The notes beneath the pieces are model-generated. The model worked only from the letters and a program-made list of their open reading frames with translations. It was not told the origin of the DNA and did no database searches. The position numbers and the translations under genes are program-made. Positions 1 to 37,700 of a DNA stretch of 37,700 nucleotides are shown here, in pieces (position 1 is the first letter of the stretch; each line of letters opens with the position of its first letter). The stretch is taken from the NCBI GenBank assembly GCA_020845935.1, contig JADLEV010000063.1:1-37700 (forward strand). Reading direction: 5' to 3'. This DNA comes from Gammaproteobacteria bacterium (GTDB lineage Bacteria > Pseudomonadota > Gammaproteobacteria > Ga0077536).

Positions 1-91
1 CGCCGAGGCGGATCAGCTCGCGGCGTTACAGGCTCAGGTCGACAAGCGGTTCCATGTGTTGAAGGCCCTGTGCGATGGCACCGGCCGGTAG
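1..91 (+). CDS. C-terminal tail of an unidentified protein (partial)
   Basis: An open frame enters from the left edge (first full codon at position 2) and ends at TAG 89-91, leaving 29 residues that end in KRFHVLKALCDGTGR. The fragment is helix-like and charged. The KR-x-HV-x-KAL pattern is faintly like the end of OsmC-family peroxiredoxins, but the Cys expected there would be Phe, so no family is assigned. It converges on the UGSC gene, with 66 nt between the two stop codons and no clear terminator. It could also be a chance open frame. Confidence 0.4.
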   Translation, partial: AEADQLAALQAQVDKRFHVLKALCDGTGR

Positions 92-157
92 CATGCCGCT
101 TCCGATGCAGAGTGCTGTTTGGGGCGGCCGCAACGTCCGTTTCTATCAATCACTTCT

Positions 158-1810
158 TCAACGCCACGTGTCGACGGAAACGCTGCGGCCGTAGCGCATG
201 CCACCGTAGTCGTAATACAGGTTGTTGTAGCCTCCGGTGACCAGCAATTCATAACCACGGCTACCGGGCATCCGCCCCCCACCCTCACTACCGCCGGCGA
301 GTTCGGCAAGCAGTTTCTCGGCGGAATCGTAGCCCTCGTCCTTCAGATAATTCGCCACCGTCGGACTCAGCACCGCGACTGCACCAAACATCGGATCCTG
401 TTGCGCGAAGATGTTCTTCAACTGCGAGGCGAAGTTCATCTCCTTGGCCCAGACGCCGTGCACGGAGTTCTTCGCGGAGATCACACCCCAACCGGTGAAC
501 GTGCTGATGACGCTTTCATCCGCCTTGAAACCCTTGCGCACATGCAACGGCTGCCACGGCGAGGCGGCTTCGTTCTCGGCGATCACGATGTTGATCCAAT
601 TGGTCGGATTGCCGATGACGCCCATGTAGGTCGTGCCAACCTTGCCGGCGTTGCCGCCGTTGATGGACAACAAAGTCCAGGAGCGGCCGATGGTGCTGTT
701 GGCATGACCGAAGGGACCGAGCGCGCCGATCTCGTAGTTGAGGCCGATCTCGTCGCGGATCGGACCATTGATCACGACCGCGCGCGCGAAGGAATTGTCA
801 GAACTCGATATCGATTCCTCGCCGGCCGCGGCGAGCGCCAGAATCACCGGAAAGTACTTCGGCTCGGCCCCGGCCATCACCGCGTTCACGGCAACCGTCC
901 GCACCGTATAGCTCCAGAATTCGAATACGCCCGGTGTCGCCGCCATCCTGCCAACGACCTCGTCTGGACCGTGGCTGGTGCCGCGCAGCATTGCCGCGAC
1001 CTTCTCCTCGGTCGGCAGGATGATCGGCAGGTTGTCGGTCAGGCCGCGTTCGCGAAACAGACGTTGCAGGTTGTCGGCGGTATCCGGACCGAAACTCGCC
1101 GGGCCGGCGGATTGTTCGATGACCCGGGTCTGGCGATCCTCGGCTGCGAGCGGTTGCGTCAGGTGCGCAACGATTTCCTCCATCACCGGCTTCCCACTCA
1201 CCGGGTTGGCGCCGGTGAGGTACCTGGTGAGCTGCTCCTTGCTCTTCCCCCAGACCGGCGACGGCACGTAGGTGACGCGCAGGTTCGGCATGCCTTTCTT
1301 CAGCGCGTTTTCCGCAACCAGATTGCGGAACGGCGCCGTGATCAGTGCCACCGTCGGAATACCGAGTTCCGCTTCCATTTCGATGCAATGGCCGACGACC
1401 GCCGGCGTGCAGAGACTTCAATGCCCCATGCCCATCAGCATGGCGGCACCGTTGGCCTTGATCTCCTGAAACAGCCTCGGATCGGGGTCCGTGAAGCCGC
1501 CGGCCTTGCGCCGGTACACGGCCTTGACCTCCGGCATGTTCTGCTCGAACCAATCGACCATCAGGTTCAGCAGGACGTCACCGCCGAGGTAGCCGTCATC
1601 GACGATGTAGACGATCTTGCCGGCGAGCGTGTCGAGACGCTGTGCCATTGCCTTCAGCTGAATCGGCGGCGGCGTGCCCAGCGGACTCAGTACCGTATAG
1701 GTTGGTTCTTGCGCCTGAACCCGCGGCAGCAACAGCGCCAGCGCGAAACACCCGCCGAAAAACAACCTCCCGAAATCACACCCTGCCCAATCGCGTCTTT
1801 GTCTTCGCAT
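158..1810 (-). CDS. Exported UGSC-family selenoprotein with in-frame UGA (Sec131)
   Basis: Two open frames in the same phase are separated only by one TGA at 1418-1420; read through as selenocysteine they give 550 residues. The ATG at 1808-1810 is preceded by a good GAGAGGAGGG ribosome site. Residues 1-33 look like a signal peptide (Arg-rich start, hydrophobic 16-28, cleavage after VQA). The redox motif is GMGH-U131-SLC134-TP, followed by a GIPTVALIT strand and a PNLRVTYVPSP segment as in UGSC-family proteins. The family motif is U-G-S-C; here it is U-S-L-C. A long C-terminal region (about 200-550) has GRSWTLLSINGG and IVIAENEAASPW segments that I recall from longer family members. A SECIS-like hairpin with a GGUC loop follows the UGA. 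The reaction is unknown; a selenol-thiol redox role is inferred. It lies 100 nt downstream of the NIPSNAP gene, in the same direction. The normal stop is also TGA (158-160). Confidence 0.85.
1384..1420 (-). promoter_or_regulatory. SECIS element of the UGSC gene
   Basis: Downstream of the UGA (1420-1418, minus strand) the RNA can fold into a lower stem TGCA (1411-1408) with TGCA (1387-1384), a small internal loop, and an upper stem GCCGGC (1406-1401) with GTCGGC (1396-1391) containing one G-U pair. It closes a GGUC tetraloop (1400-1397). The loop starts 17 nt after the UGA. Bacterial SECIS elements sit directly after the UGA with a G in the first two loop bases, and the E. coli fdhF element also presents GGUC. 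The hairpin was read by eye; no folding energy was computed. Confidence 0.8.
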
Positions 1811-1849
1811 GGCCTGGACCCTCCTCTCTCGAACGGTCGCGGATCCCGA

Positions 1850-1900
1850 TCCGGACAGGGTCCGGACCGGGCGACTCCGCACAAGTCCGGGACGGACTTG
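1850..1900 (-). repeat. Two hairpins between the NIPSNAP and UGSC genes
   Basis: The 100-nt gap holds two perfect inverted repeats: an 8-bp stem (1882-1889 with 1893-1900, 3-nt loop) starting 10 nt past the NIPSNAP stop, and a 7-bp stem (1850-1856 with 1860-1866, 3-nt loop) upstream of the UGSC ribosome site. Neither is followed by a T-run on the minus strand, so neither is a classical intrinsic terminator. They may be processing, stability or attenuation structures. Confidence 0.5.
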
Positions 1901-1910
1901 CGCAAACAAA

Positions 1911-2750
1911 TCAGTGATACGGTGAGTACTCGGTCGGCGTCAGAAAGCGCACCGCAAAACTGGGCCGGGGCGGTGGCGCCGCGCCTGCCGCCGGTTGCGG
2001 TGCGCCGGGCCGCGCGTTGAATTTGGCCATGAAGTCGCGCATCTCGGCGAAGAAGCTCTGCCAGCAAGCCTTCGCGGTCTCGCGGTCCTTGTGTGCCAGC
2101 AGATATATGAAAGCGCTCTTGTCGGCGGCGGTCCAGAACTCGATCGGCTGCATGCCATGCTTGCCAAACAGCGCCGCCTCACCGAACTTCATCCGTTCCA
2201 CGGTCTCCGGCAAACCGGCTTCGCCAACATTGTATTGGCGAAGTTCGAAGATCCGGCCGGACACACCTTGGGCCTGAGCGATCGGCGGCAGCGTCACGCC
2301 GACGTCGACCGTGTTCAGATAGATTGACTGCGGTGCCTTTGCCAGCAGCGGACCGTTCGCTTCGGAGGCCCGCGATACCGCCTGCCAATCCGGATCGGCA
2401 AGGAATGCTTTCCATGAGGCCTCCGCCGCGGCGCGATCCTTGTGTGCGACGAGGTAGACCAGCGTATTGGCGAGGTCATCACCCTCCGCGCCTTCGGTCA
2501 TCGTCCAATAATAGAGGTTCTCGATACCGTGCTTGGCGAACAGCTGCAGGGTGTGATCGCGAAAGCGGGCATGCAGGTCGGCCAGTTTGCCGGGCGCGGC
2601 CACATAGATACGCAGTTCGTACAGTTTGGCGGGTGCACCTTGCGCCCGTGCATCAGGCGCTATCGCGATGACCAGCATGGCCAGCAATGCCGCACCGCTC
2701 AGGTGCCGCTGGAGCCAACGATTTGCGGTACTCGCACCACGGTAAAGCAT
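1911..2750 (-). CDS. Exported tandem NIPSNAP-domain protein
   Basis: 279 residues. Residues 1-36 form a signal peptide (hydrophobic LSGAALLAMLVIAIA, cleavage after ARA). Two NIPSNAP-type ferredoxin-like repeats follow: about 41-145, opening with YELRIYVAAPGKL, and about 167-255, opening with FELRQYNVGEAGL. Each contains KHGI/KHGM and a YLVAHKDR or YLLAHKDR strand. The tail ends PTEYSPYH, typical of the family. The biochemical role of NIPSNAP proteins is poorly defined, and bacterial members are mostly uncharacterised. The ATG (2748-2750) has a GAGGAG ribosome site 8-9 nt upstream. The gene precedes the UGSC selenoprotein in the same direction and both products are exported, so a shared envelope job is plausible but unproven. 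Confidence 0.88.
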   Translation of the reverse strand: MLYRGASTANRWLQRHLSGAALLAMLVIAIAPDARAQGAPAKLYELRIYVAAPGKLADLHARFRDHTLQLFAKHGIENLYYWTMTEGAEGDDLANTLVYLVAHKDRAAAEASWKAFLADPDWQAVSRASEANGPLLAKAPQSIYLNTVDVGVTLPPIAQAQGVSGRIFELRQYNVGEAGLPETVERMKFGEAALFGKHGMQPIEFWTAADKSAFIYLLAHKDRETAKACWQSFFAEMRDFMAKFNARPGAPQPAAGAAPPPRPSFAVRFLTPTEYSPYH

Positions 2751-2772
2751 CTGTCGTTCTCCTCAATCCGGC

Positions 2773-2790
2773 CGGTGCCCCGTGGCACCG
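2773..2790 (-). other. GC-rich hairpin between mgtE and the NIPSNAP gene
   Basis: A 7-bp perfect stem CGGTGCC/GGCACCG closes a CCGT-type tetraloop. It lies about 45 nt past the mgtE stop and just upstream of the NIPSNAP ribosome site. It lacks a T-run, so it could be a weak terminator for mgtE or a structured leader for the next gene. Confidence 0.4.
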
Positions 2791-2801
2791 TGCTGGCACT
2801 G

Positions 2802-2830
2802 AGTATAGGCCCGTTCGCAGCACCTAACAG
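2802..2830 (-). promoter_or_regulatory. Candidate sigma70 promoter for the NIPSNAP-UGSC pair
   Basis: On the minus strand a TATACT -10 box (2807-2802, 5 of 6 consensus) lies 17 nt from a weak -35, CTGTTA (2830-2825). It starts between the mgtE stop and the NIPSNAP ATG, so the pair could be transcribed separately from mgtE. Confidence 0.4.
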
Positions 2831-2833
2831 CGC

Positions 2834-4276
2834 CTAAAGCAGGAACAACGTTGCCAGTCCCAGGAAGATGAAAAACCCGCCGGAATCGGTCAGCCCGGTG
2901 ATCAGCACCGAACTGCCGAGCGCGGGGTCGCGGCGGAAATAGATCCGTGCCATCGGGATCAGCACACCGGCACCGGCGGCGAGCAACAGGTTGAGCATCA
3001 TCGCCGCGGCCATCACCAGCCCGAGCGGCACGCTGTCGTAGAGCCACCAGGCAAACAGGCCGAGCACGCTGCCCCAGAACAAACCGTTCAGCAGCGCGAC
3101 GCTGATCTCCTTGCGCAGCAACCGAGCCAGTGCCTTGGTCTCAACCTGACCCATCGCGATGGCACGGACGATCATCGTGATCGTCTGGTTGCCGGAGTTG
3201 CCACCGATGCCGGCGACGATCGGCATCAACGCCGCCAGCGCGACCAGACTTTCGATTGCCTGCTCGAACAAACCGATGACCCGCGACGCGACGATCGCGG
3301 TCACCATGTTGACCGCCAGCCAGCCCCAGCGATTGCGGACCGAGTCCCAGACACCGGCGAACACATCCTCTTCCTCGCGCAAGCCGGCCTGATTCAGGAT
3401 TTCTTGTGCGCTCTCTTCGCGGATGTAATCGACCGCCGCATCGACCGTCAGGCGGCCGATGACGCGGTGCGAGCCATCGACCACCGGTGCCGACACGAGG
3501 TCGTAGCGTTCGAACGCCTGGGCCGCGGCATGGGCATCATCGATCGGTTCGAAGCTGACGATCGCATCGCTGGACATCAATTCGCCGACGTTGCGTTCCG
3601 GATCGTTGGTCAGCAAGGATTCCAGCGACAACAGGCCGCGCAAACCGCCGGCACGGTCAACCACGAACAGCTGATCAGTGTGATCGGGCAATGCTTCGAA
3701 GCGCCGCAGGTAGCGCAGGACGACTTCGAGCGTGATGTCCTCGCGCACGCTGACCATGTCGAAACGCATCAGTGCGCCGACCGTATCCTCCGGATAGGAC
3801 ATCGCCGCGCGCAGTTGCGCCTGCTCCTCGGCGTCGAGCGACTGGAACACCTCGTCGAAAACGGCGCGCGGCAGATCCGGCGCGAGGTCGGCAAGTTCAT
3901 CGGCTTCGAGGGTCTCCGCGACCGCCTTCAGTTCCTGGCGATCCATCGTCTCGATCAGCGATTCGCGCACCGCATCCGAAACTTCGAGCAGGATTTCGCC
4001 GTCGCGCTCCGCCTTGACCAGTTCCCAGACGAACAGCCGCTGCCCGAGCGGCAGCGCTTCGAGGATGAACGCGACATTGGCGGGATGCAGTGCGTCCAAC
4101 AGCTGCCGCATGGTCAGGATTTCGGCCCGGTCAGCCAGTTCGACCGTACGCTGTGCGGCGCCAAGCCCATCTGCGCGCAGTGATTCCTCGTCGAGCCGCG
4201 CGGCACGCAACAGGTCTTCGACCTCGCGCAACTGCAACTGCACGTCGTCCGGATTGACCTTGTCGTCTGGCGCCAT
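2834..4276 (-). CDS. mgtE: Magnesium transporter MgtE
   Basis: 480 residues with the complete MgtE architecture: an N-terminal superhelical cytoplasmic domain (about 1-140), tandem CBS domains (about 145-270, for example DQLFVVDRAGGLRGLLSLES and SAPVVDGSHRVIGRLTV), a connecting helix, then five membrane segments from about residue 290. The pore signature PIVAGIGGNSGNQT is intact. The family imports Mg2+ and some divalent metals through the inner membrane as a homodimer, and the N and CBS domains close the channel when cytosolic Mg2+ is high. The ATG at 4274-4276 has only a weak ribosome site. It is divergent from the selenoprotein peroxiredoxin across 320 nt. I saw no convincing M-box riboswitch in its short leader. 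Confidence 0.96.
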   Translation of the reverse strand: MAPDDKVNPDDVQLQLREVEDLLRAARLDEESLRADGLGAAQRTVELADRAEILTMRQLLDALHPANVAFILEALPLGQRLFVWELVKAERDGEILLEVSDAVRESLIETMDRQELKAVAETLEADELADLAPDLPRAVFDEVFQSLDAEEQAQLRAAMSYPEDTVGALMRFDMVSVREDITLEVVLRYLRRFEALPDHTDQLFVVDRAGGLRGLLSLESLLTNDPERNVGELMSSDAIVSFEPIDDAHAAAQAFERYDLVSAPVVDGSHRVIGRLTVDAAVDYIREESAQEILNQAGLREEEDVFAGVWDSVRNRWGWLAVNMVTAIVASRVIGLFEQAIESLVALAALMPIVAGIGGNSGNQTITMIVRAIAMGQVETKALARLLRKEISVALLNGLFWGSVLGLFAWWLYDSVPLGLVMAAAMMLNLLLAAGAGVLIPMARIYFRRDPALGSSVLITGLTDSGGFFIFLGLATLFLL

Positions 4277-4596
4277 GGCGTGTTTGATTGGGCTGGCGGG
4301 AAAGATGGGTAGTTTAGCCCGCTTTGCTGTGGCGCCAATGCAGCGCCGGATCGTGGCAAACAGATCCGGTCATTCTCGACTGCACTTCGGCGATCCGGTG
4401 CAGGTCGGTTCCGACCCTTACCCGAACCTGGGTGCGGAACCAATCCGAACGGCGGATATCATGTCAATGTCGGGGCGACGACGTGCCGCTCTGACGCGGC
4501 GCGATCGATACATCGAGCGCTCCGGTCTGACGGCCGGCCGAGAGACTGGTTCTCGGTCCGTAGCTACCACCAAGTCTTCTTGGAAGGGGAATCGTC
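4277..4596. other. 320-nt divergent intergenic region, mgtE / peroxiredoxin
   Basis: No gene is supported here; open frames crossing it are short and low in complexity. It contains a candidate mgtE promoter on the minus strand, a possible TATCAT -10 box for the plus strand (4457-4462) without a recognisable -35, a small inverted repeat CCGAGA/TCTCGG (4538-4543 with 4551-4556), and a strong AAGGGGA-type ribosome site just before the peroxiredoxin ATG. I looked for a tRNA-Sec gene and saw none. Confidence 0.5.
4311..4338 (-). promoter_or_regulatory. Candidate mgtE promoter
   Basis: On the minus strand TTGGCG (4338-4333) and TAAACT (4316-4311) are 16 nt apart, giving a leader of about 30 nt before the mgtE ATG. 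Both boxes are partial matches to sigma70 consensus. Confidence 0.3.
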
Positions 4597-5151
4597 ATGA
4601 GCAAACTCAAGTCACTCACCAGCCGTTTGTTCGGCTTCGCCATGCTGGCGGCGGGGATCTCCGGTGCACGGTCCGGCGCGGCGCTGGAAGTCGGCGACCC
4701 GGCACCGGATTTCTCGTTGCCGGCATCGGATGGCAAGACCTATACCTTGCTGCAGTTCCGCGGGGTGCGGCCGGTGGTCATTGCCTTCTTCCCGAAGGCG
4801 TTCACCGGCGGTTGAACGGCCCAATGCAAAGCGCTGCGTGACAGCGCCGCGGAAATTCAGTCCTTCGATGTCGCCTATTTCATGGCGAGCGTCGATACGC
4901 TCGAGGACAACACCGCATTCGCCAAGGAACACAACGCCGGCTTCCCGATTCTCGCCGATCCGGACAAGACGGTCGCACGGACCTATGGCGTGCTGCACGC
5001 CGCCGGTTTCACCAACCGCTGGACTTTCTATATCGATGTCGAGGGCAAGGTGGCGCGCATCGATCGCGAGGTGAAACCACAGACCGCCGGAGCCGACCTG
5101 GCGCGCGCCATGGGGGAACTCGGGTTTCCGCGTCGCGGCCCGGCCCGCTAA
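4597..5151 (+). CDS. Exported peroxiredoxin selenoprotein (BCP/AhpC-TSA-like, Sec73)
   Basis: The frame runs from ATG 4597 to TAA 5149-5151 with one internal TGA (4813-4815), giving 184 residues with Sec at 73. A signal peptide covers about 1-29 ([19 protein letters not shown]). The mature part has the thioredoxin-fold peroxiredoxin pattern: [27 protein letters not shown], then P66-K-A-F-T70-G-G-U73-T-A-Q-C77. This fits the PxxxTxxC active-site signature with selenocysteine at the peroxidatic Cys and a possible resolving Cys four residues later. Downstream [18 protein letters not shown] and [13 protein letters not shown] are typical. Such enzymes reduce H2O2 and organic peroxides with thiol reductants; an envelope location is inferred from the signal peptide. 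A hairpin of SECIS geometry follows the UGA. The 3' end overlaps convergent folP by 4 nt. Confidence 0.9.
4813..4847 (+). promoter_or_regulatory. SECIS element of the peroxiredoxin gene
   Basis: After the UGA (4813-4815) a perfect 6-bp stem GCGCTG (4831-4836) with CAGCGC (4842-4847) closes a 5-nt loop CGUGA. The loop begins 21 nt after the UGA and carries G at its second position. This agrees with the general bacterial SECIS model (loop roughly 16-37 nt from the UGA, G in the first two loop bases). The loop differs from the GGUC of the UGSC gene. Confidence 0.7.
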
Positions 5152-6008
5152 TCAGAGATTGCCTCATCGGGAGCTTCACGGCTCGACCGGATCGCCCACG
5201 CGACATCGGCGGCCTGACGATTTGGCAGGACATCATGCACGCGCACGATGCGGACGCCGTGCGTGAATGCGAGCGCGGTCGTCGCGCAAGTAGCGCCCAC
5301 CAGGGCCGGATCCTGGTGGGCACCACATACGGTGCGCAACGTGCTCTTGCGACTCGCCCCGAGCAGAATCGGATAACCGGTCGCAACCAGTTCCGGCAGC
5401 CCCGTGAGCAGGGCAAGATTATGCGCAACAGTCTTGCCAAAACCGATCCCCGGGTCGAGCACGATGTGTTCGCGCGCGACACCGGCGCGTTCCGCCAGTT
5501 CGGCGCGCGCGAGCAGGTAGGCGCGAACCTCGCCGACGACATCGCGATAGGCCGGTGCCGCCTGCATCGTCGACGGAGCGCCGCGCATGTGCATCAGCAC
5601 GATCGGCACCCGCCGCTCCGCGGCCAGCGCGAACATGCCTGCCTCGGCGCCGGCGGCAATGTCGTTCAGCATCCCGGCGCCCAGATCGAGGGCTCGCTCC
5701 GCCACCCGCGGCAGGGTCGTGTCGACGCTTAGCAACAACCCCGGCAGCCGAACCCGCAACGCGCCAAGCACCGACTCGATGCGCCGTAATTGTTCCGTGG
5801 CATCGACCCTGGCTGCGCCCGGGCGCGTCGATTCACCGCCGATGTCGATGATGTCGGCGCCATGCCGTGCCATCGTTTCAGCCTGGGCGATGGCTTCGTC
5901 ATCGTCGGCATACCGTCCACCATCGCTGAAGCTGTCCGGCGTCAGGTTGAGCACGCCCATGATTAACGGTGTCCGTCGTGCCAGCAACCCGGCCCACGTC
6001 GCCTTCAC
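5148..6008 (-). CDS. folP: Dihydropteroate synthase
   Basis: 286 residues, near the usual length. FolP joins p-aminobenzoate to 6-hydroxymethyl-7,8-dihydropterin pyrophosphate in folate synthesis and is the sulfonamide target. Signatures in order are GVLNLTPDSFSDGG (residues 18-31, pterin diphosphate/Mg site), GGESTRPGA, LSVDTT, LMHMRG, DPGIGFGKT, LGASRKS and RVHDV, so the active site appears complete. The start is GTG at 6008-6006, overlapping the stop of the upstream response regulator (GTGA), which indicates translational coupling. folP is often next to glmM and ftsH; here it follows a regulator instead. Its TAG stop overlaps the convergent peroxiredoxin stop. Confidence 0.95.
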   Translation of the reverse strand: MKATWAGLLARRTPLIMGVLNLTPDSFSDGGRYADDDEAIAQAETMARHGADIIDIGGESTRPGAARVDATEQLRRIESVLGALRVRLPGLLLSVDTTLPRVAERALDLGAGMLNDIAAGAEAGMFALAAERRVPIVLMHMRGAPSTMQAAPAYRDVVGEVRAYLLARAELAERAGVAREHIVLDPGIGFGKTVAHNLALLTGLPELVATGYPILLGASRKSTLRTVCGAHQDPALVGATCATTALAFTHGVRIVRVHDVLPNRQAADVAWAIRSSREAPDEAISD

Positions 6009-6679
6009 TGTAATGCCTCCACCTCGACCACACCGTACTGGATCGCCAACAGCGCCAGTTCGGCTACGGTCCTCACTCCCAATTTGGTCTTGATGCGGGT
6101 GCCGTAGTTGGCCACCGTCTTGCGGCTCAGTGACAACCGCCGCGCGATGTCTGCCGCCGATGCGCCCCCCGCAAGCAGACGAAACACTTCGAACTCCCGC
6201 GGACCGAGGCGCAGCAGTGGGGAATTCTTGTGCTGCACCCGCTGCAGCGCCAGCCGCTGTGCCATATCGCGGTCGATTACCACCTTGCCCGCCGCAACCT
6301 GGATGACCGCATTGATGAGGCCGTCGGCCGCGCTGCTTTTCATGATGTAGCCCCGTGCACCAGCTCGCAGCGCCTGATCGGCCCAGACTGTTGCCTCGTG
6401 AATCGAGTGCACCAGAATCCGCGCGTTGGGGTCCCTGACGACGATTCGCCGGATGGCCTCCAGGCCGCCGAGCCCAGGCAGGGTGAGGTCCATGATCATG
6501 ACGTCGGGGCGGAGTTCGAGGTAGGTGCGGTAGGCGGGTTCCGCGCGGTCGAGTTCCGCCCGAATCCGTATTTTGCCGGAACTCTGCAGAATCACTCGAC
6601 AGCCGGCGCGCACTACCGCGTGGTCCTCGACCAGCACGACATCGATAATCCGGTTGGCCACCAACTCCGTTCTTTCCAT
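6005..6679 (-). CDS. NarL/LuxR-type response regulator
   Basis: 224 residues. The N-terminal receiver domain (about 12-130) has the acidic pair E18-D19, the phosphoacceptor D64 in DVMIMDLTLPG and the conserved Lys in GYIMKSSAA. The C-terminal LuxR-type helix-turn-helix (about 155-215) reads LGPREFEVFRLLAGGASAADIARRLSLSRKTVANY in two halves. The order is that of GacA/UvrY/NarL relatives. It should be a DNA-binding regulator activated by phosphorylation. No histidine kinase lies in the window, so the partner is unknown. The gene is the first of a two-gene unit with folP (GTGA overlap) and is divergent from the adenylate cyclase across 182 nt, so it may control either side. That is inference only. 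Confidence 0.92.
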   Translation of the reverse strand: MERTELVANRIIDVVLVEDHAVVRAGCRVILQSSGKIRIRAELDRAEPAYRTYLELRPDVMIMDLTLPGLGGLEAIRRIVVRDPNARILVHSIHEATVWADQALRAGARGYIMKSSAADGLINAVIQVAAGKVVIDRDMAQRLALQRVQHKNSPLLRLGPREFEVFRLLAGGASAADIARRLSLSRKTVANYGTRIKTKLGVRTVAELALLAIQYGVVEVEALQ

Positions 6680-6749
6680 ACCGCCTCCCTTGCGTCAGCC
6701 GCCGGCGCCGGGGCGTCGATCGGCCGGATGTGGATCCTGATTACGGTTG

Positions 6750-6777
6750 TTTACATGTCGTCCGCGCCGGGTAGAAT
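6750..6777 (+). promoter_or_regulatory. Candidate sigma70 promoter of the adenylate cyclase gene
   Basis: TTTACA (6750-6755) and TAGAAT (6772-6777) are separated by 16 nt, each matching 5 of 6 consensus bases. This puts the start of transcription near 6785 and gives a leader of about 80 nt before the ATG at 6862. Confidence 0.55.
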
Positions 6778-6861
6778 AGGGCCCGGCAGTACCGCGCATT
6801 ATAAAGAAAAGACGGTGTCCGGGATTCAAGTTCGCGGGCCGCCCACCGAGGTACGCTGTTT

Positions 6862-9270
6862 ATGACCCACGACCCAACGGTATCCGTGCTGGCGGATACC
6901 AGGACGGCAGCCGATTCAGCGCAGCACCTGCTTTTAGACTGGTTCGAACGCTGTGCGCGGCACACCGCACTGGAACGCGCAATCTCGTCGCTCTCCGAAG
7001 ACGAGCGGCTTGGTTTGCATCATCGCATCGATGACCTCGCGACGCGGCTGGACGCGCTGATCGAGGCGACGCGATGCATCTCGCGGCACCTCCCCCTGGA
7101 TGAATTGCTACATGGCCTGATTGGCCTGATCAGCGATGCATTCAACGCCGACCGCAGCACGTTGTTCCTGTATGACGCGGACAACGATGAACTTTTCTCC
7201 CGCGTGGCACAGGGCGACCTCGTCAGCGAGATCCGGTTTGCCAGCAAAGAAGGGATTGCCGGATCGGTGTTTTCCTCCGGCGTGAGCGCCATCGTGCCGC
7301 AGGCCTATGCGGACCCCAGATTCAGTCCTCGTATCGATGCGGAAACAGGTTATCGCACCGCAAGTCTGCTCTGCGTCCCGGTCCGTGCCCGCGATGGTCA
7401 AGTCATTGGCGTCACTGAAGTATTGAACAAGCGCGTCGGCGAATTCACTGCCGCGGACCAGGCGTTGCTGGAAGCGTTCACCACCCACACCGCGATTGCC
7501 CTGGAGAATGCGCATCTCGTCGAGCGTGCCCGCGTGTCACAGCGCGAGGAATCCCGCCTGGTCGAAATTACCCAGGCCATTTCCTCGGAACTCGACCTCG
7601 ACAAGCTCCTGCGGAAAATCATGCAGATTGCCACCGATTTGCTGGATGCCGAGCGCAGCACGCTGTTCCTGCACGACCCGCGTCGTGGCGAGCTCTGGTC
7701 TCGAGTCGCGGAGGGGATCGAACAACCGGATATCCGCCTGCCCGATCGCCGCGGCATCGCCGGTCACGTCTTCCGGACACGCACGGTGGTCAACATCCGT
7801 GATGCCTATGCCGATGCGCGGTTCAACCAGGATGTTGATCAACAGACCGGTTACCGGACGCAAACGGTTCTCTGCGTCCCGGTCATTGACAAGATGGGCA
7901 GTGCGGTCGGCGTGATGCAGGTTCTGAACAAGAACAACGGCGGTCACTTCAGCAGGCGTGATGAACGCCGGCTGGAACTGCTCGCCGCCCAGAGCGCTAT
8001 CGCGCTGGACAACGCCCGGCTGTTCCGCGACGTGCTGCAGGAGCGGAACTATTGCGAAAACGTGCTGCGCAGTCTGACCAACGGAGTCATCACGCTGGAC
8101 GACCGCCACCGTATCGAAACGGTCAACGATGCCGCATTGCGGACCTTGAAACGCGACGTACGCGATGTTCTGGGCCGCAGTGCCGAACAGGTCTTTACCA
8201 GCGACAATCGCTGGATTCTCGGGGCCGTGCGTAGGGTCAACGAATCCCGTCTTCCCGATACCACGCTGGATGCAACCTATCAACGGGATGATGGCGAATC
8301 GATTTCGGTCAACGTCATCTCGTCACCGATTTACGAAGCCAATCAGTCGGTTCTCGGTTCGATGCTCGTGATTGAGGACATTACCGCGGAGAAACGCATT
8401 CGCGGCGCCATGTCACGCTACATGAACAAGGAGTTGGTCGACCAGTTGCTCGCTGCCGGCGATGCGGCGCTTGGTGGATGCGCGCAACAGGCAACGATCC
8501 TGTTTGCCGATATTCGCAACTTCACCAACATCAGCGAGCGTCTCGGGCCACAGGGTACCGTGGCGATGCTGAACCAATTCTTCACCACAATGGTGGACGT
8601 CATCTTCAAGCACGGCGGCATCCTCGACAAATACATCGGGGACGCAATCATGGCGGTGTTCGGCACGCCCTTTCCCGCCGCGGACGATGCCGAACGCGCG
8701 GTCCGGGTCGCGATCGAGATGCTGGAAGTCCTGGCGCGGCTTAATCGCGAGCGCGTCGCCGCCGGCCATGAGCCGATCGAAATCCGCATCGGCATCAATT
8801 CCGACGAGGTCGTGGCCGGCAACATTGGTTCCGTACGCCGGATGGATTACACGGTGGTAGGTGACGGCGTGAACCTCGCGTCGCGGCTGGAATCGGCAAA
8901 CAAGTTTTTCGGTACGAGAATCTTGGCCAGCGGATCAACCGTGCGGCAACTGTCCGGACGGTACCTGCTGCGCGAACTCGACTTGATTCGAGTCCGCGGC
9001 CGGGAACTTCCGGTCGCCCTGTTCGAGGTGATGGGCCGCTGGTCCCAGGCCGAAACGAACGCCGCCCAGGAGTTCATCGGTCATTTCGAGCGTGGCTTGC
9101 GCTTGTACCGGGCGTCGCAGTTTCAGGACGCAATCGGTGCCTTCGCGGTCGCGCAAGCCTTGCGCCCGGATGATCGGCCATGCCGGATATTCATCGAGCG
9201 TTCCCGCCGCTACATGGCCGCACCTCCTTCGTCCGATTGGGATGGCGTCTGGTCGTTGCGCGAGAATTAG
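6862..9270 (+). CDS. Class III adenylate cyclase, GAF-GAF-PAS-cyclase
   Basis: 802 residues without membrane segments. After about 60 N-terminal residues come GAF-A (about 62-220), GAF-B (about 232-390), PAS (about 400-510), the cyclase homology domain (about 540-720) and a helical TPR-like tail. This is the layout of cyanobacterial CyaB1. Catalytic residues are present: metal-binding D550 (FADIRNFTN) and D594 (GDAIMAVFG), K590 and D662 consistent with adenine selection, and N671/R675 in VNLASRLE. It should therefore make cAMP, not cGMP. GAF-B has a full NKxnFxxxDE motif (N356-K357, F363, D367-E368), known from cyclic-nucleotide-binding GAF domains. GAF-A has N189-K190, F195, D199 but Gln at 200. 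Feedback by cAMP is a reasonable inference. The stop is followed by 166 nt before the next gene. Confidence 0.93.
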   Translation: MTHDPTVSVLADTRTAADSAQHLLLDWFERCARHTALERAISSLSEDERLGLHHRIDDLATRLDALIEATRCISRHLPLDELLHGLIGLISDAFNADRSTLFLYDADNDELFSRVAQGDLVSEIRFASKEGIAGSVFSSGVSAIVPQAYADPRFSPRIDAETGYRTASLLCVPVRARDGQVIGVTEVLNKRVGEFTAADQALLEAFTTHTAIALENAHLVERARVSQREESRLVEITQAISSELDLDKLLRKIMQIATDLLDAERSTLFLHDPRRGELWSRVAEGIEQPDIRLPDRRGIAGHVFRTRTVVNIRDAYADARFNQDVDQQTGYRTQTVLCVPVIDKMGSAVGVMQVLNKNNGGHFSRRDERRLELLAAQSAIALDNARLFRDVLQERNYCENVLRSLTNGVITLDDRHRIETVNDAALRTLKRDVRDVLGRSAEQVFTSDNRWILGAVRRVNESRLPDTTLDATYQRDDGESISVNVISSPIYEANQSVLGSMLVIEDITAEKRIRGAMSRYMNKELVDQLLAAGDAALGGCAQQATILFADIRNFTNISERLGPQGTVAMLNQFFTTMVDVIFKHGGILDKYIGDAIMAVFGTPFPAADDAERAVRVAIEMLEVLARLNRERVAAGHEPIEIRIGINSDEVVAGNIGSVRRMDYTVVGDGVNLASRLESANKFFGTRILASGSTVRQLSGRYLLRELDLIRVRGRELPVALFEVMGRWSQAETNAAQEFIGHFERGLRLYRASQFQDAIGAFAVAQALRPDDRPCRIFIERSRRYMAAPPSSDWDGVWSLREN

Positions 9271-9420
9271 CCTCCACGCGGCTGGTGCTTGCGCGCATGC
9301 CGCGCGAGCACGAGGTTCCCGACACGGAAGTTCGCCCTTTTACGGAGCTTCCTTTGGTTGTAGAAACCTGTCGTAACCCCATGGATAATTGGGTTAATAT
9401 CAACGGACCTCAGATCGATT

Positions 9421-9427
9421 GGAGGAG
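9421..9427 (+). promoter_or_regulatory. Ribosome binding site deciding the L,D-transpeptidase start
   Basis: GGAGGAG at 9421-9427 is 9 nt before GTG 9437-9439. The longer frame would start at a TTG that overlaps this site, so GTG 9437 is the likely start, and it places a signal peptide directly at the N terminus. Confidence 0.75.
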
Positions 9428-9436
9428 CGTTTCGGG

Positions 9437-10021
9437 GTGATTGGGAGATTGATCCCGCCGTTCGCGGCCGCGCTGTTGCTGGTTGTTGCGACGACGCCTG
9501 CCGGAGCCAATGAAGCCCCCGCTCGCGATTCCCGCTTTGCGCTGGAAATTCGCAAGGCCAGCAAGGTCATGCTGGTCAAGGCGGGAGATCATATCGAGCG
9601 CCGGTTCGCGGTCGCTGTCGGCAGCGGTGGTGCCGGTGACAAGCAACGGGTCGGTGACAACAAGACTCCGGTCGGCGTCTATCGTGTGGTTGGTTTTCGT
9701 GCCAACAGCGCGTACCACTATTTCATCCAGATAGGCTATCCGAACATCAAGGACGCCTTTCAGGGATTGAAGAACCAGATCATTTCGCAGCGCGAATTCG
9801 ATCGCATCGTCTCGGCGCTCAAGACCGGCGATGTGCCGCCGCAAAACACGGCGCTTGGTGGCTCGATCGGCATACACGGAATCGGCGAAATGACCCCGGA
9901 TCGCCTCACGATTCATCAACACATCGACTGGACCCACGGCTGCATCGCGCTGACCAACAACGAAGTCATGGATTTGACACGGTACGTGCGCGTCGGTACC
10001 CGCGTCCTGATCACAGATTAA
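9437..10021 (+). CDS. Exported L,D-transpeptidase (YkuD domain)
   Basis: 194 residues from GTG 9437. Residues 1-24 are a signal peptide (PPFAAALLLVVATTPAGA). The YkuD catalytic domain fills the rest: GDNKTPVGVYRV near residue 75, H147 in GIHGIG, and HIDWTHGCIALTN with H167 and nucleophile C169, matching the family [ST]HGC motif. These enzymes form or exchange 3-3 peptidoglycan cross-links or attach proteins to peptidoglycan, and small members with this layout often act as murein L,D-carboxy- or transpeptidases in the periplasm. The specific substrate cannot be read from sequence. The TAA stop is 3 nt from the convergent tilS stop. Confidence 0.9.
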   Translation: MIGRLIPPFAAALLLVVATTPAGANEAPARDSRFALEIRKASKVMLVKAGDHIERRFAVAVGSGGAGDKQRVGDNKTPVGVYRVVGFRANSAYHYFIQIGYPNIKDAFQGLKNQIISQREFDRIVSALKTGDVPPQNTALGGSIGIHGIGEMTPDRLTIHQHIDWTHGCIALTNNEVMDLTRYVRVGTRVLITD

Positions 10022-10024
10022 TTC

Positions 10025-11353
10025 CTACCGCTTTCGCTCCCAGATCAATTGCAGGCCCGGTGCCGTGGCCGCTGCTCGATACTCTTCGACAATCAGATAA
10101 TCGGCGATCGCGGCAAGCTCACCGTTGACGAACAGCAACGGCAGCAGTGACCGCTCCCAAGGGGGTACGTCAAGTTCCTGCAAGATTAGTTTCAGGCGAC
10201 GCCGGGGACCGGCGCACCGTATCCGGAAATGCTCCCCACCGCGCCGCAGCCGCACCTCGATCGTCGCACCGGTAATGCGATCGACCGCCAGGCCTGTCCC
10301 CACAGCGGGTTCCGCGTGCAACAGACCCCACGGCAATGGCAAGGGGGTCTCCGGATTCCACTTCGCCCGGAACGTCCGCCCGCGCTCCGGCAGCGGTGGC
10401 AGCAGATACAGGCACTGGCGGAATCGCCGCACCTCGTGGCTGCCGAGGCGAATCACGGGATTGCGATCGGTTGCGGCGTCGAAGGCCTGGCGCAGCAGTT
10501 GCTCCAATTGCTGTCGTGTCGGCGGTGTGAGGCCACTGCGCCGCAGCCAAAGCCGCATCACCGCCTCGCGCAGATCTGCTCGCAACCCTGCCATTCTGCT
10601 CAGGTCGAGCTGCGGCCCGCGCAGCGCGTGTTCGAGTACTTCGGCCGTGAGCCGGTGCAGCAGATCTGCGTCCTGGCGCAGCAGGCCGGCGTTGCGCGAC
10701 CAGACCGCATCGACTGCCGGCCAGCGCTCGCGCACGAGCGGCATGACAACATGCCGAATAAAATTCCGGTCGTGATTCAGGTCTTCGTTGCTGGGGTCCT
10801 CGACCGCAACCAGGCCATGTCGCGCGGCGTAGGCATCGATCGCTGCCTTGGCAACGTGCAGCATCGGCCGCACGACGTGCAACCCCTCAATCCGGACCGA
10901 TGCGCTGATCCCGGCCAGACCCGCCGTACTCGCGCCGCGCAGAGCACGCAGCAGAAACGTCTCGGCCTGATCGCGTGCATGGTGCGCAGTGACCAGCACC
11001 GCATCCTCTCCGAGAAGCCGGCGCAACAGTCGATAGCGCTGCTGCCGTGCCCAGGCTTCCAGACTCAGCCCGGCCTGCGGCCGCTGATCGATGCGTGCAA
11101 CAACGATGGGAACGCCGAACGCGGCACAAACGTCGCGGCAATGCTGCTCCCAGGCATCGGCTTGCGCATGCAGGCCATGATTGATGTGACCAACGACAAT
11201 CGATTGGCCAAGCTCATGCGCCTTTCCGACCAGGAAGTGCAACAGCACATGGGAATCGATACCGCCACTGTAGGCGACGCACAGTCTGCCGTGCTCGGGC
11301 AGATGGCGCCGCAGGTCCGGCAGGAGCCCGGCTACAGGATCATCGGTCTTCAA
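10025..11353 (-). CDS. tilS: tRNA(Ile)-lysidine synthase
   Basis: 442 residues. The N-terminal PP-loop ATPase domain has [15 protein letters not shown] (about 26-40), and downstream [17 protein letters not shown] fits TilS. A central and a C-terminal TilS domain follow ([20 protein letters not shown] near the end). TilS adds lysine to C34 of the CAU anticodon of tRNA-Ile2, changing decoding from AUG to AUA and switching charging to isoleucine. The chosen start is TTG 11353-11351, because no ATG or GTG lies in frame before the P-loop. It overlaps the accA end by 14 nt, so translation is probably coupled. tilS follows accA in many gammaproteobacteria. It is the last gene of the 17-gene minus-strand run. 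Confidence 0.94.
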
Positions 11354-12293
11354 ACCGGCCCAGATCCAGATAACGCTGCACGCGCTTCTGTTGTCGGAGT
11401 TCCGGCGCCAGCGGCGTCAATTGGCGTAGCGCATCGACGATGGCGCTCTTGGCATTGCGCGCCGCGACATCGTAATCACGATGTGCGGCGCCCGGAGGCT
11501 CCGGAATGACGGCGTCGATCACGCCCAATTCGGCGAGCTGCTGCGAGGTGATCCCCATGCTGGCTGCGGCGAGTTCGGCCTTGTTCGCGTCCTTCCACAA
11601 GATTGAAGCGCAACCCTCCGGGCTGATCACGGAATAGGTCGCGTACTGCAGCATCAGCACCCGATCGCCGACACCGATCGCCAACGCCCCGCCCGAACCA
11701 CCTTCGCCGATGATGACGCAGACAATCGGCACGCGGAAACCGGCCATCCGTTGCAGATTGATCGCAATCGCCTGGCTCTGCCCACGCTCCTCCGCACCCA
11801 CCCCCGGATAAGCGCCCGGGGTATCGATGAAGGTGATGATGGGCAGTTGGAACTGATCGGCGAGTTCCATCAGACGCAGGGCCTTGCGATAACCCTCTGG
11901 CCGCGGCATGCCGAAATTGCGCTGGATGTTTTCCTTGGTATTGCGGCCTTTCTGGTGGCCAACAAACAAGCAGCTCATGCCATCGAGTCGTGCCAGGCCG
12001 CCGACAATCGCCTCATCGTCGGCAAACATGCGATCACCATGCAATTGATGTACGTCGCTGAAAATCCGTTCGACGTAATCGAGCGTGTAGGGTCGTAACG
12101 GGTGGCGCGCAAGCTTCGACACCTGCCACGGCGTCAGGCGACTGAAAATGCGATCGGTCAGCTCGTTCGCCCGCTGCCGCAGGCGCGTGATTTCCTCGCT
12201 GATGTTCAGATCGGCATCATGGCCCGCACTGCGCAGCTCCTCGATCTTTTCCTCTAGTTCGCCGATTGGTTGTTCAAAGTCGAGATATTTCAT
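11340..12293 (-). CDS. accA: Acetyl-CoA carboxylase, carboxyltransferase subunit alpha
   Basis: 317 residues, the normal length. The start [20 protein letters not shown] and the carboxyltransferase core ([66 protein letters not shown]) are very well conserved. With AccD it moves the carboxyl group from carboxybiotin on AccB to acetyl-CoA, giving malonyl-CoA for fatty acid synthesis. The ATG at 12291-12293 follows a GGAAG-type ribosome site. It lies 92 nt downstream of dnaE, the usual order in gammaproteobacteria. Confidence 0.97.
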
Positions 12294-12343
12294 TAGTCGC
12301 TTCCATCAAGGACGGTCTACACCAGCAAACACCGGCCGGAAAT

Positions 12344-12362
12344 CGGTACCGCCACGGTACCG
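12344..12362 (-). other. Palindromic hairpin between dnaE and accA
   Basis: The 8-nt palindrome CGGTACCG occurs twice, separated by 3 nt (12344-12351 and 12355-12362), so it can form an 8-bp hairpin on either strand. It lies 23 nt past the dnaE stop. No T-run follows on the minus strand. It may be a partial terminator or processing site that sets accA-tilS apart from dnaE. Confidence 0.5.
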
Positions 12363-12385
12363 CACCACGCCCGGCGCCGATGCCG

Positions 12386-15300
12386 TCAATACTCCAGCGC
12401 CACCCGATCGCCGCCAAAACAGCGCCGCAAATCCGCCAGCAGCGCATCATTCGCCTCGACGCACCAGGCAGCGCCGAGCCGGATGCGAGCGATCGCGCCG
12501 TCACGGCGATAGGTAAGCACTACCGGGCACTGGCCGTTGCGGTAGGGCGCGAGCACCGTGCGCAAAGCGTCGACGCAACCCGGATCACCGGCATCGACAT
12601 CCAGAATCAGATTACGCGCATACTTGCGGCGAACCTCGTCGATCGTAAAAACCTTCTCCGCGGTTAGCGTGCATTCTCCGGAGAACCGGTCCTCACCCGC
12701 ATTTCCCTCGACCAGGATCACGGTGTCCTGCACCAGTTTGTCGAGCACGCCCTCCAGTAACTCGGCGTAGACATTGACATCCGCGCGGGCGCTGCCGTCA
12801 TCGAGCATCACGATAGCGTATCGGCCGCGCTTGCCACGCTGCAGGCGGACGCTGTCCACCAGACCCGCGACGACGCGCCGGCCCGGCTTCAGTTCCTGCA
12901 GCGAACAGGAAGTGACGCACCGCAACTCCGCGGCGTAGCGGGCGATCGGATGCCCGCTGACGTAATGGCCAAGGGCTTCCTTTTCATGCCGCAACCGTAC
13001 CTCGTCCGGCCACTCTTCCTGCTGCCGCAGAAAGTCCGACGTTGCAGCAACCGGAGATATTGTACCGGCACCGGCATCGAACATGTCTTCCTGCCCGGCC
13101 GACAGGCGCCGCACCTGCTGCTCGGCGGTGCGCATTGCCGCCTCGCAGGTATCGCTCAGGTACCTCCGGCTTTGCTGGAAACCGTCACAGGCGCCGGCAC
13201 GAATCAATACCTCTACCGAGCGCTTGTTCAGACGGCGTGGGCCGACCCGGCGGCAGAACTCGAACAGGTCATGGAACGAGCCGAGGCGTTCCCGCTCCTC
13301 GGTGATTGCTTCGATGATGTTGCGCCCGATCCCCTTGATTGCACCGAGACCATAGCGGATGCCTTTTGCCGATGACACCGTGAAGCGGAATGCAGAGTGA
13401 TTGATGTCCGGCCGCTCAACCGCGAGGCCGAGACGCCGGCACTCGTCCAGCATCGCAATCACCTTGTCGGTATGGTCCATGTCCGAGGACAGCACCGCCG
13501 CCATGAACGCCGCCGGATGATGCGCCTTCAGCCACGCCGTCTGATAGGCGACCAAGGCGTATGCGGCCGAATGCGATTTATTGAAGCCATAGCCGGCGAA
13601 CTTTTCCATCAAATCGAAGATTTCGGCCGCGAGTTCGGCGGCAACGCCATTCAGCGCAGCACCGGCGACGAACTTCTCGCGGTGTTTCGCCATCTCCTCG
13701 GGCTTCTTCTTTCCCATCGCCCGGCGCAACGTATCGGCGGCACCGAGCGAATAGCCAGCGAGAACCTGTGCGATCTGCATCACCTGTTCCTGATACAGCA
13801 TGATGCCGTTGGTCGTGCGGAGGATAGGCTCGAGCAATGGATGCGGATAGATGACCTTGGTCTTGCCGTGTTTGCGATCGATGTATTCATCGATCATCCC
13901 CGACGGCCCCGGGCGGATCAGTGCGACCAGCGCGATCAGATCCTCGAACGAATCTTCCGGCTTCATCCGCCGGATCAAATCCTTCATCACCCGTGATTCG
14001 AGCTGGAATACCGCGCTGGTCCGTGCGGAACGAATCAAGGCATAGGTCGGCACGTCATCGAGCGGCAACAGATTGATGTCAATCGGCGACTCGGCGCGTG
14101 CGATACGGGCGGCATTGATGTCCTTCAGGGCCCAGTCGATGATGGTCAGCGTGCGCAGGCCGAGGAAGTCGAACTTCACCAGGCCCACGGATTCGACATC
14201 TCCCATGTCAAACTGCGTCACCGGCATCGCCCCGTCCTGTTCGCAGTACAGTGGCATGTACGAGGTCAGCGGCCGCGGTGAAATGACGACGCCACCGGCA
14301 TGTCGGCCAGCGTTGCGCGTCAAACCCTCCAGTTGCAGCGCCAGGTCGACGATGGCGCGCACGTCCTCGTCCTCGTCGTACTTCTGCTTCAGCTCCGGGC
14401 TTTCGTCCAGCGCCCGAGTCAAAGTCATGTGCAGTTCGAAGGGTATGGTCTTGGCGATCTGATCGACGAACGAATAGGCGTGCCCGAGTACACGCCCGCA
14501 GTCACGGACCGACGCCTTCGCCGCCATCGTGCCGTAGGTGATGATCTGCGCCACGCGTTCGCCGCCATAGCGCCGCATGACGTATTCGATGACCTCATCC
14601 CTGCGCTCCATACAAAAATCGACATCGAAGTCTGGCATCGACACGCGTTCGGGGTTGAGGAACCGCTCGAACAGCAGGTCGAATCGGATCGGATCGAGTT
14701 CGGTGATGCCAAGGGCATAGGCCACCAGTGAGCCGACCCCGGATCCACGCCCCGGTCCGACCGGGATCCCCTGCGCCTTCGCCCAGGCAATGAAGTCCGC
14801 GACGATGAGAAAGTAACCGGAGAATCCCATCTTTGCGATGACTTCAGTTTCCAACTGCAGGCGGCCGCGGTAGGTTTCCGGCAGTTGCTGCAACGCCATT
14901 GCCGCATCGTCGGCGAGCACGTTGCCGCGTGCCCGCCAGCGTCGCAGAAGTCCGGCGGCCGCGTCACCACGCAACCGCGCGTCGACGCCTTGTGGACCTG
15001 CGTCGGCAAACTCGGGCAGATGATATTGCCCCAGTTGCAGCTCGAAGTTGCAGCGCTGCGCAATCGCGACCGAGTTGGCAAGCGCATCCGGCAGATCCTG
15101 GAACAGGGCGGCCATTTCACTCGCACTGCGCAGATATTGCTGCGCGGTACAGTGCCGCGGCCGGCGGGGATCGCCAAGCGTCTTGCCGGCTTGAATACAG
15201 ACACGGGCCTCGTGCGCCTCGTACTCGCTGGCGTTGATGAAGCGCACATCGTTGCTCGCGACAAACGGCACGTTGAACTCCACGCCACCGGTCAGCAGCG

Positions 15301-15856
15301 CTTGATTGACCTCTTCCTCCTGGTCGCGGCCAACCCGGGTCAGCTCCAAATAGTAGCGATCACCGAAGCGCGTCCGCCACCAGTCTAGGCGGCGCCTTGC
15401 CCGCTCACCGCCGTGTTCCCGCAGTGCCGAGCTGACATCCCCCCACTGCTGCGAACCGATTGCGATCAAGCCGGCCGCAGCTCCCGGCGTCAGCCACGCC
15501 TCGTTGAGGAACACACCGTCGCGCCGCCGGCCCTCGAGATAGGCGCGCGTCAACAGCTGGGACAGATTCAGGTAGCCGTCATAGTCCTGACACAGCAACA
15601 GCAGCCTTGACGGACTTTCCTGCGGTCGATCGCTGGCAACGCTGACTTCCGCACCCACGATTGGCTTGATACCGGCCTGCTGGGCCGCCTTGTAGAACTT
15701 GACCAACGCAAACATGTTGTTCAGGTCGGTGACCGCAAGCGCCGGCATTGCCTCGGCACGGCCACGCGCGACGAGATCGTCGATCCGCACCAGACCATCC
15801 TCTATCGAGTACTCGGTATGCAGATGCAGATGCACAAACCGTGGCGTGTCAGTCAT
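12386..15856 (-). CDS. dnaE: DNA polymerase III subunit alpha
   Basis: 1156 residues from ATG 15856, matching the usual E. coli-type length of about 1160; the frame extends further upstream into rnhB but that part is not family sequence. The PHP domain opens with [19 protein letters not shown] (about 6-24). The polymerase core follows with catalytic Asp409 and Asp411 in [34 protein letters not shown] and [16 protein letters not shown]. An OB-fold near the C terminus has [20 protein letters not shown]. DnaE is the replicative polymerase and binds the beta clamp, epsilon and tau. Its start overlaps the rnhB stop by 8 nt, the order typical of gammaproteobacteria. Confidence 0.97.
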
Positions 15857-16436
15857 CGCCGGCGCTCCGCGATGCCATGCAGCTTGCGACCGGCCCAAAA
15901 CCTTGCCGATGCTCAGGACAAGGTCCGTGCCGCCGCAGTGCGGCGAGATGCTCTGCGGTCGGGTAACCCTTGTGTTTCGCGAAACCGTATTCGGGATAAC
16001 GCACGTCCAGCTCAAGCATGTGACGATCGCGCGCCACCTTGGCGAGAATCGAAGCCGCGCTGATCGCCGGCACACAATCATCGCCACCGACGATCGCCAG
16101 CGCGGGCACGCTCAGTTCCGGGCAGCGGTTGCCATCAATCAGGACCTGCTCCGGCAGCACCGCCAAGCTCAGCACCGCGCGCCGCATCGCCTGCATCGTG
16201 GCCCACAGAATATTGAGTTCGGCGATTTCATCGACCTCCGCCCAGGCAATCGCGCTCGCAACGCTGTTGTGAAGGATCTCGTCATAAAGTCGTTCCCGAC
16301 GCTGGGCACTGAGGCGCTTCGAGTCACGCATCCGGTGCTCGATCGTCTCCGGTGCCAGAATCACCGCGGCGGCATAGACGCGACCAGCCAGTGGCCCGCG
16401 CCCGGCTTCATCGACACCGGCAATGAGCCCCGGCAT
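15849..16436 (-). CDS. rnhB: Ribonuclease HII
   Basis: 195 residues. Type 2 RNase H signature [15 protein letters not shown] at the N terminus supplies the catalytic Asp-Glu pair, and [36 protein letters not shown] and [11 protein letters not shown] follow. It cuts the RNA strand of RNA-DNA hybrids and starts removal of single ribonucleotides in DNA. A TTG lies directly before the ATG, but the ATG at 16436-16434 overlaps the lpxB stop as TGATG and is the better start. The short C-terminal tail after [10 protein letters not shown] is unremarkable. Confidence 0.95.
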
Positions 16437-17572
16437 CAAACACCTCCCGCCATATCGAGAACCACGGCTGCGGCCTGTTGCATCGCGCCTTGGCGCAAGG
16501 TGCGATGCAATTCGTCGCAGCGGCGCCGGTAGGCAGCGACCCGCCGCGGACTATTCAGCCAGGCCATGATGGCCTCCGCCACCAGGGGCGGCTGCAACTG
16601 CCCCTGAACGAATTCCGGAACCAGGTTGTCCCCGGCGACGATGTTGGCCAGTGCGATCGACGATACCCGCAGCAACGGCCGCAGCACCGTGTAATCGAGC
16701 CAGGACGTGCGATACGCGACCACTTGCGGACACCGGCACAGCAACGCCTCCAGCGTCGCCGTGCCGGACGCAACCAGTGCGACATCGGCGGCGGTCAACG
16801 TCTCCCGCGCCCGACCGGCACACCAGATTACCGGCAGGCCCGGCGTGCAGGCGGCGCGTTGCTGTTCGAGCAACGCTTGCGAAGCCGCATCGACGGGGGC
16901 ACAAAGAATACGCAAACCCGGCTGCCGGCGTGTGACTTCAGCGGCCACGCGAAGGAATGGCTCCGCATGCCGCAGCAATTCCTTGCGTCGGCTACCCGGT
17001 AGCAACGCAAGACACCGAGAGTCGCCACCGACACCTAGATTGTCGCGTGCCTCGTCGCGGCGTGGCTCCAACGGAATCTCGTCCGCATATGGGTGCCCGA
17101 TGTATTCGACCCGCAAGCCGGTCCCCAGGTAACAATCCGGTTCGAACGGAAAGATCGCCAGCAACCGGTCCGCCGCACGCGCGACCTGATGCACCCTCCC
17201 CGGTCGCCACGCCCAGACCGTCGGACTGACGAAGTGCACGGTTCGAATGCCAGCGTCCTTCAGCGCGCGCTCGATCGGCAGGACGAAATCGGGGACATCG
17301 ACGCCGACAACGACGTCAGGCCGAAGGGTCAGATATCTATCGCGAACCGATCGCTGTAGACGTTTCAGGCGCGGATAACTGGCAAGCACCGCACTGATGC
17401 CCATGACGGACAAGTGCTCGATACCGAAGTGTCCCGTACAACCTGCGGCACGCATCGCCGGACCGGCCATTCCGAAGACGTCGCACTCCGGTCGACGCGC
17501 GAGGATCGCGCGGATCATGCCGGCGGCCAGCCGATCTCCCGATGGTTCTCCTGCAATGACGGCGATGCGCAT
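16436..17572 (-). CDS. lpxB: Lipid-A-disaccharide synthase
   Basis: 378 residues from ATG 17572-17570. Family signatures are [20 protein letters not shown] at the start, [79 protein letters not shown] and [14 protein letters not shown]. It condenses UDP-2,3-diacylglucosamine with lipid X (2,3-diacylglucosamine-1-phosphate) at the inner membrane surface to make the lipid A disaccharide. A longer frame upstream lacks family similarity. It is 137 nt downstream of lpxA; I saw no other gene in that gap. Confidence 0.96.
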
Positions 17573-17709
17573 TGACCCAGACCGTGTTTGGATTGCGCCG
17601 CGGGGATAAACGCGTTGACAGCCCCGGCGCCGCGCCGACTCGCGAGGACCGACAGTGCTCACGAAAGCTTAGCGGGGCGCTGACAGCGATTGCTCGCACC
17701 AGCAGCCTG

Positions 17710-18483
17710 TCAACGGATGATACCGCGCCGGGACTCCCTGATGAACCTGACGAGCAGCGCCACGAAAGGCTCGGTTTGCGCGACCAGTTGCAATTGCGCC
17801 AGCGCGTCGGCAAGGCTCAGGCCGCGACGGTACAGCGTCGCGAAAGCGTCCCGCACGACACGAATCATGCGCGGATCGTAGCCACGCCGCTGCAGGCCGA
17901 CGCGGTTGATTGCGCGCGGCCGCGCCCAAGTGCCCTGCGCAATGACAAACGGCGGTACATCCTTGACGACCATCGCCGCAATCGAGGTCATGCTGTACTC
18001 GCCAAGGCGGCAATACTGATGGACTCCCGTGAAGCCACCGAGCATCGCATGGTCACGAACTTCGACATGGCCGCCGAGCGTTGCGTTGTTTGCCATCACG
18101 ATGTCGCTGCCGACCTGGCAGTCGTGCGCGACGTGGCAATAAGCCATCAGCAGGTTGTCGTTGCCAAGCCGGGTGAGACCACCGCCGTGTTCCGTACCGC
18201 GATTGATCGTGCAGAACTCGCGGATGACGTTGCCGTCACCAATGCGCAATTCGGAGCGATCGTCCGCACGGTATTTCCGGTCCTGGGGATCCTGACCGAT
18301 CGAACAGAACGCATGGACACGATTGTTGCTGCCGATGCGGGTCGGCCCCTTGATCACGACATGGGAATCAATCGAGGTTCCCGCACCGATCGATACCTCC
18401 CCTTCGATGACGGTCCACGGCCCGATGCTGACATCGGCCGCAAGCGAGGCGCGCGGATCGATGCGAGCCGTCGGATCGATCAC
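17710..18483 (-). CDS. lpxA: UDP-N-acetylglucosamine acyltransferase
   Basis: 257 residues. Left-handed beta-helix hexapeptide repeats fill residues 1-190 (IDPTARIDPRASLAADVSIG, IGSNNRVHAFCSIGQDPQD), with catalytic H120 in AYCHVAHDCQVGS, followed by a C-terminal helical domain. LpxA moves the R-3-hydroxyacyl chain from ACP to UDP-GlcNAc, the first step of lipid A synthesis. The start is GTG 18483-18481, overlapping the fabZ stop as GTGA, so translation is probably coupled. FabZ and LpxA compete for 3-hydroxyacyl-ACP, and the tight linkage fits that balance. Confidence 0.96.
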   Translation of the reverse strand: MIDPTARIDPRASLAADVSIGPWTVIEGEVSIGAGTSIDSHVVIKGPTRIGSNNRVHAFCSIGQDPQDRKYRADDRSELRIGDGNVIREFCTINRGTEHGGGLTRLGNDNLLMAYCHVAHDCQVGSDIVMANNATLGGHVEVRDHAMLGGFTGVHQYCRLGEYSMTSIAAMVVKDVPPFVIAQGTWARPRAINRVGLQRRGYDPRMIRVVRDAFATLYRRGLSLADALAQLQLVAQTEPFVALLVRFIRESRRGIIR

Positions 18484-18935
18484 TGCCGCTGGCTCATCTC
18501 CGTAGTCATCAATTGCGCGGTACAGACCACCGTATCACCGACCGAAGCAGTCGCGTCGAATTGATAGATACCGCGAATCTGTCGCCGCAACTGCGCGGAA
18601 ACGAGCAGCTGGTCACCAGGCTCCACCGGTTTCTTGAACCGCGCCCTGTCGACACCGACCAGATAATAGGTCCGGTCGCGATCCTCCATACCGTCGGAAT
18701 AGAAGGCCAGCATCCCGGTTGCCTGGGCCATTGCTTCGACGATCAGTACCCCAGGCATGATCGGCCGGTGCGGAAAATGACCCTGAAAGAATGGTTCATT
18801 GATGGTCACATTCTTGAGTGCCGCAATCCGCTCGAACGGTCGGTATTCGACGATACGATCGATCAGCAGGAACGGATACCGATGCGGCATGATCTGCAGG
18901 ATCTTGCGGATATCCATGTTGTCCGTTTTATCCAT
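18480..18935 (-). CDS. fabZ: 3-hydroxyacyl-ACP dehydratase FabZ
   Basis: 151 residues with a hot-dog fold. The active site reads FFQGHFPHRPIMPGVLIVEA, with catalytic His53 and Glu67; IMPHRYPFLLIDRI near residue 15 and FKKPVEPGDQL are also typical. It dehydrates 3-hydroxyacyl-ACP in type II fatty acid synthesis. The start at ATG 18935-18933 follows a GAGGGG ribosome site; a second ATG at codon 7 is also possible. lpxD, which normally lies just upstream, is absent, and skp is instead the direct upstream neighbour, 93 nt away. Confidence 0.96.
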   Translation of the reverse strand: MDKTDNMDIRKILQIMPHRYPFLLIDRIVEYRPFERIAALKNVTINEPFFQGHFPHRPIMPGVLIVEAMAQATGMLAFYSDGMEDRDRTYYLVGVDRARFKKPVEPGDQLLVSAQLRRQIRGIYQFDATASVGDTVVCTAQLMTTEMSQRQ

Positions 18936-19028
18936 TGCTGCCGACCCCTCCCCACGGTGCCATTTTGCAACCGACGCGGCCGCGATCCGAGGTCGCGATC
19001 GCCGTCGAAAGCATGGTCTGATTCTTTA

Positions 19029-19559
19029 TTAAGGTTTCGCTGCGGTGGTTTTCTTCAGCTGCTCAAGCACGGCGCCAGTGATGTCCATCTGCTCGCTGGC
19101 GTAGATGACCCCCTCGCTGACGATCAAATCGTACTTTTGTTCCTTCGCAATCACCTGGATGGCTTCCATGAATTGCCGCTGGATCTTGCCCAACTCATCA
19201 TTACGGCGGAAATTGACATCCTCCTGAAACTCCTCGGCTCGGCGTTTCAATTCGCGCTGCTGCTCTACCAGATTGCGCTCGAGCTTGACGCGCTCGCTCT
19301 CGCTCATCACGGCGCCATCCTTGTTGAGCCGATCTTCCATCGTTTTGATTTCGTTCTGCTTCGTTTCCAGTTCCCGCCGCCGCGGCGCGAACTCGCGCTC
19401 CAGCGCCTGCGTCGCCGCTTCCGCCTGTGGCGACCCCTGCAACAGACGAGCGGAATTGACGAATCCAATCTTGTACTCAGCGGCAACGGACGCCCCGCAG
19501 AGAAGCATCGCCGCCGCGGCCAGTACCGCGCCATTCAACCTTTTGAAATTGAACTTCAT
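19029..19559 (-). CDS. skp: Periplasmic OmpH/Skp-family chaperone
   Basis: 176 residues from ATG 19559. A signal peptide covers about 1-26 (AVLAAAAMLLCGASVAA). Then comes a YKIGFVNSARLLQGSPQAEAA strand-helix segment, and a long charged helical hairpin (about 50-135, rich in Glu, Arg and Lys) as in the jellyfish-like Skp trimer. The C terminus returns with KYDLIVSEGVIYAS. Skp holds unfolded outer-membrane proteins in the periplasm and delivers them to the BAM complex. It lies 60 nt downstream of bamA, the usual order. The frame begins upstream, but the ATG with the AGAGGCG site and signal peptide is the clear start. Confidence 0.94.
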   Translation of the reverse strand: MKFNFKRLNGAVLAAAAMLLCGASVAAEYKIGFVNSARLLQGSPQAEAATQALEREFAPRRRELETKQNEIKTMEDRLNKDGAVMSESERVKLERNLVEQQRELKRRAEEFQEDVNFRRNDELGKIQRQFMEAIQVIAKEQKYDLIVSEGVIYASEQMDITGAVLEQLKKTTAAKP

Positions 19560-19619
19560 ATTTCGCCTCTGAATTGTTGCCTTAATTACGCTGAGAACAA
19601 ATCGCCATGCCACCATTCG

Positions 19620-21959
19620 TCAGAACGCGGTTCCGAAACTGAATTGGAAGGATTGCGTATCATCGCCCGGCTGGTTGTGAAACGGTTTCGCGATACTAAC
19701 CGATAGCAGACCAAAGGGCGACAGCCACACTGCCGACAACCCGGAAGAAAAGCGCAGGTCGCGAAACTGAAACCGATCCGCAGCACTGAAGACGTTGCCC
19801 ATGTCGACAAACGCGGTCAGCCTTACCGACTTCACCTCGAGGAAGGGCATTGGGATGATCACCTCGGCGTTGCCAACGACCGACAGCGTGCCGCCCAGTG
19901 CCCGGCCGAACTCGTCCCTTGGCCCGAGCGAATTGTCCTCATAGCCACGCACGGTACCGGCACCGCCGGCATAAAAGTTCTCGAAAAACGGCAGTTCCTT
20001 GGTTTTGCCGTAGCTGTCACCCCAGCCAATCAATGTTTTCAACAGCAGTGTGAAGTCGCTGAATAACGGGATGAACAGGCGCCCGTCGTACCCGGCCTTG
20101 AAATACTGCAAATCACCGCCCGGCGCAGCGATCTGCACGGTAAGTTGATGCAGCATGCCGCGATCCGGGAAGATTGCGGCGTTTCTCGTATCGTAGGCGA
20201 ACCCGGCCGAAAGCCGCAGCGTGTTGTACTTGCTGCCTTCGCGCGTGATGAAATCGCGTACCTGATCCGCCACGTACAGGCTATCCGGGTCAATCCTCGT
20301 GGATTCGTAGGAGGCCGCCAGGGACACCGAGTTGTACTCGGAAATGGGTACACCGAAATTGACTCCGGCGACGACGGACTCGGAGTCGTACAGAGTGATG
20401 TTCGCGCTCTCGGCACTGGTCTCCTGATAACTCAGGTTGAAGCCGCGGGCGACACCGTCGATGGTCCAATACGGGTTCACGTAGCCCAGGCTGAATACGC
20501 GCGAAATACTGCTGTTGGTAAAGGCGAAGCTGACGCTCTTGCCACTGCCAAGGAAATTGTGTTCCGCGATGTTGGCATTGATCATGAAACCGGATACTTC
20601 GGCATAGCCGAAGCCCAGCATCAGGTTGCCGGATGGTTGCTCCTTGACGGTGTAGGTCACGTCGACCTGATCGCTTGAACCTGCGACCGCCGGCGTCTCG
20701 ACATTGACCTCCTCGAAAAAACCCAACCGCTGCAAACGCACTTTCGAGCGCTCGACCATCTGCGTCGAGATCCAACTACCTTCCAGCTGGCGCATTTCCC
20801 GCCGCAGCACCTCGTCGCGGGTCCCGGTGTTGCCCACAAACGAGATCCGATTGACGTAGACGCGCTGGCCCGGATCGACGAAATAGGTCAAGGCGATGGT
20901 CTTGTGTTCTTCGTCGATTTCCGGAATCGCATTGACGTTGGCGAATGCATAACCGTCATGTCCGAGCCGGTCGGAAATGCTCTTGCTGGTTTCGGTCACA
21001 AGTTTGCGCGAATAGGTCATGCCGGAACGCGTCAGCACGTGCTTTACCAGGTCCTGTTCATCAACGATCAGACGGCCGGCCAGTTTCACGTCCGATATGG
21101 TGTAGCGGTCACCCTCCGTGATGTTGATCGTGATGTAGACATCGCGCTTATCCGGAGTGATGGTGACCTGGGTCGAATCGACCCGAAAATTGACGTAGCC
21201 GGAATCCTGATAGAACGACTTCAGGGCCTCCAGGTCGCCGGTCAGTTTCTCGCGCGAGTACTGATTCGACCTGGTGATGAATGACAGCAGATTCGGGCCC
21301 TTGAGTTCGAAGGCCTTGAGCAGCTTGCGATCGCCGTAGACGCTGTTGCCGACGATGTTGAACCGCTGAATCCGAGCCGCCTCACCCTCCGTAATGGTCA
21401 TCCGGATCGCGGTCCGATTGCCAGGCAGCGGTGTGAATTTCGTATCGATTGTCATGCCGTACTTGCCCTGCGCGAAGTACTGGCGTTGCAGTTCCTGGGT
21501 GACGCGATCGAGGATTGCTTCGTTGTAGACGTCGCCGGCCGCGAAGCCGATCTCCCGTAGGCCCTTCATCAGGTCTTCGGTCTTGATCGCCTTGTTGCCT
21601 TCAATGTCGATGCTGGCGATCGACTCGCGCTCCTCGACGATCAAAATCAGCACATTGCCGTCGCGTTCGGCCCGAACATCGCGAAAAAAACCTGAAGCAA
21701 ACAGCGCGCGCACGCCGTCGCGCAAGCGCTCGTCGGTAACCCGATCGCCGACGCCGATCGGCAGGTAATTGAAGACCGTGCCAGCGGCGATGCGCGACAG
21801 TCCTTCAACCCGGATGTCCTCGACGACAAATGCATCCTGGGCACGGGTCGGCGATGCCGCGAACAACGCCAGCAGCAGCGCAACCGCACAGGCTCGCCGA
21901 AGAGCTGTCCGATCGTTGCCTGCTGTTGGAATATCGCGAGAAGGGTGCGTTAGGGCCAC
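19620..21959 (-). CDS. bamA: Outer membrane protein assembly factor BamA
   Basis: 779 residues. Signal peptide about 1-40 (ACAVALLLALFAASPTRA). Five POTRA domains run from FVVEDIRVEGLSRIAAGTVF to about residue 425, followed by a 16-stranded beta barrel (for example NLMLGFGYAEVSGFMINANI) with the conserved VRGYEDNSLGPRD loop, and a terminal Phe as expected for barrel proteins. BamA inserts and folds beta barrels in the outer membrane. The only suitable start is GTG 21959-21957, 7 nt after the rseP stop and with a weak ribosome site, so coupling to rseP is likely. Confidence 0.96.
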   Translation of the reverse strand: MALTHPSRDIPTAGNDRTALRRACAVALLLALFAASPTRAQDAFVVEDIRVEGLSRIAAGTVFNYLPIGVGDRVTDERLRDGVRALFASGFFRDVRAERDGNVLILIVEERESIASIDIEGNKAIKTEDLMKGLREIGFAAGDVYNEAILDRVTQELQRQYFAQGKYGMTIDTKFTPLPGNRTAIRMTITEGEAARIQRFNIVGNSVYGDRKLLKAFELKGPNLLSFITRSNQYSREKLTGDLEALKSFYQDSGYVNFRVDSTQVTITPDKRDVYITINITEGDRYTISDVKLAGRLIVDEQDLVKHVLTRSGMTYSRKLVTETSKSISDRLGHDGYAFANVNAIPEIDEEHKTIALTYFVDPGQRVYVNRISFVGNTGTRDEVLRREMRQLEGSWISTQMVERSKVRLQRLGFFEEVNVETPAVAGSSDQVDVTYTVKEQPSGNLMLGFGYAEVSGFMINANIAEHNFLGSGKSVSFAFTNSSISRVFSLGYVNPYWTIDGVARGFNLSYQETSAESANITLYDSESVVAGVNFGVPISEYNSVSLAASYESTRIDPDSLYVADQVRDFITREGSKYNTLRLSAGFAYDTRNAAIFPDRGMLHQLTVQIAAPGGDLQYFKAGYDGRLFIPLFSDFTLLLKTLIGWGDSYGKTKELPFFENFYAGGAGTVRGYEDNSLGPRDEFGRALGGTLSVVGNAEVIIPMPFLEVKSVRLTAFVDMGNVFSAADRFQFRDLRFSSGLSAVWLSPFGLLSVSIAKPFHNQPGDDTQSFQFSFGTAF

Positions 21960-21966
21960 GCTTGGC

Positions 21967-23400
21967 TCAGATGATACGCATGATGTCGTTGTACAAGGCC
22001 AGGCTCATCAATCCTAACAAGATTACCAAGCCGACCTGCTGGCCGACGTTCTGGATGGCTTCCGGTACTGGCCGGCCGAGCGCGGATTCTATCAGGTAAA
22101 AAAGTAGGTGTCCGCCGTCGAGCAGCGGAATGGGCAACAGGTTGATGATCGCCAGACCAACGCTCACAACCGCGAGAAACGTCAGGAACGAAATGAAGCC
22201 AAGGCTTGCCGACTTGCTGGCGAATCCGGCAATGCTTATGGGTCCGCTCAGGTTGGTGGTCGATGCTTCGCCAAAAATCATTCGCCACATCAGCTTGACG
22301 GGCAGCGCCGCCATGTCCCAGGTGCTGCCGATCGCCTTGCCCAAGGCCGTCACCGGTCCGAAGCGTTCGACACTGCGCATCGAGTCATCCCCATCCGCTT
22401 GCTGCATCGCGCCGATCTCGGCGCCGATCCGGCCGAATGTGCCTTCCTGATCGCTGATGCGTTCTGGCACGACCGTGACCTCGCGCGTTTGATCACCGTT
22501 CCGGACCAGCGCTCGGATCGGGATCTCCGGTCGGGTGCGGATGTAGTTAATCCACTCGTGACCGTCGCGGATCGGTGTGTCATCAGCGGCAATGACGAAA
22601 TCACCGGCGCGAAAGCCTGCCCGTTCGGCCGGACTTGCCGGTGTGATTGCAGCGATGACGGGTGCCAGAACGGCTTGTTTCGGCCTCGCACCGATGGCGG
22701 CAAAGAACCCCTGCTCCGAAACGGTATCGATGTGCAGCGGGCCGAAATCAAACTGCAGGCGTGCAGTGCCGCCAGCACGGGTTACCTCGACCACGACGCG
22801 CGCGCGTCGGACGATTTCCGGCATCGTGGCGTTCATCACTGATTCCCAGGTCGGCGTCGTCTTACCGGCGACAGCGATAATCTCATCACCGGACCGCAAG
22901 TCAGCCTGCGCCGCGATCGATTCTGCCGCAACCTCGCCGACCACCGGTTTGACACCCGGGATACCGATGAGATAGGCAAGCCAGTAGGCGAGCACCGCGA
23001 ACACCAGGTTCGCGATCGGGCCGGCGGCAACTACGGCGATTCGGATCCATGGTGGCTGGCGGTTGAACGCCCGGTGCAATTGCTCGCGCGGCACTTCGCC
23101 CTCGCGTTCGTCGAGCATTCGCACGTAACCGCCGAGCGGAAGGGCCGCGATGACGAATTCACTTGTGTCCTCCGGCACATCCGGCGGTCGCACCGGCGCG
23201 CCGCCCCGGAACGACAGCGTCGGCAACAAACGCCCCGGCCGCGGCCACCAGTGACACAACGGTCGGCCGAAGCCGATGGAATAACGCAGGACGCGAATGC
23301 CAAGCCGGCGCGCGACCCAGTAATGGCCGAACTCATGAAACGCGATCAACACGCTCAACGCGAGCGCGAGCGCCAATGCTGCCTGAACGAAATCCACCAT
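21967..23400 (-). CDS. rseP: Site-2 zinc metalloprotease RseP
   Basis: 477 residues. The HEFGH zinc motif (H22, E23, H26) lies in the first membrane helix and the NLLPIPLLDGGHL motif near the C terminus supplies the other metal ligand. Two PDZ domains occupy the middle (about 120-370, for example PASPAERAGFRAGDFVIAAD). RseP cuts membrane-embedded RseA to free sigma-E during envelope stress and clears signal peptide remnants. ATG 23400-23398 is clear. It is placed between dxr and bamA, the usual order. sigma-E and rseA are not in the window. Confidence 0.95.
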   Translation of the reverse strand: MVDFVQAALALALALSVLIAFHEFGHYWVARRLGIRVLRYSIGFGRPLCHWWPRPGRLLPTLSFRGGAPVRPPDVPEDTSEFVIAALPLGGYVRMLDEREGEVPREQLHRAFNRQPPWIRIAVVAAGPIANLVFAVLAYWLAYLIGIPGVKPVVGEVAAESIAAQADLRSGDEIIAVAGKTTPTWESVMNATMPEIVRRARVVVEVTRAGGTARLQFDFGPLHIDTVSEQGFFAAIGARPKQAVLAPVIAAITPASPAERAGFRAGDFVIAADDTPIRDGHEWINYIRTRPEIPIRALVRNGDQTREVTVVPERISDQEGTFGRIGAEIGAMQQADGDDSMRSVERFGPVTALGKAIGSTWDMAALPVKLMWRMIFGEASTTNLSGPISIAGFASKSASLGFISFLTFLAVVSVGLAIINLLPIPLLDGGHLLFYLIESALGRPVPEAIQNVGQQVGLVILLGLMSLALYNDIMRII

Positions 23401-23424
23401 TGCTACCTGAACTCCCGCCCGCCT

Positions 23425-24603
23425 TCAGGATGTTTCGCTGATTGCGCTGCGAACCAGCAGACGCGCCTCGCGATCGGCCTCGAGCACCTCATCGAGACAA
23501 TTGACCGCTCGAATCGCGATCCGTTCAAGCGCCCGCTCGATCAGGCGGGCTATCGCGGTGAACGGAATCGCCTGATCAAGAAACGCGGCAACCGCTTCCT
23601 CGTTGGCCGCGTTGAGTACGGCGGTCGCGTTACCACCGGCGGCGATCGCTTCGCGCGCCAGGCGCAGGCAGGGGAATCTCTGTTCATCGGGCGGATCGAA
23701 GGTCAATGCACCGAGCCGGAAAAAATCCAGCGAAGGCACGCCCGATTCGATCCGGCGTGGCCACGCCAGCGCATGCGCGATCGGTGTCCGCATGTCGGGA
23801 TTGCCGAGCTGCGCCAGTACCGAGCCATCGAGATATTCGACCATCGAATGGATCACGCTCTGCGGGTGCACCACGACCTCGATGAATCGATGTGGTACAT
23901 CAAACAACCAACAGGCCTCGATGATTTCCAATCCCTTGTTCATCATCGTCGCGGAATCGACCGAGATCTTGCGGCCCATCACCCAGTTCGGATGACGGCA
24001 GGCCTGTTCCGGGGTCACCGTTTCGAGTTCGTCGAGTGGCAACGTTCGAAAGGGTCCGCCGGATCCGGTCAGCAACAGCCGCTTGACCCCCGCCGCCGGC
24101 AGCCCCTCATTCGCCGGTTGTGGCAAACACTGGAAAATCGCGTTGTGTTCGCTGTCGATCGGCAACACCGTCGCACCGTGGCGGCGTGCCGCATCGGTAA
24201 ATAGCGGACCCGACATCACCAGCGCTTCCTTGTTCGCCAACAACACGCGCTTGCCGGCCTCGACCGCAGCGAGGTTCGGCAACAATCCGGCCGCACCGAC
24301 GATCGCCGCCATGACGCAATCGACCTCCTTCGCGCTGGCAACCTCGGCGAGTGCCGCCGCGCCAGCCAGGACCTCGGTCGCGACGCCGGCAGCACGTAAC
24401 CTCGCGCTCAGCGCGGCGGCATCCACATCAGCCTCGACCACGGCGAAGCGCGGCTGCCAGGCAACGCACTGGTCGAACAGCTTGTTGATGTTGCGGCGTG
24501 CCGTCAACGCGTGGATCCGATAGGAATCGGCCTGCCTGCCGATGACGTCGAGCGTGTTGACCCCAATAGTCCCGGTCGCCCCGAGGATGGTTATCGTGGT
24601 CAC
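23425..24603 (-). CDS. dxr: 1-deoxy-D-xylulose 5-phosphate reductoisomerase
   Basis: 392 residues. The NADPH site reads [17 protein letters not shown] at residues 5-21 (GATGTIG where GSTGSIG is more common). Then come [25 protein letters not shown] (metal and substrate site), [11 protein letters not shown] and [20 protein letters not shown], all well conserved. It makes 2-C-methyl-D-erythritol 4-phosphate, the committed step of the MEP isoprenoid pathway that feeds UppS, encoded two genes upstream. The start GTG 24603-24601 overlaps the cdsA stop as GTGA. Confidence 0.96.
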
Positions 24604-25424
24604 AGGAACCCTCCGGCACTGAACCAGAAGATGGCAAACAGCGGCGCCGCGGCGGTTACGCCGTCGATTCGATCCCAGATGCCGCCATGCCCCGGCAGCA
24701 GCGCGCCGCTGTCCTTGAGCTTGGCATTCCGTTTGATCAGGCTGATGAACAAATCTCCGACGACGGAAGCCACGGCACAGATTGCGCCGAGCATGCCGAG
24801 CAGGATTGCGCCGCCGGCGCCGTTGCCGCGCGCCAACGCAAAAGCAACTGAGGTGGTGATAACCGCCGTGACCGCGACGGCAAACCCTTCCCAGGTCTTG
24901 CCCGGGCTGATCCGCGTCGCCAGCTTGTGCCGACCCCAGCGTCTGCCGCCGAAATACGCGGCGCTGTCAGCGATCCAGATCAGCACCATGTAGAACAGCA
25001 GCACTTGGCGGTCGGCGAGAAACAATGAGGCCAACGCCCCGGTCGCCGGCAGTACCAGCAGCCAGCCAAGCACGAGCAGCGTCGGCGTGTGGCACGACGC
25101 GTGCCAGCCTCCGGTCTGGTGTCGATAGAGCAAGATCGCGGCGATCAGCCACCAGATGCAGCCGATGAGCAACACCGTGGTGCCGTGTTCACCCGAATTG
25201 GAATACATGACCCCGGCCGCCAGCAACGCGGTCACCACGCTGTAAAGCACGCGTGCCCTGGCGTCGGACAACATCGCGAGGTGCGTCCACTCCCAGGCGA
25301 CCAACCCGATCAGCCCCGTCATCAGAATTGCCGCCAGCAGTGCCGGCGAGTAACTGATGACGCTGACGGAGACAACGACCAAAACCGAAGCCGTTATCAC
25401 TCGTTGCGTGGTTTCCGAACGCAT
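24600..25424 (-). CDS. cdsA: Phosphatidate cytidylyltransferase
   Basis: 274 residues from ATG 25424; the frame extends upstream through uppS but without family sequence. Several hydrophobic helices fill residues 12-230. The CDP-diglyceride synthetase signature is present near the C terminus: [20 protein letters not shown] followed by GIWDRIDG, and earlier [20 protein letters not shown] and SPGKTWEG. It makes CDP-diacylglycerol from phosphatidic acid and CTP in the inner membrane. Only 8 nt separate it from the uppS stop. Confidence 0.95.
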
Positions 25425-25432
25425 CGACGTTG

Positions 25433-26197
25433 TTAGAGACCCGACTGCATCTCCTGCAACGCGCCACTGCCCTGATTGGCTTCGACCTGCAAACCGGTCA
25501 TGCCGAACCGGCGCTGCCGGCGTCCATAGCTTTCCAGCGCCCGCTGGAACTGAATGATGTCGAAGTCCGGCCAGAGGCAATCGCAGAAATAGAGTTCGGT
25601 ATAAGCCAACTGCCACAACAGGTAATTCGAAATGCGATGCTCCCCACCGGTACGGATGAACAGGTCGGGCTCCGGCAGATCGTTGAGACACAGTTCGGCG
25701 TGGATGTGGTCCAGGGTGACCTCCTCGGGTGCCAGCTGGCCATCGCGGATGCGGGTCCCGAGCTTGCGCATCGCCTGGGTGATATCCCAGCGGCCGCCGT
25801 AGTTGACCGCGATGACCAAGGTCAGCCCGTCATTGCCGGCGGTCAGCGTCACGCCGCGCTCGATAGCGCTGCGCAGCTTGCGCGAAAAGCCATCGAGATC
25901 TCCAATGACGCGAAAACGCACATTGCGCCGATGCAATTCGTCGAGTTCCTGATCGAGCGCGGACATGAACAGGTCCATCAGAAAGTTCACTTCCGGGCGT
26001 GGTCGCCGCCAGTTCTCGGTACTGAAAGCGAACAGTGTCAGCGCTTCGATGCCGAGACGTGCCGATTCCTTGACGATGGCGCGAACCGTCTCGACACCGG
26101 CACGATGGCCGGCGAAACGGGGCATCTGACGTTGTTCCGCCCACCGGCCATTCCCATCCATGATGATCGCGACATGCTTTGGCAAGCCGTTATCCAC
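25433..26197 (-). CDS. uppS: Undecaprenyl diphosphate synthase (cis-prenyltransferase)
   Basis: 254 residues. The catalytic loop HVAIIMDGNGRWAEQR has Asp14, and FAGHRAGVETVR, LTLFAFSTENWRRP, NYGGRWDI, DLFIRTGGEHRISNYLLWQ and ELYFCDCLWPDF follow in the family order. It extends farnesyl diphosphate with eight isopentenyl diphosphates to C55-PP, the lipid carrier for peptidoglycan and O-antigen. The start GTG 26197-26195 is the only one that keeps the full N terminus. It lies 14 nt after the frr stop. Confidence 0.96.
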   Translation of the reverse strand: MDNGLPKHVAIIMDGNGRWAEQRQMPRFAGHRAGVETVRAIVKESARLGIEALTLFAFSTENWRRPRPEVNFLMDLFMSALDQELDELHRRNVRFRVIGDLDGFSRKLRSAIERGVTLTAGNDGLTLVIAVNYGGRWDITQAMRKLGTRIRDGQLAPEEVTLDHIHAELCLNDLPEPDLFIRTGGEHRISNYLLWQLAYTELYFCDCLWPDFDIIQFQRALESYGRRQRRFGMTGLQVEANQGSGALQEMQSGL

Positions 26198-26211
26198 CGC
26201 CGCGGCCCGCC

Positions 26212-26769
26212 TCAGACTTCCATCATTTCCGCTTCCTTTTCGGCAAGCATCGAATCGATGTTCTTGATGTGCCCATCGGTCAGCTTCTGAATTTCCTGCT
26301 CGGCACGACGCTCGTCGTCCTCGCTGATTTCCTTTTCCTTGACCAGTTCCTTCAGCATGTGATTCGCGTCGCGGCGGACATTGCGGATCGCCACCCGGGC
26401 CTGTTCCGCCTCGCCGCGAACCACTTTGATCAATGCGCGGCGACGCTCCTCATTCAACGGCGGCATCGGGATGTGCAACACATTGCCTGCGGTGCGGGGA
26501 TTGAGGCCGAGATTCGATTCGAGGATGGCCTTCTCGATCTTGGTGACTATCGATTTGTCCCAGGCCGTAACGGTCAACGTCCGCGGATCCTCGACATTGA
26601 CAGTCGCGGCTTGCGTGATCGGTGTTTCGACGCCGTAGTAATCGACCTTCAGATGCTCCAGCAGACCGGGATGGGCGCGGCCGGTCCGCATTCTTGTCAA
26701 CTCGGCGCGGAAACTTGTCGCCGATTTTTCCATCCGGGCCTTTGCGTCGCGGATGACATCCTCAATCAT
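26212..26769 (-). CDS. frr: Ribosome recycling factor
   Basis: 185 residues, exactly the usual length. Characteristic segments include [20 protein letters not shown] at the N terminus, [40 protein letters not shown] and [19 protein letters not shown]. With EF-G it splits post-termination ribosomes. ATG 26769-26767 is clear. It is 31 nt downstream of pyrH in the common order rpsB-tsf-pyrH-frr. Confidence 0.97.
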
Positions 26770-26800
26770 GCTCTAATCTCCAACAAACGCTCTGCCACCT

Positions 26801-27556
26801 TCAGGCCGCGAAGGTCACCAGCGTTCCTTCGCTTTCGCCAGTTCCGGCGCGCACCAGCGCGCCGTCCCGCGTCATGTCAACGACGCGCAGCGGCATGCGG
26901 TTGTCGCGGCATAACACGATCGCGGTCGCATCCATTACCGCCAGTTTCTGCTCCAGTACCTGATCGTAGGCGATGACCTCGTAGCGCTGCGCAGTCCGGC
27001 ATTTCACCGGATCGGCGGAATAGATGCCGTCGACCTTGGTCGCCTTGATCATCAAATCGGCATTGATTTCGATTGCCCGCAGACTGGCCGCGGAATCGGT
27101 CGTAAAAAACGGATTGCCTGTCCCTGCCGTCAGGATCACGACGAATCCCTTTTCCAGGTGATGCACTGCCCGCCTTCGGATGTAGTCCTCGCAGACCTGA
27201 TGGATCTGCAACGCAGACATCACGCGTGCCGACTGCTGCAAGTGTTCCAGGGCATCCTGCAACGCCAAGCCATTGATCACGGTAGCGAGCATGCCCATGT
27301 GATCGGCCGCGATGCGATCCATGCCCAGCGCGGCAAGGTCAGAGCCGCGACAGATGTTGCCGCCACCAATAACTATCGCGACTTGGATTCCGCGTTCGAC
27401 CAGTTGTCGGGTTTCGTTGGCAATACGGCCGAGCACGGTGGGATTGATGCCATAGGCATCCTCCCCCATCAGCGCTTCACCACTCAATTTGATCAGGACC
27501 CGGCGCGGTATTCCTGCGCGCAGCGGCTGCGGTGCCATGGCTTGCTCCGTCGTCAC
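26801..27556 (-). CDS. pyrH: UMP kinase
   Basis: 251 residues. Amino-acid-kinase fold with [82 protein letters not shown] (in two parts) and [12 protein letters not shown]. It phosphorylates UMP to UDP as a hexamer, activated by GTP and inhibited by UTP in this family. The chosen start is GTG 27556-27554, overlapping the tsf stop as GTGA, a junction type used three other times here. ATG at codon 7 (27538) is a possible alternative. Confidence 0.95.
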
Positions 27557-28443
27557 TCCGCGGCCTTGGCCTGCGCCATGACTTCCTCGGCGAAATTGTC
27601 GACGCGCTTTTCCAGCCCCTCCCCGACTTCGAAGCGCGTGAAACCAAGCACCTTCGCTCCGCGTTCGGCCAGCAGCGCACCCACCTTCTGCTCGGGGTTC
27701 TTGACGAACGGCTGCCCGAGCAGCGCGACTTCATCGATATACTTGCGCAAGCGACCGGCAACGATCTTCTCGACGATATTGGCCGGTTTGCCGGACTCGG
27801 CGACCTGGGCTTCCAGGATCACCTTTTCCTTCGCCAGCGCATCTGCGGGCACATCCGCCTCACTGACACAGAGCGGCCTGCTCGCTGCGACATGCATCGC
27901 AATATCACGGGCCAACGCGACATCACCGGAGGAGAGCCGCACCAGCACGCCAATGCGCCGGCCGTGCTGGTAATCGCCAATGATGCCTCCATCGGCATCC
28001 ATCACCGTGAACCGTCGCACCGTGATGTTCTCCCCGGTCTTGGCGACCGTTCGCGCCCGTACCGTTTCGACGCTGTCATTGTCATGACCATGCATCGGCG
28101 CCGTCCCAAGCGCAGCGACATCCGCGGCAACGCCGGTCAACGCCGTCTGCGCCACCGCGTCGGCAAAGCTGAGGAAGGTTTCGTCGCGGGCGACAAAATC
28201 GGTTTCGGTATTGATCTCGACCATTGCCGCCCGGCGTCCGGTCGCATCGGTACGAATCAGGACCACGCCCTCCGCAGTGATCCGCCCGGCCTTTTTCGCG
28301 GCGTTGGCAATGCCGGATTTGCGCAGATGATCGTAGGCTGCGTCGAGGTCGCCGTTGCATTTCACCAGCGCGTTCTTGCATTCCATCATGCCCGCACCGG
28401 ATCGCTCTCGCAGTTCTTTGACGAGCGCCGCCGTAATTTCCAT
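27553..28443 (-). CDS. tsf: Translation elongation factor Ts
   Basis: 296 residues from ATG 28443-28441, slightly longer than E. coli EF-Ts (283). The N-terminal UBA-like domain has [20 protein letters not shown], then [17 protein letters not shown] and the EF-Tu contact region [21 protein letters not shown]-terminal module with [12 protein letters not shown] follows. EF-Ts exchanges GDP for GTP on EF-Tu. It lies 192 nt downstream of rpsB, and the gap contains a strong hairpin. Its stop overlaps the pyrH start. Confidence 0.96.
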
Positions 28444-28484
28444 CGTTTGTTTACCTCGAATTCTCTTTGTTCTGTAGACGCCGT

Positions 28485-28515
28485 GGCGGACATCGCCACA
28501 TGGGCGATGTCCGCC
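28485..28515 (-). other. 13-bp perfect hairpin between rpsB and tsf
   Basis: GGCGGACATCGCC (28485-28497) and GGCGATGTCCGCC (28503-28515) are perfect inverted repeats with a 5-nt loop, about 41 nt before the tsf ATG. On the transcript a smaller stem (CCGCC 28523-28519 with GGCGG 28515-28511) would form first and compete with it. No T-run follows, so it is not a classical intrinsic terminator. It could reduce or time read-through from rpsB into tsf, or be an RNase processing site. E. coli also has a terminator-like structure between these genes. Confidence 0.7.
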
Positions 28516-28635
28516 TCCGGCGGCCAACTTGCAGGGGAGCCCTGGCGCCGGGAGACTTTTCGTCACCCGAGCCACGCTCAGGGCTGTTTATCCGCCCCGC
28601 ACAAGTGGATAACGGCTGCACACCAGCCGGACTGC

Positions 28636-29583
28636 TTACTTGCCGGCCGGCTTGCTTGCCCCTTTGCCGCGCCTGCCGTTACCTGCATCCGCTTTGGTAC
28701 CGCGTCCGGTGTCATCGGTTGTCGCCTCGACCTGCTGCGGGCTCTTCCGGGCCCGTCCGGCGCCTGCGCCATCGCGCGCCGGTCGCCGTGCTTGCGGTCT
28801 GCGCTCGGCCGGAACCGGCTCGATCATGCCGGCAATGACCGGCAAGCCGTCGCCATCGAGTTCCACGAACTCGTTGCCGGCGCTGGCCGCAGCCTGGGCC
28901 ACGGTCAAGCGAGCATCCTGAATCGCATCCGCGAAGGCGCGAACATAAAGGCTGATGGCACGGATCGCGTCATCGTTGCCCGGAATCAGATAATCGACAC
29001 CATCCGGAGAACAATTGGTGTCGACCACGGCGACCACTGGAATGCCAAGTTTGCGGGCTTCGGCGATCGCAATCTTTTCGTGCCCGACGTCGATCACGAA
29101 CAGTGCATCCGGCAGGCCATCCATATCCTTGATGCCATCCAGGCTGCGTTGCAGCTTTTCGAGATCACGACGGTACCCGAGCGCCTCCTTTTTCGACATG
29201 CGGTCGAACGAGCCGTTCTCCTGCCTCGTTTCCAGATCCTTGAGCCGCTTGATCGACTGGCGCACGGTGCGGAAGTTGGTGAGCATGCCGCCCAGCCAAC
29301 GTCGATCGACGAACGGCATGCCGCAACGGGCGGCTTCCTCGCGAACGGCCTTCTGCGCCGCGCGCTTGGTGCCGACGAACAGGACTTTGCCGCGCTTTGC
29401 CGCGAGACGGCCGACGAACGACACCGCGTCGTTGAACAACGGCAGCGTTTTGTCGAGATTGATGATGTGGATCTTGTTGCGTTCCCCGAAAATGTACGGG
29501 GCCATCCTGGGGTGCCAGAACCGGGTCTGGTGTCCGAAATGCACGCCAGCTTCCAGCATCTGGCGCATGCTTACTTCAGCCAT
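28636..29583 (-). CDS. rpsB: 30S ribosomal protein S2 with C-terminal extension
   Basis: 315 residues from ATG 29583-29581, with an AGGAG ribosome site. The core (1 to about 240) is typical S2: [72 protein letters not shown] and [21 protein letters not shown]. coli S2 has 241 residues, so about 75 residues are extra. This tail is rich in Arg, Lys, Ala and Gly and looks disordered ([20 protein letters not shown], ending SKPAGK). S2 joins late in 30S assembly and interacts with S1. A promoter with a leader of about 115 nt lies upstream, divergent from map. Confidence 0.95.
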
Positions 29584-29685
29584 GGTGTTCTCCTGATCAG
29601 GGTTTTGCTTCCGTAAACCCCGCGGATCGATCCGGCATTGACGACATTGCTGGACACCCTGATCCACGTGTCGGTGTACGGGCGG

Positions 29686-29713
29686 ATTGCGCGTTGCGCG
29701 GGCGCTTTATAAC
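29686..29713 (+). promoter_or_regulatory. Candidate map promoter
   Basis: TATAAC (29708-29713) is a good -10 box, about 42 nt before the map ATG. The -35 16 nt upstream (ATTGCG, 29686-29691) is weak. The -10 box overlaps that of the divergent rpsB promoter. Confidence 0.3.
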
Positions 29714-29734
29714 ATAGAACCCCAGCAGCAACAA
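29706..29734 (-). promoter_or_regulatory. Candidate sigma70 promoter of rpsB-tsf
   Basis: On the minus strand TTGTTG (29734-29729) and TATAAA (29711-29706) are 17 nt apart. The leader to rpsB would be about 115 nt. In gammaproteobacteria S2 represses its own operon through the rpsB leader; whether that structure is conserved here was not established. Confidence 0.5.
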
Positions 29735-29754
29735 TGACTTGGACCTACCACTAG

Positions 29755-30534
29755 ATGCCCATTCCTATCAAGAGCGCGGCCGAAATCGAAAAAATGAGAG
29801 CGGCCTGCCGACTGGCGGCTGAAGTACTGGAGATGGTCGCGCCACATGTGGTTGCAGGCGCGACCACCGAATATCTGAACGATCTCTGCCACCGCTTCAT
29901 CGTCGAAAAACAGCAGGCGATTCCCGCACCGCTGCATTATCGCGGGTTCCCCAAATCCATCTGCACGTCGATCAACCATGTCGTCTGTCATGGCATTCCC
30001 GGCCCGCGACAATTGCGCGACGGCGACATCGTCAACATCGACATCACCGTGATCAAGGATGGCTATCACGGCGACACCAGCATGATGTTCTGCATCGGCG
30101 AAACATCTGTTCGCGCCCGCCGCCTGGTCGATACCGCGCGCGAGTGCCTGCTGCTTGGTATCGCGATGGTCAAACCCGGCATCCGTCTCGGCGACCTTGG
30201 CGCCGTGATACAGCGCCATGCCGAATCACGGGGCTTTTCCATCGTCCGCGAGTATTGCGGCCATGGTATCGGCAGCGAGTTTCACGAGGATCCCCAGGTC
30301 CTGCATTACGGCACGCCCGGCACCGGGCACGAACTGCGTCCGGGCATGACCTTCACGATCGAACCGATGGTCAATGCCGGCAAGCGTCACGTGAAGGTAC
30401 TCGCCGACGACTGGACGGTGGTCACCTGCGATCGCAGCCTGTCCGCGCAATGGGAGCACACCGTCCTGGTGACGGCTGACGGCCATGAGGTGCTGACCCA
30501 GCGGATTGGCGAGGTGCTTGATGTCCACCACTGA
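29755..30534 (+). CDS. map: Type I methionine aminopeptidase
   Basis: 259 residues. All five metal ligands are in place: D96 (DGDIVNIDITVIKDG), D107 (YHGDTSMMF), H170 (CGHGIGSEFHEDP), E203 (GMTFTIEPMV) and E234 (QWEHTVLVT). H79 (VVCHGIPG) is the substrate His. It removes the initiator Met from new proteins. It is divergent from rpsB, a conserved arrangement in gammaproteobacteria, and overlaps glnD by 14 nt. Confidence 0.97.
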   Translation: MPIPIKSAAEIEKMRAACRLAAEVLEMVAPHVVAGATTEYLNDLCHRFIVEKQQAIPAPLHYRGFPKSICTSINHVVCHGIPGPRQLRDGDIVNIDITVIKDGYHGDTSMMFCIGETSVRARRLVDTARECLLLGIAMVKPGIRLGDLGAVIQRHAESRGFSIVREYCGHGIGSEFHEDPQVLHYGTPGTGHELRPGMTFTIEPMVNAGKRHVKVLADDWTVVTCDRSLSAQWEHTVLVTADGHEVLTQRIGEVLDVHH

Positions 30535-33172
30535 GGTTGCACCGCTGACCCTGGCCGAACTCGACGCATCCCGGATCCGGGATGTTACCGCCGCGTCAAT
30601 CCGCGCGGCGATGGCCCAGGAACTGGAACTTCTGCGACAGCAATTCGCGGCGGGCAAGCCGGTCGATGCGCTGCTCGCCGAGCGTGCGCGGATTGTCGAT
30701 CGTTTGCTGCGGAGCCTTTGGCATCGCTTCGAGATGGATCGAACGCCCCATGCGTTGCTGGCGGTCGGTGGCTACGGGCGCGGCGAGTTGTACCCCTGCT
30801 CCGACGTCGATATCGCGATCGTCCTCGCGGCCGAGCCCGATGCCGAAACCCGCGGTCGCATTGAGGCACTGCTGGCGTTCCTTTTCGATATCCGTCTCGA
30901 TATCGGACACAGCGTGCGCACCGTTGCGGAATCGGCCGACGCGGCATGCGGTGACATCACCATCGCCACGGCACTGATGGAAGCGCGGCTGATCACCGGC
31001 GCGGTTCCAGTGTTCCGTGGCCTGCAACAGGCCGTCAGTCCGCCGCGGGTATGGCCCGTCGAAGAGTTCTTTCAGGCCAAGCTCGATGAACAGCGGGATC
31101 GGCATGCGAAGGCGGATGACGCAATCCAGCGACTCGAACCAAACGTCAAGGAAAGCCCGGGCGGTCTGCGCGACATCCAGGTGATTGCCTGGGCCACCAA
31201 CCGGCACTTTCAGGCACCGAATCTGCACGGTCTGGTCACCAACGGCTTCATGACCGAACAGGAGTTCGCCGCGCTCGATGCCGGGCGCCGGTTTCTTGCT
31301 GAAATCCGCTGCACGCTGCACTTCGCCGCGGGCCGGAGAGAAGACCGCCTGTTGTTCGATTTCCAGAAGCTGGTCGCCGCCAAGTTTGGCTATCCGGAGG
31401 ATGGCAGCAACCGTCCGGTCGAGGAGTTCATGAAGCGTTACTACCGAACGGTGCGCGAGTTGAGTCTGCTCAATGAGATGCTGCTCGGCCTTTTCCAGCA
31501 GGCGATCCTGGAAGTCGGCAAGCCGTCGCTGATCGAGCCAATCAACCGTCGCTTCCAGATCCACAACAACGCGATTGAAGCGACCGGGCAGAACGTGTTC
31601 ATCCACCGCCCGACGGCACTGCTCGAAGTGTTCTATCTGTTGCAGCGACATCCGGACATTCAGGGCGTGCGCGCCAGCACGATTCGCCTGATCCGCGAGA
31701 ACGTTCATCTCATCGACCAATCGTTCCGCGACGACATTCGCGCCAAGAGCCTGTTCATGGAAATCTTCCGCCAGCCACGGCGGGTCGGCAATGAACTGCA
31801 ACGGATGCATCGTTATGGAGTGCTCGAACGCTACCTGCCGGCATTCCAGAAAATCACCGGTCTGATGCAGTTCGACCTGTTTCACATTTATACCGTTGAC
31901 GAACACGTGTTGTTCGTCATTCGCAACGTCCGCTACTGTCTCTTTCCAGAACGGGACGCCGCGGTATCGCAACAATGCCAACAGACGATTCAGCGCATCC
32001 CGAAACTCGAATTGCTGTACCTTGCCGCGCTGTTTCATGACATCGCCAAGGGGCGCAATGGCGATCATTCCAAGCTCGGCGCGCTCGAGGCGATCGCCTT
32101 TTGCAAAGCGCATGGGCTCAGCCATTTCGACACCCAACTGGTCGCCTGGCTGGTGAACCACCATCTGGTCATGTCGCTCACCGCGCAACGCAAGGACATT
32201 TCCGATCCGGCGGTGATTCAGGAATTTGCTGATCTCGTGCGCGATCAGGTCCGCCTCGACTACCTGTATCTGCTGACCGTGGCCGATATCCGTGGCACCA
32301 ATCCGCAGCTCTGGACCACCTGGAAGGAAACCCTGCTGAACCAGTTGCATCGCGGCACCGCGGCGATGTTGCGACGGGACATTGCGCGGGAACCGTTCCG
32401 TGCCGAACGGATGCCCGACGCCAAAGCCGCTGCGCTGGAACTGCTGGCGCCATCGGCCTTCGCCGAAGCCGAGATCCGGACCATCTGGAATGCCGTCGGC
32501 GAAGAATATTTCTACCGGCACTTGCCCGACGAAATTGCCTGGCACACGGCGGCCATTCTGGAACACGGCGTCAGCATCACGCCGCTGGTGCGAATCCGCA
32601 ATTTCGAGAATCGCGGTGGCACATCGATCTTCATCTACATGGCCAATGTCGATAACCTGTTCGCCAATACCGCGCAGGTACTGGATCGGCTCGGTTTGAC
32701 CATTCAGGACGCGCGCATCATCACGACCGCCGGTGGCTACGTGCTCGATACCTTCATCGTGCTCGAAGCCGAGAGCGGCCGTCCGGTCGAAGGACACGGA
32801 CGCTACGAAGAAATCGCGCAATGGCTACGGTCGACGCTCACGACCGGCCGGCTGCCGCAACCGCGCCTACGCCCCGCGGCGCGCCGCCTGAAACATTTCT
32901 CGATCCCGACCGAGGTCGAATTCAGCGAGCAGCCCGGTTCGCCGCTGACGTTGATGAGCGTGGTGGCGACGGATCGACCGGGATTTCTGTCCATAGTCGG
33001 CCGTGCGATGCAGTATTGCCGTGTCCGTTTGCACAACGCGCGGATCGCGACCTTCGGCGAACGCGTCGAGGATTCGTTCTACATCACCGACCTGGATGAC
33101 GTTCCAGTCACCGACCCGGAGGTTCGCCGCTGCCTCATCGAGCGCATAGAGTCCGCGTTGGCGCAGGAATGA
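30521..33172 (+). CDS. glnD: PII uridylyltransferase / uridylyl-removing enzyme
   Basis: 883 residues from ATG 30521, which overlaps the map end. The nucleotidyltransferase motif GGYGRGEL (83-90) with SDVDIAI (94-100) comes first, then the GlnD linker region (NVKESPGGLRDIQVIAWA), an HD hydrolase domain (YTVDEHVLFVI, LAALFHDIAKGRNGDHS), and two C-terminal ACT domains (about 700-780 and 805-880, including VVATDRPGFLSIVGRAM). GlnD uridylylates PII proteins when glutamine is low and removes UMP when it is high, so controlling nitrogen assimilation through GlnB/GlnK. Order map-glnD is conserved; dapD, often next, is replaced here by mutH. Confidence 0.96.
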   Translation: MSTTEVAPLTLAELDASRIRDVTAASIRAAMAQELELLRQQFAAGKPVDALLAERARIVDRLLRSLWHRFEMDRTPHALLAVGGYGRGELYPCSDVDIAIVLAAEPDAETRGRIEALLAFLFDIRLDIGHSVRTVAESADAACGDITIATALMEARLITGAVPVFRGLQQAVSPPRVWPVEEFFQAKLDEQRDRHAKADDAIQRLEPNVKESPGGLRDIQVIAWATNRHFQAPNLHGLVTNGFMTEQEFAALDAGRRFLAEIRCTLHFAAGRREDRLLFDFQKLVAAKFGYPEDGSNRPVEEFMKRYYRTVRELSLLNEMLLGLFQQAILEVGKPSLIEPINRRFQIHNNAIEATGQNVFIHRPTALLEVFYLLQRHPDIQGVRASTIRLIRENVHLIDQSFRDDIRAKSLFMEIFRQPRRVGNELQRMHRYGVLERYLPAFQKITGLMQFDLFHIYTVDEHVLFVIRNVRYCLFPERDAAVSQQCQQTIQRIPKLELLYLAALFHDIAKGRNGDHSKLGALEAIAFCKAHGLSHFDTQLVAWLVNHHLVMSLTAQRKDISDPAVIQEFADLVRDQVRLDYLYLLTVADIRGTNPQLWTTWKETLLNQLHRGTAAMLRRDIAREPFRAERMPDAKAAALELLAPSAFAEAEIRTIWNAVGEEYFYRHLPDEIAWHTAAILEHGVSITPLVRIRNFENRGGTSIFIYMANVDNLFANTAQVLDRLGLTIQDARIITTAGGYVLDTFIVLEAESGRPVEGHGRYEEIAQWLRSTLTTGRLPQPRLRPAARRLKHFSIPTEVEFSEQPGSPLTLMSVVATDRPGFLSIVGRAMQYCRVRLHNARIATFGERVEDSFYITDLDDVPVTDPEVRRCLIERIESALAQE

Positions 33173-33840
33173 TCCGGACACCGCCCGGCTCCGAACAGGA
33201 GTTGCTGGTACGCGCGCAGGCCTTGCATGGCCGCACACTCGGCGCCATCGCCACCGAACTGGGCCGGCCTGGTCCGACCATACCTGCGCGCGGCAAAGGT
33301 TGGATCGGCACGCTGCTCGAACAGGCACTGGGCGCCAGCGCGGGTTCCGCGCCGGAGCCCGATTTTCCGGGCCTCGGTATCGAACTGAAGACGATTCCGC
33401 TGAGTCCGCATGGGCGGGTACTGGAATCGACCTATGTCTGCACACTCGTGTTGCGCGATGCCGCGACGGAGACCTGGGAGCAATCGCTGGTGCGACGCAA
33501 GCTGGCACGCGTATTGTGGATGCCGATCGTTGCCGAGCGGCGGACCCCGCTCGCGACACGCGTCGTGGGCGAGCCGCGTTGCTGGAGTCCCAGCGAGGAG
33601 GAACTGCAAGTCCTTCGTGCGGACTGGCAGGAGATCATTGATGCCACCTGCCTCGGCGAGCTCGATATGCTGTCCAGTGAACTCGGTGTGTATCTGCAGA
33701 TCCGTCCCAAGGCAATGCATGGCCGAGCGCGCACGCGCATGCATGACGGTGATGGCGCTCCCGGTTGGACCCTGCCGCGTGGCTTCTACCTGCGGCCGGA
33801 ATTCACCGGCAACGTCCTGCGACGATCGTGCCGGGACTAA
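33169..33840 (+). CDS. mutH: DNA mismatch repair endonuclease MutH
   Basis: 223 residues, near the E. coli length of 229. The Sau3AI/MutH nuclease motif is intact: D65, E72 and K74 in PDFPGLGIELKTIPL, the same spacing as D70-E77-K79 of E. coli. The N-terminal LGAIATELGRP and a later VRRKLARVLWMPI also match. MutH nicks the unmethylated strand at hemimethylated GATC after activation by MutL, so its presence predicts Dam methylation in this cell. The ATG overlaps the glnD stop as ATGA, indicating coupling. Neither mutL nor dam is in the window. Confidence 0.95.
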   Translation: MIRTPPGSEQELLVRAQALHGRTLGAIATELGRPGPTIPARGKGWIGTLLEQALGASAGSAPEPDFPGLGIELKTIPLSPHGRVLESTYVCTLVLRDAATETWEQSLVRRKLARVLWMPIVAERRTPLATRVVGEPRCWSPSEEELQVLRADWQEIIDATCLGELDMLSSELGVYLQIRPKAMHGRARTRMHDGDGAPGWTLPRGFYLRPEFTGNVLRRSCRD

Positions 33841-33873
33841 AGCCGACCCGCTGACCACGGCAACAAACGCGAG

Positions 33874-33901
33874 ATGTAATCCGGATGCTCGGCGGTATAA
33901 T
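33874..33901 (+). promoter_or_regulatory. Candidate promoter of the pcm-like/tolC genes
   Basis: A perfect TATAAT -10 box (33896-33901) is preceded, 16 nt upstream, by a weak -35 (ATGTAA, 33874-33879). Transcription would start near 33908, about 55 nt before the ATG of the methyltransferase gene. Confidence 0.5.
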
Positions 33902-33962
33902 GGCACGCATCAAGCAAACCTTGAGTTCTGACTCTTCCCCTTGCCGACTGGACCTTCCGACG

Positions 33963-34613
33963 ATGGATACCGAACTGGCTCGCCGTAACATGATTGACAG
34001 CCAAATCCGCCCGTGGGAGGTGCTCGACACCACGGTGCTAGCCGCCTTTGCCGCCGTGCCTCGTGACCACTTCGTACCCGAGTCCTATCAGGATCTTGCC
34101 TACGCTGATTTTCCTATTCCGCTTGGCAATGGCGAGTCAATGATGACGCCGCGAGTCGAGGGCCGCATGCTGCAAGCGCTGGCGCCGAAGCCGACGGACC
34201 GCGCGCTCGAAATCGGCACTGGCTCTGGCTTCGTTGCCGCATTGTTGGGGCACCTGACGCAGCATACGGTATCCATCGATATCCATGAGCCATTCGTGCA
34301 ATCGGCGCGCGAACGTATGCGCGGCACATACGACAATGTCGAGCTCCGGGTGGCTGACGGTGCGAGCGGATATCTCGTCGATGGACCCTACGATGTCGTG
34401 GCCATCACCGGCGCGCTGAACGATTTCGATCCACGGTTACTCGACATGCTGGCTCTTGGCGGTCGTATGTTCATCGTCCTCGGCGTACCGCCAGCGATGA
34501 CCGCCACGCTGTTCACGAAACTTTCCGACCGCAACTGGTCTCAACAAGCGTTGTTCGAAACCGAATTGAAACCTTTACTGAACGCACCGCGCCGCGACGC
34601 GTTTCAGTTTTAA
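33963..34613 (+). CDS. Protein-L-isoaspartate O-methyltransferase family protein
   Basis: 216 residues from ATG 33963. It has the PCMT-family N terminus (NMIDSQIRPWEVLD, AAFAAVPRDHFVPESYQDLA, PIPLGNGESMMTP) and SAM-binding motif I, ALEIGTGSGFVAALLGHL. The motif after beta-4, VTAAP in true repair enzymes, reads AITGALNDFD here, so activity on isoaspartyl residues is doubtful. Genes of this kind lie directly upstream of tolC in other gammaproteobacteria and may serve another methylation. The frame opens earlier at 33885, but that stretch overlaps the candidate promoter. tolC starts 41 nt downstream. Confidence 0.88.
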   Translation: MDTELARRNMIDSQIRPWEVLDTTVLAAFAAVPRDHFVPESYQDLAYADFPIPLGNGESMMTPRVEGRMLQALAPKPTDRALEIGTGSGFVAALLGHLTQHTVSIDIHEPFVQSARERMRGTYDNVELRVADGASGYLVDGPYDVVAITGALNDFDPRLLDMLALGGRMFIVLGVPPAMTATLFTKLSDRNWSQQALFETELKPLLNAPRRDAFQF

Positions 34614-34654
34614 CGGAGGACCCGAGCAGCAGCCGGGTCGGGAGAATAGATATC

Positions 34655-36028
34655 ATGCGCATTGGCAGGGAGTACTTCTTGGCCCTTGGTCTCGCAGCCG
34701 GCCTCACCGCATCGGTCCAGGCCGCGGACATTCCGGATCTGCTCGCGATCTACCAGGATGCCGAGGGCACCGATCCGGCCTACTTGCAAGCGCAGGCAAA
34801 TGCGGCCGCCGTGGCGGAAGGTGTTCCGCAGGCCCGGGCACAACTGTTCCTGCCATCACTGCGACTCAGCGGCCAGATCGCCTACAACCGATCCGATACC
34901 AAGACTGCGAGTTTCGGCATCCCCGGCATTTCCACGTACGAATCCAAACAATTGTCGTTGAGCGCGACGCAACCCGTATTTCATTACGACCGGATCATCG
35001 CCTTGCGGCAGGCCGATCAGCGCTTGCAGCAGGCACAGTACCAAACGATCGCGGCACAGCAGGAGCTGATGGTGCGAGTCGCCGAGCGCTACTTCACCGT
35101 GTTGGGTGCGGAGGACAGTCTGGCATTCGCGCAGGCTGAACTCGAGGCCCTGCAACGTCAGCTGGAACAGGCGCAGCAACGGTTCGAAGTCGGCTTGATT
35201 GCCATCACGGATGTCCAGGAATCGAGGGCGGGATACGACCGTGCGGTCGCCAACGAGATCCTGGCACGCAACGCATTGGAGAATGCTCGTGAAGGTTTGC
35301 GTGAGGTGACGCTTGCCTATCACACGGAGATTGCGCGCCTCGGCACCAACCCACCATTGTCCAGCCCCGATCCGGAGAACATTGAGGTTTGGGTCAATAC
35401 CGCGCTCGAACAAAACCTGGCGCTTTCCTCGGCACGGATCGCGGCCGACCTAGCGCACCAGGATATCCGTGCGCAATATGCCAATCACCTGCCGACCCTG
35501 GACATTTCCGGCAGCCATAGCTTCAGTTCCAGCGGCGGCAGGTTCGGCGACAGCGAGCAGGAAAGCAGTGGCATTGGGCTGAATCTATCGCTGTCCCTGT
35601 ACGAAGGTGGACAGATCGTTTCCCGTACGCGCCAGGCCGAGCATCGCCACAGCGAAGCGATCGAGCGGCTCGAACAGCAGCAGCGAACGGTATACCGGCA
35701 GGCGCGGCAATCCTATCTTGAAGTGCTGTCGACGATTAGCGCGGTCAAGGCCTACACGCAGGCCGTGGTCTCGGCGGAAACCGCGCTCGAATCGACCCAA
35801 GCCGGATTCGAGGTGGGCACACGAACCGCGGGAGATGTCGTCACCTCACAGCGCAATCTGTTCCAGTCACGACGGGATTACTCTCGCGCCCGCTATGATT
35901 ACATCCTGTCCATTTTCAAGCTGAAGCAAGCCGCAGGGACATTGGCGGCCGACGATTTGGCACTCGCCAACAGTTGGCTGGTACGCGACCAAGCGGCTGC
36001 CAACACCGGTGACGTAAGCGCTCCCTGA
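34655..36028 (+). CDS. tolC: TolC-family outer membrane channel protein
   Basis: 457 residues. Signal peptide about 1-23 (YFLALGLAAGLTASVQA). The mature protein shows the two-fold repeat of long helices and beta strands of the outer membrane efflux family: LLAIYQDAEGTDPAYLQAQA, LSATQPVFHYDRIIALRQAD, RFEVGLIAITDVQESRAGYD and, in the second half, LNLSLSLYEGGQIVSRTRQA and GFEVGTRTAGDVVTSQRNLF. TolC trimers form the channel through outer membrane and periplasm for type I secretion and RND, ABC or MFS export pumps; no pump genes are present here. The ribosome site GGAG (34641-34644) is 10 nt from the ATG. A terminator-like hairpin follows the gene. Confidence 0.95.
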   Translation: MRIGREYFLALGLAAGLTASVQAADIPDLLAIYQDAEGTDPAYLQAQANAAAVAEGVPQARAQLFLPSLRLSGQIAYNRSDTKTASFGIPGISTYESKQLSLSATQPVFHYDRIIALRQADQRLQQAQYQTIAAQQELMVRVAERYFTVLGAEDSLAFAQAELEALQRQLEQAQQRFEVGLIAITDVQESRAGYDRAVANEILARNALENAREGLREVTLAYHTEIARLGTNPPLSSPDPENIEVWVNTALEQNLALSSARIAADLAHQDIRAQYANHLPTLDISGSHSFSSSGGRFGDSEQESSGIGLNLSLSLYEGGQIVSRTRQAEHRHSEAIERLEQQQRTVYRQARQSYLEVLSTISAVKAYTQAVVSAETALESTQAGFEVGTRTAGDVVTSQRNLFQSRRDYSRARYDYILSIFKLKQAAGTLAADDLALANSWLVRDQAAANTGDVSAP

Positions 36029-36085
36029 TCCGAATTGTGTCATCCCTGAGCAACTCCCTCCTGGATTTGTAGTGCGTGATGTGCA

Positions 36086-36116
36086 GAAGCTCTGCCCATT
36101 GCGGAGCTTCCTTATT
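36086..36116 (+). terminator. Terminator-like hairpin after tolC
   Basis: A 10-bp stem with one G-T wobble (GAAGCTCTGC 36086-36095 with GCGGAGCTTC 36101-36110) closes a 5-nt loop and is followed by CTTATT. It starts 57 nt after the tolC stop. The T-tract is short, so termination may be partial. Confidence 0.6.
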
Positions 36117-36134
36117 CCCGATCCGTTGCAACGA

Positions 36135-36164
36135 TCCGAACCAGCTCACTTGGGCTGGTTCGGA
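36135..36164 (-). other. Hairpin spanning the waaA stop codon
   Basis: An 11-bp perfect inverted repeat (TCCGAACCAGC 36135-36145 with GCTGGTTCGGA 36154-36164) encloses an 8-nt loop that contains most of the waaA stop codon. It lacks a following T-run. It may terminate or protect the waaA transcript, or block plus-strand read-through together with the tolC hairpin. Confidence 0.5.
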
Positions 36165-37492
36165 CCGACCTGATCGTTGACCGCACGGAGCACTCTCAGT
36201 AATTCCAACAACACCCGCTCGGTCGCGCCACCGTGTGCGGTAACAAACCCTCGTCCCGCCGTGCCGGCGCGATGCCGCCGCTCCGGTTCGAGCAGCAGCG
36301 CCGTCACTGCCGCGCCCAAGGTCACCGCATCGATAATTCGGCAGGCGCCTCCGGCCGCAACGAGCGCTTCGGTGATCGCGGCGAAATTTGCGGTATCCGG
36401 CCCCACAAGCACCGGCACACCCAGCGCCGCAGGCTCGAGCACATTGTGGCCACCCGCACCGTTCAGGCTACCGCCAACAAAGGCAACATCTGCCAAGGCA
36501 TAAAAGTCGAACAGTTCGCCGACGGTATCGAGCAGATAGATCGCCGTGGTGCTTGCTGCGCTGGGCGCGGTGTGGCGTTGCACGGCAAAGCCTCGCCGCA
36601 GGCAGAGACGCTCCACTTCATCAGCCCGATGCGGATGCCGCGGCGCCAGCACAAGCAATGCTTCCGGCAGATCGCGGCATACGAGCCGGAATGCGTCGAG
36701 CACGAGTTCCTCTTCGCCGGCACCAGTACTTGCCGCGATCCAGATCGGGCGCTTGCCGGCGAGTTCCTCCCGCTTATCGGCCGCATGGCGCACCGCGTGT
36801 TCGGGAACGGTCACGTCGAACTTCAGGTTGCCCGTTACCGCCAGCTGTTCCGCCGTGGCACCCAGTTCGCGAAACCGCGCACCATCCGCTTCAGTTTGTG
36901 CCGCAATCCAGGTCAGGGATTCGAGCATCGCCTGCGTCAACGGCCGGACCAGGCGATAGCCGCGCGTCGATGTTTCGGACAATCTGGCGTTGACCAGAAC
37001 GACCGGCACGCCCTGCCGCCGACAATATTCGAGCAGGTTGGGCCACAACTCGGTCTCCATCAGAATCAACAATCGTGGCCGCAGCCGATCGACCAGGCGA
37101 TCGATGAATGAAGGAACATCCAGCGGCAGGTAATGCACGGACACGGCGCCTCCCAGCAGGCGATGCGCGTGCTGCTGACCCGTCATCGTGGTTGTCGTCA
37201 CCAGCAGCGGCTGCACACCGCGCTCATGCAGCCGTTGCACCAACGGCACAGCGGCGGCAACCTCACCGACCGAGACCGCATGGATCCAGATCGGACCGTG
37301 CAGATCGCCGGCCCCGAGCCCAAATCGCTCGCAGCACTGGCGCATACCCTCGGGCTGCGGCACGGCCCGCAGCAGCAAACGCAGCGCGACGAACGGCAAC
37401 GCCAGCCACAACGCCATCGTATACAGGAAACGCAGCACTGCGGCGCCACGCACCGGTACCGTTGTATTTTCGCGCGAGTCGCTAACGCGCAT
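36146..37492 (-). CDS. waaA: 3-deoxy-D-manno-octulosonic acid transferase
   Basis: 448 residues, slightly longer than E. coli WaaA (425). The N-terminal membrane anchor is FLYTMALWLALPFVALRLLL (about 22-41). Then come GPIWIHAVSVGEVAAAVPLV, TTMTGQQHAHRLLGG, LMETELWPNLL (conserved Glu), VNARLSETSTRGYR, NLKFDVTVP, APRHPHRADEVE and FVGGSLNGAGGHNVLEPAAL, all matching the GT30 family. It transfers Kdo to lipid IVA at the inner membrane. The ATG 37492-37490 has an AGGAGGG ribosome site about 10 nt upstream, so the 22-residue extension before the helix is kept. It is convergent with tolC. Confidence 0.95.
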   Translation of the reverse strand: MRVSDSRENTTVPVRGAAVLRFLYTMALWLALPFVALRLLLRAVPQPEGMRQCCERFGLGAGDLHGPIWIHAVSVGEVAAAVPLVQRLHERGVQPLLVTTTTMTGQQHAHRLLGGAVSVHYLPLDVPSFIDRLVDRLRPRLLILMETELWPNLLEYCRRQGVPVVLVNARLSETSTRGYRLVRPLTQAMLESLTWIAAQTEADGARFRELGATAEQLAVTGNLKFDVTVPEHAVRHAADKREELAGKRPIWIAASTGAGEEELVLDAFRLVCRDLPEALLVLAPRHPHRADEVERLCLRRGFAVQRHTAPSAASTTAIYLLDTVGELFDFYALADVAFVGGSLNGAGGHNVLEPAALGVPVLVGPDTANFAAITEALVAAGGACRIIDAVTLGAAVTALLLEPERRHRAGTAGRGFVTAHGGATERVLLELLRVLRAVNDQVGPNQPK

Positions 37493-37700
37493 GCCTCAAC
37501 ACCCTCCTACTCCGACCGTCGGTCTGCCCGCTGGGCTGAGCAACACTCCCGGCTGCCGGCTTGACGGAGTGTCCGCTACGCCGGCATCGTCCATCAGTCC
37601 GTACGGCCAACCGCGATAGCCTCTCGGCAATCTCGCGACAAAGGGGCATGAGAAATGCGGGCTCGTCATGGAATGCTATGCTGCGATTCAGGCAAATGGA
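37482..37700 (-). CDS. Possible C-terminal part of an unidentified protein
   Basis: An open minus-strand frame enters from the right edge and stops at TAG 37484-37482, overlapping the waaA start by 11 nt. The upstream half (for example FHDEPAFLMPLCREIAERLS) looks protein-like, while the last 35 residues are Arg/Ser/Gly-rich and could be chance translation of GC-rich DNA. No family recognised. The stretch may instead be the waaA leader. Confidence 0.25.
   Translation of the reverse strand, partial: SICLNRSIAFHDEPAFLMPLCREIAERLSRLAVRTDGRCRRSGHSVKPAAGSVAQPSGQTDGRSRRVLRHAR

Follow-up and report, generated by a model that had tools for sequence, protein, structure and literature searches.

A probable exported two-domain UGSC selenoprotein whose Sec-bearing domain appears distantly related to that of GrdB

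The gene on the minus strand at positions 158-1810 of the window (the whole stretch of 37 700 nucleotides that was analysed) probably encodes an exported two-domain selenoprotein of the UGSC family that would act as a GrdB-related reductive cleavage enzyme; we give this statement as a whole a probability of about 0.65. The UGSC selenoprotein family, its selenocysteine (Sec) and one fusion to an unnamed domain were published in 2008, and UGSC was reported there to be one of the most frequent selenoprotein families of aquatic metagenomes (Zhang & Gladyshev, 2008; PMC2398784). UGSC proteins with UAG as the Sec codon are also on record (PMC5330540).

Gene structure

The minus strand from 1810 to 158 is one frame of 550 codons, in which translation finds a single interior stop, the TGA at 1420-1418 (codon 131; Table 1). 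The table-11 list of open reading frames cuts the gene into separate ORFs of 406 aa (158-1378) and 163 aa (1418-1909), just as the initial annotation had expected ordinary gene calling to give two adjacent proteins or a pseudogene. Its reading of the frame as open on both sides of a single TGA was borne out by translation and by the GC3, which is equal across the TGA (0.78 before, 0.80 after). The NIPSNAP-domain gene upstream is possibly co-transcribed with the UGSC gene; it is absent beside the other UGSC genes examined and no functional link between the two is claimed.

Table 1 Features of the UGSC gene and its upstream neighbour (window positions)
Feature	Position	Strand	Basis
Complete CDS, 550 residues, Sec = residue 131	158..1810	-	Translation; homologues co-linear over residues 35-550
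Start codon ATG	1810-1808	-	Translation
True stop TGA	158-160	-	Translation
In-frame TGA, almost certainly selenocysteine, residue 131	1418..1420	-	TGA in 80/102 and Cys in 18/102 fused homologues; same position in 13/13 own genes
Cys134, second residue of the UxxC pair, three codons past the TGA	1409..1411	-	Conserved in 95/97 alignment rows
Strong ribosome-binding site GGAGGG, 8 nt upstream of the ATG	1819..1824	-	Sequence
Predicted signal peptide MRRQRRDWAGCDFGRLFFGGCFALALLLPRVQA, probable cleavage before QEP	1712..1810	-	Read from sequence
UGSC domain, residues 40-196	1223..1693	-	PF24696, 77 bits; secondary structure of model
C-terminal partner domain, about residues 236-550	161..1105	-	Own gene in relatives; without known family or confident fold match
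Bacterial SECIS candidate, 6-bp stem GCCGGC/GUCGGC, GGUC apical loop	1391..1406	-	Folding; family-level hairpin comparison
Upstream neighbour, NIPSNAP-domain protein with signal peptide	1911..2750	-	PF07978, 69 bits; 100 nt gap

Evidence for selenocysteine at the UGA

That UGA 131 is read as selenocysteine is, from the comparisons below, close to certain. A search of named genomes seeded with a seven-row alignment gave at least 535 fused relatives; the best 80 loci were kept and 102 near-complete fused proteins were read. The residue at position 131, where the initial annotation had asked for Sec or Cys, is encoded by a single TGA exactly at the window codon in 80 of the 102, is Cys in 18 and is neither in four. 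The TGA-bearing homologues are spread over many phyla; Neorhizobium galegae and Halalkalicoccus jeotgali are among the organisms with a Cys-type homologue. Homologues ending at or beginning after the UGA, which had been named as the refuting case, were not found; where relatives have a split system, the partner gene begins past a complete UGSC domain and not at the UGA. In a tree of the family, Cys arose at least three times, on well supported branches. The four proteins with neither residue come from two opposite-strand gene pairs (locus L142, 2039-3742 on the minus and 4007-5788 on the plus strand; locus L166, 5846-7546 on the minus and 3980-5758 on the plus strand) and are possibly inactive or regulatory paralogues. 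One Acidiferrales contig (L116) has three tandem fused genes at 121-1797, 2041-3693 and 3875-5605; one encodes Sec at this position, while the other two encode Cys and belong to the Cys origins counted on the tree.

The distribution of selA follows this division. Of the 37 genomes compared, 25 hold TGA-type genes, and in 24 of these selA scores above the cut-off; in the 25th there is a selA fragment where a contig ends. No selA passes in the 12 genomes whose UGSC genes are all of the Cys type. The genomes and sequences are mutually related, so neither these counts nor those of Sec and Cys are independent, but the split is complete.

The candidate SECIS hairpin starts 11 nt past the UGA and on its own does not reach significance (z = -1.15 with dinucleotide shuffles as the reference). 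The signal appears at the level of the family: when hairpins at the SECIS position were compared with synonymous-codon shuffles that keep the protein, the mean z was 1.46 for 93 Sec genes and -0.28 for 18 Cys genes, and with a GU loop required it was 1.91 and 0.00, respectively. At random positions within these genes the value was 0.16. The difference between Sec and Cys genes has a Mann-Whitney p of about 2e-8. The overall folding energy of the sequence after the UGA carries no signal; only a hairpin at the SECIS distance does.

Copies in the same genome and their origin

A search of the metagenome-assembled genome (MAG) that contains the window found 13 UGSC genes on ten contigs and one 66-residue fragment; the MAG is 2.16 Mb long and 62.5% complete, with a reported contamination of 0.9%, and the count of 13 is a minimum. 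In all 13 genes a single in-frame TGA is present, always in the same alignment column. Eleven extend through the C-terminal domain and two are cut by contig ends, one within that domain and the other short of it. The fragment (L050, 8575-8772) has neither a start nor the active site and is probably a decayed paralogue; the opposite strand encodes a complete copy about 2.5 kb away. Copy numbers elsewhere reach 28 (G059), 27 (G093) and 23 (G094) per genome.

The tree took in eight of the 13 UGSC genes of this genome. Recent lineage-specific duplication is not supported as their source, as the eight placed copies sit apart; several of them (those of L044, L045, L049, L050 and the window) adjoin different Acidobacteriota copies. 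From this placement the copies look like several old paralogues, perhaps acquired, and their scattered positions among Acidobacteriota, set against the proteobacterial gene order of the window, suggest repeated horizontal transfer. Contamination of the window contig, to which the gene-order check was applied, was ruled out by the order rpsB-tsf-pyrH, rseP-bamA, fabZ-lpxA-lpxB, accA and tilS together with the low reported contamination; we take this order to be that of Escherichia coli. The window also contains a t44 RNA (the rpsB leader) at 29602-29702 on the minus strand, which scores above the Rfam cut-off (RF00127).

Selenocysteine machinery

The sel genes, which the initial annotation had suggested looking for, were recovered in part: selD is present in the MAG (435 bits), but in this 62.5% complete assembly selA was not found and nothing for selB or selC scored above the cut-off. 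Those tRNA-Sec-like matches that were checked proved to be ordinary tRNAs. In genomes of the same family, selA and selC are near-universal (31/35 and 32/35 genomes, respectively) and clustered, and G008, the only relative of 100% completeness in which selA and selC are missing, has no UGSC either. In three genomes (G005, G009 and G016) selA is immediately preceded by the UGSC gene and its partner. The simplest reading of the missing genes is the loss of one sel locus from the incomplete assembly.

Two plasmid loci were noted in other organisms. Plasmid pFER4 of the culturable Paracoccus ferrooxidans (L184, 6396-8053) has a split UGSC gene with a UGA (ANUGSCTSW) followed by the partner gene, with selB 3.3 kb further on; in the annotation this UGSC gene appears as two hypothetical proteins. 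Plasmid p2-T1 of Acidovorax sp. T1 (L183, about 6400-8600) is a conjugative IncP plasmid; the fused Sec-type UGSC gene that it carries has IS1071 and IS91 elements for neighbours and is unannotated in the matched part.

The UGSC domain and its relationship to GrdB

The joined protein matches the Pfam UGSC model (PF24696) across the TGA with 77 bits (cut-off 25; model positions 2-157 of 172), while the downstream and upstream pieces alone give 31.3 and 21.1 bits. The assignment to UGSC thus stands at the level of Pfam; the narrower NCBIfam equivalog model (NF041046) gives 56 bits, below its cut-off of 125, which the split UGSC protein of a relative passes with 128.9 bits. The further claim that both halves belong to one family holds in that the match spans the TGA, but only about 157 residues are UGSC and the last 315 or so form a different domain. 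The active-site motif is U131-S-L-C134 and not U-G-S-C. In an alignment of 97 rows the first position of U/C-x-x-C is kept in 93 and Cys134 in 95. The window protein shares the Sec-bearing domain and the UxxC site with the known UGSC-containing selenoproteins (PMC2398784; PF24696; NF041046) and differs from the split members seen here, which are small and have no second domain, in its length of 550 residues, its predicted export, its U-S-L-C motif and its score below the NF041046 cut-off.

The AlphaFold model of the protein is confident (pLDDT 92.1, pTM 0.90). The UGSC domain is built of alternating β-strands and α-helices (Rossmann-like), with Sec at the C-terminal end of the third core strand (residues 123-129) and the N-terminal end of the helix 134-149. 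A profile comparison with hhalign placed split UGSC over GrdB-like proteins with Sec on Sec (probability 95.1, E = 2.9e-8), and the fused family alone matched GrdB with probability 79.4 and E = 1.5e-5, the homology being limited to about 70-85 residues around Sec. The NCBIfam models cross-match as well (UGSC_fam on GrdB, 2.7e-6; gly_red_sel_B on UGSC, 6.1e-5). The window protein itself gave no match to PF07355 in Pfam at E values up to 10 and none to TIGR01917/01918 in NCBIfam at 0.1. Common to UGSC and GrdB (TIGR01917, PF07355)/PrdB are the Sec in a U-x-x-C pair, the helix that follows and the G-I-P and P-H-P motifs; GrdB differs in having another N-terminal half and in working with GrdE and GrdA, whereas UGSC has a partner domain of its own. 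Neither GrdE or GrdA genes nor a pyruvoyl-type partner were recognized beside UGSC. On these profile matches, we take the window protein to be related to GrdB and not to be a GrdB; it is likely that the domain carrying its Sec is distantly related to the Sec region of glycine reductase protein B (GrdB) and of the D-proline reductase PrdB, components of the enzymes by which anaerobes cleave glycine and proline reductively. The description of the UGA as lying at a redox site beside Cys134 is correct as to the UxxC pair, but 'GrdB-like Sec site' describes it better.

Partner domain and gene neighbourhood

Searches of other genomes of the order found two genes in place of the fusion, one for the UGSC part and one for the C-terminal part, the partner product having about 350-500 residues. 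At 15 of 29 split loci the partner carries an N-terminal thioredoxin-like domain (KKDCPTC...VPTL), which matches solved thioredoxins in a profile search (best E = 4.7e-7). A thioredoxin-reductase-like flavoprotein gene adjoins the fused UGSC gene on the same strand at 12 loci, including L047 of the same genome as the window; the loci seen with this arrangement are of the non-exported kind.

None of 76 members of the C-terminal domain matches Pfam and no believable match was found in NCBIfam. Its invariant residues include D259, R376 and E412. The domain is modelled with a pLDDT of 90.4, and a fold search of the PDB and viral sets gave no match at E ≤ 1e-3. Resemblances to fumarate hydratase (1.4e-3) and to cyclic amide hydrolases are weak (TM about 0.2) and were not believed.

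The neighbours of UGSC genes are catabolic and varied: a syringate/vanillate O-demethylase-like protein, an IlvD-like dehydratase, MmgE/PrpD, SDR and glyoxalase-like proteins and, in several Acidobacteriota, PQQ-type dehydrogenases. Such variety fits a family with many substrates and proves none of them. The syringate O-demethylase-like gene (L105, 975-2369; 801.8 bits, cut-off 800) lies immediately ahead of a fused UGSC gene, which hints at aromatics derived from lignin.

Export

The window protein is very probably exported. Its N-terminus, which is disordered in the model (pLDDT 39-63), has RR..RR, a hydrophobic core and an A-X-A-like VQA, so that the signal peptide proposed earlier is supported by inspection of the sequence. 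Inspection likewise finds a signal-peptide-like N-terminus in 11 of the 13 UGSC genes of this genome; the other two (L047, 9501-11132, and L048, 3970-5595) begin directly with the UGSC domain. Acidobacterial members have a Tat-like start, MNRRKLLSLLGxSPALLAG. Grd and Prd enzymes are not known to be exported. The genes neighbouring exported members vary between loci. Periplasmic PQQ-dehydrogenase-like proteins were seen near exported UGSC genes at L114 (4278-5891) and, similarly, at L113, L118, L121, L122 and L124; they include a match to the 'acido-empty-quinoprotein' model that is below the cut-off.

Discussion

Two readings would deny a selenocysteine altogether. If the TGA were a real stop, with two proteins made, or the mark of a pseudogene or sequencing error, the failure to find selA, selB and selC in the MAG would be accounted for; we consider this very improbable, as 13 paralogues and 80 homologues have the same TGA with frames open on both sides, the GC3 does not change across it and Cys takes the place of Sec where selA is absent. 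Genome-wide reassignment of UGA, for example to Trp, would equally explain why it is read through in 13 genes, but is hardly credible: at the conserved C-terminus of the window protein and of several paralogues the frame is closed by UGA, and the residue with which homologues occupy position 131 is Cys rather than Trp, for which reasons reassignment was rejected.

The remaining alternatives accept the Sec and concern the reaction. The UxxC spacing, and the fact that most Sec proteins with UxxC are thiol oxidoreductases, would suit an exported thiol-disulfide oxidoreductase of thioredoxin-like fold that exchanges disulfides or reduces envelope peroxides, and the 2008 survey guessed such a fold for UGSC (PMC2398784). 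We regard this as improbable, because the confident model has an alternating β-α order with Sec after the third core strand, and the UGSC profiles match GrdB and no thioredoxin in the PDB, where the thioredoxin-like domain of the partner does find matches. A reaction that is neither reductive cleavage nor disulfide exchange, with Sec as the nucleophile of a transferase, say, or binding or carrying metals or selenium, is rather unlikely; in its favour, the C-terminal domain has no known family or PDB fold and the neighbours are mixed catabolic genes. Against it, the relationship to GrdB and the thioredoxin-like and thioredoxin-reductase-like reducing partners beside part of the family point to dithiol-driven reduction.

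Reductive bond cleavage as the chemistry of UGSC is proposed tentatively, at somewhat under even odds, by analogy with GrdB and PrdB, in which the Sec selenolate breaks a C-N bond and electrons are passed from a dithiol (PMC10298544); cleavage of the C-F bond of fluoroacetate has been connected with a GrdB-like operon (PMC10838667). The ribosome would read UGA 131 as selenocysteine, aided by the hairpin directly downstream, and the preprotein would be exported by means of its N-terminal signal peptide. The C-terminal domain may then hold an organic substrate in place while the Sec131 selenolate attacks one of its carbons, breaking a carbon-heteroatom bond; Cys134 would release Sec131 as a Sec131-Cys134 selenenylsulfide, which a dithiol would re-reduce. 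Electrons could come from the thioredoxin-like domain fused to the partner in split relatives and from the product of the adjoining thioredoxin-reductase-like flavoprotein gene in cytoplasmic fused relatives; exported members would need another supply, and the periplasmic location of Sec and thiols without an obvious thioredoxin supply counts against the mechanism. The many paralogues in a genome may serve different substrates.

The closest published arrangement is the UGSC/Unknown_1 fusion (PMC2398784, Figure S1A), which also joins UGSC to one conserved extra domain; Unknown_1 is a candidate for identity with the C-terminal domain, and the accessible portions of that paper do not mention export, copy number or a relationship to GrdB. 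A literature search with most subscription journals outside its scope found no report of an exported form, of 10-28 copies per genome, of a relationship to GrdB or of a thioredoxin-like partner. As a pattern, many exported paralogues per genome that are thought to serve different substrates are familiar from the reductive dehalogenases. These are unrelated to UGSC, being cobalamin and iron-sulfur enzymes without Sec.

On a wider view, which we consider doubtful, UGSC and its partner might constitute a large, unrecognized branch of glycine/proline-reductase-type selenoenzymes at work in bacteria of soil and water. Its members would often act outside the cytoplasm, and the 10-28 copies in a genome would each cleave a different organic compound reductively. 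The link to GrdB and PrdB, the partner domain and the thioredoxin-like and thioredoxin-reductase-like donors suggest a concrete assay, namely for the cleavage of small organic substrates driven by dithiols. With the exported, many-copy form, some genomes would devote 10-28 selenoprotein genes to UGSC, which standard annotation cuts at the UGA.
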